NCBI RefSeq assembly: GCF_030388325.1
Contig: NZ_CP103794.1
Location: 62,001 to 126,000, forward strand
Reading direction: 5' to 3'
Origin: Flavobacterium johnsoniae
GTDB lineage: Bacteria > Bacteroidota > Bacteroidia > Flavobacteriales > Flavobacteriaceae
Length of the DNA stretch: 64,000 nucleotides
The notes beneath the pieces were generated by a model. The model did not search any database, was not told the DNA's origin, and saw only the letters and a list, made by a program, of their open reading frames with translations. Positions 1-64,000 of the stretch are shown in pieces. A program made the position numbers and the translations under genes. Each line of letters begins with the position of its first letter. Positions within the stretch are counted from its first letter, which is position 1.

Positions 1-1118
1 CGTTAGAAAAAATAAATTCTGAATTAAAGAAATTTGATTCTTCAATCTTGATTAAAAAAGGAAAAACAAAAGACGTTTGGAAATCGCTTATTGACGAATT
101 TGACATTCAAAACGTATTTTTTAATAAAGATTACGAACCTTTTGCTATAAAACGCGATGAAATAATTTCAGATTTATTAAAAGAAAACAACATCGAATCT
201 TTTTCATTTAAAGATCATGTAATCTTCGAAGAAAAAGAAATTACAAAAGCAGACGGACTTTCGTACACGGTTTATACGCCTTATAAAAATAAATGGTTAG
301 AAAAATATCGTTTTTCAGGTTCGATTCCAGAAAATGATTCGACCTCATTTCAAACAAATTTTGCAAAAAATAATTTCAAATTTCCTGATTTATCTGAAAT
401 CGGTTTTGAGAGAAGTTTGATTAAAGTTCAGCCACATAATTTAACGCAAATTGCCAATTATAAAGAAACAAGAGATTTTCCTGCTTTAGACAGCACGTCT
501 TATCTTTCACCACATTTGCGTTTTGGTACAGTCAGCATTCGAAAATTAGTGAATTGGGCAAACAGAAAAAATCAGACTTTTTTAAGCGAATTGATTTGGA
601 GAGAATTCTTTATTCAAATATTATTCAGTTTTCCGAATTGTGTTAATCATAATTTCAAATCTAGTTATGACGGAATTCAATGGCGAAATAACGAAGAAGA
701 TTTTAAACGCTGGTGTTCAGGAACAACTGGATATCCAATGGTCGATGCTGGAATGCGTCAACTAAATGAAACGGGTTATATGCACAATCGTGTTCGTATG
801 GTCGTTGCAAGTTTTTTATGCAAACATTTACTAATTAACTGGCAATGGGGCGAAGCGTATTTTGCCGAAAAATTATTAGATTTTGAATTGGCTTCTAATG
901 TCGGAAACTGGCAATGGGCAGCAGGAACGGGTTGCGACGCGGCGCCGTATTTCAGAGTTTTTAATCCAGAAATTCAGCAAAAGAAATTTGACGAAAAAGG
1001 AGAATACATTCGCAAATGGATTCCAGAATTTGATTTCGGATATGCAGAGCCTATGGTCGATCATGCTTTTGCAAGAGATCGAGCGATTGCAACTTACAAA
1101 AAAGGGATTTTGAAATAA
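1..1118 (+). CDS. phrB: Deoxyribodipyrimidine photolyase / cryptochrome family, 5' partial
   Basis: This flavoprotein would repair UV-induced pyrimidine dimers using light. The frame is open back to base 3 with no in-frame ATG, so the true start lies left of the window; the TTG at 48 is an internal Leu codon. The visible part holds the end of the antenna-binding domain and the whole FAD-binding domain. Hallmarks are TSYLSPHLRFG, LIWREFF, GYPMVDAGMRQL, HNRVRMVVASF, a Trp-rich NWQWAAGTGCDA segment and YFRVFNP. This arrangement fits class I CPD photolyases. A cryptochrome-like photoreceptor role cannot be excluded from sequence alone. The gene is followed by a 301-base spacer made of repeats. 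Confidence 0.93.
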   Translation, partial: LEKINSELKKFDSSILIKKGKTKDVWKSLIDEFDIQNVFFNKDYEPFAIKRDEIISDLLKENNIESFSFKDHVIFEEKEITKADGLSYTVYTPYKNKWLEKYRFSGSIPENDSTSFQTNFAKNNFKFPDLSEIGFERSLIKVQPHNLTQIANYKETRDFPALDSTSYLSPHLRFGTVSIRKLVNWANRKNQTFLSELIWREFFIQILFSFPNCVNHNFKSSYDGIQWRNNEEDFKRWCSGTTGYPMVDAGMRQLNETGYMHNRVRMVVASFLCKHLLINWQWGEAYFAEKLLDFELASNVGNWQWAAGTGCDAAPYFRVFNPEIQQKKFDEKGEYIRKWIPEFDFGYAEPMVDHAFARDRAIATYKKGILK

Positions 1119-1130
1119 AGTTTTTTGTTT

Positions 1131-1172
1131 CAGGTTTCAGGTTTCAGGTTTCAGGTTTCAGGTTTCAGGTTT
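1131..1172. repeat. Tandem heptamer repeat, six copies of CAGGTTT
   Basis: Six perfect head-to-tail copies of CAGGTTT lie just after the photolyase stop codon. A related sequence in inverted orientation (GAAACTTGAAACCTGAAAC) occurs at about 1393-1411, just before the end of the ABC1-kinase gene, so the spacer 1119-1419 is bracketed by related sequence. The same word family recurs at 18012-18050. Copy number of such a short repeat could vary between strains by slippage. Confidence 0.9.
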
Positions 1173-1215
1173 TTACTGGATGCTTAATTATTGTTTCACG
1201 CAGATTTATGCACAA

Positions 1216-1323
1216 ACTTGTCATCCTGAGGAACGAAGGATCTTCGCAAGTAGCTCCTCAATCAGAATCGACAATCTTTGTCGAGTTACTTGTGGAGATT
1301 CCTCGTTCCTCGGAATGACAAAC
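1216..1323. repeat. Imperfect palindromic intergenic element
   Basis: The left arm (ACTTGTCATCCTGAGGAACG, 1216-1235) is mirrored by the right arm near 1304-1323, which reads AGTTTGTCATTCCGAGGAAC on the other strand. The pairing extends inward through the GAAGGATCT/GAGGAATCT and CAAGTA blocks, so the element folds as one long hairpin. From general knowledge, related palindromes are scattered between genes in Bacteroidetes and look like REP-type elements. It lies between convergent genes and could also help terminate transcription. Confidence 0.8.
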
Positions 1324-1419
1324 TGGACGAAAAAAAAACTTTGTCAAAGTTTTAAACTTTGACAAAGCTCTATACATAAAGTTGAACCAACTTGAAACTT
1401 GAAACCTGAAACAAAAACC

Positions 1420-2724
1420 TTAATATTTCAAATAAGCGTCAACAACGATTTTAGCTTTCAAGTCGAACATTAAATTATAAAGTCCGAAGAAAGTACGGTT
1501 CATGTAGATGAAGTGCTTAGAACCACGATTTCCATTCATTTTTTTCAAGTTTGTATCTGCTGAGAAACGTTTTCCTAATTCGGCAATTGCGTTAAAGAAT
1601 TCTTCATCAGCAAAATCGAAAGTTTCATTTTGGAAAGGTTTCGTAAAAAGTGATAATAATTCATGAAACATTTCGGTAAAATATTCAATTTCCGCAGGCG
1701 TATCATCTGGACGAAGAATTTCTAATTCGAATAATTTATCGTTGAAAAGCTTTGCGTCGGTAATTACATTTTTATTAATTAATTCGAAATATGGCGTATA
1801 AAATTCTTCAGGAATTTGTTTCATACAACCAAAATCTAACGCAATTAATTGATTTTGATCATCAACCAAAAAATTTCCAGGATGTGGATCTGCGTGTACT
1901 TTTCGCAAAACATGAATTTGATACATATAAAAATCCCAAAGTGCCTGACCTAACTTATCGCCAACTTCTTGATCTGTATTTTTTGCAGTAAATTCAGAGA
2001 GATGAATTCCCGTCATCCAATCCATTGTAATGATTTTCTCTGATGAAAATTCTGGATAGTAATTTGGAAAAGTAATATTTTCAATTTTACCGCAAGCGTC
2101 AACAACTTCTTGACTTTGTTTTAATTCTAACAAATAGTTAGTTTCTTCAATCAGTTTGTCTTCAACTTCTTTAAAATATTTATCAGAATCTTTTCCTTGC
2201 AGGTTAAACATTCTAATGGCAATTGGTTTTACCAAAGCTAAGTCTGAAGAAATACTATTGGCGACACCCGGATATTGAATTTTAACAGCCAGTTTTTTGC
2301 CATTTTTCTTTGCCAAATGAACCTGACCGATACTCGCCGCATTTACCGAATTCGGATTAAACTCATCAAAAATTTCGTAGGGCGTTTTACCAAAATTAGT
2401 TTTGAATGTTTTTAAAACCAAAGGAGCCGAAAGCGGCGGAACAGAGAACTGCGAAAGCGAAAATTTCTCCACATAAGCCTGCGGAAGAAAATTCTTGTCC
2501 ATACTCAGCATTTGCGCTACTTTTAGTGCGCTTCCTTTTAAACTTTTTAGTCCGTCGTAAATATCTTCTGCGTTATTTTCGTTCAATTTATCACGGCTCA
2601 AGTCTGGATTTACAACTTTCTCAGCATAATGTTTTATGTAATTTACGCCAATTTTTGCTCCAGTTTGAACCAATTTTCCTGCTCTTTCTATTTTTGAGGT
2701 CGGAATATAATCGATTGTTTTCAT
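1420..2724 (-). CDS. ABC1/AarF/UbiB-family atypical kinase
   Basis: This 434-residue protein belongs to the ABC1 (UbiB/COQ8) family of protein-kinase-like ATPases, linked in other organisms to quinone or isoprenoid lipid metabolism. The family KxGQ-type element appears as KVAQ at 68-71. The Ala-rich loop AASIGQ is at 129-134, the ATP-binding Lys is in VKIQYPG (147-153), the catalytic segment HADPHPGNF is at 277-285 and the metal-binding DFG at 297-299, so the active site looks complete. No C-terminal membrane helices are obvious. Its start codon shares one base with the stop codon of the upstream TetR gene, so the two are surely cotranscribed. The substrate is unknown. Confidence 0.88.
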   Translation of the reverse strand: MKTIDYIPTSKIERAGKLVQTGAKIGVNYIKHYAEKVVNPDLSRDKLNENNAEDIYDGLKSLKGSALKVAQMLSMDKNFLPQAYVEKFSLSQFSVPPLSAPLVLKTFKTNFGKTPYEIFDEFNPNSVNAASIGQVHLAKKNGKKLAVKIQYPGVANSISSDLALVKPIAIRMFNLQGKDSDKYFKEVEDKLIEETNYLLELKQSQEVVDACGKIENITFPNYYPEFSSEKIITMDWMTGIHLSEFTAKNTDQEVGDKLGQALWDFYMYQIHVLRKVHADPHPGNFLVDDQNQLIALDFGCMKQIPEEFYTPYFELINKNVITDAKLFNDKLFELEILRPDDTPAEIEYFTEMFHELLSLFTKPFQNETFDFADEEFFNAIAELGKRFSADTNLKKMNGNRGSKHFIYMNRTFFGLYNLMFDLKAKIVVDAYLKY

Positions 2725-3383
2725 TATCTGCTGTGTATTTTTTCTTTAAATAGAAATTTTCCAAAATCTATTAAATGATTCATTGGTGCAACATTCATCA
2801 ATTCAAATGAAGCGTTAACCGATTTTTCGATAAAAATATCTGTTTTTTCAAAAGCTGCAGATTCATCTTCCATCCAGAATTTAATTGTTAGCATTAACTG
2901 CAACCAGGAAGATTCTTGAATAGCTTTTTCCTGAAATTTCTGAAATCTTTCTTGTTCTAATCTGTAATCGTCAGTTAAAATTTCAGCAACATATTCTTTA
3001 AAACTATTTCTAAGCGTAGTTAATTGCACCAAGTTTTTCAGCGGATTTCTATCGATTTTTAGTGTTTGCAAAACATAACTTCTATTTGCAGTAAGAATTT
3101 CGAAGAAAGTAAAATAAAAACTTAGCATTTTATTTTTCATATCATATCCCTGATATTCTTCATTTTTGTGAAGAAGATTGACTGTGTTTTCAAAAAACAA
3201 TCGAAATATTTCTTTTTCTAAACCTTCCAATGTTCCAAAAAAAGAATAAAACTCAGCTTCAGTAAAATCATTTTCTTTAGCAAAATGATAAACCGATTTT
3301 GGTTTTTGACCTTTTTCTAAAACCTCATCCATATATTTTGAAACGATATCATCTTTGGTAATTACCTTTTTTTTAGTCGTCAT
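2724..3383 (-). CDS. TetR/AcrR-family transcriptional regulator
   Basis: This is a 219-residue protein. Its N-terminal ~60 residues have a TetR-type helix-turn-helix layout (VSKYMDEVLEKG, then a SVYHFAKENDFTEAEFYSFFG recognition region), followed by an all-helical ligand-binding or dimer domain without recognisable specificity. It overlaps the ABC1-kinase gene by one base in a TAATG junction, so it probably regulates that pair. It is divergent from the epimerase gene at 3482, and the 98-base spacer between them is where an operator would be expected. A near-consensus -7 box (TACCTTTA on the minus strand) lies about 30 bases upstream. The ligand is unknown. Confidence 0.8.
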   Translation of the reverse strand: MTTKKKVITKDDIVSKYMDEVLEKGQKPKSVYHFAKENDFTEAEFYSFFGTLEGLEKEIFRLFFENTVNLLHKNEEYQGYDMKNKMLSFYFTFFEILTANRSYVLQTLKIDRNPLKNLVQLTTLRNSFKEYVAEILTDDYRLEQERFQKFQEKAIQESSWLQLMLTIKFWMEDESAAFEKTDIFIEKSVNASFELMNVAPMNHLIDFGKFLFKEKIHSR

Positions 3384-3481
3384 TTTATTAAAATTTAGAA
3401 TTTGGTATAAAGGTAAACATTGTTTAACTACCTTTACTCATAACCAAACGCAATACACTGTTAAATATATTATAAACTATT

Positions 3482-4393
3482 ATGTCTCAAAACGTTCTAT
3501 TAACTGGAGGAAGCGGCTTCATTGGAAAATATCTAACAGATATTTTAATTGAAGCTGGATTTTCTGTATCCGTTTTGAGTCGTTCTGATAAAGAAGATAC
3601 TGCAAGAGTAACCTTTTATAAATGGGATTTAAAGAAGAATTATATTGACGAAAATGCAGTTTTAAACGCAGATTATATTATTCATCTTGCCGGCGAAGGA
3701 ATTGTAGATAAAAGATGGACGAATAAAAGAAAAAAAGCAATTTTAGAAAGCCGCACAAAACCGGTCGATTTAATTTTTTCTGTTTTAGAAAAACACAATA
3801 AAAAACTCGAAGCTTTTGTTTCAGCATCTGCTGTTGGAATTTACGGCGCTTTTACTAGTCATAAAATTTGCAAAGAAGAAACGCCTCCAGCAAATGATTT
3901 TTTAGGAACCGTTTGCCAAAAATGGGAAAGCGCCGCAGATAAAATTGGTTCATTAAATATCAGAACCGTTAAAATAAGAACTGGCATCGTTTTAGGAAAA
4001 GACGAAGGTTTCTTAAAAAAAATGACTCCATCTTTTAAATCTGGTTTTGGTGCCATTTTAGGTTCGGGCAAACAATACCTTCCTTGGATTCATGTTGAAG
4101 ATTTATGCCATATTTATTTAAAAAGCCTTCAAGACACACAGCTTGAAGGCCCCTATAATGCTTGTATTACAGACAATACAACAAACTCTAGGCTTTCTAA
4201 AATCATTGCCAGAATTTATGGATATTCAATCTGGCTTCCTAAAGTTCCTCCTTTTGTACTAAAAATTCTTTTAGGAGAAATGAGCATCGTAATTCTGACT
4301 GGACAAAGAGTTTCTTCAGAAAAAATTCAGCAAATTGGTTTTGAATTTCAAGACTCCGATTTAGAAAAGACTTTAATAAATTGTTTGAAATAG
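3482..4393 (+). CDS. TIGR01777-family NAD(P)-dependent epimerase/oxidoreductase
   Basis: This 303-residue extended-SDR protein has the Rossmann glycine motif TGGSGFIGKYL at residues 8-18, the family segment IIHLAGEGIVDKRW, SASAVGIYG, and the C-terminal half typical of TIGR01777/SDR39U1 proteins (GSGKQYLPWIHVEDL). Members are widely conserved, are often called cell-division inhibitor SulA-like by old annotation, and have no settled substrate. The gene is divergent from the TetR/ABC1-kinase pair. Its stop codon abuts the stop of the convergent YceI gene with no spacer. Confidence 0.88.
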   Translation: MSQNVLLTGGSGFIGKYLTDILIEAGFSVSVLSRSDKEDTARVTFYKWDLKKNYIDENAVLNADYIIHLAGEGIVDKRWTNKRKKAILESRTKPVDLIFSVLEKHNKKLEAFVSASAVGIYGAFTSHKICKEETPPANDFLGTVCQKWESAADKIGSLNIRTVKIRTGIVLGKDEGFLKKMTPSFKSGFGAILGSGKQYLPWIHVEDLCHIYLKSLQDTQLEGPYNACITDNTTNSRLSKIIARIYGYSIWLPKVPPFVLKILLGEMSIVILTGQRVSSEKIQQIGFEFQDSDLEKTLINCLK

Positions 4394-4963
4394 TTATTTT
4401 AAAACCGCAAAACGTACCTCATCGCTATGCACAATTCCCGTTAATGCGGTATTTGCCGTTTTAGAGATTTTAGCCGCGATAGAAGCTGGAATACGAATAT
4501 TAAAATCGGAAAAAGAAATTGGAAAATCTGAAATTACCTGAATTCCTTCTGGAACACGTTTAATTAAAGCATTTACTATAATCTCTTTTGATTTTCCTTT
4601 TAAGTTTAATTTCCCTTTAATTTGATAAGGCTTTTCAATTTCATTGATATCTTTCAAATCAAATTTTTCTATTTTGCCTTTAAAAACCGCTTTAGGATAG
4701 CGATTACTTTCCATATAATTTTCGTTAAAATGCTCTTGCATTAAATCTAGCTTAAAACGAAAATCTTTGATGGCAACAGTACAGATAAAAGTACTGGATT
4801 TAGGTTCTAAAAGAATAGAAACCTGTCTGTTTACAGCTTTTACTTCTTCAAATAACGGAACAGAAGCTTCGAAATTTACAGTTCCCGAATTGGTAAAAAA
4901 TTTGTCTTGGGCAAGGACAGAAATAGCGGTAAAAAATAAAAGTAAAAAGGTAGTTGTTTTCAT
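4394..4963 (-). CDS. YceI-family exported protein
   Basis: This 189-residue protein begins with a cleavable signal peptide (MKTTTFLLLFFTAISVLAQ). It then has the YceI-like lipocalin fold pattern: repeated beta strands with GTVNFEASVPLFEEVKA, FRFKLDLMQEHFNENYME and a C-terminal SFSDFNIRIPA block. YceI relatives bind isoprenoid-type lipids in the periplasm; the ligand here is not known. In these short flavobacterial versions the usual Trp/His start is reduced. It is convergent with the epimerase gene, with no spacing. Confidence 0.85.
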   Translation of the reverse strand: MKTTTFLLLFFTAISVLAQDKFFTNSGTVNFEASVPLFEEVKAVNRQVSILLEPKSSTFICTVAIKDFRFKLDLMQEHFNENYMESNRYPKAVFKGKIEKFDLKDINEIEKPYQIKGKLNLKGKSKEIIVNALIKRVPEGIQVISDFPISFSDFNIRIPASIAAKISKTANTALTGIVHSDEVRFAVLK

Positions 4964-5046
4964 AATCGTCTACAGTTAAACAATTATGTCATTCTATTTG
5001 TTTTCATTAAATGAATTTAAAAAAAATAGAACGGCAGTACTCAGTG

Positions 5047-5094
5047 AAAAAATTCCGTAACCCAATTGTTATACTTAAAGTTACGGAATTTTTG
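5047..5094 (-). terminator. Rho-independent terminator after the VOC gene
   Basis: A 14-bp perfect inverted repeat (AAAAATTCCGTAAC at 5048-5061 and its complement at 5080-5093) with an 18-base loop is followed on the minus strand by a run of T. It lies about 66 bases past the stop of the VOC-family gene. Confidence 0.8.
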
Positions 5095-5159
5095 CTTGCA
5101 AAGTTTTGAAACTAATGCTAAATATTTGTGAATATTTTTTGAGTGAAATGTTTCTCTAA

Positions 5160-5555
5160 CTAACCTTTTACTTCTGTACAAATCTCAATTAAAAAACCAT
5201 TTAAATCTCTCACATAAGCCACAACTTGTCCCCAAGGTTTTTCTACAGGTTCTGAAACAATTACTGCTCCAAATGAAGTTGCTTTCTGTAAAACTTCTGG
5301 AACATTTTCTACAATAAAACCTATTTCTATTGCAAAAGGTTTATCTTCTAAACTGCTTTCGATAAAACCATCTTTAAAATTGCTTTCTGCTAGTTTTTTT
5401 GAAGCAAAAGAAAGTGATGTTTCTCCAGTTATCAATTCGCCATAATCATTGTCTGGCGAGATAAATTTTCTCGAAAAACCAAAAGCATTTTCATAAAATG
5501 AAATCGATTCTTCGACATCTTCAACGTATAAAATTGTATATCCAAACTTTATCAT
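5160..5555 (-). CDS. VOC-family (glyoxalase/bleomycin-resistance fold) protein
   Basis: This 131-residue single-module vicinal-oxygen-chelate protein has the opening pattern YTILYVEDVEESISFYENAF and the closing KPWGQVVAYVRDLNGFLIEI, with Glu at the usual metal-ligand position. The fold is clear but the reaction is not. Proteins of this size are usually annotated as glyoxalase-like and can bind metals, antibiotics or nothing known. It forms a single-gene unit with its own terminator. Confidence 0.85.
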   Translation of the reverse strand: MIKFGYTILYVEDVEESISFYENAFGFSRKFISPDNDYGELITGETSLSFASKKLAESNFKDGFIESSLEDKPFAIEIGFIVENVPEVLQKATSFGAVIVSEPVEKPWGQVVAYVRDLNGFLIEICTEVKG

Positions 5556-5596
5556 AATTTCTAGTCTTTAATGTGTTTCACATAAATATAAGAAAT

Positions 5597-6145
5597 TTAA
5601 CTGATTTCTAGTAGCACATTATACTTTTCTAAACTTGCTAAATCTTCGATAGAATTAATACTCGCCAATTTTTCGTGTTCTTCGACTTCCTTTCTAACTT
5701 CGATATGCTTAATTGCTTTTCTAAAACGGCGAACTTCTTGTAAATTAGATAAAATCAGTCCAGGAACTTGCACACTTTTTCCTTCTTTGTCTTTGGCAAC
5801 CATTGTAAAATAAGACGAATTACAATGCTTAATCACACCTGTTTGAATGTTTTCTGCTTCAACACGAATTCCGACAACCATAGAACTTCTTCCGACATAA
5901 TTTACAGAAGCTTTCATGGTTACTAATTCTCCAACTTCAATTGGTTTTAGAAAATTTACCGTATCTACCGATGCCGTTACGCAATAATTACCACTAAACT
6001 TAGATGCCGAGGCAAAAGCAATTTGATCTAGCAATTGCAAAATATATCCTCCGTGAATTTTTCCGCTAAAGTTAGTGTGCGACGGAAGCATTAATTCTGA
6101 TATGCTCACTTTTGATGAAGAAACGGGTTTAAAATCTGTACTCAT
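5597..6145 (-). CDS. Hotdog-fold acyl-CoA thioesterase
   Basis: This 182-residue protein would hydrolyse acyl-CoA to free acid and CoA in the cytoplasm. It resembles the YciA/BACH group: an N-terminal hotdog domain with FSGKIHGGYILQLLDQIAF, then VDTVNFLKPIEVGELV and a strand with VGIRVEAEN, plus a helical C-terminal tail. I take the ATG at 6145 (MSTDFKPV) as start. A longer frame begins 13 codons upstream, but those residues (CLKITTHQKNKN) do not look like part of the domain. Confidence 0.86.
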   Translation of the reverse strand: MSTDFKPVSSSKVSISELMLPSHTNFSGKIHGGYILQLLDQIAFASASKFSGNYCVTASVDTVNFLKPIEVGELVTMKASVNYVGRSSMVVGIRVEAENIQTGVIKHCNSSYFTMVAKDKEGKSVQVPGLILSNLQEVRRFRKAIKHIEVRKEVEEHEKLASINSIEDLASLEKYNVLLEIS

Positions 6146-6313
6146 GTTTTTGTTTTTTTGGTGTGTAGTTATTTTTAAACACATAGAATCATAGCTTTTC
6201 TATACCATTAAAGGCGTTTCAATTGTATTAACAAACATAGCTATGTGTTAGAAACTAGTTTCTTTTTTAATTCTTTAACAGAAAAAACATCTACGTTTCT
6301 ATGTGTTTAAATT

Positions 6314-7687
6314 TTAATTTAATAATTCATTTTCATCTGAATTTATGGCTCTTGCAATAATATTTTCAGGAAGCGATTTTTTTGCCTTTGCTCCCATTTT
6401 TTTCAATCTTTCTACGCTCGAAATCAGATTTCCTTTCCCGTCAACCAATTTGTTCATCGCGCTTTCGTATTCTGTTTTAGTGTCTTTAATTTTATTTCCA
6501 ATACGAACTAAATCAGACACAAAACCTTCAAATTTATCGTATAATGCGCCGGCTTGTCTTGCAATCTCAAAAGCATTTTCCTGTTGTTTTTGATTCGTCC
6601 ACATACTGTCAATCGTTCTTAAAGTTGCTAAAAGTGTACTTGGCGTGACAATAACAATATTTCTATCGAAAGCTTTTGTGTATAAAGCGGGATCTTCGTT
6701 TAAAGCAATGGCAAATGCAGGTTCCATCGGGATAAAAAGCAGAACAAAATCTGGACTTTCTATTTGATATAAATCGTGATAATTTTTGCTTCCAAGCTGT
6801 TCTACGTGTCTTTTTATAGAAATTACGTGTTCTTTTAATAATTCTATTTTTAATAATTCCGATTCTTCATTTACCCATCTTTCATACGCAACAAGCGAAA
6901 CTTTCGAATCGACAATCATTTTTTTACCGTCTGGAAGATTGATTACAACATCTGGAAAAACGCGATTTCCTTCGGCATTGGTAAAACTTTGCTGTACTTC
7001 GTATTCTCTTCCCTTTTCTAAACCAGATTTTTCAAGAACACGTTCCAGAACTAATTCGCCCCAATTTCCTTGCATTTTAGTATCGCCTTTTAATGCTTTT
7101 GTTAGATTTAAGGTTTCTTTGCTCATTTGAGCGTTCATTTCGCTCAAACCAATAATCTGCTGACGAAGCGCGGCGTGATAATCGATACTTTCTTTATGAG
7201 TTTGATCGACTTTTTGTTCGAAAATGTGAATTTTGTCTTGAAGTGGCAACAGAATATTTTTCATATTCTCGCTGTTTTGTTCGGTAAATTTTGCCGATTT
7301 TTCTTCGAGAATCTTGTTGGCTAAATTTTCAAATTCTTTGGTAAATTTTTCCTGAAGTTCGTTGATTTCGTTTTTTTGCTCTTTATGTCTTTCCCATAAA
7401 TTTTCAAAATCAACTTCTTTTTTAGAAAGCTGAATTGCTAAACTGTCTTTTTCTGTTCTAATGTTTTCTTTTTCAGTATTATTTAATTGCAATTGTTTCT
7501 GAAAATTATTTTTTTCATTCTCAAATTGCTCTTTTAGCATTAACAATTGATTGTTTAATGCCTGTAATCTTTCTTCAGAAATTGCCTTTTCTGATTGGTT
7601 TTTAGACGCAGAAAGCAACTTTCCTACGTACATTCCGATGAATAACGCAATTACAAAACCCAACAAAAACGGTAGATAATCTAACAT
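6314..7687 (-). CDS. rmuC: DNA recombination protein RmuC
   Basis: This 457-residue protein has one N-terminal membrane segment (about residues 4-22), a long coiled coil (about 30-170) and the RmuC nuclease-like domain (about 180-420), with GNWGELVLERVLEKSGL, PDVVINLPDGKKMIVDSKVSL and VIVTPSTLLATLRTI. RmuC limits inversion at short inverted repeats in E. coli and belongs to the PD-(D/E)XK superfamily. That fits a genome carrying many palindromic repeats, though the link is only suggestive. It stands alone, with about 170 bases of AT-rich spacer on either side. Confidence 0.93.
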   Translation of the reverse strand: MLDYLPFLLGFVIALFIGMYVGKLLSASKNQSEKAISEERLQALNNQLLMLKEQFENEKNNFQKQLQLNNTEKENIRTEKDSLAIQLSKKEVDFENLWERHKEQKNEINELQEKFTKEFENLANKILEEKSAKFTEQNSENMKNILLPLQDKIHIFEQKVDQTHKESIDYHAALRQQIIGLSEMNAQMSKETLNLTKALKGDTKMQGNWGELVLERVLEKSGLEKGREYEVQQSFTNAEGNRVFPDVVINLPDGKKMIVDSKVSLVAYERWVNEESELLKIELLKEHVISIKRHVEQLGSKNYHDLYQIESPDFVLLFIPMEPAFAIALNEDPALYTKAFDRNIVIVTPSTLLATLRTIDSMWTNQKQQENAFEIARQAGALYDKFEGFVSDLVRIGNKIKDTKTEYESAMNKLVDGKGNLISSVERLKKMGAKAKKSLPENIIARAINSDENELLN

Positions 7688-7872
7688 AACTAAGTTTATT
7701 TTACGTAAAAGTACGCAATAATACGTAGTACTTAGTTTTTAAAATAGAAATTTCACGAATTAAGAATTAATCCAAACTAAATCAACAATTTATTTTTCAA
7801 AAAAAATTATTCCGCAACGCAACCTTTTTTCAAAACGCTTATCTACAAGATATAACCTATTACAAAAGATTC

Positions 7873-8748
7873 ATGAAAAAATTAATGCTTGGCTTATTTG
7901 TAGCCTTTGGAATTAGTGCTTGCTCTCTTGGAGATGACGCTAAATATGCAGATTGTGGTGACAATACAATTGTAGAGTTTACAGGATTTCCTTTATTGTG
8001 TAACTATAATGTAAAAACACCACCGCCTACTGCTGCAGTAGCTGTAGTTAATACTCAAAAACAAATGGACGCTCTTTTTGAAAAACACGACAATAGCTGT
8101 GCTGTTAGCAGTGATCCAAATATAGATTTTACAAAAAACTTTTTAGTTGGTGTTTTTGCAGGTCCAAAGCCTACAACAGGTTTTGCTTTAAAAATCATTT
8201 CTATTATAGAAAACAATTGCCAAATCATAGTTAATTATTATGAAAAATCGCCTGCTCCAGGAGAAAACGTGTCACAAACAACAACAAATCCGTTTGATGT
8301 CGTTTTAATTCCAAAAACATCAAAACCATTTATTTTTATTAAATCAACTGAAAGTCCTGACAATATGATTATTGGAAATTACTCTAATCAATGTACTGGT
8401 GCAGATTGTCAAAAATTCTTCCAAATAAATGATTATAACACTTTGAAATTCTTAAACGTTGCAGCTGGACAATACGATTTTAGCCAATACAAATACACTC
8501 CAACTATCAAAAAAGGTGAATATACTTTATTGTTAAAAGATGTTCCTGGAGAAATTCTAGCACTTAAAGGACAAACTAAAACATACGGTAATCCAAATGA
8601 GTCTGCTCAAGGCGGTGTTTATTTTGAGTTGAATCAAAGCGCTGTTATTACGAGAGTTTATATTGATAATGCAGATACTGCAGATCAGAGCGCAGCAATT
8701 AAAGCTTTCAAAAAAGTAATCCAAGATAAAATAACTAGCTTAAAATAA
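7873..8748 (+). CDS. Lipoprotein with PrcB-type domain
   Basis: This 291-residue lipoprotein has a lipobox ending at Cys17 (FGISAC) followed by SLGDD; acidic residues soon after the Cys resemble the surface-export signal described for Bacteroidetes lipoproteins. Residues about 60-160 match the domain seen in PrcB, a Treponema protease-complex subunit (VGVFAGPKPTTGFALKI, then SPAPGENVSQTTTNPFDVV). The C-terminal ~120 residues (from QCTGADCQKFF) resemble nothing I recognise. The next gene starts 7 bases downstream and also encodes an exported protein, so they form a likely operon. Confidence 0.75.
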   Translation: MKKLMLGLFVAFGISACSLGDDAKYADCGDNTIVEFTGFPLLCNYNVKTPPPTAAVAVVNTQKQMDALFEKHDNSCAVSSDPNIDFTKNFLVGVFAGPKPTTGFALKIISIIENNCQIIVNYYEKSPAPGENVSQTTTNPFDVVLIPKTSKPFIFIKSTESPDNMIIGNYSNQCTGADCQKFFQINDYNTLKFLNVAAGQYDFSQYKYTPTIKKGEYTLLLKDVPGEILALKGQTKTYGNPNESAQGGVYFELNQSAVITRVYIDNADTADQSAAIKAFKKVIQDKITSLK

Positions 8749-8755
8749 TCCAATT

Positions 8756-9154
8756 ATGAAAAAACTTTTTATATCATTTATCGTCTGTTTTCTTTTTACA
8801 ACAGTATATTCTTTAGATGCTTCTAAAGTGGCTTCAGGATCAATAGTAAATACTTGGACTTGGGAAAAATCTATCGGCGGAAATGAAAACCCGTATGTGG
8901 CAACTCCAAAAACGATTGGATTTAATAAGAAAATCATCTTTACATCTGAAGGAAGGGTAATTACTTATAAAAATAATGTTGAAATTAGAAATAGTGCTTA
9001 TCAAGTAGAAAAAGGAATTGGTATTTCGGATCAGTCAGAACATGATCTAATTTCGTTCGAGGGTAAAACTTATGTAATAGAAAACCTTGACAATCAAAAC
9101 CTAACAATTGTGTCAAACGATCAAGATGGTGCTCGAACTATTTTTAAAAGATAG
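8756..9154 (+). CDS. Small exported protein of unknown function
   Basis: This 132-residue protein has a clear signal peptide (MKKLFISFIVCFLFTTVYS). The remainder is beta-rich (IVNTWTWEKSIGG, KIIFTSEGRVITYKNN, VIENLDNQNLTIV), reminiscent of the small lipocalin-like proteins common in flavobacteria, though I cannot place it in a family. It is separated by 7 bases from the PrcB-domain lipoprotein gene, which implies cotranscription and possibly a shared role at the cell envelope. Confidence 0.65.
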   Translation: MKKLFISFIVCFLFTTVYSLDASKVASGSIVNTWTWEKSIGGNENPYVATPKTIGFNKKIIFTSEGRVITYKNNVEIRNSAYQVEKGIGISDQSEHDLISFEGKTYVIENLDNQNLTIVSNDQDGARTIFKR

Positions 9155-9193
9155 TTTTGTAAACTATTATAAACTATTTTTGCAAAATCAAAT

Positions 9194-9757
9194 TTGAACC
9201 ATTTCTTGAAAGACGACGTAGAAAAATATATCAAACTGTGCATGAAAAATGACAGAGAGGGACAACTGAAAATATATCAGTTGTTCTCTCCTGTTTTGTA
9301 TGGAATATGTTTGAAATACATGAAAAATGAAGACGATGCCAAAGACGTTTTTCAAGAAGCTTTTGTAATTGTTTTTCAGAAAATAAGCCAATATAAATTT
9401 GAAGGAAGTTTTGAGGGTTGGATGAAACGAATTTTCATTAACAAACTGATCGAAACTTTGAACAAAAAGAAAAAAGAAAGTTTTTTTCTGGATGTTTTTG
9501 ATCCTGATACCGATTTTGTCGAAGAGGAAGAACTAGAAGTTATTCCGATGGAACAAGAAAAGTTACTGGAATATATACGGGATTTGCCAGATCAATATCG
9601 AACGGTTTTTAACTTGTATGTTTTTGAAAAAATGAAACACAAGGAAATAGCCGAATTACTGAAAATCTCAGAAGGAACATCAAAATCAAATCTAAACCGC
9701 GCCAAACATATTTTACAAAAGCGAATTTTGAGTATCAAAAATTTTAAGACAGCATGA
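9194..9757 (+). CDS. ECF-type RNA polymerase sigma factor
   Basis: This 187-residue sigma-70-family protein has region 2 (IYQLFSPVLYGICLKYMKN and EDDAKDVFQEAFVIVFQKI) and region 4 (RTVFNLYVFEKMKHKEIAEL, then SEGTSKSNLNRAKHILQKR). I chose the TTG at 9194: the frame is closed 24 bases upstream, and the next in-frame ATG at 9242 would delete conserved residues of region 2. A possible -7 box TATTTTTG at 9176-9183 would place transcription start almost at the start codon. The last four bases overlap the next gene (ATGA), which tightly couples it to its presumed membrane-bound regulator. Confidence 0.88.
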   Translation: MNHFLKDDVEKYIKLCMKNDREGQLKIYQLFSPVLYGICLKYMKNEDDAKDVFQEAFVIVFQKISQYKFEGSFEGWMKRIFINKLIETLNKKKKESFFLDVFDPDTDFVEEEELEVIPMEQEKLLEYIRDLPDQYRTVFNLYVFEKMKHKEIAELLKISEGTSKSNLNRAKHILQKRILSIKNFKTA

Positions 9758-11379
9758 AGAAGCACAAAATAGAAGATATTTTTTCATCAATGGAAGACTT
9801 TTCGAGTGTTCCGCCGCCAGAATTATGGGGGCAGATTGAAGAAAAATTAAACAAACCTAAAAAGAAGAAGAGAGCAATTCTTTGGTGGTCGGCTGCTGCA
9901 TGCTTATTATTGGGGCTGCTTCTGCCTTCAATTTTACATTTTACTGGTTCACCTCAAAATAATAACCTAAATAATGGCGGTTTCGAAAATAATAGTGTAG
10001 TTCTTGACAACAATAAAAATCAGAATAACAAAAAAACATCTGATGAAAATGCTGACAAAACTTTAGATACAACAGCAAATGAGGTTTTATCGACAAAAAA
10101 ACAATTAGATAATAAACAGCTTAATCAAAACCAAGAAACTGCTGTTGCTCATTCGGATTCAAAAAATAAGGAAAAAAATAGCAATTCTAAATCAGAAGAT
10201 AAAATCAATAGAAATACTCCAAATCAAAATTTCTCAAATCAGAATTTTATCGCTTCAGAAGAAAAGTCAACTGCCAATTCTTCTGCAAAATCTCCTTTAG
10301 AAAAAAACAAAAAAACTGCTGCTAAGGGAATTTCTGAAGAAAGAATTGCTTTTGGAAAACCTAGTAAATTTAATTCGACAACACCGAAACAGCTTCCAAA
10401 TTCGATTTTTGAAGAACAATTGGCTTCAAAAAACAACAAAAATTTTACTCTTAATAGCAATAATGCTTTTGCAAGCAACAATGCTGCTAACCAGAATTTG
10501 AATAATCTTAAAAACAATGCTGCTGATAAAACTGTAAACGGTATTATAAAAGAAAATTCAAAATTTGGAATGCCTTTAACCAAACAAGATTCTGTACAGC
10601 TTGCAGAACTTCAAAACTTAGAAAAAGGAATTTTGCCTTTGGAAGAGAAAAAGGACAAGAAGGACAAAAAAGATAAAAAACTGAATTTAAACGAAAGATG
10701 GGCCGTGGCTGTTTTTGCTGGTGTTGCTAGTTCTGAAAACACTAGAAATGAAAAAACTTTAGGTAACGTAAATGATTCTAAACAATCGAATTCATACGGA
10801 GTTAAAACGAAATATAACATTAGCAATAAATGGGCGGTTAGCTCGGGACTTAAGTTTAATGAGTTAGGACAAAGTGTTGCCAACGTTTCTTATGTAAGTG
10901 CTAAAAACAATACTCTTTTTGTACCAGATGCAAGCGCTACAAGTTACACTAATGCTGCGCCAGCGGGAACAAATTCAGAGTATATTTTAATCTCAAACAG
11001 TACCAAAGAAGCTTTAAAAAGTGATAATGTGCAAAGCGGAAAATTAGATCAGAATTTAAGATATATCGAAATGCCTCTTGAGGTTTCTTATTCTATTTTT
11101 AATAGAAATAAAGCGAGCATAAATTTAAATACTGGAGGTTTTGTTGGAAGGTTAATTTCGAACAATGTTGCTTTAGATGGTCATAATATTGGACAAAATA
11201 CAACTGCAAACGATTATGTTTATGGTTCTACTTTGAGCAGTACGGTTCAATACCGTGTCTACAAAAAAACCAATGTTTTTGTTGAACCTGCGGTGAATTA
11301 TTATATTAATCCATTAAACAATCAGTCTTTCAACCAGTTTCAGTGGGGTTTAAATTTTGGTTTAAATGTTTCTTTCTAA
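9754..11379 (+). CDS. Putative anti-sigma/membrane anchor fused to a beta-barrel domain
   Basis: This 541-residue protein is translationally coupled to the sigma-factor gene. Residues 1-40 form a charged cytoplasmic-type segment (KIEDIFSSMEDFSSVPPPEL). A single hydrophobic helix lies at about 43-66 (AILWWSAAACLLLGLLLP). Residues about 70-300 are a very Asn/Lys/Ser-rich low-complexity linker. Residues about 310-541 read as alternating beta strands typical of PorT-like outer-membrane barrels (WAVAVFAGVASSENT, YNISNKWAVSSGLKF, WGLNFGLNVSF at the C-terminus). Position and layout suggest the N-terminus holds the sigma factor and the C-terminus senses the envelope; that is inference. I recognise no named family for the full length. 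Confidence 0.75.
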   Translation: MKKHKIEDIFSSMEDFSSVPPPELWGQIEEKLNKPKKKKRAILWWSAAACLLLGLLLPSILHFTGSPQNNNLNNGGFENNSVVLDNNKNQNNKKTSDENADKTLDTTANEVLSTKKQLDNKQLNQNQETAVAHSDSKNKEKNSNSKSEDKINRNTPNQNFSNQNFIASEEKSTANSSAKSPLEKNKKTAAKGISEERIAFGKPSKFNSTTPKQLPNSIFEEQLASKNNKNFTLNSNNAFASNNAANQNLNNLKNNAADKTVNGIIKENSKFGMPLTKQDSVQLAELQNLEKGILPLEEKKDKKDKKDKKLNLNERWAVAVFAGVASSENTRNEKTLGNVNDSKQSNSYGVKTKYNISNKWAVSSGLKFNELGQSVANVSYVSAKNNTLFVPDASATSYTNAAPAGTNSEYILISNSTKEALKSDNVQSGKLDQNLRYIEMPLEVSYSIFNRNKASINLNTGGFVGRLISNNVALDGHNIGQNTTANDYVYGSTLSSTVQYRVYKKTNVFVEPAVNYYINPLNNQSFNQFQWGLNFGLNVSF

Positions 11380-11427
11380 ACTTAATTTGTAGTACTTTTC
11401 AGAAAAAAAAAATAAAATTCATTTTTC

Positions 11428-11952
11428 ATGGACTTTACAATTTCTGAAATAAATTCAAAATCAATTTCAAAAGACTTATTTAATGCTAAAGAAGTTGTTT
11501 TTGATAAAGCAAGTTTAGAATTGGCTAATCTTCAAAAAGAAGACGAAAGTGACGAATATAGTGCCTTTCGCTTTTCTTTAAACAATAAAAAAATCTGTTA
11601 TAGAGAAGCCAAAATAACGCCAACTAAAACAGGGCAATTTGTTACTTTATGGAAAAGAAATAAAACAGGAATTATCGAACCTTTTGATTTTTCTGATGCA
11701 ATAGATTTTGTAATTGTAAGTGTTCGAAAAGGAGAGAATTGGGGACAATTTATTTTCCCTAAAAAAACTTTACTAGAAAAAGGTATTTTTTCAACAGAAA
11801 AGAAAGAAGGAATTAGAGCAACACGCGTTTATCCATCTTGGGACGAAACGACAAGCAAACAAGCTCAAAAAACACAAAAATGGCAATTGGATCACTTTTT
11901 TGATTTTAGAAATGAAGTTGATTTCGATAGACTAAAAAAAATATTCGCATAA
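11428..11952 (+). CDS. MepB-family protein
   Basis: This 174-residue protein matches the MepB family throughout: FRFSLNNKKICYREAKITPT, GQFVTLWKRN, GQFIFPKKTLLEKGI, RATRVYPSWDE and a C-terminal QAQKTQKWQLDHFF. MepB is named after a gene in the Staphylococcus mepRAB multidrug operon, but its biochemical activity is unknown and no MATE pump lies nearby here. It is followed immediately by a strong terminator, so it is monocistronic or the end of the preceding unit. Confidence 0.85.
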   Translation: MDFTISEINSKSISKDLFNAKEVVFDKASLELANLQKEDESDEYSAFRFSLNNKKICYREAKITPTKTGQFVTLWKRNKTGIIEPFDFSDAIDFVIVSVRKGENWGQFIFPKKTLLEKGIFSTEKKEGIRATRVYPSWDETTSKQAQKTQKWQLDHFFDFRNEVDFDRLKKIFA

Positions 11953-11988
11953 AAAAAGGCAGTCTTAAAATGACTGCCTTTCTTTTTT
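11951..11988. terminator. Bidirectional intrinsic terminator between mepB-like and T9SS protein genes
   Basis: AAAGGCAGTC at 11955-11964 pairs with GACTGCCTTT at 11972-11981, with a run of A before and T after, so it can end transcription from both convergent genes. Confidence 0.88.
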
Positions 11989-12006
11989 ATCCTAAATCAG
12001 AGATTA

Positions 12007-15000
12007 TTATTTTTTGATAATCTTATCTTTAAAAATTACTTTGTTATTTTCGGTAACTGTGTAAATATAAAATCCAGAAACTAAATTATGAACAGACATT
12101 ACCGCTGTACTGATTTCAGATTCGTTTGTAACATTAATTGGACTTCCAATTACGTGTCCGTTAATATCGTAAAGTTTGATTTTTAAATCTCTTCCTTGTG
12201 TCGTTGGCACATCAAAATTAACAACATCTGTTGCAGGATTTGGATAAGCACGCACGACATATTTGTTTTTACCTCCAAAATCAGGAACAGCCAGAACATC
12301 TTGTTTCAATTCAAAACGCGCAATTACAGGTCCGTGATCTGACGTTGTTGTGGTATAACTTGCAATATCATTACGAGGATCATAAACCGCAGTTGAATTT
12401 GCAATATAATCGTCTAACAATTCATTAGAAATTGTAATGTGATCTAAGAATCCGCCTGAACTTAAGAAACTGTAAGCACCAGCTTGGCTGATTTCTAAAG
12501 TAAGGGCTTTGTAATTATTAGTATCATTTACAAAAGCTTCATAAGAAGAAGGTTGTCCGGCAATTACAGAAGCTTTTACATCGTCATTATAATCTCCTAA
12601 AAGAATAATATTTGAGTTTGCATAATGTGCATCTAAACTGTCTTTAAGAACTTGTGTATCGTATTTACGCATGTTATAACGAGAAATATCTGTTCCGCTG
12701 TTGGCACGTGCGTGAAGATCAATTAACTGAATTTCATTTTTAACTCCATTAAGATTCGTTTCTAAAGTTACCATATAAGGCAAACGTCCAGATGAGAAGA
12801 AACTGCTGTTTGTACCTCCAGGATAATTCGCAAGCGTTTTTGTTCCAGCGCGCAACTCATCATAAAAACCTTTAAACATTACTCGAGTTTTCTTTAATGT
12901 TGTTGTTTTTGTATTATAAAGAACAACTAATTTTTGTGGTGGAAAAGTTGGATCTGAAGTTGGATCCCAAGAATACGACCAAGAAGTTGAAACCGTTTTT
13001 TCGAACGTTTTTCCGTTTACGTTTATTTTCGTAATTAAAGCATCAATCTGAGCATCGCTAGAAACCTCTTGAACAACATAAACATCTGCGTCTAATTTAT
13101 TCATCACCTTAGCTACGTTTTCTAACTGTAATGTTTTGTCGGCTGGACCGTAAGCTGCTGTTGGCGCACCAAAGAATTCTAAATTATAAGTAACAACATC
13201 AAAAGTATCTGCTTTTGGTAAAGAAGAACCTGTTAGTGAACCAATTTGTTTACTTAAAGAAGTTCCTGTCACGGTAAGTGTTCCAGCAATTTTTAATTCT
13301 TTTGTAGTTGGAATAAATCTTGCATAAAGAGTTGTTCCTGCTGCAGCGTTTGCAGACGAAATTAGTATACTTGAAGCAAAAGAAATATTATCTAATGATA
13401 GTTGATATGAAGCTGGAGCTGTTAATGTTAAATCTCCGTAACCATCTGCTTTAAAAGCAAAAGATTGGCTTGTAGAAACTGTATTCTGAGCTACATCGCC
13501 AAAATCTAAAACAGGATTTGAAGCCACGTAACCCGATTCGTTGGTAATGGCAAAATCGTCAAAAGACCATTCAGAAGCATTATTAGTTCCGCCAGCTGTA
13601 GTTTCGTAAACCCAAGCCAAATAAGTATGATCTGTTTTATAATTTCCTAAATTGATAAACTCAGATTTCACATAACTTCCTGTAACCGTTGGGAAATTTC
13701 CATCAATTTCTGTCCAAGTTGCTAAAGCAGGATCACTTACACCATCATAATTTGTAGAAACCATTAATTTTAAAGATGGTCCAGCATAAAATTTACGAGA
13801 ATAGAAAGACAATAATGGGAATTGCCCAAAGCTGTCTAAACGCATTTTTGGAGAAATCAACCAATCTTTACTTGGTACATTCGTATCTGAGAAACCATTT
13901 ACAAGAACTGCACCAGTTCCTGAATTTACATTTCGTGTTACATTTGTGTATGTCCATTTATTTAAAGGTCCAGAAACATTATATTGTGTCCATCCGCTGT
14001 TTGAAAGCACATTTGGATCGTCAAAATTTTGAATGTAAGGATTGGTTCCAATTCCAGAAACAGCAACCGTTTTACTTAAAGCACCAGTTGTTTCTTGAGT
14101 TATTGTTCCTGATAAAATACCAGCAGCACTTGGCTTAAAACGTACATATACTGTTGGAGTTGCATTTGAAGCAAAATCTACAGCATCATAAGAAACAGAA
14201 GACTGAAAAGTATTATTATCTTTTGAAACTGTATAATTAGCCGTTGCTGTTACAATTACTGGAGCATTAATATTTGTTCCTTTAATTTGATAATTTAAAC
14301 TAGCCGAATCTAAATTTTGTTCTACACTTCCAAAGTTAAGCGTTGCACTCGTAGTTCTTATAGATGGTATTAAAATACTTGCCGTTGTTACATCTAATTT
14401 ATTAACTGTCGCTTGAAGATTTTCAGAAGCATCTTTAGAAACAGAATAAACTGTATAAGCTGTATTTAAAGTTAAACCTGTAAAGATTTTAGAATATTCT
14501 AAAGATTTATCTGCAATATTCAGAGATCCAGACTGTAAAGCCACAGCTCCAGTTGCATCTAAACCAGCTTTTACTTGCGCCACAGTTGGTTGTGCGCTTC
14601 CAGAAGCAGTTAAAACGAAATAGGTTTTACCTGTTTCATTTAATTTACTAACAAAGTCAAAACCATCAGATAAAACTTCAGCAATTTTCGGATAACCAGA
14701 TTCGTTAACTGGAGGAGTTGTATCTCCTCCAACTTTAATATTATCAATTGCAAAAGATGGTCTAGAACCTGCACCAGAATCTTGCCTTGAAATCCATCTG
14801 ATTTGAACCACTTGCTGATTATCACAATCCGCAGGCAATGTAATTTTAATAGTTTTTAAATTTTGAGGTGTAGTAATCGCAGTAATCTGCTGATCGACAG
14901 TATTACTGTAAACCGTTTCTGCTATAGAAGTAAAAGCAGCTGTTGTTCCTACACGGTATTGTAATACCAATTCGTTAATACGGCTAGAAACAGGGCTTCC

Positions 15001-15423
15001 AGGCAATCCATAAGGATTACGAATTGTCATCGCATCATACTGAACCTGAACAGCAGTTTGTCCTGTAGTAGAAAATGCTAAAGCAATAGTTAAATCTAAA
15101 GAGCTACTATTTAAGAATCCAATTTTACCATCATAATTATGAAAATTTCCACTTGTAGTTGCAGCGGTACTGCTCGCATTAAGTTGTCTGTCTGCTCCAG
15201 GCGTAGCACTTGTATTGAAGCTAGCGCTAGGACTTGTAGAAGCTGTCCATCCTCTAAATCCAACTGGCAAAGCCGTAGCCGTCGCTAGCAATCCAGTAAA
15301 GTTTTGAGAATAAGGTAATGTTTGAACTTCTGGCATGGTTCCCTGAGCAAAAATATTTCCAGAAAAGCAACCTATCAAACATAAAAAAGCCAAGAGTTGG
15401 CGCGAAAAGTAAAGTTTTTTCAT
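12007..15423 (-). CDS. T9SS-secreted multidomain protein with endonuclease/exonuclease/phosphatase fold
   Basis: This 1138-residue secreted protein has a signal peptide (about 1-26, ending NIFAQ). An N-terminal beta-sandwich region follows (to about 230), with repeated Ig-like or CARDB-like strands after it. A choice-of-anchor-J-like jelly roll (about 460-620) includes SKDWLISPKMRLDS and EWSFDDFAI. The endonuclease/exonuclease/phosphatase domain (about 735-1040) carries TYNLEFFG, DVYVVQEV, LIDLHARAN, ILLGDYNDD and SDHGPVIARF, which supply the expected Asn, Glu, Asp and His catalytic residues. The C-terminal ~80 residues form a type A T9SS sorting domain (VVRAYPNPATDVVNF to KVIFKDKIIKK). It probably degrades extracellular nucleic acid or phosphoesters. 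It is transcribed alone. Confidence 0.9.
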   Translation of the reverse strand: MKKLYFSRQLLAFLCLIGCFSGNIFAQGTMPEVQTLPYSQNFTGLLATATALPVGFRGWTASTSPSASFNTSATPGADRQLNASSTAATTSGNFHNYDGKIGFLNSSSLDLTIALAFSTTGQTAVQVQYDAMTIRNPYGLPGSPVSSRINELVLQYRVGTTAAFTSIAETVYSNTVDQQITAITTPQNLKTIKITLPADCDNQQVVQIRWISRQDSGAGSRPSFAIDNIKVGGDTTPPVNESGYPKIAEVLSDGFDFVSKLNETGKTYFVLTASGSAQPTVAQVKAGLDATGAVALQSGSLNIADKSLEYSKIFTGLTLNTAYTVYSVSKDASENLQATVNKLDVTTASILIPSIRTTSATLNFGSVEQNLDSASLNYQIKGTNINAPVIVTATANYTVSKDNNTFQSSVSYDAVDFASNATPTVYVRFKPSAAGILSGTITQETTGALSKTVAVSGIGTNPYIQNFDDPNVLSNSGWTQYNVSGPLNKWTYTNVTRNVNSGTGAVLVNGFSDTNVPSKDWLISPKMRLDSFGQFPLLSFYSRKFYAGPSLKLMVSTNYDGVSDPALATWTEIDGNFPTVTGSYVKSEFINLGNYKTDHTYLAWVYETTAGGTNNASEWSFDDFAITNESGYVASNPVLDFGDVAQNTVSTSQSFAFKADGYGDLTLTAPASYQLSLDNISFASSILISSANAAAGTTLYARFIPTTKELKIAGTLTVTGTSLSKQIGSLTGSSLPKADTFDVVTYNLEFFGAPTAAYGPADKTLQLENVAKVMNKLDADVYVVQEVSSDAQIDALITKINVNGKTFEKTVSTSWSYSWDPTSDPTFPPQKLVVLYNTKTTTLKKTRVMFKGFYDELRAGTKTLANYPGGTNSSFFSSGRLPYMVTLETNLNGVKNEIQLIDLHARANSGTDISRYNMRKYDTQVLKDSLDAHYANSNIILLGDYNDDVKASVIAGQPSSYEAFVNDTNNYKALTLEISQAGAYSFLSSGGFLDHITISNELLDDYIANSTAVYDPRNDIASYTTTTSDHGPVIARFELKQDVLAVPDFGGKNKYVVRAYPNPATDVVNFDVPTTQGRDLKIKLYDINGHVIGSPINVTNESEISTAVMSVHNLVSGFYIYTVTENNKVIFKDKIIKK

Positions 15424-15451
15424 ACTGTTAAGGAATAGAGTTTTTAGAAGT

Positions 15452-15480
15452 CAAATTTATCGCCTTTAAAGTTAAGCCAA
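15452..15480 (-). promoter_or_regulatory. Bacteroidetes-type promoter for the T9SS nuclease-fold gene
   Basis: On the minus strand TTG (15480-15478) and TAAATTTG (15459-15452) are separated by 18 bases, matching the -33/-7 consensus of the Bacteroidetes housekeeping sigma factor. This would place the transcript start roughly 20 bases before the ATG. The rest of the 306-base spacer 15424-15729 holds AT-rich sequence and the terminator of the SDR gene. Confidence 0.75.
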
Positions 15481-15671
15481 CATTATAAAACTATAAACTT
15501 AATGCATACTGTTTTATCAATATTATCTAAAAAAGCTTAACACTATATTAAAGATACTAAAATAAAATCAACCAAAAAGCCTATAAACCAAATAATATTC
15601 AAAACAGCACAACTACCAAACCTTTCGTAATGATTCCGTTTTTCTTACAAAAAGACAAACCTCTATTCAAT

Positions 15672-15704
15672 AAAAAAGCAGTAAACTTTTGCTTACTGCC
15701 TTCT
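15672..15704 (-). terminator. Intrinsic terminator after the SDR gene
   Basis: GCAGTAA at 15678-15684 pairs with TTACTGC at 15693-15699; on the minus strand the hairpin is followed by six T. It lies 26 bases past the SDR stop codon. Confidence 0.8.
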
Positions 15705-15729
15705 CACTTTGTTATGTAGTCTAAAAAAA

Positions 15730-16482
15730 TTACACTGCTGTATAACCTCCGTCGGCTATAATATAACTTCCAGTTGTAAATGATGATTTATCAGAGTTTA
15801 AGAAAACTACCAATTCGGCAATTTCTTCGGCAGTTCCTAAACGGTTCATTGCCGATTTCGCCGCAACGGCATTCATCATATCTTTATTTAAATTGTCTTT
15901 TAAAAGCGCTGTTTCAATATAACCGGGTCCAACGGCATTACATCGAATATTTTTTTGAGCATATTCGACTGCAATATTTTTTGTCAAACCCACAACACCA
16001 TGCTTACTTGCTGTATAAGCAACACTATTTGGAGCTGCAACTTGTCCGTGAATAGATGCGATGTTCACAATGCTTCCTCCTCCATTTTTTTCCATTTGTT
16101 CTAATTGGTAACGGCAAGCATAAAAAACACCGCTTAAATTAAGCGCTATTACTTTATCCCAAGCTTCTGGCTCATATTCTCCGGTTGGTTTCGCTGGCCC
16201 GCCCATTCCAGCGTTGTTACACGCAATGTCAAGTCGCCCATATTTTGAAACCGTAACCTCAACCATATGCTTATTATCTGCTGCGCTCGACGAATCTCCT
16301 TTTACAAAAAAAGCTTCTCCGCCTTTGTCTTTTATATTTTTTACGGTTTCTTCACCGTGCTCTACATTAATATCAGATACCACAACTTTTGCTCCTTCTC
16401 GAGCGTATGCTTCTGCAACTGCGCGTCCGATTCCTGAACCGCCGCCAGATACAAATGCTACTTTGTTTTCTAAAAGTGACAT
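15730..16482 (-). CDS. SDR-family NAD(P)-dependent oxidoreductase
   Basis: This 250-residue classical short-chain dehydrogenase has the cofactor motif SGGGSGIG near residue 13, DIN as the acidic residue suggesting NAD preference, NNAGMGG, the catalytic Ser in NIAS, YTASKHG (Tyr and Lys), and the PGYIET loop. It resembles glucose or 3-oxoacyl reductase-like SDRs, but the substrate cannot be assigned from sequence. It is monocistronic, with its own terminator. Confidence 0.9.
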   Translation of the reverse strand: MSLLENKVAFVSGGGSGIGRAVAEAYAREGAKVVVSDINVEHGEETVKNIKDKGGEAFFVKGDSSSAADNKHMVEVTVSKYGRLDIACNNAGMGGPAKPTGEYEPEAWDKVIALNLSGVFYACRYQLEQMEKNGGGSIVNIASIHGQVAAPNSVAYTASKHGVVGLTKNIAVEYAQKNIRCNAVGPGYIETALLKDNLNKDMMNAVAAKSAMNRLGTAEEIAELVVFLNSDKSSFTTGSYIIADGGYTAV

Positions 16483-16637
16483 ATTCTTAAAATTTAAATT
16501 GTTCCCTCTAATTTACGAAGATTTAAAGGGATACTGAAGTCTTAAGAAGAGTTTACAATAAGATTAACGCTTACCGCTAATGTTATGTTATTTGATATTA
16601 AAATGACCTGATTTTGATGAAAATTTCGTATTGTATA

Positions 16638-17012
16638 TTAATCCTCTTCATCCAATTTCATATTCCCTCTGTCTTTATGACTTTCTGGATTTGAATTCGG
16701 ATATCGATTTGGTGTTATATCAGAATTTCGATCTTTGTTTTCTACAGTCTTCTTGGCTTCTTCTTCTGTAGAAACACCTCGATTTGCATTTGGATTTTGA
16801 GAATCCGTTTTTGATATTTTTGATTTAATATCTTCGTTTTCGTTTCTTGCCCTTTCTACAATTTTTTTATCGCCGTCTTTATCGCTAACCAATTCTTTAT
16901 TCAGTTTTGCGTCTTTTAAATCTTCATCGTGCGAAACGTTTTTTCCTTTAGATTCATCTATATTTTTTTGCGTTCCGTTTATCTTTTTCGTTCCTAATTT
17001 ATTTGTTTCCAT
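16638..17012 (-). CDS. Hydrophilic, probably disordered protein of unknown function
   Basis: This 124-residue protein consists almost entirely of charged and polar residues (Lys, Asp, Glu, Asn). It has no hydrophobic core, signal peptide or cysteine, and is very low in aromatic residues. Segments such as KDGDKKIVERARNENEDIK and NRYPNSNPESHKDRGNMKL suggest an intrinsically disordered, possibly stress-protective (hydrophilin-like) protein. I recognise no family. It lies alone between the SDR gene and a small membrane protein gene. Confidence 0.6.
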   Translation of the reverse strand: METNKLGTKKINGTQKNIDESKGKNVSHDEDLKDAKLNKELVSDKDGDKKIVERARNENEDIKSKISKTDSQNPNANRGVSTEEEAKKTVENKDRNSDITPNRYPNSNPESHKDRGNMKLDEED

Positions 17013-17164
17013 GGCATTATTCTTTTGAGTTTCTTACATAATATTACGAATTAAAATTTTTAAAACTAAGTGCTTTAACATTGCTTTTAGTTTATAATGG
17101 CTCGTTTTTCATAATTCACTATCTTTATTTACAACATTTTACGATTTAACCTAAATCTTAACTT

Positions 17165-17371
17165 ATGAATTTCTTCCAAATCAAAACCAGCTGGTCAAAT
17201 GCCGAATTCATTCTAATCAAAATTTGTATGGCTTCTATCTACATTTTTGTTGGAAGTTATTTTCATGAATTCTTCCAAAATTATTATTGGGCTTTAATCG
17301 AAATTTTTGCTTTTACAGCAATTTGGTTTGTTTATCAATGGATAAAGAAAATGAAATCTCAAAAGCAGTAA
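17165..17371 (+). CDS. Small two-helix membrane protein, unknown
   Basis: This 68-residue protein has two hydrophobic helices (about residues 16-33, LIKICMASIYIFVGSYF, and 40-58, YWALIEIFAFTAIWFVY) and a Lys-rich tail (IKKMKSQKQ). I recognise no family. A near-consensus -7 box (TATCTTTA) lies around 17119, supporting its own promoter. The reading frame is plausible by size and hydrophobic pattern only. Confidence 0.6.
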   Translation: MNFFQIKTSWSNAEFILIKICMASIYIFVGSYFHEFFQNYYWALIEIFAFTAIWFVYQWIKKMKSQKQ

Positions 17372-17416
17372 TTCGTTTTAATTTGAGAAACCAACTATCT
17401 TTGCAAAAAATTAAAA

Positions 17417-17989
17417 ATGCACAGACACTTCATTCTTTTTAAACCTTACGGCTATTTAAGCCAATTTATTTATGAATTAAAAAGAAAGAAAAAGCTTTTG
17501 GGCGAATTACACGATTTCCCGGAAGGAACAATGGCAATTGGAAGATTAGACGAAGATTCTGAAGGTTTGCTCTTACTGACGACTGACGGAAATATGAGTG
17601 AACTTGTTCGAAGCAAAAAAGTCGACAAAGAATATTATGTTCAAGTTGACGGCATTATTACTCCCGAAGCAATTGAAGAATTGCAAAAAGGTGTAAAAAT
17701 CGGACTTGACGGAGGAAAATACAAAACAAAACCCTGCAAGGCCTTTATTGTAACAGAAATTCCTGATTTTGGAGCAAGAGCCAAAAAAATTAGAGACGAA
17801 CGTCATGGTCCAACTTCTTGGGCATCGATCACAGTTAGAGAAGGAAAATTTCGTCAAGTTAGAAAAATGACCGCCGCAGTTGGTTTTCCCACACTTCGCT
17901 TGGTTCGCGTACGAATAGGAAATGTATATTTGCAAAACTTAAAAGCCGGAGAAGTTCTTGAAGTTTCCGATTTTAAATTAGATAATTAG
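17417..17989 (+). CDS. rluE: Pseudouridine synthase, RsuA/RluE type
   Basis: This 190-residue protein would convert a specific uridine in rRNA to pseudouridine. It contains the family motif with the catalytic Asp (AIGRLDEDSEGLLLLTTDG), KEYYVQV, and the C-terminal GKFRQVRKMTAAVGFPTLRL. It lacks an N-terminal S4 domain, and size and start (RHFILFKPYGYLSQF) fit RluE-type enzymes that act on 23S rRNA. A -7 box (TATCTTTG, 17396-17403) lies just before the start codon. It is followed by TrmL, another RNA-modifying enzyme, across a 68-base repeat-containing gap. Confidence 0.88.
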   Translation: MHRHFILFKPYGYLSQFIYELKRKKKLLGELHDFPEGTMAIGRLDEDSEGLLLLTTDGNMSELVRSKKVDKEYYVQVDGIITPEAIEELQKGVKIGLDGGKYKTKPCKAFIVTEIPDFGARAKKIRDERHGPTSWASITVREGKFRQVRKMTAAVGFPTLRLVRVRIGNVYLQNLKAGEVLEVSDFKLDN

Positions 17990-18011
17990 AAAATGTGCCT
18001 ATTTAGATAAT

Positions 18012-18050
18012 TTTTGAAACTTGAAACCTAAAACTTGAAACCTAAAAACT
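18012..18050. repeat. Direct repeat of an ACTTGAAACCTAAA word
   Basis: Two copies of ACTTGAAACCTAAA stand head to tail before trmL. The word resembles the inverted copy at about 1393-1411, which is one sign of a dispersed AT-rich repeat family in this genome. Confidence 0.6.
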
Positions 18051-18057
18051 CAAAAAA

Positions 18058-18516
18058 ATGCTAAACGTAGTTCTTGTAGAACCTGAAATACCAAATAATA
18101 CTGGAAATATTGGAAGATTGTGCGTAGGTACAGAAAGCCGACTTCACTTAATTCATCCGTTCGGATTTGTTATTAATGATAAAAATCTAAAACGTTCTGG
18201 ATTGGATTATTGGGTGCATCTTGATGTAACCGAATATCAAAATGTAGAAGAATGGATTGCGCAGATTCCTGATCATTCTCGCGTGTTTTTAATGAGTTCG
18301 CATTCTGATAAATCCTATTTAGAAAATGAATTTCAGGATGGAGATTGGTTAGTTTTCGGAAAAGAAAGCGTTGGTTTAAGCAAGGAATTCATGGCGAGAT
18401 TCGAAAATCATTTAACGATTCCGATGTCGCCGCTAATTCGCTCTTTTAATATTGCTAATTCTGTTGCTTTTGTAGTTGGCGAAGCGAAGAGACAAATTGG
18501 ATTGAAAAAGATTTAA
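18058..18516 (+). CDS. trmL: tRNA (cytidine/uridine-34 2'-O)-methyltransferase TrmL
   Basis: This 152-residue SPOUT methyltransferase would methylate the ribose of the wobble nucleotide in tRNA-Leu. It has the start LNVVLVEPEIPNNTGNIGR, KRSGLDYW, the FGKESVGLS loop and the C-terminal IPMSPLIRSFNIANSVAFVV knot. Size and motifs fit TrmL closely; a TrmH-type enzyme is the less likely alternative. Confidence 0.92.
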   Translation: MLNVVLVEPEIPNNTGNIGRLCVGTESRLHLIHPFGFVINDKNLKRSGLDYWVHLDVTEYQNVEEWIAQIPDHSRVFLMSSHSDKSYLENEFQDGDWLVFGKESVGLSKEFMARFENHLTIPMSPLIRSFNIANSVAFVVGEAKRQIGLKKI

Positions 18517-18547
18517 TTGTTTAATCGAGAATAATAAACTTTATATC

Positions 18548-19135
18548 ATGATTCAAACATTATTGTTTAGCTTGGAATTTATATTAGTAGATTTTTTTTC
18601 TACTTATGGAATAATTATTATCATTTGCTTACTTCTTTCAATATTTATTAAAAATCCAATTCTTCAAAAAATTAATGATCAATCAAAGCGTTTCATTACA
18701 TTTATTGGAATTGCTTATTTAATTGTCTTCCTTCTCGCAACAATTATTGAATTAAACATTTCAGATGAGGAAAGTAATTTTTTTTTGCTAAACAGAATGT
18801 TTGGTAAATATTGGTTTGGATTTTGGCTTCAACCGTTACTTTGGTTCTCTATGAGCCAACTTCTTAGAATTAAATCAATCCAAAAAAGTATTCTTTTAAA
18901 ACTAATTTTCAGCTTTTTCTTTATTATATCAATTGAGAAAATAGTAATCATTGTCACATCTTTCCATAGAGACTACTTGCCAAGCTCCTGGACCATGTCT
19001 ACATATTCTTATTCTTCAAATCTATTTCTTGAGCTATTAATTAAATTTTCAATCTTTCTGATTTCTGCTGTTTTTTTTATGATGATTACTCAAAAAATCA
19101 ATGATTGGAAAACAATAAAAACTAACTCACAATAA
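18548..19135 (+). CDS. Integral membrane protein of unknown function
   Basis: This 195-residue protein has about five hydrophobic helices: YGIIIIICLLLSIFI, FITFIGIAYLIVFLLATII, FGFWLQPLLWFSMSQLL, LIFSFFFIISIEKIVIIV and LLIKFSIFLISAVFFMMIT. I recognise no family. Its last 14 bases overlap the 3' end of the convergent btuD gene. Confidence 0.65.
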   Translation: MIQTLLFSLEFILVDFFSTYGIIIIICLLLSIFIKNPILQKINDQSKRFITFIGIAYLIVFLLATIIELNISDEESNFFLLNRMFGKYWFGFWLQPLLWFSMSQLLRIKSIQKSILLKLIFSFFFIISIEKIVIIVTSFHRDYLPSSWTMSTYSYSSNLFLELLIKFSIFLISAVFFMMITQKINDWKTIKTNSQ

Positions 19136-19898
19136 ACTTCCCTTTTTCAGCATCAAAAACAATATTTTCATCTTTAAATAAATTGCTGAAACTTCCATTA
19201 GAAATTAAATTACAAGGCTGATCTTGTGTAATATTTTCTGGCGTCATCATAATCATTTCATCACTTAATTGAATGGCAAGATCAATATCGTGCGTAGAAA
19301 ACAAAATGCATTTTTGAGTTTCTTGCGTTAGCTTTTTCAATAATTTGAACAAAGAAACTTTATGAAGTAAATCTAAATGTGTTGTTGGTTCATCTAAAAT
19401 AATTAGCGGCGTATCTTGTGCCAAAGCTCTTGCAATTAGCACTTTTTGTAATTGTCCGTCGCTAATTTGAAAATGCTTCTTTGAAGCTAAATGTTCAATT
19501 TGGGTTAATCGCATTGCTTCTTGAACTTTTGCAACATCTTCTTCAGATAATTTGTCAACCCAATTTGTGTAAGGCTGACGACCAAGTGCCACTAATTCAA
19601 AAACCGAAAGATTACTTGGAGGCAGTTTTTCTGTTAAAACCAAACTTAAATTTTGTGCTAATTCTAAAGGTTTATAATTCGAAATCTCTTTTTCATTCAA
19701 ATAAACATTTCCTGATAATGTTTTTTGAATTCCGGTAATGGTTCGCAATAAAGTTGATTTTCCAATTCCGTTTGCTCCGATTAATGTAATTAGTTTTCCC
19801 GAAGCTAAACTTAGATTCAGATTCTCAGCAATAGTCGTAACACCTTTCTTGGATTTGTATCCGATATTTAGATGCGACGTAGTTAGAATTGATTTCAT
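19122..19898 (-). CDS. btuD: ABC transporter ATPase, cobalamin/iron-siderophore type (BtuD-like)
   Basis: This 258-residue ATP-binding subunit energises import of a corrinoid or siderophore. It shows Walker A GANGIGKST, Q-loop region, signature ISDGQLQKVLIARAL, Walker B IILDEP and the H-loop FSTHDID. It is last in the minus-strand set with the permease (54-base gap) and binding protein. Siderophore ATPases have the same motifs, so the B12 assignment rests on the neighbouring salvage genes and receptor. Confidence 0.82.
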   Translation of the reverse strand: MKSILTTSHLNIGYKSKKGVTTIAENLNLSLASGKLITLIGANGIGKSTLLRTITGIQKTLSGNVYLNEKEISNYKPLELAQNLSLVLTEKLPPSNLSVFELVALGRQPYTNWVDKLSEEDVAKVQEAMRLTQIEHLASKKHFQISDGQLQKVLIARALAQDTPLIILDEPTTHLDLLHKVSLFKLLKKLTQETQKCILFSTHDIDLAIQLSDEMIMMTPENITQDQPCNLISNGSFSNLFKDENIVFDAEKGKFIVS

Positions 19899-19901
19899 TT
19901 T

Positions 19902-19940
19902 AAAGGTGCTAAGGTTCTGGGATGCTAAAGTTCTAAATTT
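19902..19940. repeat. Copy of a GCTAAGGTTCTG-type intergenic repeat
   Basis: GGTGCTAAGGTTCTGGGATG and a second GATGCTAAAGTTCTAAA fill the gap between the ABC permease and ATPase genes. The same word occurs in both arms of the composite palindrome at 52186-52362. Confidence 0.6.
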
Positions 19941-19952
19941 TTATTTATCTAA

Positions 19953-20981
19953 TTATTGAAAATTTCTCTTTCTAACCAAAAGCCAAATAACAACAGGCGC
20001 CCCAATAATAGACGTTATCGCGTTAATTGGAAGCGTAACATCGAATCCTGGCATTTGTGAAACAATATCACAAAACAACATGATAATTGATCCGAAAAAT
20101 AAAGTACTCCAAAACAATATAGTATGATTACTGGTTTGAAAAGTCAGTTTTGCGATATGCGGAACTGCTAATCCGATAAAAGCAATTGGTCCAGCAAATG
20201 CCGTTATCGCTCCAGATAAAATACTTGTTGCAAATATGATTATTAATCGAGCTTGTTTAAAATTTAATCCCATGCTTTTTGCATAGTTTTCTCCTAAAAG
20301 TAAAGCATTTAATGGTTTAATGCTTTTCGCGCTCAAAAGCAATCCGATTAAAACGCAGAAAGTCAGAATTCCGATTGTCGACCACGAAAGATTTCCTAAA
20401 CTTCCCATTGACCAAAATGTAAATTTCTGAAGCTGTTCTGCCGTGCTAAAATAAGTTAAAACACTTACAATCGCGGTTGTAAAACTTCCAAACATTAATC
20501 CAACAATCAAGATTGCCATTGTGTCGCGTAATCGCTGCGAAACGACTAAAACCAAAAGCAATACCAAAGTACTTCCGAAAGTAGAAGCCAGAACAATTCC
20601 GTACGATGATAATGCAATTACACTTAAAAACGAAGGCAGAAATCCTGCGCCCAAAATAACAAAAGCAACTCCTAAACTCGCGCCCGAACTTAATCCTAAA
20701 ACATAAGGTCCAGCAAGCGGATTTCGGAATAAAGTCTGCATTAAAAGTCCGCTTATTGAAAGTCCGCTTCCGACTAAAACAGCCGTAATCGCTTTTGGCA
20801 AACGATAATTAATGATAATATATTCCCAAGTTGATTTTGTTGCTTGCCCTCCAGTTAAACTGACAAAAACATCTTTTAGCGGAATCGTAACAGAACCTAA
20901 ACTAATGCTCGCAAAAAACATCAGCAAAAGACCTAAAGTCAAAACAGCAAATAAAATGGTATTTCGTTTTTTATTTGCCAA
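19953..20981 (-). CDS. btuC: FecCD-family ABC transporter permease (BtuC-like)
   Basis: This 342-residue inner-membrane permease of the BtuC/FecCD/FhuB family is predicted to have ten helices. Conserved blocks include YRLPKAITAVLVGSGLSISG, NPLAGPYVLGLSSGASLG, GAITAFAGPIAFIGLAVPHI (part of the ATPase-coupling region) and LPINAITSIIGAPVVIWLL. Its start lies one base from the stop of the upstream binding-protein gene, so they are cotranscribed. Substrate is inferred from the adjacent corrinoid genes. Confidence 0.86.
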   Translation of the reverse strand: MANKKRNTILFAVLTLGLLLMFFASISLGSVTIPLKDVFVSLTGGQATKSTWEYIIINYRLPKAITAVLVGSGLSISGLLMQTLFRNPLAGPYVLGLSSGASLGVAFVILGAGFLPSFLSVIALSSYGIVLASTFGSTLVLLLVLVVSQRLRDTMAILIVGLMFGSFTTAIVSVLTYFSTAEQLQKFTFWSMGSLGNLSWSTIGILTFCVLIGLLLSAKSIKPLNALLLGENYAKSMGLNFKQARLIIIFATSILSGAITAFAGPIAFIGLAVPHIAKLTFQTSNHTILFWSTLFFGSIIMLFCDIVSQMPGFDVTLPINAITSIIGAPVVIWLLVRKRNFQ

Positions 20982-20982
20982 A

Positions 20983-22125
20983 TTAATTCAGTTTTGATGC
21001 AAAAGTAAATTCGTAACTTGACAATAAATCAGGATGAAAAATTTTGATATAATCTTTCAAAACTAGATCTGGACGGCTTGGTGCTAATTCGTAATAAACC
21101 GTTCCGCCAGTTGCGCCCAATTTACCTTCAAAATTGTAAACGCTTTTATTTTTAAAAGCATCAAATTCTCCATAATGCGGATTCGCTTTTTGCAATTCAT
21201 CTAAACTTTTAAATGAACCAGAAGCAATCCAAACATTGGCAGTTTTAGCTTTATCCAATACTTTTTCAAAAGACAAACCTTCACTTCCACTTCCTTTTAA
21301 ATCTGCCCATAAATAATTTGCCTGAGCATCTTTCATAAATTGTGCAACCCAACTATTTCCTTTTGCAACATACCAAACATCTTCATACATAGAGCCGTAT
21401 AATACTTTTGAAGTCGCAGGTTTATCTTTAACTAACTTTAAAGCTTGATTATAACTTTCTACAATTTTATCAAAAAGCTCTTTTGCTTTGTCTTCTTTTC
21501 CAAATAAAGCCCCGTAAAGCTTGATCCATTCTGCTTTTCCAAGTGGAGATTGCTCCATCCAATCGCCTTGAATTAAAACATTTAAGCCGCTTTTTTTCAG
21601 ATTATCCAACATCGGATTGTTATTATCAACTCCAAAAGTCACTATCAAATTTGGTGCTAATTCTATTAATTGCTCGATATTCAATTTTTCATTTTGTCCA
21701 ACATTTTTCACAGAACCTTTGTCAATTAAAGCTCTTGTTTTTTCTGAAGAAATATAGTCTGTGTGCGGAAAACCAACTAATTTGTTTTCTACTTCAAGCA
21801 TTTCTAAAAACGGAATATTTGTCGTAGAAGTTACTACGACAGATTCTAGTGGAACTTGAATAGAAGTGTAAGACAGAAGACTATCTGGAACTTTTGCATC
21901 TTTTTCTTTTAAAATATACTTGAAATCTTTATCTGAATTAGGCCATGGATTTGAGACTGTTACAACAGAATAATCATCATATTTTAAAATTGAAAGTCCT
22001 GATGCATATTCAATACTATTTTTAGTATTCTCTATTTTTACGGTTTCAACTTTTTCATTCTTCTTACATCCAATAAGGATAAAAAAAGTTGCTGTAAAAA
22101 TCATTTTAGGAAAAAAATATCTCAT
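20983..22125 (-). CDS. btuF: ABC transporter substrate-binding lipoprotein (BtuF-like)
   Basis: This 380-residue lipoprotein has a signal ending in the lipobox LIGC at Cys20, counted from the ATG at 22125. I chose that start because a second ATG 21 bases upstream only adds MPSKTET before the signal. Lys residues follow the Cys rather than an acidic run, suggesting retention on the periplasmic side. The domain is the two-lobed periplasmic-binding-protein type used for siderophores and B12 (SLLSYTSIQVPLESVVVTST, LAPNLIVTFG, LAPSRPDLVLKDYIKIFHP). It is first in the btuF-btuC-btuD set. Confidence 0.83.
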   Translation of the reverse strand: MRYFFPKMIFTATFFILIGCKKNEKVETVKIENTKNSIEYASGLSILKYDDYSVVTVSNPWPNSDKDFKYILKEKDAKVPDSLLSYTSIQVPLESVVVTSTTNIPFLEMLEVENKLVGFPHTDYISSEKTRALIDKGSVKNVGQNEKLNIEQLIELAPNLIVTFGVDNNNPMLDNLKKSGLNVLIQGDWMEQSPLGKAEWIKLYGALFGKEDKAKELFDKIVESYNQALKLVKDKPATSKVLYGSMYEDVWYVAKGNSWVAQFMKDAQANYLWADLKGSGSEGLSFEKVLDKAKTANVWIASGSFKSLDELQKANPHYGEFDAFKNKSVYNFEGKLGATGGTVYYELAPSRPDLVLKDYIKIFHPDLLSSYEFTFASKLN

Positions 22126-22219
22126 GGTTTCGGTTTTGGATGGCACAAAGGTAAAGTATTTTTATATTTTTTTTGTTTACCTTTATTCTTACAAATTTAA
22201 ACAATTGTATCTTTGCGAT

Positions 22220-22582
22220 ATGAATACCACAAAAAAGAAAATTTGCTCAAGCTGTGATTCTGAATTCAGCTGCGGAGATATATCTATAGTAAATAAATGT
22301 TGGTGTAATGATTATCCACCAATATTTAATCTTTCTGAAGGAGGCGACTGTCTCTGTCCAAGTTGTTTTAAAGAGGCTTGCGAAGATAAAATTGATGCCT
22401 ATGTCGAAACTCTTTCTAAAGAAAAAGCACTTCAAAACAAAGCCAAAGATCTACCCAAAACAGAAATCTTAATTGAAGGAATCGATTATTATCTTGAAAA
22501 TGGAAATATGGTTTTTAAAACTTGGTACCATTTAAAAAGAGGAACTTGTTGCGGAAATAATTGCCGACATTGCCCTTATTAA
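22220..22582 (+). CDS. Cysteine-rich protein, CWC domain joined to a DUF5522-like tail
   Basis: This 120-residue protein has about fifteen Cys residues. The N-terminal half carries CSSCDSEFSCG, CWCNDYPP and CLCPSCFKEAC, typical of the small Cys-rich CWC family. The C-terminal half carries YYLENGNMVFKTWYHLKRG then CCGNNCRHCPY, the DUF5522-type ending. The cysteines probably bind zinc or an iron-sulfur centre. A -7 box TATCTTTG at 22208-22215 sits just before the ATG at 22220, supporting this start. It is divergent from btuF and upstream of cobU in the same direction. Function is unknown. Confidence 0.82.
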   Translation: MNTTKKKICSSCDSEFSCGDISIVNKCWCNDYPPIFNLSEGGDCLCPSCFKEACEDKIDAYVETLSKEKALQNKAKDLPKTEILIEGIDYYLENGNMVFKTWYHLKRGTCCGNNCRHCPY

Positions 22583-22640
22583 TTGTTAATTATAAATTGT
22601 TAATTATAAATTGTTAATTATAAATTGTTAGTTGTTAATT
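22581..22640. repeat. 14-bp tandem repeat before cobU
   Basis: Three perfect copies of AATTGTTAATTATA (22581-22622) are followed by a degenerate copy. AATTGTTAG at 22623 is mirrored by CTAACAATT near 22670, just upstream of the cobU start. This is AT-rich intergenic DNA with no obvious promoter box. Confidence 0.8.
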
Positions 22641-22679
22641 ATTAACTTGGCTGCCACAATCTAACAATTAATAATTACA

Positions 22680-23189
22680 ATGCTTCACTTAATCATTGGC
22701 GGTGAGCGTTCTGGAAAAAGTAGTTATGCCCAAAAACTTGCTTTAGAACTTTCTAATTCACCTTTATATATTGCAACGGCTCGAAAATGGGATTCTGATT
22801 TTCAAACCCGAATTGATCGTCATCAAAACGAACGCGACGAACGCTGGACCAATATTGAAGAAGAAAAACATCTGAGTAAAATTGATTTTTCTGGAAAAAC
22901 AGCATTAATTGACTGCGTTACACTTTGGTTGACAAACTTTTTTGTAGACAACAAAAATGACGTTGCTTTGAGTTTGGAAGAAGCTAAAAAAGAATTTCTT
23001 GCTATTGCGAAAAATCAAAACTCCAATATCATCATTGTAACAAACGAAATCGGAATGGGCGTTCATGCAGAAACTCATATCGGCAGAAAATTTGTTGAAC
23101 TTCAAGGTTGGATGAATCAATTTCTTGCCGAAAATGCTGACGAGGTTGTTTTGATGGTTTCGGGAATTCCGGTAAAAATTAAAGGATAA
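22680..23189 (+). CDS. cobU: Adenosylcobinamide kinase / adenosylcobinamide-phosphate guanylyltransferase
   Basis: This 169-residue bifunctional enzyme activates cobinamide with phosphate and then GMP, giving adenosyl-GDP-cobinamide. Seen are the P-loop GGERSGKSSYAQ at the N-terminus, RHQNERDERW (with the His that carries GMP), LIDCVTLWLTNFF and TNEIGMGVHAETHIGRKF. It begins the plus-strand salvage run cobU, bluB-cobT, cobS, cobC. Confidence 0.93.
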   Translation: MLHLIIGGERSGKSSYAQKLALELSNSPLYIATARKWDSDFQTRIDRHQNERDERWTNIEEEKHLSKIDFSGKTALIDCVTLWLTNFFVDNKNDVALSLEEAKKEFLAIAKNQNSNIIIVTNEIGMGVHAETHIGRKFVELQGWMNQFLAENADEVVLMVSGIPVKIKG

Positions 23190-23318
23190 CCAAATTCAAT
23201 GTCAATCACAATTACAATATCAAAAAACAAATTCTAAACTTTTAAATTCTAAATTCCAATATCGTGAAGTATCTTTACATAAAGAGCAAATTGATATTGA
23301 TTTTTGAAATTGAAAATT

Positions 23319-24998
23319 ATGAGCAATCTAGACGATATATTAAAATCCCGCCGCGATACCCGACATTTTACAACCGATGAAGTTCCTGATGAAGTAATTC
23401 AGAAAGCTTTACAGGCTGGACATTGGGCGCCTTCTGTCGGGTTAACTGACGCGACTAGATATTTCCTCATTAAATCGGATGAAGTTAAAAGTTCTATAAA
23501 AAATCTGTTTTTAGATTACAACAAAAAAGCAGCTGAACTTACTGATAACGAAGAACAAAAAGAACTATATAATTCGCTAAAACTAGAAGCAATCGAAGAA
23601 GCTCCAATCGGACTTATTATTGCTTATGACCGTTCTGTTTTAAACCAATTTACAATTGGAACGATTGGAAGCAATGAAGCCGTGAAATTCAGTTCGGTTT
23701 GTGCGGCGCAGAATATCTGGCTTTCGCTTACAGAACAAGGTTACGGAATGGGATGGGTTTCTATTTTGAATTATTATCAGTTTAAAAAAATCCTCGATTT
23801 ACCCGAAAATATTGAACCGTTGGGTTATTTCTGTATCGGAAAACCAGCAACAAATTATAACAATCAGCCAATGCTTCAGCAATTGCATTGGAAACAGAAA
23901 TCGGAAGCTCCAATTTGTAAAGAGATTAACGAAATTCATAAAATAAATATTCCTGATTTTACAGTTAAATCTGAAAATGAAATCGCCGACAAATCTGATT
24001 TTTGTAAACTTTTGCAAGAAAAAATAGATTCGAAAACAAAACCTGTTGGTTCTTTGGGAACTCTTGAAACTTTAGCTTTTCAAATGGCTACTGTTTTCGA
24101 AACTTTAAATCCGAAAATTACAAATCCGAATATTGTAGTTTTTGCGGCAGATCACGGAATTGCAAATCATGACGTAAGCGATTATCCGCAAGATGTTACA
24201 CGCCAAATGGTTACTAATTTTCTGGATGGTGGAGCCGCAATAAATGTTTTCTGCAAACAAAACGATATTGAATTATCTATTGTAGATGCTGGCGTAAATT
24301 ACGATTTCCCAACCAATGCAAAATTGATTAATTCGAAAATTGCTAAAGGAACTCAGTCATTTTTACACGTTCCAGCAATGAGCGAAACTGAAGTTCAATT
24401 ATGTTTTGAAAAAGGAAAATCGATTGTTGATACTATTGCAAAATCAGGCGCAAACTGCATCGGTTTTGGCGAAATGGGAATTGGAAATACTTCTACAGCT
24501 TCTGTTTTAATGAGTCTTTTAACTGGTTTTTCTATTGAAGAATGTGTCGGAAAAGGAACTGGAGTTTCTGATGAAAAGCTCATTCAAAAACAAAATATTT
24601 TAAAAAAAGCTATCGAAAATTATTCTGGCAAAACCGATTTAATGTCACAGCTTGCTTATTTTGGAGGTTTTGAAATTCTACAAATGGCGGGCGGAATGCT
24701 TTCTGCTTTTGAAAACAAAATGCTGATTTTAGTTGATGGTTTTATTTGCACTGTCGCCTTTTTAATCGCTTCAAAAATAAATCCGAATATTTCAAAAAAT
24801 GCTATTTTTTGTCATTGTTCTGCCGAAAAAGCACATCAAAAATTATTAAATTATTTAGATGCAAAAACAATTTTAAATTTAGATTTACGCTTAGGCGAAG
24901 GAACAGGCTGCGCGGTTGCTTTTCCAATTTTAAAATCGGCTGAGGCTTTTTTGAATGAAATGGCTAGTTTTGAGAGCGCGGGAATAAGTCGAAAGTAG
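23319..24998 (+). CDS. bluB-cobT: BluB-CobT fusion: DMB synthase joined to DMB phosphoribosyltransferase
   Basis: This 559-residue fusion has BluB (flavin-destroying 5,6-dimethylbenzimidazole synthase, nitroreductase fold) at residues 1 to about 215, with SRRDTRHFTTDEVP, GHWAPSVGLTDATRYF, GYGMGWVSIL and LGYFCIGKPA. CobT (about 228-555) has DSKTKPVGSLGTLETLAFQM, FAADHGIANHDVSDYPQDVT, GFGEMGIGNTSTASVL and the catalytic-Glu segment LGEGTGCAVAFP. The first half makes the lower ligand and the second attaches ribose phosphate to it. The ATG at 23319 is preferred over the TTG five codons earlier. There is no stop or frameshift between the domains; the joint is a short polar linker near residues 205-230. 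Confidence 0.92.
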   Translation: MSNLDDILKSRRDTRHFTTDEVPDEVIQKALQAGHWAPSVGLTDATRYFLIKSDEVKSSIKNLFLDYNKKAAELTDNEEQKELYNSLKLEAIEEAPIGLIIAYDRSVLNQFTIGTIGSNEAVKFSSVCAAQNIWLSLTEQGYGMGWVSILNYYQFKKILDLPENIEPLGYFCIGKPATNYNNQPMLQQLHWKQKSEAPICKEINEIHKINIPDFTVKSENEIADKSDFCKLLQEKIDSKTKPVGSLGTLETLAFQMATVFETLNPKITNPNIVVFAADHGIANHDVSDYPQDVTRQMVTNFLDGGAAINVFCKQNDIELSIVDAGVNYDFPTNAKLINSKIAKGTQSFLHVPAMSETEVQLCFEKGKSIVDTIAKSGANCIGFGEMGIGNTSTASVLMSLLTGFSIEECVGKGTGVSDEKLIQKQNILKKAIENYSGKTDLMSQLAYFGGFEILQMAGGMLSAFENKMLILVDGFICTVAFLIASKINPNISKNAIFCHCSAEKAHQKLLNYLDAKTILNLDLRLGEGTGCAVAFPILKSAEAFLNEMASFESAGISRK

Positions 24999-25062
24999 TA
25001 TTTAGTCTCAGTCACAGTTTTCAGTTTTGCACCAATAAGTCTTGATTAATCAATCATATTAA

Positions 25063-25860
25063 ATGAAAAAAGAACTACACATTTTCTTTACCTGTTTAAT
25101 GTTCTACACCAGAATTCCCTGTCCAAAAAACATTACGCATGATCCGGATTATTTAAATAAAGCTACAAGATATTTTCCTTTTATTGGATGGATTGTTGGT
25201 AGTATTTCTTTTATAGCTTATTCTCTATTTGCTCAATTTCTTTATACAGAAACAGCCGTGATTTGTTCGATCGTGATTTCCGTTTTAACAACTGGGGCTT
25301 TTCACGAAGACGGTTTTGCAGATGTTTGCGATGGTTTTGGCGGAGGCTGGACAAAAGAAAAAATCTTGATGATAATGAAAGACAGTGTAATTGGCGCTTA
25401 TGGAGCAATTGGATTGGTTTTGCTTTTTTTATTAAAATTCAGATTGTTATCAGAATCTATTATAATATTTCAAGTTTATGATGACATGGCAGTTTTTAAA
25501 ATTTTCCTCTTATTTATTTCTGCGCATTCTATAAGTCGATTGGCAGCGATCAGCATTATTTTCACGCATGAATATTCTCGCGAAGACGCTTCAAGCAAAA
25601 GCAAGCCAATTGCCAAACAATTTACTTGGAAAGAAGTTTTTGGCTCTTTCTTTTTTGGTCTAGTTCCTTTAATTGTATTTTCTCTTTTTGATTTTAGATT
25701 AATTCTAGCCGTAATTCCTGTTTTTATAACGAGATATTTTTTAGCTCGATATTTCCAAAAATGGATTGACGGTTATACAGGAGATTGTCTAGGAGCGACG
25801 CAGCAAGTTTGCGAAATTATATTTTACCTAAGTATTCTACTTATATGGAAATTTATCTAG
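25063..25860 (+). CDS. cobS: Adenosylcobinamide-GDP ribazoletransferase
   Basis: This 265-residue inner-membrane enzyme joins alpha-ribazole (phosphate) to GDP-cobinamide, closing the nucleotide loop. It carries the family motif HEDGFADVCDGFGGG followed by KDSVIGAYGAIGLVLLFLL, SRLAAI, and a C-terminal GYTGDCLGATQQVCEI, with about six hydrophobic helices. Its final 16 bases overlap cobC. Confidence 0.93.
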   Translation: MKKELHIFFTCLMFYTRIPCPKNITHDPDYLNKATRYFPFIGWIVGSISFIAYSLFAQFLYTETAVICSIVISVLTTGAFHEDGFADVCDGFGGGWTKEKILMIMKDSVIGAYGAIGLVLLFLLKFRLLSESIIIFQVYDDMAVFKIFLLFISAHSISRLAAISIIFTHEYSREDASSKSKPIAKQFTWKEVFGSFFFGLVPLIVFSLFDFRLILAVIPVFITRYFLARYFQKWIDGYTGDCLGATQQVCEIIFYLSILLIWKFI

Positions 25861-26378
25861 TTCGTCATACCGAAACCATTTGCGAAAAAGGAATTTGTTA
25901 CGGACAGTCAGACGTAAATATTGCAGAACCTTTTGATGAAATTTTCGATAAAATTATTTCCGAATTACCATCCGAAGCTGTTATTTTTTCGAGTCCGTTA
26001 AAGCGTTGTGTAATTTTAGCAAAACATATTCAAGAAAACATAAATGCAATTTCTTATCAAGAAGACGATCGCTTAAAAGAAATGAATTTTGGCGATTGGG
26101 AATTGAAAACTTGGAATGAAATTCCGCCTGAAGAACTCAATCCGTGGATGGAAGATTTTGTAAATATTAAAGTTTCAAACGGCGAATCTTTTACAGAACT
26201 TCATGAAAGAGTTGGTGATTTTTTAACGAATGAAATTTCAAAAATAAAAGAACCCATTATTATCGTTGCTCATGCAGGAATAATTAGGAGTATTTTGTGC
26301 CATCAAACTTCACTTCCTTTAAAAGATGCATTTAATAACAAAGTTGATTTTGGCGAAGTTATCAGAATTGAATTATAA
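25845..26378 (+). CDS. cobC: Alpha-ribazole phosphatase, histidine phosphatase family
   Basis: This 177-residue phosphatase would remove the phosphate from alpha-ribazole-5'-phosphate or adenosylcobalamin-5'-phosphate. It has the phosphohistidine motif LVRHTET, the second Arg in SSPLKRCV, EMNFGDWE and the second His in VAHAGIIRS. I use the ATG at 25845, which gives the canonical N-terminus MEIYLVRH; a longer frame would run inside cobS. Confidence 0.88.
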   Translation: MEIYLVRHTETICEKGICYGQSDVNIAEPFDEIFDKIISELPSEAVIFSSPLKRCVILAKHIQENINAISYQEDDRLKEMNFGDWELKTWNEIPPEELNPWMEDFVNIKVSNGESFTELHERVGDFLTNEISKIKEPIIIVAHAGIIRSILCHQTSLPLKDAFNNKVDFGEVIRIEL

Positions 26379-26421
26379 ATCTGATGTTTGTTTGATTATT
26401 AAGCCTTAAAAGTGAAACAAA

Positions 26422-26454
26422 TTTGAAAATTCAATATTTTTAACTTTATCTTTG
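26422..26454 (+). promoter_or_regulatory. Promoter for the riboswitch-btuB transcript
   Basis: TTTG at 26422-26425 and TATCTTTG at 26447-26454 are spaced by 21 bases, a match to the Bacteroidetes -33/-7 pattern. Transcription would begin just at the 5' edge of the cobalamin aptamer. Confidence 0.75.
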
Positions 26455-26460
26455 CAGCAA

Positions 26461-26640
26461 ATTAAGGTTGTGTTTAAACAAACACATTAAAAGGGAATCA
26501 AGTAAATTCTTGAGCTGTACCCGCAACTGTAAGCTTAGTTCTTAAACGAATGCTTGTTGTAAACTGCAAAACCACTGCCACGCACTGCGTGATGGGAAGG
26601 TAAACAACAAGACGCAAGCCAGGAGACCTGCCTTTGTAAC
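26461..26640 (+). promoter_or_regulatory. Cobalamin riboswitch (AdoCbl class)
   Basis: The 5' untranslated region shows the cobalamin aptamer elements in order: AAGGTTGT near the 5' end, AAAGGGAATCAAGT, GCTGTACCCGCAACTGTAAGC, CACTGCCACG with GTGATGGGAAGG, and the B12 box AGCCAGGAGACCTGCC at 26617-26632. It is followed by a short segment (TTTGTAACAAA, then GAGCTCTCGGG) that may form the expression platform before the ATG at 26678. There is no T-run hairpin, so control of translation start is more likely than termination. It controls the receptor and lipoprotein downstream. Confidence 0.95.
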
Positions 26641-26677
26641 AAATTATCGAGCTCTCGGGAAAAAGAGTGTAGAAATT

Positions 26678-28513
26678 ATGACTATAAAACTAAGGTTTGC
26701 TTTTTGTTTACTGTTGTTGTGCCAGATTATTTCGGCGCAGAATGATTCTATTAATAAATTGAAAGAGGTTGTCGTTTCTGATAACAATCTTAAGAATTTC
26801 TCCAATACACAATCGATACAAAGGTTAAGCGATTCTATTATAAGCAAAAACCAATCTTCATTAACTTCTCTTTTAAATTATAATACTATAATCTATTTTA
26901 AAGAAAATGGATTAGGAATGACTTCTTCGCCTTCCTTTAGAGGAACTACTTCTCAACAGACTGTAGTAGTCTGGAATGGAATAAATATCAACTCTCAGTT
27001 ATTAGGACAAGCAGATTTTAATACTATTTCAACACGAGGTTTTAATTCGATAGATGTAAAAGCAGGCGGAGGAAGTGTTGTTTACGGAAGCGGTGCAATT
27101 GGAGGAACTATTCATTTAAATAATGATTTGAAATTTACAGATACATTCAAAAACGATTTTCAAATTTATTATGGAGAATTTAATACTGTAAGTGCAATTT
27201 ATGGCATTACGGCAGCAACCAAGAAATGGAGTTTTGATGCCAGTTTTACTAGAAATAGCTCTGATAATGATTTTAAATTTGTCGGTCAAGAAGTTTGGAA
27301 CAAAAACGGACAATACTACAATAATACTCTTGATGCAGCAATTGGTTATAAAATAAATGACAAAAACAGCATCAAATTTTATAGCGAAATTTATGATGGC
27401 GAACGTCACTTTTCTCTAACATCGCCAAATGCAACCAAAACAAAATACCAAGATTACAACACTCGTAATTTATTAACATGGAGCAGTTCTTTTAGTAATT
27501 TCAATTCAAATGTGAGACTTGCTTACATAACAGAACATTACAATTATTTTGAAGACATCAATCTAGACGGATATACTTCTGGTGGAGTAAAAAGTTTCAT
27601 TGGAAAATATGATCTTGATTACACGATTTCTTCTACAATGAAAATAAGTACCATTTTAGATTACACTAAAAATGACGGTTTAGGCTCTGGTATTGGAAGA
27701 AGTACACGTCAAATTGGTGGCGCAAGTTTATTATGGAAACATACGCTTACAGAAAAATGGAATTATGAAATGAGCGCTAGAAAAGAAGTTTCAGATGTCT
27801 ACAAAAGTCCTGTTCTTTTCTCTGTTGGCTCACGCTACAATTTTTCAGATTTCTATAAGCTTAAATTTAACTTTTCGAGAAATTTCAGAATTCCAACTTT
27901 TAATGATTTGTATTGGGAAGGAAGCGGAAATCCGGATTTAAAACCCGAAAGTTCGTTTCAGGCAGAAATTGGAAATGAATTTACTTATAAAGATTTTCGA
28001 ATGACCATTACGGCATACGGAATGAAGATTAAAGACATGATTCGTTGGTTACCAAACAATACCGGAAATTGGTCTCCAGAAAATACAGACAGAGTTACTA
28101 TTTATGGCGCTGAAGCACTTTTAGGATGGAAAAAAAGTTTTGGCAAAAACACTTTCGATTTTAGCGGTACTTATGCTTACACCGTTTCATTGGACGACAG
28201 AACAGATAAACAGCTTTTTTACGTGCCTTATCATAAACTAACTGGTTCTTTATCTTATTATTATAAGAAACTTTCTGCCTATTATCAAATTATGTATACG
28301 GGCGAAATTTTTACAACATCAGATAATAATCCAAAATATATACTTGACGCTTACAATGTTTCGAACATTGGTGTTGATTACAATTTTAGCAAGAAAAACA
28401 TTTTCAAATTGGGAGTTAAAGCCGCTAATCTTTGGAATGAAAAATATGAAGCTCTACCTAGCCGATTTATGCCTGGGCGAAATTTAACTATTTATTTAAA
28501 CCTTAATTATTAA
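26678..28513 (+). CDS. btuB: TonB-dependent receptor, BtuB-type vitamin B12 transporter
   Basis: This 611-residue outer-membrane receptor has a signal peptide (about 1-20, ending IISAQ). The plug domain starts at KEVVVSDNN and includes SFRGTTSQQTVVVWNGININ and GGGSVVYGSGAIGGTI. A 22-strand-type barrel follows, including NFRIPTFNDLYWEGSGNPDL and the C-terminal GRNLTIYLNLNY with an aromatic last residue. It lacks the N-terminal carboxypeptidase-like domain of SusC-type receptors, and its length equals that of BtuB. The cobalamin riboswitch upstream makes the corrinoid assignment strong. Confidence 0.9.
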   Translation: MTIKLRFAFCLLLLCQIISAQNDSINKLKEVVVSDNNLKNFSNTQSIQRLSDSIISKNQSSLTSLLNYNTIIYFKENGLGMTSSPSFRGTTSQQTVVVWNGININSQLLGQADFNTISTRGFNSIDVKAGGGSVVYGSGAIGGTIHLNNDLKFTDTFKNDFQIYYGEFNTVSAIYGITAATKKWSFDASFTRNSSDNDFKFVGQEVWNKNGQYYNNTLDAAIGYKINDKNSIKFYSEIYDGERHFSLTSPNATKTKYQDYNTRNLLTWSSSFSNFNSNVRLAYITEHYNYFEDINLDGYTSGGVKSFIGKYDLDYTISSTMKISTILDYTKNDGLGSGIGRSTRQIGGASLLWKHTLTEKWNYEMSARKEVSDVYKSPVLFSVGSRYNFSDFYKLKFNFSRNFRIPTFNDLYWEGSGNPDLKPESSFQAEIGNEFTYKDFRMTITAYGMKIKDMIRWLPNNTGNWSPENTDRVTIYGAEALLGWKKSFGKNTFDFSGTYAYTVSLDDRTDKQLFYVPYHKLTGSLSYYYKKLSAYYQIMYTGEIFTTSDNNPKYILDAYNVSNIGVDYNFSKKNIFKLGVKAANLWNEKYEALPSRFMPGRNLTIYLNLNY

Positions 28514-28517
28514 AAAC

Positions 28518-29549
28518 ATGAAATTAAAAAATCTTTATTTAGGAATTATTGCCTCTGCATTTTTATTTGCTTCTTGTAGCAGTGATGATGACGACAACGA
28601 CGTTCCGTTGGGAGTTTATGACAATGGTGTGCTTATTTTAAATGAAGGAAATTTTGGAACGCCTAATGCATCAGTTTCTTACGTTTCAAATGATTTGGCT
28701 ACTTTTCAAAATGATATTTTCAAATTGGTAAATACTCCAATGATTCTTGGAGATGTTGCTCAATCAATGTCTTTTAGCAATGAAAAAGCTTTTATTGTTG
28801 TAAACAATTCTAATGAGGTAGAAGTTGTAAACCGTTATACTTTTAAAAGTTTGGGAACAATTACAGAAAAACTTCAAAACCCACGTTACAGTGTTGTTGT
28901 AAATGACAAATTATATGTAACAAATTCAATTTCTCAAGCTGTTACCGTTTATGATGCAAAAACTTATGCTTACATAACTTCAATTTCATTAGGAAAAACT
29001 GCTGAAAAAATTATTGCTGCAAACGGAAAAATTTATGTAACAAATGCAGCTTACGGAAGCGGAAGTGAAGTGACTGTTATTAGCCCTTCAACAAATACTG
29101 TAACTAAAACAATCACACTAGAAAATGGTATTAATTCGATTGAAGAAAATAATGGATCTGTATATGTATTAGCAGGAACTAGCACTAAAAGTAAATTATT
29201 CAAAATTAACACTTCTACAGATACTGCAACATCTTTCGAATCGACTACAGTAAAAAATGCTATAAACATGGATATTGATGGAGATAAAATCTATTACACT
29301 CAAGGAACTGGTGTTTATGCAATTAACTTATCTGCAACAGCTTTTTCAGACAAAGCTTTATTTTCTGTAAAAGATAGCAGCTGGTCTACTTTTTATGGTT
29401 TTGGAGTAATCGATGGCAGAATATATTCTGGTGATGCAAATGCATTTACTTCAGACGGAACTGTTACTGTATATTCTTCAACTGGAACAGTATTAAAAAC
29501 ATTAACTGTTGGCGTAGGACCAAATGGTTTTTATTCTAACAATAATTAG
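28518..29549 (+). CDS. Surface beta-propeller lipoprotein, BtuG-like (YncE/DUF5074 type)
   Basis: This 343-residue lipoprotein has a lipobox Cys20 (FLFASC) followed by SSDDDDND, an acidic run like the Bacteroidetes surface-export signal. The body has repeated four-strand propeller blades (NRYTFKSLGTI, VYDAKTYAYITSISLG, KIYVTNAAYGSG, TVYSSTGTVLKTLTVG), which is YncE-like. It starts 4 bases after btuB and shares the riboswitch. Bacteroides BtuG is a surface seven-bladed propeller that binds B12 tightly and sits on BtuB, so position, topology and fold all match. Orthology to BtuG is inferred, not proven. Confidence 0.82.
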   Translation: MKLKNLYLGIIASAFLFASCSSDDDDNDVPLGVYDNGVLILNEGNFGTPNASVSYVSNDLATFQNDIFKLVNTPMILGDVAQSMSFSNEKAFIVVNNSNEVEVVNRYTFKSLGTITEKLQNPRYSVVVNDKLYVTNSISQAVTVYDAKTYAYITSISLGKTAEKIIAANGKIYVTNAAYGSGSEVTVISPSTNTVTKTITLENGINSIEENNGSVYVLAGTSTKSKLFKINTSTDTATSFESTTVKNAINMDIDGDKIYYTQGTGVYAINLSATAFSDKALFSVKDSSWSTFYGFGVIDGRIYSGDANAFTSDGTVTVYSSTGTVLKTLTVGVGPNGFYSNNN

Positions 29550-29571
29550 AATTTATTTTTTTTTTTGGAAT

Positions 29572-29603
29572 AAAAAAGGCTTTCATTTCTGAAAGCCTTT
29601 TTT
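29572..29603. terminator. Bidirectional terminator between btuG-like and S41 protease genes
   Basis: A perfect 14-bp stem (AAAAAAGGCTTTCA and its complement, four-base loop TTTC) carries both the A-run and the T-run, so it serves both convergent transcripts. Confidence 0.92.
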
Positions 29604-29619
29604 AATATATTTAATTTTC

Positions 29620-31065
29620 TTAGAATACTTTTGGTGCAGTTTTAAGATACATTCCGTGTCTTAATCCGTTTAAGATTTTTGAGTCTGTTACATAAGGACG
29701 TAAAGGCTCAGAATCTGTTTGGATTTTCTTAGCTGCATTTCCAGTTATTTTCGAAATTGCATTACTAAGCAAAGGTTCTGTAGTTTCTCCTAAAACACCA
29801 TAATTAAGAACCGATTCAAACTGTTGGTAAGTTGGCACTAAACCTTGTGTATAATCTCCAAAATTAACAGAGTTTGTAATTTTAAGAACCAAAGGCTGCA
29901 TTGCATATTTATGATTTGGGTTGATTCCTTTTTTAGTCGTCAGAGTTTCTGAATCATAAACTGTAAACGATCCAACATTTTTTCCAACTGTAGTTTCTCC
30001 GATTTGAACAACATTAATGTACGGTTTTAATCCGTTGATAATTAATTCACTTGCAGAAGCTGTACTTGCAGTTGTAATAACATAAACAGTAGTCATATTC
30101 AAGCTGTTTAAGTTTTTAACGAATCTAACGTTTAAATCCTCCAAATCAGCTGTACTAAGACCTTGCATTTGTTTGCTATTAAAAGTCATTTTTGAGAAGA
30201 TTTGTGTATCGAATTGTCCAGTAATCATACTAGCCAGTTTCGCAGATGTTGCAATAGATCCTCCTCCATTATAACGAAGATCTAAAATAAAATCTGTAAC
30301 TCCTTGTCCTTTCAATGTACCAAAAGCTTGATTCAATCTATCATCATAATCAGCATAGAAACCGTTGTACATTAAATAACCTATTTTATGGCTTCCAGAA
30401 GTAATTACTTTATTGATGAAAATTGGATTTTCTTCTAAAACCGTTTTCGTTAAAGAAACCGATTTTCCATTCAAAACAAAAGCACTTCCGTTATAATCAG
30501 CTAAATTTAATGTGTAAGTATCTTTGCCTATTAACTCTTGATAATTAGAAACAGTAAGTTTGGTTCCGTTAATGCTTGTAAACAAATCACCACGTTTAAT
30601 AGCTTTTGTTGAAGCATCAGAATTTGGAATAATATAGCGAACATAACCAACCAAATCATTTGATCCTGAAGCAACTCGGCTTAATCTAAAATCTACTCCA
30701 TTGTTTTTTGAGATTCCGCTTAATTCTTGTTCCAAAACAGTATAATCATCAACAATCCAGCTAAAACGGTCAATTGCATCTCCGTTTGGATATTTGCTTT
30801 CTGGTTTATTCAATAAATCTTGAAACAAATCTTCTGGTTTTGCATAACCTTTTAAGAAATTATTAAAGTCATTTTCAGTTGCAAAACGGTTATCGGCTAA
30901 ATTCGGAACATCGGCTTGCCATAAATAAACTTCATTTAATCCTTTCCAGATAAAACTATTAATCTGTACGTCTGCTGGAGCGGCAACATCGTCATTATCT
31001 TCACATGACTGCAAAGAGAAAGCGAATAAAAAAAGAAAAAGAGCACTCTTTAAAATTGTTTTCAT
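29620..31065 (-). CDS. S41-family (C-terminal processing) peptidase lipoprotein
   Basis: This 481-residue lipoprotein has Cys21 in FSLQSC followed by EDNDD, suggesting surface exposure. An N-terminal helical region contains the PDZ-like segment (GDLFTSINGTKL). The S41 catalytic core has LDLRYNGGGS, the nucleophile in TASASELI and the general-base Lys in GETTVGKNVGS. It likely trims or degrades outer-surface proteins. It stands alone and shares the terminator at 29572-29603. Confidence 0.88.
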   Translation of the reverse strand: MKTILKSALFLFLFAFSLQSCEDNDDVAAPADVQINSFIWKGLNEVYLWQADVPNLADNRFATENDFNNFLKGYAKPEDLFQDLLNKPESKYPNGDAIDRFSWIVDDYTVLEQELSGISKNNGVDFRLSRVASGSNDLVGYVRYIIPNSDASTKAIKRGDLFTSINGTKLTVSNYQELIGKDTYTLNLADYNGSAFVLNGKSVSLTKTVLEENPIFINKVITSGSHKIGYLMYNGFYADYDDRLNQAFGTLKGQGVTDFILDLRYNGGGSIATSAKLASMITGQFDTQIFSKMTFNSKQMQGLSTADLEDLNVRFVKNLNSLNMTTVYVITTASTASASELIINGLKPYINVVQIGETTVGKNVGSFTVYDSETLTTKKGINPNHKYAMQPLVLKITNSVNFGDYTQGLVPTYQQFESVLNYGVLGETTEPLLSNAISKITGNAAKKIQTDSEPLRPYVTDSKILNGLRHGMYLKTAPKVF

Positions 31066-31228
31066 ATCATTTAAGTATCTTAGTAGTATAGTGTAAAAGT
31101 AGCATCTTTAATATTAGCTTGGTCATAAAAGCAATATTTTTTTTACATAAAAAAAAATTATTTTTTGTTGTAACAAATCTAATTGTGCTTCGTCTTGAAT
31201 ATATAAGCTAACGATTAACCATCAGATA

Positions 31229-31738
31229 ATGAACCAAGTTGTATTTATAGAATTAATAAATCCTTTTAAAGACAAAGTTTTTCGTCTGGCAAAAAGATTG
31301 CTTACAAGTACTGAAGAAGCCGAAGATGCAACTCAGGAAGTAATGGTGAAATTATGGAACAAAAAAGAAAGTCTGGAAAGTTACAATAGTGTTGAAGCGC
31401 TTGCAATGACAATGACTAAAAATTATTGCTTGGATCAGTTAAAATCTAAACGAGCCAGTAATCTTCAAATTGTTCATAATAATTTTACTGACCGACAGCC
31501 GCAATTGGACAAAAAATTAGAAGATGAAAACAGTTTAGAATGGGTTGAAAAAATAATAAATCAAATGCCAGAACAAATGCAAATGTTAATTCAGCTTCGA
31601 GATGTAGAACAATATGAGTTTGACGAAATAGCCAAAATCGTTAATATGAATGAAACGGCAATACGAGTTGCACTTTCGAGAGCAAGAAAAAAAATTAGAG
31701 AATCAATGACAAATACACACCTTTATGGAACCAAATAA
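31229..31738 (+). CDS. ECF-type RNA polymerase sigma factor
   Basis: This 169-residue protein has sigma region 2 (VFRLAKRLLTSTEEAEDATQ, then EVMVKLWNK) and region 4 (LRDVEQYEFDEIAKIVNMNE, then RVALSRARKKIRE). It overlaps the next gene by 14 bases. It heads a four-gene operon with a membrane protein and two DUF4252 proteins, the usual arrangement for this flavobacterial sigma factor group. Confidence 0.9.
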   Translation: MNQVVFIELINPFKDKVFRLAKRLLTSTEEAEDATQEVMVKLWNKKESLESYNSVEALAMTMTKNYCLDQLKSKRASNLQIVHNNFTDRQPQLDKKLEDENSLEWVEKIINQMPEQMQMLIQLRDVEQYEFDEIAKIVNMNETAIRVALSRARKKIRESMTNTHLYGTK

Positions 31739-32198
31739 AATAGAAGATATATTAGAAAAATACTTTGAGGGAGAAACTTCTGTTGCCGAAGAAAATCAAT
31801 TAAGAGAATACTTTTCTTCACCAAATGTTGCGCAGCATTTGGAACAGTACAAACCAATGTTTGGTTATTTCTCTCAAGCAAAAGAACAGAAGTCGACGCA
31901 CGAGATTCCACTACTCCCGAAGTCTCGGGATAAAAAACGCAACGTAGCGTGGTTATCTATTGCAGCTTCAGCTGTTGTTTTAATGGGAATTGGAACTTAC
32001 TTTTTCGTTAGCGAACAAAAAGAGACTACTGCAGTAGCTTCGCAAACAGAATTAGGAACTTACCAAGATCCCGAAGAAGCGCTAAAAGCAACTCAAAAGG
32101 CTTTAGCATTATTATCAAACAATGTTAATGTAGGTATCGAAAGTGTACAGTACATTAAAGAATACGAACAATCAAAAAACAAAATTTTTAAACAGTAA
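31725..32198 (+). CDS. Putative anti-sigma membrane protein
   Basis: This 157-residue protein has an N-terminal segment with EPNKIEDILEKYFEGETSVA then EENQLREYF, the pattern of short anti-sigma heads. A single membrane helix lies at about 75-93 (AWLSIAASAVVLMGIGTYFF), followed by a periplasmic tail. Its overlap with the sigma-factor gene supports an anti-sigma role, which is inferred. It lacks a recognisable zinc-binding HxxxCxxC motif. Confidence 0.72.
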   Translation: MEPNKIEDILEKYFEGETSVAEENQLREYFSSPNVAQHLEQYKPMFGYFSQAKEQKSTHEIPLLPKSRDKKRNVAWLSIAASAVVLMGIGTYFFVSEQKETTAVASQTELGTYQDPEEALKATQKALALLSNNVNVGIESVQYIKEYEQSKNKIFKQ

Positions 32199-32214
32199 TT
32201 AAATTCAAATAAAA

Positions 32215-32742
32215 ATGAAAAATTTCATCATAACTTTAGTATTCGCATTCGTTACAAACGTTTTTTATGCACAAGGTGCTTTTGACAAATTTGACGGTCA
32301 AGACGATGTAACTTCTGTAATTGTAAACAAGAAAATGTTCGATTTAATGAGCAAAGTAAACGCTGACAATTCAGACAAAGAAACGCAGCAATATATCAAA
32401 CTAATTAAAAAATTAGATTACTTAAAAGTCTTTACAACCAAAAATCCTAAAATCGAAGCCGAAATGAAAGCTTCTGCAGATAAATACATAAAAACTGCTG
32501 GTCTTGAAGAATTAATGAGAGTAAATGACAGCGGTAAAAATGTCAAAATTATGGTTAAATCTGGTGCAAGCGACACACAAATTAAAGAATTATTAATGTT
32601 TGTAGACGGCGCAAAAAATGACGAAACTGTTCTTTTGTCTCTAACTGGTAATTTTGATTTGAACGAAATCTCTGTTTTAACAGATAAAATGAATCTTCCT
32701 GGTGGTACAGATTTAAAGAAAGCTTCTAAAAACAAAAAATAA
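32215..32742 (+). CDS. DUF4252 domain exported protein
   Basis: This 175-residue protein has a signal peptide (MKNFIITLVFAFVTNVFYAQ) and a DUF4252-type body (DDVTSVIVNKKMFDLMSKV, MRVNDSGKNVKIMVKSGA, DETVLLSLTGNFDLNEISVL). The role of the family is unknown; it is common next to ECF sigma factors in flavobacteria. It is followed after one base by a second DUF4252-like lipoprotein. Confidence 0.85.
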   Translation: MKNFIITLVFAFVTNVFYAQGAFDKFDGQDDVTSVIVNKKMFDLMSKVNADNSDKETQQYIKLIKKLDYLKVFTTKNPKIEAEMKASADKYIKTAGLEELMRVNDSGKNVKIMVKSGASDTQIKELLMFVDGAKNDETVLLSLTGNFDLNEISVLTDKMNLPGGTDLKKASKNKK

Positions 32743-32743
32743 A

Positions 32744-33283
32744 ATGAAAGCAACTGTTTTTATCTCAACCCTATTCTTCTTACTGACTTTGGTAAGTTGC
32801 AATTCTGAACCTTCACTTCAAAAATATTTTGTTGAGAATTCGGAGAAAAAAGACTTTATTGCCTTAGATGTTTCGCCAAACATTCTAAATGTTGACAAAG
32901 CAAAATTATCCGCAGAACAAAACGAAGCTTTAAATTCTTTTGATAAAATGAATATTCTGGCTTTTAAAGCAGATCAAAAAAATCAGACTGAGTTTGAAAT
33001 TGAAAGAAATAAGGTAAAAGCCATTTTAAAAGATTCGAAATATCAGGAATTAATGAAATTTGGTTCTGGTAAAGACGGCGCTTCAGTAAGCTATGTTGGA
33101 AGTGACGACAATATTAAAGAGTTTGTCATTTTCGCCAACAGAAAAGAAAACGGTTTTGCTGTAGTTCGTGTTTTAGGCGAAGATATGAATCCGAACAATA
33201 TTATTACTTTAATGTCTGTTTTACAAAAATCAAAAATAGATATGGAGCAACTAAAACCTTTACAAGAATTACTTAAAAAATAA
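32744..33283 (+). CDS. DUF4252-like lipoprotein
   Basis: This 179-residue lipoprotein has lipobox Cys19 (LTLVSC) and a body parallel to the preceding protein: a conserved core FIALDVSPNILNVDK, SDDNIKEFVIFANRKENGFA and a C-terminal helix. It is a likely divergent paralogue of the 32215-32742 product and last in the sigma-factor operon, which ends at the terminator 33304-33335. Confidence 0.8.
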   Translation: MKATVFISTLFFLLTLVSCNSEPSLQKYFVENSEKKDFIALDVSPNILNVDKAKLSAEQNEALNSFDKMNILAFKADQKNQTEFEIERNKVKAILKDSKYQELMKFGSGKDGASVSYVGSDDNIKEFVIFANRKENGFAVVRVLGEDMNPNNIITLMSVLQKSKIDMEQLKPLQELLKK

Positions 33284-33303
33284 TACATCTTACTTTTATA
33301 CTT

Positions 33304-33335
33304 AAAAAAGCTCCAGAATTGGAGCTTTTCTTTTA
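33304..33335. terminator. Intrinsic terminator between DUF4252 operon and carB
   Basis: AAAAGCTCCA (33306-33315) pairs with TGGAGCTTTT (33320-33329) across loop GAAT. Flanking A and T runs make it usable by both convergent units. Confidence 0.88.
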
Positions 33336-33351
33336 TAATACAAGTCTGAGA

Positions 33352-36207
33352 TTATTTACTCAAATACATTTTTCTTCTAGAGTACAATTCGTAGAATTGA
33401 TCGTCTTTTAAATCATCAATAAACAAGATGCTTTCTCCTGTTGATTTCATTTCTGGTCCTAACGCTTTGTTTACGTTCGGGAATTTGCTGAAAGAGAAAA
33501 CTGGTTGTTTGATTGCATATCCGTTTAACTGTGGGTTGAAATCAAAATCAGTTACTTTATTATGACCTAACATTACTTTTGTAGCGTAATTTACGTAAGG
33601 TTCTCCGTAAGCTTTTGCAATAAACGGAACCGTTCTAGAAGCTCTTGGGTTTGCTTCGATGATGTAAACTGTATCATCTTTAATTGCAAACTGAATGTTG
33701 ATTAAACCAACCGTTTTTAAAGCTCTTGCAATTTTATGCGTATGATCTTTAATTTGCTGCATTACAAATTCTCCTAAGTTGAAAGGAGGCAATGTTGCGT
33801 TACTATCTCCAGAGTGAACACCGCAAGGCTCGATGTGCTCCATAATTCCGATGATGTAAACATTTCCATCAGCATCACAAATTGCATCAGCTTCAGCTTC
33901 GATTGCTCCAGCCAAATAGTGATCTAGTAATAATTTGTTTCCTGGAATTGCTTTCAACAAATCGATTACGTGCTCTTCAAGCTCTTTTTTATTGATTACA
34001 ATTTTCATTCCCTGACCTCCTAATACATATGAAGGACGAATTAAAAGTGGGAAATCTAGAGTATCAGCCAATTTTGAAGCTTCGTCTGCCGTTTCAGCGA
34101 TTCCGAATCTTGGGAAAGGAATATTTAATTCAGTTAATAAATCTGAGAATCTTCCTCTGTCTTCTGCTAAGTCAAGTGCGTCAAAACTAGTTCCGATGAT
34201 TTTCACACCGTATTTAGATAATTTATCTGCTAATTTAAGAGCCGTCTGACCACCAAGCTGAACGATTACACCTTCTGGTTTTTCGTGTTGGATAATATCA
34301 TAAATATGCTCCCAGAAAACTGGTTCAAAGTATAGTTTATCAGCAGTATCAAAGTCTGTAGAAACTGTTTCAGGATTACAGTTAATCATGATTGTTTCGT
34401 AACCGCATTCTTTAGCAGCTAAAACTCCGTGTACACAAGAGTAATCAAACTCGATTCCTTGTCCGATTCTGTTTGGTCCAGAACCTAAAACAATCACTTT
34501 CTTTCTATCTGTTACGATACTTTCGTTATCTACATAACGTTCTCCGTTTGCTTTTTCAATTTGAGCTTCGAATGTTGAGTAGTAATAAGGCGTTTTTGCT
34601 TTAAACTCTGCTGCACAAGTATCTACCAATTTAAACACACGGTTGATTTTTTGATCCATACGTAAAGTGTGTACTTCACTTTCTAAACAACTCATCATAT
34701 GCGCTAATTGTCTGTCTGCAAAACCTTTTTGTTTTGCTTCAAGCAATAATTCTTTAGGAAGATCAGAAACTTTGTAGTTTGAAATTTCTTTTTCTAAAGT
34801 ATAAAGTTCTTCGTATTGTTTTAAGAACCACATATCGATTCTTGTAATTTCGTGAATTGTGCTCAACGGAATTCCCATTGCGATAGCATCGTAGATTACG
34901 AAAACACGATCCCAACTTGCGAAAGTTAGTTTTTCAATGATTTGCTCGTAATCCTTGTATCCTTTTCCATCAGCGCCTAAACCATTTCTCTTAATTTCAA
35001 GAGATTGAGTTGCTTTATGAAGCGCTTCTTGGAAAGAACGTCCGATTCCCATAACCTCACCTACAGATTTCATCTGAAGTCCTAAAGTTCTGTCTGAACC
35101 TTCAAATTTATCGAAGTTCCAACGTGGTATTTTTACGATAACATAATCTAAAGTTGGTTCAAAAAGAGCCGAAGTAGATTTTGTAATTTGATTTTGTAAT
35201 TCATCTAAGTTGTATCCTAAGGCTAGTTTCGAAGCGATTTTAGCGATTGGATATCCAGTTGCTTTTGATGCTAAAGCAGAAGAACGAGATACACGAGGGT
35301 TAATCTCGATTGCTACGATATCTTCTTTTTCGTCTGGCGAAACTGCGAATTGTACGTTACATCCTCCAGCAAAATTTCCGATACTTCTCATCATTAAGAT
35401 AGCGTAGTCACGTAATTTTTGGAAAGTTGTATCAGATAAAGTCATCGCTGGCGCAACTGTAATCGAATCTCCAGTGTGGATTCCCATTGGATCCATATTT
35501 TCGATAGAACAGATAATTACAACGTTGTCATTTTTATCTCTTAAAAGCTCTAATTCGTATTCTTTCCATCCCATTAAAGCTTTGTCGATCAAAACTTCGT
35601 GAATTGGAGAAGCTTCTAGTCCGCGAGTTAAAAGCTCATCAAAATCTTCTTTTTTGTAAACCACAGCTGCTCCAGTTCCTCCAAGTGTAAACGAAGGACG
35701 AATAACAAGCGGAAAACCAAATTCTTGAGCAATTTCTTTTCCTTCTAAATAAGAAGTAGCTGTTTTTGCTGGTGCCGTTGGTACATTTATTCTTTCTAAA
35801 AGCTGTTTAAATTGCTCTCTATCCTCAGTAATATTAATTGCATTAACATCAACACCGATTAATTTTACTCCGAAATCTTGCCAGATTCCTTTTTCTTCAG
35901 CTTCCAAACACAAGTTCAAAGCTGTTTGTCCTCCCATTGTTGGTAAAACAGCATCAATTTGTGGATGTTCCTTAAGAATTTCAATAATCGATTTTGTAGT
36001 TAAAGGTTTCAAATAAATATGATCGGCCATAGATGGGTCGGTCATAATAGTCGCTGGGTTTGAGTTAATCAAGATAACCTCAATTCCTTCTTCACGGATC
36101 GAACGAGCAGATTGTGATCCTGCATAATCGAATTCGCAAGCTTGGCCAATAACAATAGGTCCTGAACCTATAATTAAAACTGATTTTATTGATGTGTCTT
36201 TAGGCAT
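33352..36207 (-). CDS. carB: Carbamoyl-phosphate synthase large subunit, lacking the C-terminal allosteric domain
   Basis: This 951-residue enzyme makes carbamoyl phosphate from bicarbonate, ammonia and two ATP, feeding arginine and pyrimidine synthesis. Both ATP-grasp halves are present: the first with GPIVIGQACEFDYAGSQSAR and GGTGAAVVYKKEDF, the second with GSGPNRIGQGIEFDYSCVHG and GGQGMKIVINKKE. It stops about 25 residues after the second ATP-grasp half (GPEMKSTGESI, then a short tail), whereas E. coli CarB runs on for ~120 residues as the MGS-like UMP/ornithine-sensing domain. The glutaminase partner carA is not in the window. Confidence 0.95.
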   Translation of the reverse strand: MPKDTSIKSVLIIGSGPIVIGQACEFDYAGSQSARSIREEGIEVILINSNPATIMTDPSMADHIYLKPLTTKSIIEILKEHPQIDAVLPTMGGQTALNLCLEAEEKGIWQDFGVKLIGVDVNAINITEDREQFKQLLERINVPTAPAKTATSYLEGKEIAQEFGFPLVIRPSFTLGGTGAAVVYKKEDFDELLTRGLEASPIHEVLIDKALMGWKEYELELLRDKNDNVVIICSIENMDPMGIHTGDSITVAPAMTLSDTTFQKLRDYAILMMRSIGNFAGGCNVQFAVSPDEKEDIVAIEINPRVSRSSALASKATGYPIAKIASKLALGYNLDELQNQITKSTSALFEPTLDYVIVKIPRWNFDKFEGSDRTLGLQMKSVGEVMGIGRSFQEALHKATQSLEIKRNGLGADGKGYKDYEQIIEKLTFASWDRVFVIYDAIAMGIPLSTIHEITRIDMWFLKQYEELYTLEKEISNYKVSDLPKELLLEAKQKGFADRQLAHMMSCLESEVHTLRMDQKINRVFKLVDTCAAEFKAKTPYYYSTFEAQIEKANGERYVDNESIVTDRKKVIVLGSGPNRIGQGIEFDYSCVHGVLAAKECGYETIMINCNPETVSTDFDTADKLYFEPVFWEHIYDIIQHEKPEGVIVQLGGQTALKLADKLSKYGVKIIGTSFDALDLAEDRGRFSDLLTELNIPFPRFGIAETADEASKLADTLDFPLLIRPSYVLGGQGMKIVINKKELEEHVIDLLKAIPGNKLLLDHYLAGAIEAEADAICDADGNVYIIGIMEHIEPCGVHSGDSNATLPPFNLGEFVMQQIKDHTHKIARALKTVGLINIQFAIKDDTVYIIEANPRASRTVPFIAKAYGEPYVNYATKVMLGHNKVTDFDFNPQLNGYAIKQPVFSFSKFPNVNKALGPEMKSTGESILFIDDLKDDQFYELYSRRKMYLSK

Positions 36208-36243
36208 TTTGTATGTATTGTGTAGTTATTTAAGATTTTAAAA

Positions 36244-36275
36244 AACTTTTCTAGTGTACTAAAAACTAGAAAGTT
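36244..36275. promoter_or_regulatory. Inverted repeat in the carB leader
   Basis: AACTTTTCTAGT (36244-36255) pairs with ACTAGAAAGTT (36265-36275), a nearly perfect stem 37 bases before the carB ATG. There is no T-run, so it looks more like an operator or leader hairpin than a terminator. The role is unproven. Confidence 0.45.
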
Positions 36276-36300
36276 GAGAAAATTTTTACCGACAAGGTAT

Positions 36301-36335
36301 AAAAAAAGGCGATACTAAAAAAGTAATCGCCTTAT
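36301..36335 (-). terminator. Intrinsic terminator after rpmH
   Basis: GGCGAT (36308-36313) pairs with ATCGCC (36326-36331), and on the minus strand a seven-T run follows. It lies just past the L34 stop codon. Confidence 0.82.
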
Positions 36336-36352
36336 GTATGTTTATACAAACA

Positions 36353-36514
36353 TTATTTTTTGTGTCTAGGCTCGCTAGAAACAGTTAATTTATGTCTTCC
36401 TTTTGCTCTTCTACGCGCTAGAACTTTTCTTCCATTCGCAGAAGCCATTCTGTCCATAAATCCGTGCTTATTTCTTCTTTTTCTTTTCGATGGTTGAAAT
36501 GTTCTTTTGCTCAT
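36353..36514 (-). CDS. rpmH: 50S ribosomal protein L34
   Basis: This 53-residue basic ribosomal protein reads [19 protein letters not shown] and continues with [18 protein letters not shown] and a Lys-rich end, the L34 signature. It has its own promoter (36589-36618) and terminator (36301-36335). It lies between carB and a divergent membrane protein gene rather than beside rnpA or dnaA, as in many other bacteria. Confidence 0.97.
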
Positions 36515-36588
36515 TGCTTTGTATCTTTAAAAATGGTATCTAATTAACTCTTTATTGGTTTTGGATATCGTTATTCAAAAACCGAGTG

Positions 36589-36618
36589 CAAATATACAAA
36601 GACTTTTTTTTCTGGCAA
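36589..36618 (-). promoter_or_regulatory. Promoter of rpmH
   Basis: On the minus strand TTG (36618-36616) and TATATTTG (36596-36589) are separated by 19 bases, an excellent match to the Bacteroidetes consensus. The transcript leader would be about 70 bases. Confidence 0.8.
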
Positions 36619-36682
36619 GTACTTTTATAAAAATATTTTTAATTCCTTTTACTATCTTTGCAATCACAAATTTACATTAATT

Positions 36683-37198
36683 ATGTTTCACAAAAATATT
36701 AAACTTATTTTAGCCGGACTTCTAGTAGTGGCGGGCATTTGGCAATTTACAGAAAGTAATATCGGAAACGGAATTTTCCTTATTTTATTGACTGCAATTC
36801 CAATTTTTCTTTATTTTAAAAATGAATGCATCCTTTTGGCTTTCCTTAAATTAAGAAAACAAGACTTTGCAGGAGCCAGTAAATGGTTATCATATATTAA
36901 AAATCCAGAAGGTGCTTTAGTTAGAAAACAACAAGGATACTTAAATTACTTACAAGGTATTATGCTTTCTCAAACAAATATCAATCAAGCTGAGAAACAT
37001 TTCAAAAAAGCGATCGAACTTGGACTATCAATGGATATGGATTTGGCTGTAGCTAAATTAAACCTTGCTGGTGTTGCAATGTCACGCAGAAGAAAACTAG
37101 AAGCGACGAATTTATTAAACGAAGCTAAAAAGTTAGATAAACAAGGTATGCTGAAAGAGCAAATCACAATGATGAAAGAACAAATGAAGAAAATCTAA
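36683..37198 (+). CDS. Membrane protein with TPR-like repeats, unknown
   Basis: This 171-residue protein has two closely spaced N-terminal membrane helices (about 8-25 and 30-46), then helical pairs resembling tetratricopeptide repeats (YLNYLQGIMLSQTNINQAEK, then HFKKAIELGL, and AVAKLNLAGVAMSRRRKLEA). It would face the cytoplasm and bind partner proteins, but I know no named function. A -7 box TATCTTTG at 36653-36660 precedes it, and it has its own terminator. Confidence 0.75.
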   Translation: MFHKNIKLILAGLLVVAGIWQFTESNIGNGIFLILLTAIPIFLYFKNECILLAFLKLRKQDFAGASKWLSYIKNPEGALVRKQQGYLNYLQGIMLSQTNINQAEKHFKKAIELGLSMDMDLAVAKLNLAGVAMSRRRKLEATNLLNEAKKLDKQGMLKEQITMMKEQMKKI

Positions 37199-37223
37199 AC
37201 TTTCTTTAAATATTAAAATATTA

Positions 37224-37259
37224 AAATCCCAAATTCTAAAAAGAGTTTGGGATTTTTTT
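37224..37259 (+). terminator. Intrinsic terminator after the TPR-like gene
   Basis: AAATCCCAAA (37224-37233) pairs with TTTGGGATTT (37246-37255), followed by four more T. Confidence 0.85.
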
Positions 37260-37300
37260 ATTTTAGATTGTTGAGTTTAGATTTTGCTCATTTTATGTCT

Positions 37301-37378
37301 TCCTGAGCGAAGTCGAAGGACACATAGTAAAGACACACTGAATGGATTTAGCATGCGATCCTTCGACTTCGCTCAGGA
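37301..37378. repeat. Palindromic repeat with 20-bp perfect arms
   Basis: TCCTGAGCGAAGTCGAAGGA at 37301-37320 is exactly mirrored at 37359-37378, with a 38-base loop between. From general knowledge, the arm sequence is a common dispersed intergenic palindrome in many bacteria, especially Bacteroidetes. It belongs to a different family from the element at 1216-1323. Confidence 0.9.
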
Positions 37379-37456
37379 GGACAAAACTTTGTGGTTACTT
37401 TTTGTAAATCTTTGTCAAAGTTCGAACCTTTGATTTTGGAGTTTCTAAATTGGAAT

Positions 37457-38116
37457 TTAATCTTCTAAAATAATAGAAGGCAAATTCTCATTCAGCCATT
37501 TGTATTTGTTGAGAATCATAATATGAGTTCCTCCTTTTACCAAAATGCATTTATCAATATATTTAATCGGAAAAACATCATCTTTATCTCCGTGAATGTG
37601 TACAACATTTTCGTCGATTTTATCTCTTTCCCAAAGAATTACACTTTCTACAGCCCATTGCAAATATCCTAAATCACGAACAGACAAAAACTTTTCATAT
37701 AATTTGATTCTTTTGTTGACCTTTTCTCCAAAAGAAAATTTAGCCAATTTCTCTACATTCAAAATCAATTGCATCGGAATGAGTTTATAGGCCTTTGTTC
37801 TCTTCCCTATTTTCATTCTTCTCGGGAATTCCAAATTACTTCGAACACTCGATATAATAATGACTTTTCGTGTTTTTATATGTTTGGAAATTTCCTGCAC
37901 CAGAATTCCTCCAAAAGAAACGCCTATTAAAACTGGATTTTCATCTTTTATTTTTTCACTAATTCGAATTGCGTAATCAGATAAGGATTCTTTTTGTTTT
38001 GGAATTTCCCATTCTAAAAGATGTGTTTCAAAAATAGTTTCATCCAATTTTATTCTTTCAAAAATAGATGAACTTGCTGCCAGACCCGGCATAAAATAAA
38101 CTGGAATTTTACTCAT
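37457..38116 (-). CDS. Alpha/beta hydrolase
   Basis: This 219-residue protein has the alpha/beta-hydrolase order: VYFMPGLAASSSIFERI, the nucleophile elbow GVSFGG, an acid region HIHGDKDDVFP and the catalytic His in GGTHIMI. It is small, with a short lid. It may be an esterase or thioesterase; the substrate is unknown. No signal peptide is seen. Confidence 0.82.
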   Translation of the reverse strand: MSKIPVYFMPGLAASSSIFERIKLDETIFETHLLEWEIPKQKESLSDYAIRISEKIKDENPVLIGVSFGGILVQEISKHIKTRKVIIISSVRSNLEFPRRMKIGKRTKAYKLIPMQLILNVEKLAKFSFGEKVNKRIKLYEKFLSVRDLGYLQWAVESVILWERDKIDENVVHIHGDKDDVFPIKYIDKCILVKGGTHIMILNKYKWLNENLPSIILED

Positions 38117-38407
38117 AACATTTAAATGAAATTACCATTGCGATATTTATTTAAAAAAAAATAAAGTTACTTTTTTTAATCTCATGATAATCAAATTTCA
38201 GACCGAATTGTACTACCAAACCAAAAAAATCAAATTAGAAATAATTGTTTAAAACACACATCTTAAAAAAAATAATTCGATATTGAAAATCAAATGATTA
38301 CCTTTGTATTTCGGAATTTTTCTGTTTTAAAATGTTATAAAGAATTTTCTCTCAGAATATTTCGTTTCCCAAATTCACCATTTACCAATAATCTTAAGAA
38401 ACAAATT

Positions 38408-38710
38408 ATGGAAGCTTCTGCAACTATGGAAATCAAAGACAACACTTTTGCGCGCCAATTTGAAACTGTGATTCCTGAAGGAATGCTGGCAGTTGAATAT
38501 TCATTTCAAGAAAAGAAAATCTTTTTGACAAAAATCAATAAACCCGAATCATACGAAAATGAAGAAATAATAAATACTTTACTTAAAAATGTTCTGGATT
38601 TAAGTGCAGAGAAAAACTATAGAGTTGTTCCAATTCATCCAAAAATTGTTTCGTTTTTCAAAAAAAATCCTAGATACAAAGAACTTCTTCCTCCGGGAAT
38701 TAGAATTTAA
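38408..38710 (+). CDS. Small GNAT-type N-acetyltransferase (YjdJ-like)
   Basis: This protein of about 100 residues matches the short GCN5-related family: ARQFETVIPEGMLAVEYSFQ, NLLKN-type helix, and NYRVVPIHPKIVSFFKKNP. I chose the ATG at 38408 because a -7 box (TACCTTTG, 38299-38306) falls inside the longer frame that begins at 38294, so that frame would start upstream of its own promoter. Substrate is unknown. Its last four bases overlap the convergent symporter gene. Confidence 0.8.
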   Translation: MEASATMEIKDNTFARQFETVIPEGMLAVEYSFQEKKIFLTKINKPESYENEEIINTLLKNVLDLSAEKNYRVVPIHPKIVSFFKKNPRYKELLPPGIRI

Positions 38711-40137
38711 AAATCTCCAATAACACGGAGCCACAATCCTCCTATTACCATATAAATAAAGAGCATAACCAATCCTGTTATAAGTCCTTTTACCCACCAG
38801 CTCTTTAAATCTACGTAACCGCTCCCAAAAAATACAGGTGCCGGACCGTGACCATAATGCGTTAAAGTTCCGTACAAAGAACCTATAAATCCTAGCATAA
38901 AAGCCAACAATAAACCTGGAATTCCGAGTGAAACTCCAACACCAAGAAGTGCTGCGTACATTGCAGCTACGTGCGCAGTTGCACTCGCAAAAAGGTAGTG
39001 ACTAAAGAAATAAACCAAAACTATTATCGGAAAAGCCATTTGCCAGCTTAATCCGCCAATTTTTGCTTTTACCAAATCACTAAACCACGCAATAAAACCC
39101 AATTCGTTGAGCGAACTTGCCATCATCACTAAAACTGAAAACCAAACTATTGTGTCCCAAGCTCCTTTTTCAGCTTTTACATCATCCCAAGTTAAAACTG
39201 AAGTTAAAAGCAAAATCACTAATCCGATGAATGCTGTTGTGGTTGCATCAATAGAAAATAAATCGCCAGTCATCCAAAGAAAAAGCAAAATGAAGAATGT
39301 CAAAAGCATCATCCATTCGTTTCTCGTTATTGCTCCCATTTCTTTTAATTTTTGGGCTGCAATCTGCGGAGCATCTCCAGTTTTCTTTAATTCTGGCGGA
39401 TAAATTTTATACAACACAAACGGAATTACAAAAAATGCACATAATCCTGGCACAATTGCCGCTGCCGCCCAAGACATCCAAGTGATTTTAATGCCTAAAT
39501 TCAAAGCAAATTTTTGACACATCGGATTACTTGCTGTTCCGGTTAAAAACATTGAAGATGCAATCAAATTCATATTATAACTATTTAGAGTTAAATACGA
39601 ACCTAATTTTCTATGTGTTTCGGGCTGATCTGGCATCGAACCAAAACTCATCGACATGGATTTCATAATCGGGTAAATAATCCCTCCTCCTCTTGCTGTA
39701 TTACTCGGAACAGCTGGCGCTAGAACTAAATCTGCCAATCCTAACCCATAAGCTAACCCTAAAGAGCTTTTTCCGAATATTCTAATAAATAAAAATGCGA
39801 TTCTGTTTCCTAAACCCGTCTTTATAAAACCTCTGGCGATAAAAAAAGAAATTCCTATAAGCCAGATTACTTTATCTCCAAATCCTTTTAACGCCAATGT
39901 TATTGATTTACCTGGATCTCCTGGCGCTAAAACTTGCGTAAAAGCCGTTAAAGCAATTGCAATCATACACATGGTTCCCATCGGAGCTGCCTTTAAAATA
40001 ATTCCAAGAATTGTTGCAACAAAAATGGCAAACAAGTGCCAAGCTTCTGCAACAACACCATTTGGAGCTGGAATAAGCCAAATTGCAATTCCAACAGCAA
40101 GCGTAATCAAGGTTTGAGGAATCTGTACTTCTTTCAT
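38707..40137 (-). CDS. DASS-family sodium/anion symporter (CitT/dicarboxylate type)
   Basis: This 476-residue inner-membrane transporter of the SLC13/DASS family has about eleven helices. It has the paired SNT-like motifs: VPSNTARGGGIIYPI in the first half and FASATAHVAAMYAALLGVG in the second, together with MFLTGTASNP. Relatives move citrate, tartrate, succinate or similar anions. It lies 21 bases after the porin gene on the same strand. Confidence 0.88.
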   Translation of the reverse strand: MKEVQIPQTLITLAVGIAIWLIPAPNGVVAEAWHLFAIFVATILGIILKAAPMGTMCMIAIALTAFTQVLAPGDPGKSITLALKGFGDKVIWLIGISFFIARGFIKTGLGNRIAFLFIRIFGKSSLGLAYGLGLADLVLAPAVPSNTARGGGIIYPIMKSMSMSFGSMPDQPETHRKLGSYLTLNSYNMNLIASSMFLTGTASNPMCQKFALNLGIKITWMSWAAAAIVPGLCAFFVIPFVLYKIYPPELKKTGDAPQIAAQKLKEMGAITRNEWMMLLTFFILLFLWMTGDLFSIDATTTAFIGLVILLLTSVLTWDDVKAEKGAWDTIVWFSVLVMMASSLNELGFIAWFSDLVKAKIGGLSWQMAFPIIVLVYFFSHYLFASATAHVAAMYAALLGVGVSLGIPGLLLAFMLGFIGSLYGTLTHYGHGPAPVFFGSGYVDLKSWWVKGLITGLVMLFIYMVIGGLWLRVIGDF

Positions 40138-40158
40138 AATAAATGGTTTTATATTAAA

Positions 40159-41310
40159 TTAAAGTCGGAGCTGTAATTGAATTAAAAATAATTCGTCATT
40201 GTAGGTTGACGAATCAGGCACATTTCTATCAAATCGATCAATTTCAAATCCCATCTCGATTCGACCTGTGTAAGCTTTACCAAATTCTAAACTGATCATT
40301 GGCGTATAAGTCTGCCTTACATTTGAATTTACTTTATAACTTGGATCGAAGGTTTCATAACGACATGACAATTCAAACGCCGTTAATTTTTTATAATTCA
40401 CCATATATCTTAGATTAGGCAAAAAATAAATTCCTCGCATTTGATAATTAGAAACATCTCCAACTCTGTTTGCAGCAGGAAGAGAAAAATACAAATTATG
40501 ATTTGTTCCTTGTTTATATTCGATTTGAAGATCAAAACTCATTCGGTCTGTCAACTTAAAATCACTTGTTATATCGGCTCCAACCGCAAATACGTCTTCT
40601 TTAAAAACTTTTCCAAAACCACCGTTTAAACCTAGATTTATTTTATGCACTTTAGACAATTCGAAAACCCAGCGTGTTGAATATTGCTTACCGTTATCTT
40701 TGTCCATTTCTACATTTTTTCCATTTCCATTTAAAACAGAAATCGCATAATTGACTGGAATTTTTCCAATATCGAAAGCTCCGGTTGCAGAAGCTCCGAT
40801 CTGGAAACTAGTCCAGCCATTTTTTCCGAATTCATAATATTGATTCGAGAAATCGAAAGATTTAATGATATCTACAGGAACAAGTTCTTCTATACCGAAA
40901 GCTGGACGAAACTGACCTCCTGTTAAAGCAATGTATTTACTAAAAGTATATTTTCCGTAGGCATTTTCGAGAACTTTACCTTTGGTATCCGATTTAAAAT
41001 CGGCTAAGTTGACTAAGATTACAACTTCTGTGGCTTCGCTCAATTTTGTATTCAATCCAACGCGCATTCTTTTAATATCGAAAGACTGTTGAGTAACATC
41101 TCCAGTTGAATGATGCACTCCCAATACATCAACATTATCGCCAAAGCTTTCTAGATATCTCGCTTGCAGCAGACCTTTTATTTGATATTGAGGATATTTA
41201 ACTTCAGCTTCTTCCGTTTTTTCTCCTGCATTTACGTCGCCTTGAGCATGGAGAAAAACTGGAGTTAAAAGAAAGAAAAAAACAATCGGAATTAGTAGAA
41301 TTTTACTCAT
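40159..41310 (-). CDS. Outer-membrane porin, phosphate-selective O/P type
   Basis: This 383-residue porin has a signal peptide (MSKILLIPIVFFFLLTPVFL, then HAQ) and then repeated strands typical of OprO/OprP porins (YQIKGLLQARYLESFG, RMRVGLNTKL, GGQFRPAFGIEELVP, ending LFLIQLQLRL). The ATG at 41310 is taken as start; a TTG three codons earlier is in frame but less likely. It probably forms an operon with the symporter, giving anions a path through both membranes. Confidence 0.85.
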   Translation of the reverse strand: MSKILLIPIVFFFLLTPVFLHAQGDVNAGEKTEEAEVKYPQYQIKGLLQARYLESFGDNVDVLGVHHSTGDVTQQSFDIKRMRVGLNTKLSEATEVVILVNLADFKSDTKGKVLENAYGKYTFSKYIALTGGQFRPAFGIEELVPVDIIKSFDFSNQYYEFGKNGWTSFQIGASATGAFDIGKIPVNYAISVLNGNGKNVEMDKDNGKQYSTRWVFELSKVHKINLGLNGGFGKVFKEDVFAVGADITSDFKLTDRMSFDLQIEYKQGTNHNLYFSLPAANRVGDVSNYQMRGIYFLPNLRYMVNYKKLTAFELSCRYETFDPSYKVNSNVRQTYTPMISLEFGKAYTGRIEMGFEIDRFDRNVPDSSTYNDELFLIQLQLRL

Positions 41311-41491
41311 AGACTTCAAATAGATAAAAGGTTATTTTTATATAACTGAATTCAAAATCGGTATTCCACTTTTTGAAAACCAAAAAGCAACTACTTATAG
41401 TCAATGCGAAATGGGATTACTAAAATAACAAAAAAATGCTTGAACTGTAAAAAAAATTGCATTAAAATTCTGTTATCAAAATACAGAAAAC

Positions 41492-41523
41492 AAAAAAGGC
41501 ACAAGAATTAACTTGTGCCTTTT
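41492..41523 (-). terminator. Intrinsic terminator after the ABC-F gene
   Basis: AAAAGGCACAAG (41494-41505) pairs with CTTGTGCCTTTT (41512-41523). It lies 18 bases past the ABC-F stop, with a T-run on the minus strand. Confidence 0.88.
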
Positions 41524-41541
41524 CAAATATTTATGCAAAAA

Positions 41542-43176
41542 TTATTTTTCGATTTCTCTCATCGAATCCATTTTCTTATGAGCAAGGAAACCTGCAACAT
41601 CTTCAAAATGTTCTTTTACTCTTTTGTTTCCAAATTCAAAAACTTTAGTTGCTAATCCGTCAAGGAAATCACGGTCGTGAGAAACCAAGATTAAAGTTCC
41701 GTCAAAATCACGTAAAGCATCTTTGATAATGTCCTTAGTTTTCATATCTAAGTGGTTCGAAGGCTCATCCAGAATCAACAAGTTAACTGGTTCTAACAAT
41801 AATTTGATCATTGCCAAACGAGTTTTTTCTCCTCCAGAAAGCACTTTTACTTTTTTAGTAATATCGTCTCCTTGAAACATGAAAGCTCCTAAAATATTTT
41901 TTATCTGCGTTCTAATATCTCCAACCGCAATACCGTCAATAGTTTCAAAAATAGTTGCATTTTCATCTAATAACGCTGCTTGATTTTGAGCGAAATATCC
42001 AATTTGTGCATTATGTCCGATTTCAACACTTCCAGAATCAACGCCGATTTCTTTCATAATTGCTTTAATCATCGTTGATTTACCTTCACCATTTTTTCCA
42101 ACAAATGCTACTTTCTGACCGCGTTCGATTACAATATTCGCATCTTTAAAAACTACATGATCACCATACGATTTAGACATTTCTTTTACAACAACAGGAT
42201 ATTGCCCAGAACGTGCCGCTGGTGGGAATTTTAAACGCAATGCAGATGTATCTACTTCATCAACTTGAACAATTTCTAATTTTTCAAGCATTTTTACACG
42301 AGATTGAACTGCATCTGTTTTTGAAAAAGTTCCTTTAAAACGCTCAATAAAAGCACGGTTTTCAGCAATCATTTTTTGCTGTTCATCGTAAGCTTTCTGT
42401 TGGTGAATACGACGATCTTTTCTCAATTCTAAATAATGAGTGTATTTTGCTTTATAATCATAGATTCTACCCATTGTAACTTCAATAGTACGGTTTGTAA
42501 TATTATCTACAAACGCTCTATCGTGAGAAATAACCACAACTGCCTTGGCTTGATTCAACAAGAAATCTTCTAACCATTGAATACTTTCAATATCCATGTG
42601 GTTTGTTGGCTCATCCAGCAAAATTAAATCTGGTTTTCTCAATAAAATCTTAGCCAATTCGATACGCATTCTCCAACCTCCAGAAAATTCTGAAGTCTGA
42701 CGCGTAAAATCTTCACGTTCAAAACCTAAACCAACTAATATTTTTTCAACTTCAGCTTCGTAATTTATTTCTTCGATAGCATAAAATTTTTCGCTTAAGT
42801 CTGAAACTCTTTCGATTAATTTCATGTATTCGTCACTTTCGTAATCCGTACGAACAGTTAATTGCTCATTGATTTCGTCAATTTCAGCTTTCATTTTAAA
42901 AACTTCACTAAAAGCTTTAGATGCTTCTTCCATAACAGTTGCGCCATCTTCAGTAAGCAAATGTTGTGGCAAATAAGCAATTACAGCTTCTTTTGGAGCA
43001 GAAATACTTCCAGTTGAAGGTTTATTTACACCAGCAATTATTTTTAAAAGTGTAGATTTTCCTGCACCATTTTTACCCATAAGGGCAATTTTATCATTTT
43101 CATTAATAGCAAAAGAAACATCGCTAAAAAGTGTAGTTCCACCAAACTGAACCGAAATATCGTTAACTGTAATCAT
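41542..43176 (-). CDS. ABC-F family ATPase (ribosome-associated)
   Basis: This 544-residue protein has two ATPase domains and no membrane segments. Walker A is GKNGAGKST in the first half and GKNGEGKST in the second. Signatures are SGGWRMRIELA and LSGGEKTRLAMIK, and Walker B motifs are LLDEPTNHMD and LDEPSNHLD. The inter-domain linker is at about 230-320. ABC-F proteins act on the ribosome in translation or antibiotic protection, not in transport. It resembles YbiT/EttA-type housekeeping members. It has a strong promoter. Confidence 0.93.
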   Translation of the reverse strand: MITVNDISVQFGGTTLFSDVSFAINENDKIALMGKNGAGKSTLLKIIAGVNKPSTGSISAPKEAVIAYLPQHLLTEDGATVMEEASKAFSEVFKMKAEIDEINEQLTVRTDYESDEYMKLIERVSDLSEKFYAIEEINYEAEVEKILVGLGFEREDFTRQTSEFSGGWRMRIELAKILLRKPDLILLDEPTNHMDIESIQWLEDFLLNQAKAVVVISHDRAFVDNITNRTIEVTMGRIYDYKAKYTHYLELRKDRRIHQQKAYDEQQKMIAENRAFIERFKGTFSKTDAVQSRVKMLEKLEIVQVDEVDTSALRLKFPPAARSGQYPVVVKEMSKSYGDHVVFKDANIVIERGQKVAFVGKNGEGKSTMIKAIMKEIGVDSGSVEIGHNAQIGYFAQNQAALLDENATIFETIDGIAVGDIRTQIKNILGAFMFQGDDITKKVKVLSGGEKTRLAMIKLLLEPVNLLILDEPSNHLDMKTKDIIKDALRDFDGTLILVSHDRDFLDGLATKVFEFGNKRVKEHFEDVAGFLAHKKMDSMREIEK

Positions 43177-43240
43177 TTGTTTTTGTGAATTTTGTTTTAT
43201 CGGTTAATCGTTAAGCTGACTACCCATTTTTTTTGTGGTG

Positions 43241-43271
43241 CAAAGATAGATTTAATTAGATAATGTGCCAA
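43241..43271 (-). promoter_or_regulatory. Promoter of the ABC-F gene
   Basis: On the minus strand TTG (43271-43269) and TATCTTTG (43248-43241) are spaced by 20 bases, matching the consensus. The leader would be about 60 bases. Confidence 0.78.
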
Positions 43272-43421
43272 TTTGAAAATTAGATAATTTTGAGAATCTG
43301 TTAATTTGAAAATGTGACGATTAGATAATTATTCAAACCCGCAGAAAATGAAACCTGACTGATTATATTCTATTTCCAAATTTTAATATTAACTTGTACA
43401 ATAATTCAAAAATCAGCAAAT

Positions 43422-43865
43422 ATGAAAGCGAACTTAAATCTAACCTTTTATTTAATTGCAGGATTACTATTTGGACTTTCTGCAAATGCACAAAAAACTG
43501 TAATTAAAAAAGAAGCGCTTCCAGCAAACGCACAAACATTCTTAAAAACTCATTTTGGATCGAAAAAACCGAGTTATATATTAGAAGAAAAAGAATTTCT
43601 TTCTACAGAATACAACGTTCAATTTGACAAACAGCTTGAAATTGAATTTGACAAGAAAGGAAACTGGAAAGAAGTCGATGGCAAAAATTCCAGAATTCCA
43701 AAATCTATTATTCCTAAAAAAATTGCTTCTTACATCAAAATAAATTTCCCTAAAGAAAAAGTTACCAAAATAGAAATTGAAAGTTCAGGTTACGAGACAA
43801 AACTTAGTAACGGTTTAGAATTGAAATTCAACTTAAAAGAAGATTTTATTAAGATTGACAAATAA
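43422..43865 (+). CDS. PepSY-like domain exported protein
   Basis: This 147-residue protein has a signal peptide (MKANLNLTFYLIAGLLFGLS, then ANAQ) and two PepSY-like repeats of the beta-lactamase-inhibitor-like type (ALPANAQTFLKTHFG, EIEFDKKGNWKEVDG; then IPKKIASYIKINFPKEKVT and GLELKFNLK). It is probably periplasmic; function unknown. Confidence 0.83.
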   Translation: MKANLNLTFYLIAGLLFGLSANAQKTVIKKEALPANAQTFLKTHFGSKKPSYILEEKEFLSTEYNVQFDKQLEIEFDKKGNWKEVDGKNSRIPKSIIPKKIASYIKINFPKEKVTKIEIESSGYETKLSNGLELKFNLKEDFIKIDK

Positions 43866-43870
43866 TATTA

Positions 43871-43992
43871 GCCACAGATTAAAGGATTAAAAAGATTTTT
43901 TTTCAAGGCTTAAAAATAACAATCCGTGAAAATCCTTTTAATCTTTGGCAAAAAAAAATAAACCCAACAGGTTTTAAAAACCTGTCGAGTTT
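43871..43992. repeat. Two adjacent palindromic repeats
   Basis: GCCACAGATTAAAGGATT (43871-43888) is mirrored by AATCCTTTTAATCTTTGGC (43931-43949). A second small palindrome AACCCAACAGG...CCTGTCGAGTT follows at 43961-43992. The CACAGATTAA word recurs at 51378-51427. The second palindrome may end transcription of the PepSY-like gene. Confidence 0.75.
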
Positions 43993-44031
43993 GCAATAAT
44001 TATCTAATTTTCAAATTGACTAATTATCTAA

Positions 44032-45207
44032 TTAATCTTTTCTCCATTTTTTAGTTTCTTCAAAAATGTGCTCCATAATAGCTTGTTCAGTTGCATCGAA
44101 TTCAATATTTCTTCGACTCATAACTAATCTAGCCGTTTCAAAAGCTTTTTTGGTTACATAAGTTGTAAATCCTGCAGCACCGCCCCAAGAGAAACTCGGA
44201 ACAAAGTTTCTAGGAAATCCAGAACCGAAAATATTAGCACTTACGCCAACAACGGTTCCTGTATTAAACATCGTATTGATTCCGCATTTACTATGATCTC
44301 CCATCATTAAACCACAAAACTGAAGTCCAGTTTTTGCAAAACCTTCTGTTTCATAGCTCCATAATTTAACTTCTTCGTAATTGTTTTTTAGGTTCGAATT
44401 ATTAGAATCTGCTCCAATATTACACCATTCACCTAAAACAGAATCACCTAAAAATCCTTCATGCCCTTTATTTGAATTAGCAAAAAGAACTGAATTTTTT
44501 ACTTCGCCGCCAATTCGAGATCCAGGACCGACAGTTGTTGCCCCATAAACCTTAGCAGACATTTTTACCATTGCATTTTCACATAAAGCAAAAGGCCCGC
44601 GAATTACAGTTCCTTCCATTATTTCAGTATTCTTACCTATATATATAGGACCGTTTGATGCATTTAGAGTTACAAACTCTAATTTTGCACCTTCTTCGAT
44701 AAAAATATTTTCTGGCGCAATTACATTTACACTTTTAGGAATTGGTTGCGATTTTCTGTCTTCGGTTAAATAAGCAAAATCCTGACGGATTGCCGCATCA
44801 TTTTTAGAGAAAATATCCCAAGTATGCTCAATCGTAATACAATTGTCGTTGTAATGAATAATTTCGTAAGAATCAAAATCGACTTCTTCCTGATTTTCGC
44901 TTGCAAAAAATGCAATTACATCTTCACCTTTAAAAATGGCTTGATTTTCTGTCAGATTAGAAACCATCTCTGCAAGAGTATCATTTGGCAAATACGCTGC
45001 ATTGATCATCACATTTTCTTCCATTTCAACCATCGGAAATTTTTCAGACAAATATTCCTCGGTGATAGTAGTAATTGTAGATCCTAAACGTCTTTCCCAT
45101 TTTTGACGAATAGTCATAATTCCAACCAAAATATCAGCCACAGGCCTTGTAAAAGTAAATGGTAATAAAGCATTCCGAACGGGACCGTCGAAAAGAATGT
45201 AGTTCAT
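44032..45207 (-). CDS. GlmU-like sugar nucleotidyltransferase/acyltransferase family protein
   Basis: This 391-residue protein has an N-terminal region in the place of a nucleotidyltransferase domain (NYILFDGPVRNALLPFTFTR, then PVADILVGIMTIRQKWE) and a C-terminal left-handed beta-helix with hexapeptide repeats (IYIGKNTEIMEGTVIRGP, SAKVYGATTVGPGSRIGGEV, NTGTVVGVSANIFG). It matches the bacteroidete alternative GlmU-like family. The usual nucleotidyltransferase glycine motif (GxGTRM) is not seen, so whether it binds UTP is uncertain. A -7 box TAACTTTG (minus strand, 45252-45259) lies about 45 bases upstream. Confidence 0.83.
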   Translation of the reverse strand: MNYILFDGPVRNALLPFTFTRPVADILVGIMTIRQKWERRLGSTITTITEEYLSEKFPMVEMEENVMINAAYLPNDTLAEMVSNLTENQAIFKGEDVIAFFASENQEEVDFDSYEIIHYNDNCITIEHTWDIFSKNDAAIRQDFAYLTEDRKSQPIPKSVNVIAPENIFIEEGAKLEFVTLNASNGPIYIGKNTEIMEGTVIRGPFALCENAMVKMSAKVYGATTVGPGSRIGGEVKNSVLFANSNKGHEGFLGDSVLGEWCNIGADSNNSNLKNNYEEVKLWSYETEGFAKTGLQFCGLMMGDHSKCGINTMFNTGTVVGVSANIFGSGFPRNFVPSFSWGGAAGFTTYVTKKAFETARLVMSRRNIEFDATEQAIMEHIFEETKKWRKD

Positions 45208-45259
45208 AAATATTTGAGTGTTTATTAAAAATTGATTTGGTTACCTAGCCCCAAAGTTA

Positions 45260-45463
45260 CAAATATTTATGCGTTACATTAAAATATGTTTTTTCTTATA
45301 ACCATAAATTAACGCATTTTTCTCTTCGAAGAAGAAAACATAGCCATCGATTTCAAGCGCTGGAACACCATACACCGCTTATCAAACATACGTTCCACGT
45401 GATTGAAAACACGGACTATATTTAAAATCAGGCTCTTTTCTTTTTTTACAATAAAATTAATGC
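45260..45463. other. Spacer with no recognised feature
   Basis: This is the middle of the 307-base gap between the GlmU-like and L31 genes. An open frame of about 40 codons on the minus strand (ending KRKMR) has no good start codon and no supporting signal. No hairpin, tRNA or repeat was found. Confidence 0.5.
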
Positions 45464-45496
45464 ATAAAAAAAGCCTCCCGAAGTGGAAGGCTTTTG
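45464..45496 (-). terminator. Intrinsic terminator after rpmE2
   Basis: AAAAGCCTCC (45469-45478) pairs with GGAAGGCTTTT (45485-45495) with one bulged base, followed on the minus strand by a T-run. Confidence 0.82.
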
Positions 45497-45514
45497 TATA
45501 ATTTAAAACAGCTA

Positions 45515-45769
45515 TTATTTTTTAGCGTGTTTAGCGTATTTAGTTTTGAATTTATCAATACGTCCTGCAGTATCGATAAGTTTAGATTTACCAGTATAAA
45601 AAGGGTGAGATGTTCTAGAAATCTCCATTTTTACAACTGGATACTCAACTCCGTCAACTTCAATTGTTTCTTTTGTATCTGCAGTAGATTTAGTGATAAA
45701 AACGTCATCATTAGACATGTCTTTAAATGCAACTAATCTGTAATTTTCTGGGTGAACTCCTTTTTTCAT
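45515..45769 (-). CDS. rpmE2: 50S ribosomal protein L31 type B
   Basis: This 84-residue ribosomal protein begins [20 protein letters not shown] and contains [15 protein letters not shown]. It lacks the CxxC zinc motif, which defines the type B form found in many bacteria and induced by zinc limitation in some. A -7 box TAAATTTG (minus, 45887-45894) would give a long leader of about 110 bases. Confidence 0.96.
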
Positions 45770-45886
45770 CTTTTCTTTTTATTTATTGTTTAAAGCACTT
45801 TCATTTTGAAGCTTTTTCATGGTTAGAAAAAGGTATAAACAAACAATGCTCTTTTTTGTTTAAAATTTTAATTATTTTTGAGTGTG

Positions 45887-45894
45887 CAAATTTA
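45887..45894 (-). promoter_or_regulatory. Likely -7 box of rpmE2
   Basis: The minus strand reads TAAATTTG, exactly the TAnnTTTG consensus, but no good TTG -33 is present at 17-21 bases. This is weaker than the paired promoters elsewhere in the window. Confidence 0.5.
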
Positions 45895-46019
45895 CAATTC
45901 TTTTTTAATAAACAAACAGTTAGCCTATTTTTTTTTAGTTTATTTCGAAAAGCTTTTTTTATATCCGTATATAGTGGGAATTACTATATTTGTGGATTAA
46001 TTTTAAAACATATAAAAAT

Positions 46020-46550
46020 ATGATTAATGAAGTTATAAAAAAGAATGGAGTTACGTATGGCATAATGATCGGAGTTGCATCAGCTTTGGTGACCGCTACA
46101 ATCTATGCAATTGATTTAAACCTGTTTACAGCTTGGTGGATGGGAATTATAGGAATCGTAATAAGCCTTACAATTAGTATTATTTTACTTTCTAAAACCA
46201 AGAGAGAATTAAATGGCGTTTTTACTTTCAAAGATGCTTTTACTACCTATTTTATAGCTGCAGTAATTGGTATTTTAATTTCTACAACTTTTAACATAGT
46301 ATTATTTAATGTTATTGATCCGGGAGCAAAAGACACCCTAAACGAAATTATGATCAAATACACAATAAGTATGATGCAGAAATTTGGTACGCCAGCTTCG
46401 GCAATTAACGAAGCTATTGCTAAAATGAAAGAAAGCAGCCCATACTCTACTTTTGAATTATTAAAAGGATCTGTTTTCGCTATCGTTATCAGTGCTATTT
46501 TCGGATTAATTTTCGCAGCATTTTTCAAAAGCAAATCTACACAAGAATAA
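46020..46550 (+). CDS. DUF4199 family membrane protein
   Basis: This 176-residue protein has four hydrophobic helices: VTYGIMIGVASALVTATIYA, TAWWMGIIGIVISLTISIIL, FTTYFIAAVIGILISTTFNI and the C-terminal SVFAIVISAIFGLIFAAFF. This is the layout of DUF4199, whose function is unknown. The ATG at 46020 is chosen: a -7 box TATATTTG at 45985-45992 overlaps the earlier TTG. It lies 9 bases before the glycosyltransferase gene, as is common for this pair in Bacteroidetes. Confidence 0.85.
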   Translation: MINEVIKKNGVTYGIMIGVASALVTATIYAIDLNLFTAWWMGIIGIVISLTISIILLSKTKRELNGVFTFKDAFTTYFIAAVIGILISTTFNIVLFNVIDPGAKDTLNEIMIKYTISMMQKFGTPASAINEAIAKMKESSPYSTFELLKGSVFAIVISAIFGLIFAAFFKSKSTQE

Positions 46551-46559
46551 AAAACATAA

Positions 46560-47516
46560 ATGAATTTATCTATACTTATACCGCTTCTAAACGAGGAGGA
46601 ATCACTTAAAGAACTCTACACATGGATTATTAAAGTGATGCAATCTAACAATTACTCTTATGAAATCATTTTTGTAGATGATGGCAGTACAGATAATTCT
46701 TGGCAGATTATTGAAGGTTTTTCTAACGAAAATCCGAATGTAAAAGGCATTCGTTTTATGAAAAACTTTGGGAAATCTCAAGCTTTACACGCTGGTTTTG
46801 CAAAAGCAAAAGGCGATGTAATTATTACGATGGATGCCGATTTGCAAGACAGTCCAGATGAAATTCCGGAATTATACGAAATGATTACAGCTCAGAAATA
46901 CGATTTGGTTTCTGGATGGAAAAAAAAGCGTTATGATTCTGTCGTAGCAAAAAATCTTCCTTCAAAATTATTTAATTGGGCAGCTAGAAAAACTTCTGGC
47001 GTAGAATTAAACGATTTTAACTGCGGATTAAAAGCGTATAAAAATGTTGTAGTTAAAAACATCGAAGTTTCTGGCGAAATGCACCGATATATCCCTGTCT
47101 TGGCTAAAAATGCTGGATTCGGAAAGATTGGCGAAAAAGTAGTTATTCACCAAGCTAGAAAATACGGCGAAACTAAATTTGGAATGGAACGTTTTATAAA
47201 CGGATTTCTAGATTTAATTACTATCTGGTTTTTATCAAGATTCGGAAAAAGACCTATGCACTTATTTGGAGCAATGGGTTCTATCATGTTTATTATCGGA
47301 TTTTTGTCTGCTGGGTATATTGGAGTTTCAAAATTATACCATATGTATAATGGAATGAAATATACTTTGGTTACAAATAATCCGTGGTTTTATATCGCTT
47401 TAACAACAATGATTTTAGGAACTCAGCTTTTCTTAGCTGGATTTTTAGGCGAGATTATTTTAAGAACCAAAAACAATGAAGAAAGATACAAAGTAGCACG
47501 CGAAGTGAATTTTTGA
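46560..47516 (+). CDS. Family 2 glycosyltransferase, membrane-anchored (GtrB/DPM1-like)
   Basis: This 318-residue enzyme has a GT-A domain: ILIPLLNEEESL, FVDDGSTDNSW, and the metal-binding ITMDADLQDSPDE. Two C-terminal membrane helices follow (LFGAMGSIMFIIGFLSAGYI and WFYIALTTMILGTQLFLAGF). It would move a sugar from a nucleotide to a polyprenyl phosphate at the inner membrane. It follows DUF4199 in the same operon. Confidence 0.9.
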   Translation: MNLSILIPLLNEEESLKELYTWIIKVMQSNNYSYEIIFVDDGSTDNSWQIIEGFSNENPNVKGIRFMKNFGKSQALHAGFAKAKGDVIITMDADLQDSPDEIPELYEMITAQKYDLVSGWKKKRYDSVVAKNLPSKLFNWAARKTSGVELNDFNCGLKAYKNVVVKNIEVSGEMHRYIPVLAKNAGFGKIGEKVVIHQARKYGETKFGMERFINGFLDLITIWFLSRFGKRPMHLFGAMGSIMFIIGFLSAGYIGVSKLYHMYNGMKYTLVTNNPWFYIALTTMILGTQLFLAGFLGEIILRTKNNEERYKVAREVNF

Positions 47517-47603
47517 TACAAATCAGGAAAAAAAAATCTTTTTGCGTCAAATTAACCTTTGAAGAAAAACTATCTTTATTTTAAAATATAAAAGAACATT
47601 TAC

Positions 47604-49331
47604 ATGAACATTGCACCTAATATTTTAAACGCAGTAAACGAATGGCTGACACCGACGTTTGATCAAGAAACGCAGGCAGCAGTAAAAGAATTAATGACCA
47701 CTTCACCGAAAGAACTTGAAGAAAGTTTTTACAAAAACCTAGAGTTTGGTACTGGCGGTATGCGTGGCGTTATGGGCGTTGGAAACAATAGAATCAACAA
47801 ATACACACTTGGAAAAAATACTCAAGGATTATCAGATTACCTGCATAGAGTTTTTCCAAACGAACCTTTAAAAGTAGTTATTGCTTACGATTGCCGTCAT
47901 AACAGCAACACTTTGGCAAAAACTGTTGCTGATGTTTTCTCTGCAAATGGAATTCAGGTTTATTTGTTTTCAGACTTAAGACCAACTCCAGAATTATCTT
48001 TTGCTCTTAAATATTTAAAATGCCAATGCGGAATTGTTTTAACAGCATCTCACAATCCGCCAGAATATAACGGATACAAAGTTTACTGGCAAGATGGAGG
48101 CCAAATTGTTCCTCCTCAAGACAAAGAAATTGTCAATGTAATCGAAAGTTTAAGCTACGACAAAATCAAATTCAATGCTAACGAAAGTTTAATTCAATAT
48201 ATTGATACTGAAATTGACAAAGAATTTGTAAAATCTTCAATCGAAAACGCAAGTTTTAATACTCCTGCCGAGGCTAAAGACAATCTTCAAATTGTTTTTA
48301 CTTCATTGCACGGAACTTCTATAAAATCAGTTCCAGACGTATTAGCGCAAGCTGGCTACAAAAATGTTCATATTGTACCTGAACAAGCTGTTCCAGACGG
48401 AAATTTCCCAACTGTAAAATCTCCAAATCCAGAAGAACCAGAAGCTTTAACAATGGCTTTGGCTTTGGCAGACAAAACAGATTCTGACATCGTAGTAGGT
48501 ACAGATCCTGATTGCGACCGTTTAGGAGTTGCTGTTCGTAACAACGACGGCAAAATGATTTTGCTAAACGGAAACCAAACTATGGTTTTAATGACTTCTT
48601 TCTTATTGAAACAATGGAAAAAAGCAGGTAAAATTAACGGAAAACAATTTGTAGGTTCAACAATTGTTTCTACTCCAATGATGATGGAATTAGCATCAAA
48701 TTATGGTGTTGAATGCAAAGTTGGATTGACTGGTTTTAAATGGATTGCAAAAATGATCGTAGATTTCCCTGAACTTGAATTTATCGGTGGCGGTGAAGAA
48801 AGTTTCGGATTTATGGTTGGTGATGCCGTTAGAGATAAAGATGCCGTTGCCGCTACTCTATTAATATGCGAAGTTGCTGCACAGGCAAAAGCTGCCGGAA
48901 GCTCAGTTTACAAAGAACTTTTGCAACTTTATGTTGAAAATGGCTTCTATAAAGAATTCTTAGTTTCTTTAACTAAAAAAGGTATGGAAGGTTTAGAAGA
49001 AATCAATCAGATGATGATTAATTTACGTGAAAATCCTTTGAAAGAAATTAATGGACAAAGAGTTATTATGGTTGAAGATTATCAATCATCTAAAGCTTTG
49101 AACTTATTGACAAATGAAGAAACGTCAATGGATATTCCAAAATCTAACGTTTTGATTTATTACACTGAAGACGGATCTAAAATCTGTGCAAGACCTAGCG
49201 GAACTGAACCAAAAATTAAATTCTATATCAGCGTAAATGCTGCAATAGAATCTGTTTCAGAGTTTGACGAAGCAGAAAAATTCTTAGATGATAAAATCAA
49301 GAATATTATTGCGGATATGCAATTGAATTAA
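47604..49331 (+). CDS. Phosphosugar mutase (phosphoglucomutase/phosphomannomutase, PgcA type)
   Basis: This 575-residue enzyme interconverts sugar 1- and 6-phosphates. It has the phosphoserine loop [16 protein letters not shown], the metal loop [11 protein letters not shown], the sugar loop GGGEESFGF and the phosphate-binding loop [12 protein letters not shown] in the usual order, so all four domains are complete. Sequence length fits long PgcA-type enzymes. Its terminator is at 49349-49394. Confidence 0.94.
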
Positions 49332-49348
49332 ATCTTCAACATATTATA

Positions 49349-49394
49349 ATAAACTCTGATTTACATTCTAGAAATGCAAGTCAGAGTTTTTTTT
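49349..49394 (+). terminator. Intrinsic terminator after the mutase gene
   Basis: AAACTCTGA (49351-49359) pairs with TCAGAGTTT (49381-49389), followed by five more T. The inner bases can form a smaller hairpin. Confidence 0.82.
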
Positions 49395-49415
49395 ATAAAA
49401 AAAAGCAAAAAGAAA

Positions 49416-49444
49416 TTGAAAAGTCCTCAATTGGATTAATTTTG
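49416..49444 (+). promoter_or_regulatory. Promoter of the MsbA-type exporter gene
   Basis: TTG at 49416-49418 and TAATTTTG at 49437-49444 are separated by 18 bases, an exact consensus match. The leader would be about 75 bases. Confidence 0.78.
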
Positions 49445-49524
49445 TGCATTGAAAATTGCTTTATCAAATAGTTAAATATTAGAAAAGCCATCAAAACAAA
49501 AAGAAAACAACATCAAAAAAATAA

Positions 49525-51354
49525 ATGAGTAATTTTAAAAAAATAGTTCCTTTTATATATCCATATAAAAAATACGCATTCTTAAACATTTTCTTTAATG
49601 TTCTGTATGCACTTTTTAGCACACTTTCTTTTGTATCATTAATTCCAATGATTCAAGTTTTATTTGATCAAACCAAAAGAAATACTATAAAACCTGTATA
49701 CACTGGAATAAGCGAAATCCAAACATACGCACAAAATTCTTTGAGCTATTTCATTACAACTACAACCGACACATACGGATCTGGACATACTCTAGGTATA
49801 ATGGTCGCTGGTATTATCAGCATCTTTTTATTAAAAAACTTATGCGATTATCTTGCAATGTTTTTTATCAATTTCTTGCGAAATGGAATTTTGAGAGACA
49901 TGCGAAATGCGATGTACAAGAAAACACTTGAACTTCCTTTGGCATTTTATTCTGAAAAAAGAAAAGGCGACGTTATTTCAAGAATATCTGGAGACATTAA
50001 TGAAGTTCAAACTTCTTTTCTAGCTATTCTGGAACTTATCGTAAAAGAGCCATTGACTATAATTTTTACGGTTTGCGCAATGCTTTACATCAGTGTTAAA
50101 CTGACTATTTTCGTTTTTATTTTTATTCCTATTTCAGGTTATTTAATTTCTTTAATTGGAAAACAATTAAAAAAACAATCTACTAAAGCGCAACAAGAAC
50201 AAGGAACTTTTTTATCTACAATTGAAGAAACAATTGGCGGATTAAAAGTGGTTAAAGGATATAATTCTGAAAACTATTTCAATAGTGTTTTTCAAAACTC
50301 TACAGAACGATTCTTCAAATTATCTAATAATATCGGAAACAGACAGAATCTTGCATCTCCAGCAAGCGAATTTATGGGGATTTTGGTTATTACTGTTTTA
50401 TTGTGGTTTGGAGGACAAATGGTTTTAATTGATAAATCATTGGATCCAGCATCTTTCATCGGATATATGTCTTTAGCCTATAATATCTTAACTCCAGCAA
50501 AAGCAATTTCTAAAGCTTCTTACGGAGTAAAAAGAGGTAACGCTGCGGCAGAACGTGTTTTAGAAGTTCTAGAACAAGAAAACACAATTACAGATAAAGA
50601 AAATGCAATTGAAAAAACTTCTTTTGACAGCGAAATCAATATTCAAAATATCACCTTTAAATATGAAGAAACTAGTGTTCTAAAAGACTTTTCTCTTCAA
50701 ATTAAAAAAGGACAAACAGTCGCTTTGGTTGGTCAATCTGGAAGCGGAAAAAGTACAATTGCAAATTTATTAACTCGTTTTTACGATGTAAACGAAGGAA
50801 TAATTTCTATTGATGGAATTAACATCAAAGACTTGACTCTGCACTCGCTTAGAGATTTAATGGCGTTGGTTACACAGGATATTATTTTATTCAACGATAC
50901 CATTAAAGCAAACGTTGCATTAGGAAAACTTGACGCAACCGATGACGAAATTATCGAAGCCCTTAAAATTGCCAATGCTTACGAGTTTGTAAAAGATCTG
51001 CCAAAAGGAATCTACACCAATATCGGAGACAGCGGAAGCAAAATTTCTGGCGGACAAAAGCAACGTTTATCAATTGCTCGTGCAGTATTGAAAAACCCGC
51101 CGATTATGATTTTAGACGAAGCAACTTCGGCATTGGACACAGAAAGTGAAAAATTTGTTCAGGTTGCCCTTGAAAACATGATGCAAAATAGAACTTCAAT
51201 TGTAATTGCTCACCGACTTTCGACTATCCAAAAAGCAGATTTGATTGTGGTAATGCAAAAAGGAAAAATTGTTGAGCAAGGAACTCACGAAGAGTTAATT
51301 GTTAAAAACGGAACTTACAATAAATTGGTAACGATGCAGTCTTTAGAATCGTAA
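49525..51354 (+). CDS. ABC exporter, lipid flippase MsbA type
   Basis: This 609-residue half-transporter has six membrane helices in the first ~330 residues. An ATPase domain follows, with Walker A GQSGSGKST, signature ISGGQKQRLSIARAV, Walker B IMILDEATSALD and the H-loop VIAHRLST. It resembles the lipid A/phospholipid flippase MsbA and likely works as a homodimer in the inner membrane. Substrate assignment is by similarity only. It has its own promoter. Confidence 0.9.
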   Translation: MSNFKKIVPFIYPYKKYAFLNIFFNVLYALFSTLSFVSLIPMIQVLFDQTKRNTIKPVYTGISEIQTYAQNSLSYFITTTTDTYGSGHTLGIMVAGIISIFLLKNLCDYLAMFFINFLRNGILRDMRNAMYKKTLELPLAFYSEKRKGDVISRISGDINEVQTSFLAILELIVKEPLTIIFTVCAMLYISVKLTIFVFIFIPISGYLISLIGKQLKKQSTKAQQEQGTFLSTIEETIGGLKVVKGYNSENYFNSVFQNSTERFFKLSNNIGNRQNLASPASEFMGILVITVLLWFGGQMVLIDKSLDPASFIGYMSLAYNILTPAKAISKASYGVKRGNAAAERVLEVLEQENTITDKENAIEKTSFDSEINIQNITFKYEETSVLKDFSLQIKKGQTVALVGQSGSGKSTIANLLTRFYDVNEGIISIDGINIKDLTLHSLRDLMALVTQDIILFNDTIKANVALGKLDATDDEIIEALKIANAYEFVKDLPKGIYTNIGDSGSKISGGQKQRLSIARAVLKNPPIMILDEATSALDTESEKFVQVALENMMQNRTSIVIAHRLSTIQKADLIVVMQKGKIVEQGTHEELIVKNGTYNKLVTMQSLES

Positions 51355-51377
51355 AAACATATCCAAACTAAATCTAT

Positions 51378-51427
51378 ACACAGATTAAGGAAATATTAAA
51401 ACTCAGTTTAATTTCTTTAATCTGTGT
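51378..51427. repeat. Palindromic repeat, CACAGATTAA family
   Basis: ACACAGATTAAGGAAAT and ATTTCTTTAATCTGTGT face each other around a short AT-rich centre. It follows the exporter stop and lies in the leader of the DUF2971 gene. The same word occurs at 43871-43949. Confidence 0.8.
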
Positions 51428-51480
51428 TTATTTTTATAACTTTAGGTTCGTTAAAGAATAAATCATTTAATTACCTCAAA

Positions 51481-52182
51481 ATGTATCTTAACAACCCCAA
51501 CATTACACTGCCCGAAGATCCCAACACAATAGTTTGGAAATACCTTGACTTATCTAAATTTCTGGATTTGTTGCTTTCTAAGAAACTATTCATGTCGCGT
51601 TCTGATAAATTTGAAGATCAATACGAAGGCACTTTTAGCGAACCGACTTATGAAGAGATTAAAAAGTTAGCAATTGATAATCCAGACTTTTTAAGACACT
51701 ATAAAACACAACGCGAACAAGTCGCTATAAGCAGCTGGCATATTAACGAATATGAATCGTTTGCCATGTGGCAGATATTTACTCAAAATAGCGAAGGACT
51801 AGCCATTCAGTCTACAATTGGAAGATTGCAGAAAGCTTTAAAACCTGAAAATAATTTTGACCAATATATTGGCGAAGTAAATTACATCGATTACAGAAAA
51901 GAATACATTCCGTTTGATGATTTGTTTTTTCCATTTCTATTCAAAAGGAAAAGCTTTCAATATGAGCGTGAAGTGCGCATTCTTACCGACACCTCTAAAA
52001 GTGATATTAAACTAAATGACGGACTAAAAATCAATGTAGACATCAATCAATTAATTGAAAAAATATACATTCACCCAAAATCTGAAAACTGGTATAAAAA
52101 ACTGGTAATAGAATTAGTTGAACGCTTAGATTTTGGTTTCGAAATTGAAAAATCAGATTTAGAAAGTGATATTTTGATTTAG
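51481..52182 (+). CDS. DUF2971 domain protein
   Basis: This 233-residue protein fits DUF2971: KYLDLSKFLDLLLSKKLFMS, RSDKFEDQYEG, ISSWHINEYESFAMWQIFTQ, FKRKSFQYEREVRILTD and IYIHPKSENWYKKLVIELVE. Function is unknown; the family often occurs in isolated genes or near defence loci, none of which is seen here. The ATG at 51481 is chosen over a GTG 19 codons upstream, because the upstream stretch lies in palindromic repeat sequence. Confidence 0.85.
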   Translation: MYLNNPNITLPEDPNTIVWKYLDLSKFLDLLLSKKLFMSRSDKFEDQYEGTFSEPTYEEIKKLAIDNPDFLRHYKTQREQVAISSWHINEYESFAMWQIFTQNSEGLAIQSTIGRLQKALKPENNFDQYIGEVNYIDYRKEYIPFDDLFFPFLFKRKSFQYEREVRILTDTSKSDIKLNDGLKINVDINQLIEKIYIHPKSENWYKKLVIELVERLDFGFEIEKSDLESDILI

Positions 52183-52366
52183 AAGGCGCTAAGAGGCTAA
52201 GGTTCTGAGGTGCTAAGGTTTTCCAATCTTTGGTATAAAATTAAAAGCCTGCTAAAAATTATATTTTAGCAGGCTTTTAATTTTATAATATTTTTAAATA
52301 TTTTAATCTGTGGCTAAAAAAAGAGAACTTAGCGCCTCAGAATCTTAGCCCCTTAGTACCTTTAAA
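52183..52366. repeat. Composite inverted repeat between convergent genes
   Basis: The outer arms, about 38 bases each (52183-52220 and 52328-52366), are inverted copies sharing words like GCTAAGGTTCTGAGG; they are related to the repeat at 19902-19940. They enclose the strong hairpin at 52235-52286. The right arm runs into the last codons of the lipoprotein gene at 52362. Confidence 0.82.
52235..52286. terminator. Very strong bidirectional terminator hairpin
   Basis: A perfect 23-bp stem (52235-52257 with 52264-52286) and a 6-base loop ATTATA. Its core is AAAAGCCTGCTAAAA with flanking A and T runs, and it serves both convergent genes. Confidence 0.93.
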
Positions 52367-53081
52367 TAGGCTTATAAGCTTTCACTTCCCATTTTTTAGA
52401 AGCTAAGTCAATATAATTGTAGTGAAGCACGTCGTTTTTATCAAACTGACCATTTTGATTCGTGTCTTCGATTGTTCTAAAATACAAACGGTTTTTAGAT
52501 TCAATCAAACTCCAATCTACCAATTCTTCTAAATCGGCAGAAACTTTAGTAAAGTTTTCTCCGCTGATATCACTTAGATATAAAGTTTTAATATCGCTCG
52601 TGTCAATTTTTCCGTCTTTATTAGTATCAGAATCCGTCAGAGTATAAACCATAACTTTATTCTGTGTTTTATCTGCAACGGGTTTTAAATAAGTTGCCGT
52701 TAAAATCAAAATTGGCTTATCTGATAAAGGACGAATAGAATCTGAATCGACAGCTTGAAACTTTAGATTCTGCAAATAGCCTGTTATTTCGTATTCACCC
52801 AAATTAGAAATTGTAAAACTTACATCGTTTACACTAGATGATCCGTAACGTGCTTTCGTACCTCTTTCGTAAACTCGCAAATCTCCAACTGGATGAATTA
52901 AATAATTTGTTCCTTCCATTTGAATTGGCAAATCTGCGATTTCGATTTGCGATGAATCTGCTTTCGTAATACTTACTTTATTCGAAACATCATAACTTAC
53001 TTTTGGCTTTTTAACTTCTTCTCGGCAGCTAATTACAGTTCCGACAACAACTAGGGCGATATATTTAAAATACTTTTTCAT
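52362..53081 (-). CDS. Lipoprotein with two calcium-binding-type loops, unknown
   Basis: This 239-residue lipoprotein has Cys19 (GTVISC). It carries two EF-hand-like acidic loops, DTNKDGKIDTSDI and DTNQNGQFDKNDV, each with the Asp/Asn spacing of calcium-binding dockerin-like loops. The rest is beta-rich with no known family. It is the last gene of the operon M23 peptidase - TonB receptor - two-TM protein - lipoprotein, starting 31 bases after the previous gene. Confidence 0.75.
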   Translation of the reverse strand: MKKYFKYIALVVVGTVISCREEVKKPKVSYDVSNKVSITKADSSQIEIADLPIQMEGTNYLIHPVGDLRVYERGTKARYGSSSVNDVSFTISNLGEYEITGYLQNLKFQAVDSDSIRPLSDKPILILTATYLKPVADKTQNKVMVYTLTDSDTNKDGKIDTSDIKTLYLSDISGENFTKVSADLEELVDWSLIESKNRLYFRTIEDTNQNGQFDKNDVLHYNYIDLASKKWEVKAYKPI

Positions 53082-53112
53082 CTACACGGATTATATACGA
53101 TTATCAAATATA

Positions 53113-53763
53113 CTATTTTTGATTGTATTTTTTGTTTTTATTGAATTTTACTAAAGTAAAGATGCTAATTAAAACAATACCGAAATAGCCTAAAAAAATA
53201 AGCCATTGCTGTTTTAAAAATGCTTTTTGAAAAATAAGAAGTTCTTTCTTTCGATTTTCTTCTTCCATTAAACGCGAATTCCTTAAAGAATATTCTGCTG
53301 TTCCACAAAAAAATGGACGTTTTGTATTAGGATTTGGTTTAGCACTTGCAATTACATAAATATTATCTTCAAATAAAGCCCAAGTCGGGACTTTCTCTTC
53401 ATTTATAATATTCAATATACCAACAAAAGTATCATAATCTGTTTTTGGTCCTAAATAAACTTTAGCTCCATTAATGGTATCAAAACTTTTAACTAAACTA
53501 CGAGCAAAAAGTCGCAATTCTCTTAGCTTTTGTTCTTCTTTTGATTTCTGATTATTGAAATAAAATGCCTTATATTTTCTTAATTCTCCAATTTTATAAT
53601 TTTCAAAATCTTCTTTATTCGGAAGAGACAAATCTACATAACTATAAACCTTAAATGCGCCTGATTGATAAAAATAAAAAACACAAAACAAAGGAATCAA
53701 AACCAAAGAAATCATTCCTGGAACGTAAAAAATCTTTTTCCTTTTTTCACGTTTTTCAATCAT
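53113..53763 (-). CDS. Two-helix membrane protein of unknown function, coupled to a TonB receptor
   Basis: This 216-residue protein has one N-terminal helix (about 12-30, FYVPGMISLVLIPLFCVFYF) and one C-terminal helix (about 190-206, IFLGYFGIVLISIFTLV), with a soluble ~150-residue middle. A small ATGA overlap joins it to the receptor gene upstream. The middle shows a pattern KVYLGPKTDYDTFVGILNII, then EEKVPTWALFEDNIYVIAS, loosely like the ExbD periplasmic domain, but I cannot assign a family. Confidence 0.6.
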   Translation of the reverse strand: MIEKREKRKKIFYVPGMISLVLIPLFCVFYFYQSGAFKVYSYVDLSLPNKEDFENYKIGELRKYKAFYFNNQKSKEEQKLRELRLFARSLVKSFDTINGAKVYLGPKTDYDTFVGILNIINEEKVPTWALFEDNIYVIASAKPNPNTKRPFFCGTAEYSLRNSRLMEEENRKKELLIFQKAFLKQQWLIFLGYFGIVLISIFTLVKFNKNKKYNQK

Positions 53764-56225
53764 AACCTCGCATTAATCTTAACGTTAAAAACTCTTGAAG
53801 TCATATAATTCGGAATCGCGTATTGATTTTTAGAATACACATCGCGAACCCAAGTATTTGTAATAGCATTTTGATTATTAAAAAGATTAAAAATCTCTAA
53901 ACCAACCGCCAATTCTTTAAAGTTTTTCAGCCAACCTTTTTTTGTATTCTGCGTATTACTGTCTACAAAAACTTTGGCAAAACCGATGTCAGCCCGTCTG
54001 TAGTCATTCAATCTATTTTGATACAAATAAGGATCTGTGTACGAAGGCGCACCTCCAGGCAAACCAGTATTATAAACTAAATTTAAATAGACTTTTACAC
54101 TCGGAATATTCGGCATATAATCCTGAAAAAGCATTGCAAATTTCAAACGCTGATCTGTCGGACGCGCAATATATCCTTTGTTTTCGTAATTTTCTTCGGT
54201 TTTCAAATAGCCAAAACTTACCCAAGATTCTGTACCCGGCACAAACTCGCCATTCAATCTAAAATCAAGACCTTGCGCGTAGGCTTTTGCGTTATTATTG
54301 GCAACGTAGCGAATTCGGACATTATCAATCGAATACACATTTACGTCTGAAAGTGATTTATAATAAATCTCGGTAACCCATTTAAATGGGCGGTTCCACA
54401 TTTTAAAATTATAGTCATTTCCTAAAACAACATGAATTGCTTCCTGTGCTTTAACATTTTGATTCACAACACCTTCTAAATCTCGAAGTTCTCTATAAAA
54501 TGGAGGTTGGTGATACAATCCTCCCGAAATTCTGAAAACCATATCCCGATCCCAATCGGGTTTTATAGCAAATTGCCCACGCGGACTTACCACAAATTGT
54601 GTTTTTCCTTCTTCCAAAGCGCCTTCAACATTCCAACCTTGAAAACGCGCTCCTAAATGATACCAAATTTGGCTAGAACCAATTTCAGATTGTTTATTCC
54701 ATTGCGCGTAACCTGAAAAACGATTTATGGTATTAAAATTTGTCGCACGAATATCATTATACGGCAAAAGCGGTCCCGTGTAAGGCGTATATGGCTGATT
54801 ATTTTGAGGCAAAGTAATTATCGGCGGATTTATAGAAAATCCAGCAGAATCAATCATTTCCCATTCTACAATTCTATCTCTTATCGATTCTCTGGTATAT
54901 TTTAAACCAAATTCTAATTGGCTTTCTTTCCATTCTTTTGTTCCTTTCAATTCGATATTAGCAATTAAAGCATCAAGATCATTTCTTGCATGATTTAATT
55001 GAGAACCGATTCCGCGAGTAAAATCAATTACTGAACTATTTGTGGGATCTTCTGTATCAACATTTCCTAAACGATATTGCGCCAAAATATCGAAATGTTC
55101 TTTTTCTTTCGTATGAAATAAAGAACCAATTAATTTTAAAGTCAATGTTGGAGAAGCTTTGAAAGTAGTTTTTAAAGCGCCGAAATAAGTATCATATTGA
55201 TCTTTTTCTTGACCGTCATAATAAACCGCAAGCGCCATTGGCTGATCAACAGTTCCGAATTTTGTCTGGCGAACCAAAGGCTCGTATAAATATTTATTTT
55301 GAGAAATATTTCCCAAAAAACTCATTTGCCATTTTGAAGAAATATCATAATTAATATTCGTTTGAATATCGGCAAAAGTCGGTGTATAATTCGTCTCAGT
55401 ATCCTGACTATTAACAAGCAAACTATTATTTCGGTAACGAACTCCCGTTACGGCAGACCATTTTTTATTTTTAGAAACCAAATCAACAGAAGCACTTCCT
55501 CCTAAAAGACTAGCTTCAAAAGAAGCGCCAAACTGAGTTGGTTTTCTATAAGTAATATCTAAAACTGAAGACAATTTATCTCCGAATTTTGCTTGAAATC
55601 CACCTGCCGAAAAATCTACATTCTGAACTAAATCTGTATTGGTAAAACTCAAACCTTCTTGCTGTCCCGAACGAATTAAAAACGGACGATAGACTTCGAC
55701 TTCATTTACATAAACTAAATTTTCATCAAAATTTCCGCCGCGAACCATATATTGCGTACTCAATTCGTTGTTTGAATTTACGCCCGGAAGTGTTTTCAGA
55801 ATGTTTTCAATTCCCGCATTTGCACCTGGAATCTTTTTTATCGTTTCGGTATCAATTGTCGCAATTCCCTGAACTCGTTTTCTATTTTTAGAAGAAACAA
55901 AAACTTCTCCCATTTGTTCTTGAGAATTATTCATAATCGGATTAAAAACAAAAACTTCATTAGTTTTCAGATTAACCGTCAAACTGATCATTTTCAAAGA
56001 AACATGGGTAAATATCAGCGAAACTTTTTTATTTGCTGGAACGATGATTTCAAAAAAACCATTTGAATCTGATTGCACAACATTTCCTTGCGAAGCAATA
56101 TTTACACTTGGAACCACATGTTTATCTGCGTCTAAAATCACTCCTTTTACACGAGCGTTTTGAGCCAAAGCAACACAGCTAAAAAATAAAAAAAGAAAAG
56201 CGAATATAAACCTATTGTTATTCAA
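53760..56225 (-). CDS. TonB-dependent outer-membrane receptor with carboxypeptidase-like domain
   Basis: This 821-residue receptor has a signal peptide (about 1-21, ending ALAQ) and an N-terminal carboxypeptidase-regulatory-like domain (about 25-100, ARVKGVILDADKHVVPSVNI). The plug has GIENILKTLPGVNS, STQYMVRGGNFDENLVYVNE and GGFQAKFGDKLSSVLDI. A large barrel ends in SRVFNVKINARL. The substrate is unknown; it is not clearly SusC-like, as no SusD gene is adjacent. It lies 24 bases after the M23 peptidase gene. Confidence 0.9.
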   Translation of the reverse strand: MNNNRFIFAFLFLFFSCVALAQNARVKGVILDADKHVVPSVNIASQGNVVQSDSNGFFEIIVPANKKVSLIFTHVSLKMISLTVNLKTNEVFVFNPIMNNSQEQMGEVFVSSKNRKRVQGIATIDTETIKKIPGANAGIENILKTLPGVNSNNELSTQYMVRGGNFDENLVYVNEVEVYRPFLIRSGQQEGLSFTNTDLVQNVDFSAGGFQAKFGDKLSSVLDITYRKPTQFGASFEASLLGGSASVDLVSKNKKWSAVTGVRYRNNSLLVNSQDTETNYTPTFADIQTNINYDISSKWQMSFLGNISQNKYLYEPLVRQTKFGTVDQPMALAVYYDGQEKDQYDTYFGALKTTFKASPTLTLKLIGSLFHTKEKEHFDILAQYRLGNVDTEDPTNSSVIDFTRGIGSQLNHARNDLDALIANIELKGTKEWKESQLEFGLKYTRESIRDRIVEWEMIDSAGFSINPPIITLPQNNQPYTPYTGPLLPYNDIRATNFNTINRFSGYAQWNKQSEIGSSQIWYHLGARFQGWNVEGALEEGKTQFVVSPRGQFAIKPDWDRDMVFRISGGLYHQPPFYRELRDLEGVVNQNVKAQEAIHVVLGNDYNFKMWNRPFKWVTEIYYKSLSDVNVYSIDNVRIRYVANNNAKAYAQGLDFRLNGEFVPGTESWVSFGYLKTEENYENKGYIARPTDQRLKFAMLFQDYMPNIPSVKVYLNLVYNTGLPGGAPSYTDPYLYQNRLNDYRRADIGFAKVFVDSNTQNTKKGWLKNFKELAVGLEIFNLFNNQNAITNTWVRDVYSKNQYAIPNYMTSRVFNVKINARL

Positions 56226-56249
56226 AGATTTGGATTTTATTTTTGACTT

Positions 56250-57917
56250 CTAAAAAAAATGAGTTTCAAAGATAGTAGTATTTCCTACATTATCTACTAC
56301 TTCAATTTTTAAAAAGTTTTCACCTTCAACCAAATATTGCGGATCAAAAGTATGTGTAATTCTTCTTGCTTTATTTTCATATTCAAACAAAACCCAGCTT
56401 CCATTTAAATATCCGTTATAAGATTTTATTCCAGATAATGAATCACCAATTGTAAAATCAATTTTCTTCTGGTCGCTAATCCATTTTCCTTCAATCGGCT
56501 TAGCAATTTTTATTACAGGCGGAATAGTATCTAAAACCAAACCGTATGTACCTAAGATTTTTGCTTTTGCAGTAAAAACATTCCCTTTTCTAATCGTTCC
56601 GTTGTAGCTTGTGCCTTTTCCGATATAAAGTTTATCTCGCAAAGATTCTGGATAAATCGTGTCTTTTATTGTAATCGTAAAATTGGAATGAGCAGGAACG
56701 GTATCGTCATGAATATAAATTTTATTATTTCTGACATCAAAATTCATATTGAAATCTTCATAGAAAGTTCCAGCCGGAAAGAAGACCGACATATTTCCTT
56801 TCTCAAAATTAGCATCTTTGTTATATCTCACAAAATATTTAGAAGTAACAGGCTCAGGCTGAACAAGTGTTGTAGCGCTATCATATTCAATTGGAACTGT
56901 AATTGAATTTAAATTTCCGAAATAATCTGAAACCTCAATTTTATAGTTAGACGTCAAATTTGGTTCTGCTTTTACAATTCCGCGTAAAGAATCTGTTTTT
57001 ATGATGCTTAACGCGAAAGGTGTTTTCATAAAAAGTTTCTGCACACGCTGACTCGTTTTTTTGTATCTCGAATAATCTATAAAAGCATTGATATAACGCA
57101 TTTCATCAAAAGAATACGTATTAAACTGATAATTATAATTTTGATTTCCGTTTAAAAAAGTAGAAACATTAAAAACACCATTTTTATTAAAAGAAACATT
57201 ATCAGTATCAGTAGCATTAATTCCGAAACCAATTTTTCCGTTTGTTTTAACTTTACTTGCAAGATAAGTTCCGTCTTTTTGCAGCGTCATATTAACAAGC
57301 AATGGCTGTTTAGACTGATTTACCGTCCCATTATCTAACGGATAAACATACAAACTAGACAAAGTTGGTTTTTTAGTATCTTTTATATTTTGGTCAAAAC
57401 CAAAGAAAATCGGATTGATAACAAATTCCGTTTTAGTATCGCGGATTTCAAAATGAAGGTGCGGTCCTTCTGAAGAACCTGTATTTCCTGAAAGTCCAAT
57501 TATATCTCCTTTTGTAACAGGAAGTTCTCCAGGTTTTGGAAACATTTCGATTTCATATGCTTTTTCTTTGTAATGAGTCGCTTTTACATAATCGAGAATG
57601 GCTCCAACTGGAGTTTGCAAATGTCCGTAAACAGAAGTATAACCATTTGGATGCGTAATGTAAATACATTTTCCGTTTCCAAAAGTCGAAATTTTAATTC
57701 TAGAAACATAACCATCGGCAATCGCATGTACACTTAAACCTTCTCTCTGGTTGGTTTTTAAATCAAAACCAGCATGAAAATGATTGGGTCTAAGCTCTCC
57801 AAAATTACCGGAAAGTTGCATTGGAATATCAAGCGGAGGTCGGAAATAATCTTTAGGATATTGCGTTTGGGCAAATACAGAATTACAAATTAAAAGGGCA
57901 AGTAAATAGAATCTCAT
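56250..57917 (-). CDS. M23-family (LytM) metallopeptidase
   Basis: This 555-residue exported protein has a signal peptide from the ATG at 57917 (MRFYLLALLICNSVFAQ). The zinc domain comes early (about 35-195) with HFHAGFD, the GHLQTPVG region and GPHLHFEIRD, giving His-Asp-His ligands. The C-terminal ~330 residues are beta-rich, Ig-like repeats (GKIGFGINATDTDN, FTIGDSLSGIKSYNG). It would cut peptidoglycan cross-links. It heads a four-gene operon with a TonB receptor, which is unusual. An alternative start lies three codons upstream. Confidence 0.88.
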   Translation of the reverse strand: MRFYLLALLICNSVFAQTQYPKDYFRPPLDIPMQLSGNFGELRPNHFHAGFDLKTNQREGLSVHAIADGYVSRIKISTFGNGKCIYITHPNGYTSVYGHLQTPVGAILDYVKATHYKEKAYEIEMFPKPGELPVTKGDIIGLSGNTGSSEGPHLHFEIRDTKTEFVINPIFFGFDQNIKDTKKPTLSSLYVYPLDNGTVNQSKQPLLVNMTLQKDGTYLASKVKTNGKIGFGINATDTDNVSFNKNGVFNVSTFLNGNQNYNYQFNTYSFDEMRYINAFIDYSRYKKTSQRVQKLFMKTPFALSIIKTDSLRGIVKAEPNLTSNYKIEVSDYFGNLNSITVPIEYDSATTLVQPEPVTSKYFVRYNKDANFEKGNMSVFFPAGTFYEDFNMNFDVRNNKIYIHDDTVPAHSNFTITIKDTIYPESLRDKLYIGKGTSYNGTIRKGNVFTAKAKILGTYGLVLDTIPPVIKIAKPIEGKWISDQKKIDFTIGDSLSGIKSYNGYLNGSWVLFEYENKARRITHTFDPQYLVEGENFLKIEVVDNVGNTTIFETHFF

Positions 57918-58039
57918 AAACAACATTTTTGCTAAGATAAGCAAAAATAAGCCAATAAAAGCAAGAAAAAAGATACAAAAACACAATTAATTGAAATACA
58001 TCTATTTATCTATTTTAATGCAAAAAAATCGATAAAAAA

Positions 58040-58069
58040 TTGCATTAATAAAAAGGAATATTAACTTTG
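58040..58069 (+). promoter_or_regulatory. Promoter of the zapB-like/zapA unit
   Basis: TTG at 58040-58042 and TAACTTTG at 58062-58069 have a 19-base spacing, an exact consensus. Transcription would start about 20 bases before the ATG at 58098. Confidence 0.82.
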
Positions 58070-58097
58070 TAGGATTAAGTAATGAATAGGATGTATA

Positions 58098-58388
58098 ATG
58101 AGTGTAATTGCCGAAATAATTGATACTCTTGAATATAAAGTCGAAAAGCTTTTTGAAAAATCAAAAGGTTTGGAGAAAAACAATCAAGTATTACGATTAG
58201 AATTAGCCAAAGCTGCGCAAATTATCCAGAAACAATCTGAGGAAATAGAAGCTTTGAAAAAGCAACAAGAAACACTTAAGATCGCCAATTCGTTGCTTGG
58301 CAGCGACAATAACAAGAGAGAGACTAAGCTTAAAATAAATTCATTAATTCGCGAAATTGATTACTGTATAGCACAATTATCAGATTAA
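58098..58388 (+). CDS. Coiled-coil protein, ZapB-like candidate
   Basis: This 96-residue protein is nearly all helical heptads (EIIDTLEYKVEKLFEKSKGL, then KNNQVLRLELAKAAQII and KQSEEIEALKKQQETLK). It precedes zapA by 4 bases and is under a strong promoter. In E. coli, ZapB is a coiled-coil partner of ZapA at the division ring, so a ZapB-like role is inferred from position and shape. There is no direct motif for it. Confidence 0.75.
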   Translation: MSVIAEIIDTLEYKVEKLFEKSKGLEKNNQVLRLELAKAAQIIQKQSEEIEALKKQQETLKIANSLLGSDNNKRETKLKINSLIREIDYCIAQLSD

Positions 58389-58392
58389 TAAT

Positions 58393-58686
58393 ATGGACGG
58401 AAAGCTTAAAATAAAAATATCAATTGCAGATCGCGTTTACCCGCTAACGGTTGAACCCGCTCAAGAAGAAGGACTTAGAAGTGCTTCTAAAAAAATTGAT
58501 GCCATGATAAAGCAATTCGAAGAAAATTATGCAGTTCGTGACAAACAAGATGTATTAGCCATGTGCGCTTTGCAATTCGCATCGCAAGTGGAACAAAAAC
58601 AAATTGATAACGCAATCGATGGAGAAGATACTATCGAGAGAATTAAAAAATTAAACCTGCTTTTAGATCAATATCTCGAAAATTAA
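58393..58686 (+). CDS. zapA: Cell division protein ZapA
   Basis: This 97-residue protein matches ZapA: IKISIADRVYPLTVEPAQEE, LRSASKKIDAMIKQFEENYA and a helical DVLAMCALQFASQVEQKQI. ZapA bundles FtsZ filaments at the division site. The gene is followed by the 6S RNA and RNase Y. Confidence 0.93.
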   Translation: MDGKLKIKISIADRVYPLTVEPAQEEGLRSASKKIDAMIKQFEENYAVRDKQDVLAMCALQFASQVEQKQIDNAIDGEDTIERIKKLNLLLDQYLEN

Positions 58687-58708
58687 ACGTTCTTTACAGA
58701 AACTAAGA

Positions 58709-58876
58709 TACTGCCTACATTAGTTCACAATTGGTAAACTCAACACTAACAATTTAGAATGAGCAAATCGTCGCTACTATAGTATGCCCTCCTTTTGGCT
58801 GGGAAACTTGAACAGTGAGTTAGCTCAAAACTTGTCTTTACGAGTTTATACAAGCAATTAATGTAGGCTTTTTTTA
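58709..58876 (+). ncRNA. ssrS: 6S RNA (ssrS), flavobacterial type
   Basis: Between zapA and rny lies a 168-base structured segment. The closing stem pairs GCCTACATTA (58713-58722) with TAATGTAGGC (58859-58868). A second stem pairs TTGGTAAACTC (58731-58741) with GAGTTTATACAA (58842-58853). Further paired segments and an apical CCC...GGG hairpin give a long rod with a central open region. A T-run after 58868 makes the 3' end a terminator. This matches the 6S-Flavo type, a rod that binds RNA polymerase in place of an open promoter. The position next to zapA parallels the E. coli zapA-ssrS order. Confidence 0.85.
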
Positions 58877-58895
58877 TATATAAACCCTAACAAAC

Positions 58896-60455
58896 ATGGA
58901 CATCATAACGATCATTATTGGTATTGTAGGTATTGCAGCAGGATTCGCAATAGCTAAAATTATCGAGAAAAGTAATATTTCAAACCTAATCAAAAACGCT
59001 AAAAAAGAAGCAGCTTCAATCTTAAAAGATGCTAATTTAGAAGCAGAAAATATTAAAAAAGATAAAATTCTTCAAGCAAAAGAACGTTTTATCGAACTTA
59101 AATCAGAACACGAACAAGTTATTTTAGCAAGAGACAAAAAAGTTGCCGAAGTAGAAAAACGCGTGCGCGATAAAGAATCTCAAGTTTCTAATGAACTTTC
59201 TAAAGCTAAAAAAGTTAATGACGACTTTGAAGCTAAAACGGCTGAATACAACAATAAAATTGAAGTTTTAGACAAAAAACAAGCTGAAGTTGACAAACTT
59301 CATAAAAGTCAATTACAGCAATTAGAAGTAATTTCTGGACTTTCTGCTGAAGAAGCAAAAGAGCAATTGGTTGAAGGTTTAAAAGCGGAAGCTAAAACCA
59401 AAGCAATGTCTCATATTCAAGAAACTATTGAAGAGGCAAAATTGACTGCACAGCAAGAAGCTAAAAAAATCATCATCAATACAATCCAAAGAGTTGGAAC
59501 GGAAGAAGCTGTTGAAAACTGTGTATCTGTTTTCAACATCGAATCTGATGATGTAAAAGGTAGAATTATCGGTCGTGAAGGACGTAACATTAGAGCTTTG
59601 GAAGCTGCAACTGGAGTTGAAATCATTGTTGATGACACACCAGAAGCGATTATTCTTTCTTGTTTTGATCCTGTTCGTAGAGAAATTGCTCGTTTGTCTT
59701 TACACAAATTAGTAACAGACGGACGTATTCACCCTGCAAGAATTGAAGAAGTTGTTGCTAAAACAGCCAAACAAATTGACGACGAAATTATCGAAGTTGG
59801 AAAACGTACTGTTATCGACTTAGGAATTCACGGTTTACACCCAGAATTGATTAAAGTTGTGGGTAGAATGAAATACCGTTCTTCTTACGGACAAAACTTA
59901 TTACAGCACTCAAGAGAAGTTTCTAAACTTTGCGGTATCATGGCTGCAGAATTAGGATTGAATGTAAAATTAGCTAAAAGAGCAGGTTTACTACACGATA
60001 TTGGAAAAGTGCCAGATACAGAAAGTGATTTACCACACGCACTTTTAGGTATGCAATGGGCTGAAAAATATGGTGAAAAAGAAGAAGTCTGTAACGCTAT
60101 TGGAGCGCACCACGACGAGATCGAAATGAAATCATTACTTTCTCCAATTATTCAGGTTTGTGATGCTATTTCTGGAGCAAGACCTGGAGCAAGACGTCAG
60201 GTTTTAGATTCTTACATTCAGCGTTTGAAAGATCTAGAAGATGTAGCTTACGGATTCAGCGGTGTTAAAAATGCCTACGCAATTCAAGCTGGTAGAGAAC
60301 TTCGTGTAATTGTAGAAAGCGAAAAAGTTTCTGATGACAATGCAGCAAACTTATCTTTTGAAATTTCACAAAAAATTCAAACAGAAATGACTTACCCTGG
60401 TCAAGTAAAAGTTACAGTTATTAGAGAAACTAGAGCTGTTAATATTGCTAAATAA
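58896..60455 (+). CDS. rny: Ribonuclease Y
   Basis: This 519-residue endoribonuclease begins RNA decay at the membrane. It has an N-terminal membrane helix (about 3-20), a long coiled coil (about 30-180), a KH domain with [15 protein letters not shown] (about 220-275) and an HD domain with [10 protein letters not shown] and [11 protein letters not shown]. Length and order match RNase Y. It lies just after the 6S RNA. Confidence 0.96.
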
Positions 60456-60473
60456 TCAGGATATAAATAAACA

Positions 60474-60508
60474 AGAAAGGCTGTCGATTGACAGCCTTTT
60501 TCTTTTTG
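60474..60508. terminator. Intrinsic terminator after rny
   Basis: AAAGGCTGTC (60476-60485) pairs with GACAGCCTTT (60490-60499) across loop GATT, followed by a T-rich tail. It lies between convergent rny and the kinase gene and may serve both. Confidence 0.87.
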
Positions 60509-60525
60509 TATACTATTTCAAGTTT

Positions 60526-62046
60526 TTACATATCATTAAAAACGATTTTAAAGCTTGTCCCTACTCCTACTTCACTTTCTACTAAAACAGTCCCTTTCAT
60601 CGCTTCAATTTGATTTCTGGTAATATAAAGCCCAATTCCGCGAGCTTCTTCATGTTTATGAAACGTTTTGTACATTCCGAATAACAATTCGCCATACGTC
60701 TTCAAATCGATTCCTAGACCATTATCTGTAATCTTAAGCGATTTAAATCCTTCTGATTCGATTGCAAAATCGAAAATAATAATCGGATCTCTATCTGGAT
60801 GTGCATATTTTATTGCATTTGTTGTAAAATTCAACAAAACACTTTCCATATAAGCCGGATTAAAATTAACCGTCAAATACTTCGGCACATTGTTTACAAT
60901 AGTTACTTTACGCTGTTTATCATAACCTTTAATTGTCGAAATAGTCTTTTCGATATATTCGCAAAGCATTAACGGAACAACAGCAATATTAATATTACTT
61001 TGCGTTTTTACAATTTGAGTCAAATTAGAAATTGTTTCATTCAAATCGTTTGAAACAGTTCTTAAATGTTCTAGCATTTCTGCCACAGTTTGCTTGTCTA
61101 CATCGGCATCAATAAAATCCAGAATTGATTTTATATTTCCTGCCTGCGTGTTTAAATTATGCGAAACAATATGTGAGAAATTCAACAAACGACTGTTTTG
61201 GTCGCTGTATAATTTCATTGTTTTTATCAGTTCAAGCTCTTTTTCTTTTTGAGCAGAAACATCTGTATGTGTTCCAATTACTCGCAAAGGCTTTCCATTT
61301 TCATCACGTTTTATTACTTTTCCGCGATCCAAAATCCATTTATAATTTCCACTCGAAGTCATTACGCGATGGTAATTTTCGTAATACGGAATCTTATTAT
61401 CAAAATGCTCCTGAATATCCGAATAATATTTTGGCAAATCGTCTGGATGCACAATTTTATCCCAACGCTCTGGATCATCAAAGATATCAGTCGATTCTAA
61501 TTCTAAAATCTTAAGAGATAAAGAAGAATAAAAAACACTGTTTGTAACCATATCCCAATCCCAAACACCTGCTGTAGATGCATCAAGAGCAAACTGAAAA
61601 CGCTCCTCAGAAATACGGAGCTTTTCTTCCTTGTCTTTTAAATCTGTAATATCTGAAACATGTCCGTAAAAAATAACCTGTCCATCTAACGCCGACTCTG
61701 TTTTAGACGAAATTTTAAACCAACGAATTCCCTTTTTAGGAAGAACCGCTCTAAACTCAATATCCCAAGGTTTAATCTCTTTTCTAGCTGTTACTAAAGA
61801 TTGAAAAAACAACTCGCGATCTTGCGGTAAAATTCGATCATAAATAACAAATTTTATATCATTGGTAAAGTCTGCAGCGGTAAGTTCAAATATTTCATCG
61901 GCTGATTTACTCACAAGGGGAAATGAATAATTATTGCCAGCATCAATAACAAATTGAAAAAGTAAGTCAGGCATTTCGGCCAACAATTTTTTATAAAAAT
62001 TATTTACCTCCAAGCAGTCGTCATTCCCATATAAATCAAAAACCAT
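60526..62046 (-). CDS. PAS-domain sensor histidine kinase
   Basis: This 506-residue kinase has no membrane helices and three sensory blocks. These are an N-terminal PAS-like region (about 10-130), a second PAS with PAC (about 140-280, ERFQFALDASTAGVWDWDMV, WILDRGKVIKRDENGKP) and a linker. The H-box is FSHIVSHNLNTQAGNI, the N-box NFTTNAIKYAH, G1 ITDNGLGID and G2 EARGIGLYI. I use the ATG at 62046; the longer frame adds an unsupported N-terminal stretch. No response regulator is adjacent, so its partner is unknown. Confidence 0.88.
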   Translation of the reverse strand: MVFDLYGNDDCLEVNNFYKKLLAEMPDLLFQFVIDAGNNYSFPLVSKSADEIFELTAADFTNDIKFVIYDRILPQDRELFFQSLVTARKEIKPWDIEFRAVLPKKGIRWFKISSKTESALDGQVIFYGHVSDITDLKDKEEKLRISEERFQFALDASTAGVWDWDMVTNSVFYSSLSLKILELESTDIFDDPERWDKIVHPDDLPKYYSDIQEHFDNKIPYYENYHRVMTSSGNYKWILDRGKVIKRDENGKPLRVIGTHTDVSAQKEKELELIKTMKLYSDQNSRLLNFSHIVSHNLNTQAGNIKSILDFIDADVDKQTVAEMLEHLRTVSNDLNETISNLTQIVKTQSNINIAVVPLMLCEYIEKTISTIKGYDKQRKVTIVNNVPKYLTVNFNPAYMESVLLNFTTNAIKYAHPDRDPIIIFDFAIESEGFKSLKITDNGLGIDLKTYGELLFGMYKTFHKHEEARGIGLYITRNQIEAMKGTVLVESEVGVGTSFKIVFNDM

Positions 62047-62195
62047 ATAATACTTTTTTATGTAAATAAAATATTTAGAATTTTCTTTTAAAACAAAGAG
62101 AAAAATCACAACTTTTTATCCTTTTGTTTTTATTACAACAAAATTTTAACACAATATATTAATTTTTGCAATATTACATATAAAATTGCTAAAAA

Positions 62196-63092
62196 TTATT
62201 TTCTGGGATGAAAAGTATGCATTACTTCTTTTAAAAAACTTCGATCTAAATGAACATAAATCTCTGTCGTTGTGATTGATTCATGTCCGAGCATTAATTG
62301 AATAGATCGTAAATCTGCTCCGTTTTCTAACAAATGTGTAGCAAAAGAATGACGCAAAGTATGGGGGCTTATACTTTTTTTTAGTGAAATTTTCTGCGCA
62401 AGATCTTTAATTATAGTAAATATCATGGCGCGTGTCAGCTGATTTCCTCGTCTATTTAAGAACAAAGTATCTTCAGCACCCTTTTTAATATTTAGATGAA
62501 CACGAATTTCATTTCTGTAAAGATCGATATATTTTTGCGTTAAAGGACCAATCGGAACAAATCGTTCTTTATTTCCTTTTCCGGTAATTTTAATAAATCC
62601 TTCGTCAAAAAATAAATCGGAAATCTTAAGCGTAATTAATTCTGAAACACGAAGTCCGCAACCATATAAAGTTTCTAACATTGCGCGATTGCGTTCGCCT
62701 TCATTTGTACTTAAATCTATACTTTCAATTAGCGCATCAATTTCTTGAAGAGACAAAGTATCTGGCAATTTTCGCCCTGTTTTTGGCGCTTCTATTAATT
62801 CAAGCGGATTATCATTTCTATAATCTTCAAAAACCAGATAATTAAAAAAACTTTTTAATCCAGAAATAATTCTTGCCTGAGATCTTGGGTTTACTTCTTT
62901 GGCAACAGCATAAATAAATTGCTGCAAAGTTTCGACGGTAATTTTTATTGGAGAAACATCTATTTTATTGTTTTCTAAAAAAAGACACAAACGCTCGATA
63001 TCGAAGCCGTAGTTTTCAATCGTATTTTTAGACAAGCCTCTTTCTATCCTCAAATACGACTGATAATCTTTTATATATCGAGTCCAATTCAT
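62196..63092 (-). CDS. xerD: Tyrosine recombinase XerD
   Basis: This 298-residue site-specific recombinase resolves chromosome dimers. The N-terminal SAM-like DNA-binding domain (about 1-90) has DYQSYLRIERGLSKNT. The catalytic domain has the Arg in GCGLRVSEL, Lys in GKGNKERFVP, HTLRHSFATHL and the Tyr in TTEIYVHLDRS. This is the full set. It is a normal chromosomal gene, not linked to other phage or transposon genes. Confidence 0.93.
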   Translation of the reverse strand: MNWTRYIKDYQSYLRIERGLSKNTIENYGFDIERLCLFLENNKIDVSPIKITVETLQQFIYAVAKEVNPRSQARIISGLKSFFNYLVFEDYRNDNPLELIEAPKTGRKLPDTLSLQEIDALIESIDLSTNEGERNRAMLETLYGCGLRVSELITLKISDLFFDEGFIKITGKGNKERFVPIGPLTQKYIDLYRNEIRVHLNIKKGAEDTLFLNRRGNQLTRAMIFTIIKDLAQKISLKKSISPHTLRHSFATHLLENGADLRSIQLMLGHESITTTEIYVHLDRSFLKEVMHTFHPRK

Positions 63093-63143
63093 ATTTACAA
63101 AGTAAGTGATTTTTTAGCATAAAAGTGTCTCACATAACGATGT

Positions 63144-63177
63144 AAAAAAAAACCTTTCTCAAAAGAGAAAGGTTTTT
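63144..63177 (-). terminator. Intrinsic terminator after the beta-barrel gene
   Basis: A perfect 13-bp stem: AAAAACCTTTCTC (63148-63160) with GAGAAAGGTTTTT (63165-63177), with loop AAAA. Confidence 0.9.
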
Positions 63178-63196
63178 AGAATATTAAATATTGAAT

Positions 63197-63778
63197 TTAC
63201 AATTTATATCCAAAAGCCAAAGAAAACATATTGCTTTTAATTTTATAATTAACATCATCAACATGAAAATCTAAGGCATTTGACAAACCTAAGTTATAAC
63301 GAAGATCTACCGAACAATCTTCCAGAAAATTAATGCCGATACCAAAATTCAAACCAAAATCTATAGTTTTAGTATGATCTGTAATATTTACACCATTTTC
63401 TTCAGCTTTCATTAAAAAACCAACTTGAGGACCTGCTTGAACACTTAATCCCTGAATGACAAAATATTTAGCCAAAATAGGCAAATTTAAATAGCTCAAT
63501 TTAACCTCATTATCGTACGCTATTCCATCGTTTACAAATTTATTTTTAACTCCGTGAGTTGAGTATAGAAGTTCAGGTTGAATACCAAATCTTTCATCTG
63601 TTTTAATTTCCGAAAAAATACCCACCTGATATCCCATTAAATTTTCATTTTCATGGAAATCAGAAGAGTTATTTGGAAAATTAATTCCTCCTTTAATTCC
63701 AAATCTACTCCCAGTTCCTTGAGCATTTGCATAACAAAATGCCATAACTACAAGAGCAGATAAAATATTTTTTTTCAT
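63197..63778 (-). CDS. Outer-membrane beta-barrel protein, PorT-like family
   Basis: This 193-residue protein has a signal peptide (MKKNILSALVVMAFCYANAQ) and then eight-stranded barrel strands: SRFGIKGGINFPNNS, YQVGIFSEIKTDERFGIQP, KLSYLNLPILAKYFV, LSVQAGPQVGFLM and a C-terminal SNMFSLAFGYKL. A -7 box (TATATTTG, minus 63812-63805) precedes it. It is a paralogue of the partial gene upstream on this strand (63921-64000). Confidence 0.87.
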   Translation of the reverse strand: MKKNILSALVVMAFCYANAQGTGSRFGIKGGINFPNNSSDFHENENLMGYQVGIFSEIKTDERFGIQPELLYSTHGVKNKFVNDGIAYDNEVKLSYLNLPILAKYFVIQGLSVQAGPQVGFLMKAEENGVNITDHTKTIDFGLNFGIGINFLEDCSVDLRYNLGLSNALDFHVDDVNYKIKSNMFSLAFGYKL

Positions 63779-63804
63779 TATGTCTTAAGATTAAATTTGT
63801 CTGC

Positions 63805-63812
63805 CAAATATA
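63805..63812 (-). promoter_or_regulatory. Likely -7 box of the beta-barrel gene
   Basis: The minus strand reads TATATTTG, the exact -7 consensus. A convincing -33 TTG at 17-21 bases is missing. Confidence 0.5.
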
Positions 63813-63868
63813 AAAACATACTTAGAATATATTGACTTTTATTTTAATAATAAAAATACTATACAAAC

Positions 63869-63905
63869 AAAAAAACCTTTCTAAAAGAAAGGCTTTTTTT
63901 TATAT
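63869..63905 (-). terminator. Intrinsic terminator after the partial beta-barrel gene
   Basis: AACCTTTC (63874-63881) pairs with GAAAGGCTT (63887-63895) with one bulged base; a T-run follows on the minus strand. Confidence 0.78.
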
Positions 63906-63920
63906 TTTTTTATAAAAAAC

Positions 63921-64000
63921 TTAGAATTTATAAGCTAAAGAAAGAGCTAAAACGCTATTTTTTGGACTATCAAAATACTCATCAAAATCTTCCGCATTAT
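63921..64000 (-). CDS. C-terminal end of a second beta-barrel protein, partial
   Basis: Only the last 25 codons are in the window: NAEDFDEYFDSPKNSVLALS, then LAYKF and a TAA stop. The ending with alternating residues and a final aromatic is the outer-membrane barrel signal, and it parallels SLAFGYKL in the adjacent gene. It is therefore a likely tandem paralogue whose start lies beyond the right edge. Confidence 0.75.
   Translation of the reverse strand, partial: NAEDFDEYFDSPKNSVLALSLAYKF

Follow-up and report, generated by a model that had tools for sequence, protein, structure and literature searches.

A probable riboswitch-controlled BtuB-BtuG corrinoid capture pair in Flavobacterium, in a slot that alternates with BtuG-free BtuB

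Results

Genes and regulatory features of the locus

The window (the whole 64,000-nucleotide stretch of Flavobacterium johnsoniae DNA that was analyzed) contains a cobalamin riboswitch followed by genes for a BtuB-type receptor and a BtuG-type lipoprotein (Table 1). The first-pass annotation had described a complete cobalamin aptamer with its own promoter, a BtuB-length receptor and, 4 bases on, a lipoprotein with an acidic run after its cysteine, and all of these elements were recovered. The riboswitch covers the full length of its model (positions 1 to 189 of 189) and clears the Rfam gathering threshold of 31.5 bits. The element at its start is of the TAnnTTTG type, the Bacteroidota promoter consensus, and each of the 14 relatives examined, out of 17 fetched, carries the same motif where its riboswitch begins. 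The hairpin 3' of btuG came from a scan of positions 26300 to 29700, which returned 5 such sites versus 1.4 expected.

Table 1. Positions of features in the window, with the second riboswitch locus of the same genome
Feature	Position	Strand	Basis
btuD-like ABC ATPase	19122..19898	-	Best-scoring models FecE and corrinoid ATPase, every one shown below its cutoff
btuC-like permease	19953..20981	-	PF01032, 260.5 bits; top NCBIfam model BtuC, 207.1 vs cutoff 334
btuF-like periplasmic binding protein	20983..22146	-	PF01497, 101.8 bits; NCBIfam BtuF model only 12.8 bits
cobU, cobinamide kinase/guanylyltransferase	22680..23189	+	NF004469, 173.9 bits vs cutoff 161
bluB-cobT fusion, one ORF	23304..24998	+	BluB TIGR02476, 164.2 vs 150; CobT TIGR03160, 423.5 vs 319.3
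cobS	25063..25860	+	NF001277, 294 vs cutoff 273
cobC, alpha-ribazole phosphatase	25845..26378	+	TIGR03162, 168.1 vs 162.9
Promoter element TATCTTTG	26447..26454	+	Sequence, at riboswitch start
Cobalamin riboswitch aptamer	26448..26649	+	RF00174, 93.2 bits, E 7.3e-22
BtuB-type TonB-dependent receptor, 611 aa, BtuB2/BtuB3-like	26678..28513	+	Plug and barrel; solved-chain matches
EL8-equivalent motif WLPNNTGNWSPEN, residues 457-469	28046..28084	+	Alignment to 8p98_A
BtuG-type propeller lipoprotein, 343 aa (DUF5074)	28518..29549	+	Starts 4 bases after receptor stop
Lipid-anchor Cys20 and acidic export signal SSDDDD	28575..28595	+	Sequence
Short 8-residue loop replacing Tyr239-bearing beta5A loop of BtuG2/3	29172..29195	+	Alignment
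Terminator-like hairpin 3' of btuG	29571..29604	+	Hairpin scan
Second riboswitch locus, BtuB1/BtuG1 type (L013 6758-15026)	Genome C1:3204757 onwards		

Upstream of the riboswitch, cobU, bluB-cobT, cobS, and cobC lie on the same strand, with the btuF-, btuC-, and btuD-like genes beyond them on the opposite strand. The BluB-CobT fusion (564 residues) is predicted to make and activate dimethylbenzimidazole in one polypeptide. Downstream, positions 29620 to 33283 hold an S41 protease gene on the reverse strand, a sigma factor gene, its partner gene, and two genes for small secreted proteins or lipoproteins, a block that recurs beside the B12 receptors of the family.

Corrin-ring synthesis needs more TP-methylases than three, and one family search placed TP-methylases at three sites in this genome, too few to build the ring. 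The genome also encodes the B12 users MetH, methylmalonyl-CoA mutase, and an IcmF-like mutase. Together with the cobU, bluB-cobT, cobS, and cobC genes, these observations suggest that the bacterium probably relies on corrinoids from outside and is able to complete those that arrive incomplete.

The window's riboswitch is one of two cobalamin riboswitches in the genome. The second precedes a BtuB1-like receptor (E 2e-118) and a BtuG1-like propeller (E 1e-53), then three tandem lipoproteins, the first of which matches the BtuH domain of 8blw_B (E 2.5e-73). This locus also has a DUF4465 lipoprotein, assigned to the BtuJ family from the accessible part of PMC12751083.

The receptor

Pfam plug and barrel domains were detected in the receptor at 50.5 and 115.5 bits, and its top solved chains are 8bmx_C (BtuB2; E 3.6e-38) and 8p98_A (BtuB3; E 3.8e-38), which places it with the BtuG-partnered BtuBs, defined here by plug, barrel, and a best match to BtuB2 or BtuB3 of B. 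thetaiotaomicron. It falls short of the NCBIfam equivalog for TonB-dependent vitamin B12 receptors (TIGR01779; 113.2 versus a cutoff of 599.7 bits), which we count against our reading of the locus. The same model also matches 16 of 16 BtuG-free flavobacterial BtuBs, and the one tabled likewise lies below the cutoff, at 179.8 bits.

Receptor residue Trp466 aligns with Tyr538 of BtuB3 in 8p98_A. We used Tyr538 alone, because the published EL8 tip, Ser524 to Leu531, does not fit the printed chain numbering, in which residue 524 is Ile. A strict EL8-type motif, W.P-x-[WFY].P.N, chosen after the alignment had been seen, is present in 22 of 28 paired-type receptors and in none of 53 BtuG-free-type receptors (that of genome G060 included); the 6 paired receptors without it also count against our reading. 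An EL8 aromatic by itself was rejected as diagnostic, as several BtuG-free receptors have one too and only the proline-containing motif separates the types. As aligned, the EL8-type motif of the window receptor is compatible with a BtuB-BtuG complex.

The lipoprotein

The product of the second gene matches DUF5074 (PF16819) at 68.1 bits (cutoff, 27.2), and searches against BtuG1 to BtuG3 gave E values from 2.1e-21 (8p97_B, residues 10 to 338) to 1.9e-11 (8ptf_A, residues 38 to 337). Its predicted structure is a seven-bladed propeller like those of 3DSM and BtuG2, and the 11 best solved entries are all BtuG. The first-pass annotation had proposed just such a BtuG-like propeller, usually annotated only as YncE or DUF5074. 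The predicted fold agrees, sequence search already finds BtuG, and the names in the databases are indeed YncE, DUF5074, YVTN propeller, or hypothetical. An orphan YncE identity was rejected, with BtuG clearly ahead by both sequence and structure. Identity to the BtuGs is 25 to 27% over the aligned structure, and we count this against the assignment.

The sequence ASC20-SSDDDD combines a lipobox cysteine with a predicted export signal. For comparison, the accessible part of PMC5080379 gives SDDDD for B. fragilis and SDDFE for F. johnsoniae, and that of PMC6143338 was also drawn on for BtuG. From Cys20 onward the net charge (K/R minus D/E count) is -10, versus -11 for BtuG3; it is weaker than the -18 reported for BtuG2 and the median of -31 for BtuGs of the genus sample (n = 37), a further point against the assignment.

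The binding pocket of BtuG2 includes W194, Y239, W272, Y316, and Y335, and the loop bearing Tyr239 (Asp236 to Pro249) helps to grip the vitamin like pliers (PMC10404256). Three of these positions are aromatic in the window protein, with Tyr179, Tyr293, and Phe310 at the positions of Trp194, Tyr316, and Tyr335, and the Tyr239 loop is absent. The beta5A-equivalent stretch has 16 residues in BtuG3 versus 8, with no aromatic, in the window, and the alignment places no aromatic at the Trp272 position (BtuG3 as printed has Ala); both observations weigh against our reading. The 8-residue loop was found in 17 of 17 close relatives, a set fetched with the window protein as seed and hence biased toward its subgroup. 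Among the 37 genus-sample BtuGs, the stretch has at least 15 residues in 26 (25 with an aromatic), 10 to 14 in 6, and at most 9 in 5. The short loop was rejected as a trait of the whole genus, with L156 and L157 of the same genus having 15-residue loops with an aromatic; as aligned, it belongs to the BtuG subgroup of the window. This subgroup has no Tyr239-bearing loop, and the extreme affinity of BtuG2 should therefore not be assumed for it. We expect corrinoid binding to persist in the window BtuG, with lower retention.

Linkage of BtuG to riboswitches and BtuB

A BtuG profile built from 23 sequences (A1) was searched against 100 Flavobacteriaceae genomes, each from a different genus. It returned 38 matches above 250 bits, after which scores fell to 128, and 36 of the 38 lie less than 6 kb downstream of a cobalamin riboswitch. 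With this genome set aside, the count is 34 of 36 (profile hits above 200 bits), and this arrangement is therefore not due to chance. The two exceptions are in G079, where the BtuB that precedes the gene is truncated at the edge of the contig (its start), and in G033, where a BtuG-like lipoprotein (L142; C23:191938-192990) stands alone, no riboswitch or BtuB being visible next to it. In all 28 window-type pairs read, btuB and btuG are adjacent, separated by 0 to 13 bases, and the window pair likewise sits in a corrinoid-riboswitch locus. The earlier proposal of a flavobacterial B12 capture pair, with homologues that neighbor B12 receptors, thus finds support in linkage as well as in fold, sequence, and database names. 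Two of the outcomes that would have refuted it, a structure other than a propeller and homologues away from B12 receptors, did not occur.

That the propeller is a surface lipoprotein of some other function, such as a BtuK- or BtuL-like accessory or a YncE-type protein, merely cotranscribed with BtuB, appears very improbable. In structure comparison the next fold trails the 11 BtuG entries by 6 to 8 Z units, the sequence match to BtuG (E 2e-21) far outranks that to BtuK1 (E 2e-6), and the adjacency to BtuB is constant in window-type pairs.

BtuG is far from universal in the family, being present in only 33 of the 100 genera. Pfam DUF5074 was rejected as a sufficient marker: two true BtuG genes beside BtuB that A1 found (L052 3246-4295 and L070 3274-4317) are absent from the DUF5074 search list, and none of 8 long DUF5074-matched proteins lies behind a riboswitch (this genome excluded). 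Across the phylum, 83 of 198 genomes have a match at E of 1e-20 or below, the weaker of which may be other propellers. One locus (L021 2403-4805, in G076) carries two tandem BtuG-type genes behind a single BtuB.

Lidded and lidless receptors as alternatives

The 100 genera have 113 riboswitches between them, of which 35 precede a BtuB-BtuG pair, 52 precede a BtuB without BtuG, and 26 precede something else (including one in G021 classed without its own fetch). By genome, 32 have BtuG only, 51 a BtuG-free receptor only, 1 both, and 16 neither (Fisher 4e-13, ignoring kinship), with BtuG-free receptors tallied only behind riboswitches. Within the genus of the window, all 61 genomes have the riboswitch, and a genome-wide tally gave 31 with BtuG only, 27 with BtuG-free only, 1 with both, and 2 with neither (Fisher 7e-14, ignoring kinship); in this panel the BtuG-free receptor of G325 is in broken pieces and that of G308 is split over contigs. 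The carriers of both types are G094 among the genera and G340 (87% complete, 300 contigs) in the genus, with the two types on different contigs. Thus, the same slot in relatives usually holds either a receptor-lid pair or a lidless receptor, and a genome rarely has both. The one BtuG-free receptor searched (L043) has E. coli BtuB as its best solved match (E 9.9e-33). Genome size was rejected as an explanation, as the difference in medians (3.8 versus 3.5 Mb; 30 versus 15 genomes at least 95% complete; P 0.04) is too weak.

G060, tallied as BtuG only, has a mixed pair (L152; C3:177900-181700) in which a BtuG-type propeller accompanies a BtuG-free-type receptor and which could show the gain or loss of a lid.

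Of the five genes downstream in the window, at least one is found near 46 of 52 BtuG-free loci; at least one also comes after the pair in 17 of the 27 pair genomes for which downstream DNA was read. In close-relative pair loci, cobC is just upstream in 15 of 17 and the S41 block is downstream in 14 of 17 (two are on short contigs). In the 20 BtuG-free loci of the genus, the upstream gene is cobC in 5 and btuF in 14, and part of the downstream block is present in 15. L187 (G350 C55:49000-62000) has the gene order of the window with a BtuG-free btuB replacing btuB-btuG and would make a good comparison genome. Its homology to the window, with gaps, runs up to position 26664, is absent over btuB-btuG, and is back at 29571, the start of the terminator hairpin. 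L183 and L191 resemble it, but their homology resumes later (29852 and 29951), and the pair locus L176 is homologous to the window across btuB-btuG.

Rows entered the flank trees if they had the sigma gene plus three or more of the five flanking genes. The quick tree (54 rows: 36 BtuG-free, 17 pair, and 1 mixed) required 16 changes of state, versus 15.5 for shuffled labels. The careful tree (53 rows, with one long row left out) required 15 changes (bootstrap 5 to 95% range, 14 to 16), of which 12 are forced by well-supported branches, and it strengthens the count.

This distribution could have arisen from an ancestor with both receptor types whose lineages each lost one, or by replacement through recombination in the slot. 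Exclusive, scattered states arise by either process, and counts of change are blind to gain versus loss. Nevertheless, we regard differential loss as possible but rather unlikely: both types occur together in only one of the 100 genera and one of the 61 genus genomes, at least 12 changes are forced, and the homology that L187 shares with the window breaks off shortly past the riboswitch and picks up again at the terminator.

Leader alignment scores against the window's leader have medians of 368 for the 17 close pair relatives and 117.5 for the 20 BtuG-free loci of the genus. Outside the genus, the medians are 67 for 28 pair loci and 69 for 53 BtuG-free-type loci, and the genome's second riboswitch scores 50. 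The two types are similar in other genera, and kinship therefore counts for more than the type of receptor in comparisons across genera. Within the genus, the closer pair leaders score higher, a difference in which kinship and traveling together are not separated.

Discussion

We consider it highly probable that the window encodes a riboswitch-controlled BtuB-BtuG corrinoid capture pair in a slot alternating with BtuG-free BtuB. Low intracellular cobalamin would permit expression of btuB-btuG through the riboswitch. By homology, BtuG would acquire a lipid at Cys20, be flipped to the outside of the cell through its acidic export signal, and come to rest as a lid on BtuB, forming a complex in which its propeller pocket captures cobalamin or other corrinoids. 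The EL8-equivalent loop would then displace the ligand and hand it off into BtuB for TonB-driven import, and BtuFCD-like proteins would bring it into the cytoplasm. There, CobU, BluB-CobT, CobS, and CobC could restore incomplete corrinoids to cobalamin, which MetH and the mutases would use. In evolutionary terms, the coding cassette behind the riboswitch would be a slot for either the pair or a BtuG-free BtuB.

The genes that convert cobinamide to cobalamin lie directly upstream, and BtuG2 also binds cobinamide (PMC10404256), both of which favor a pair that mainly imports precursors or analogues such as cobinamide and pseudocobalamin rather than cobalamin. We think this unlikely, since several corrinoids are bound by BtuG2, which makes no contact with the lower ligand (PMC10404256); the matter is one of preference and not an exclusive alternative to corrinoid capture by the pair.

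A broader proposal is, in our judgment, evenly balanced between being right and wrong. It holds that this Flavobacteriaceae riboswitch slot has seen lidded BtuB-BtuG and lidless E. coli-like BtuB swapped a dozen times or more, the riboswitch side and downstream genes staying in place and a genome practically never keeping both, and that the loop-less BtuG subgroup of the window would be a weaker-holding, faster-releasing lid.

BtuG has been described in Bacteroides of the gut, and the density of that environment has been put forward as one explanation for the tightness of this surface trap (Wexler 2018, as far as accessible). The same kind of pair occurs in Flavobacterium genomes seemingly unable to make the corrin ring, and at the same site their relatives rely on a receptor that has no lid. 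Near-identical gene orders with and without a lid form a natural experiment that could give a direct measure of the lid's advantage, mostly free of the multilocus redundancy of B. thetaiotaomicron. Genes named YncE or DUF5074 could be renamed where the neighborhood agrees. The accessible part of PMC6143338 describes a BtuG survey of 313 gut genomes, and that of PMC12578637 mentions BtuG for B. theta only. We found no report of flavobacterial BtuG or of lidded/lidless alternation in the open-access literature searched (one library). B12 capture by BtuB-BtuG is already known, and the flavobacterial alternation is the part worth following.

Among known systems, BtuB2G2 and BtuB3G3 of B. thetaiotaomicron (8bmx, 8p97, and 8p98) share with the window pair a B12-regulated locus in which receptor and propeller lipoprotein are neighbors, the fold, a lipobox with export signal, three pocket aromatics, and an EL8-type motif. 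The window receptor, however, is about 80 to 100 residues shorter than the solved chains, and BtuG differs in its low identity and shortened beta5A loop. The window pair stands behind cobU, bluB-cobT, cobS, and cobC, whereas theirs belong to an operon with many lipoproteins, according to the accessible part of PMC12751083. The BtuB1G1 locus (8blw) resembles this genome's second locus and not the window pair, although in that second locus G and H are encoded by distinct genes. BtuK1 of B. thetaiotaomicron (9s6c) is a propeller lipoprotein as well and binds B12. E. coli BtuB (1nqe) is also a TonB-dependent B12 receptor, with no lid according to the accessible part of PMC6143338, but the best matches of the window receptor are instead the BtuG-partnered ones.
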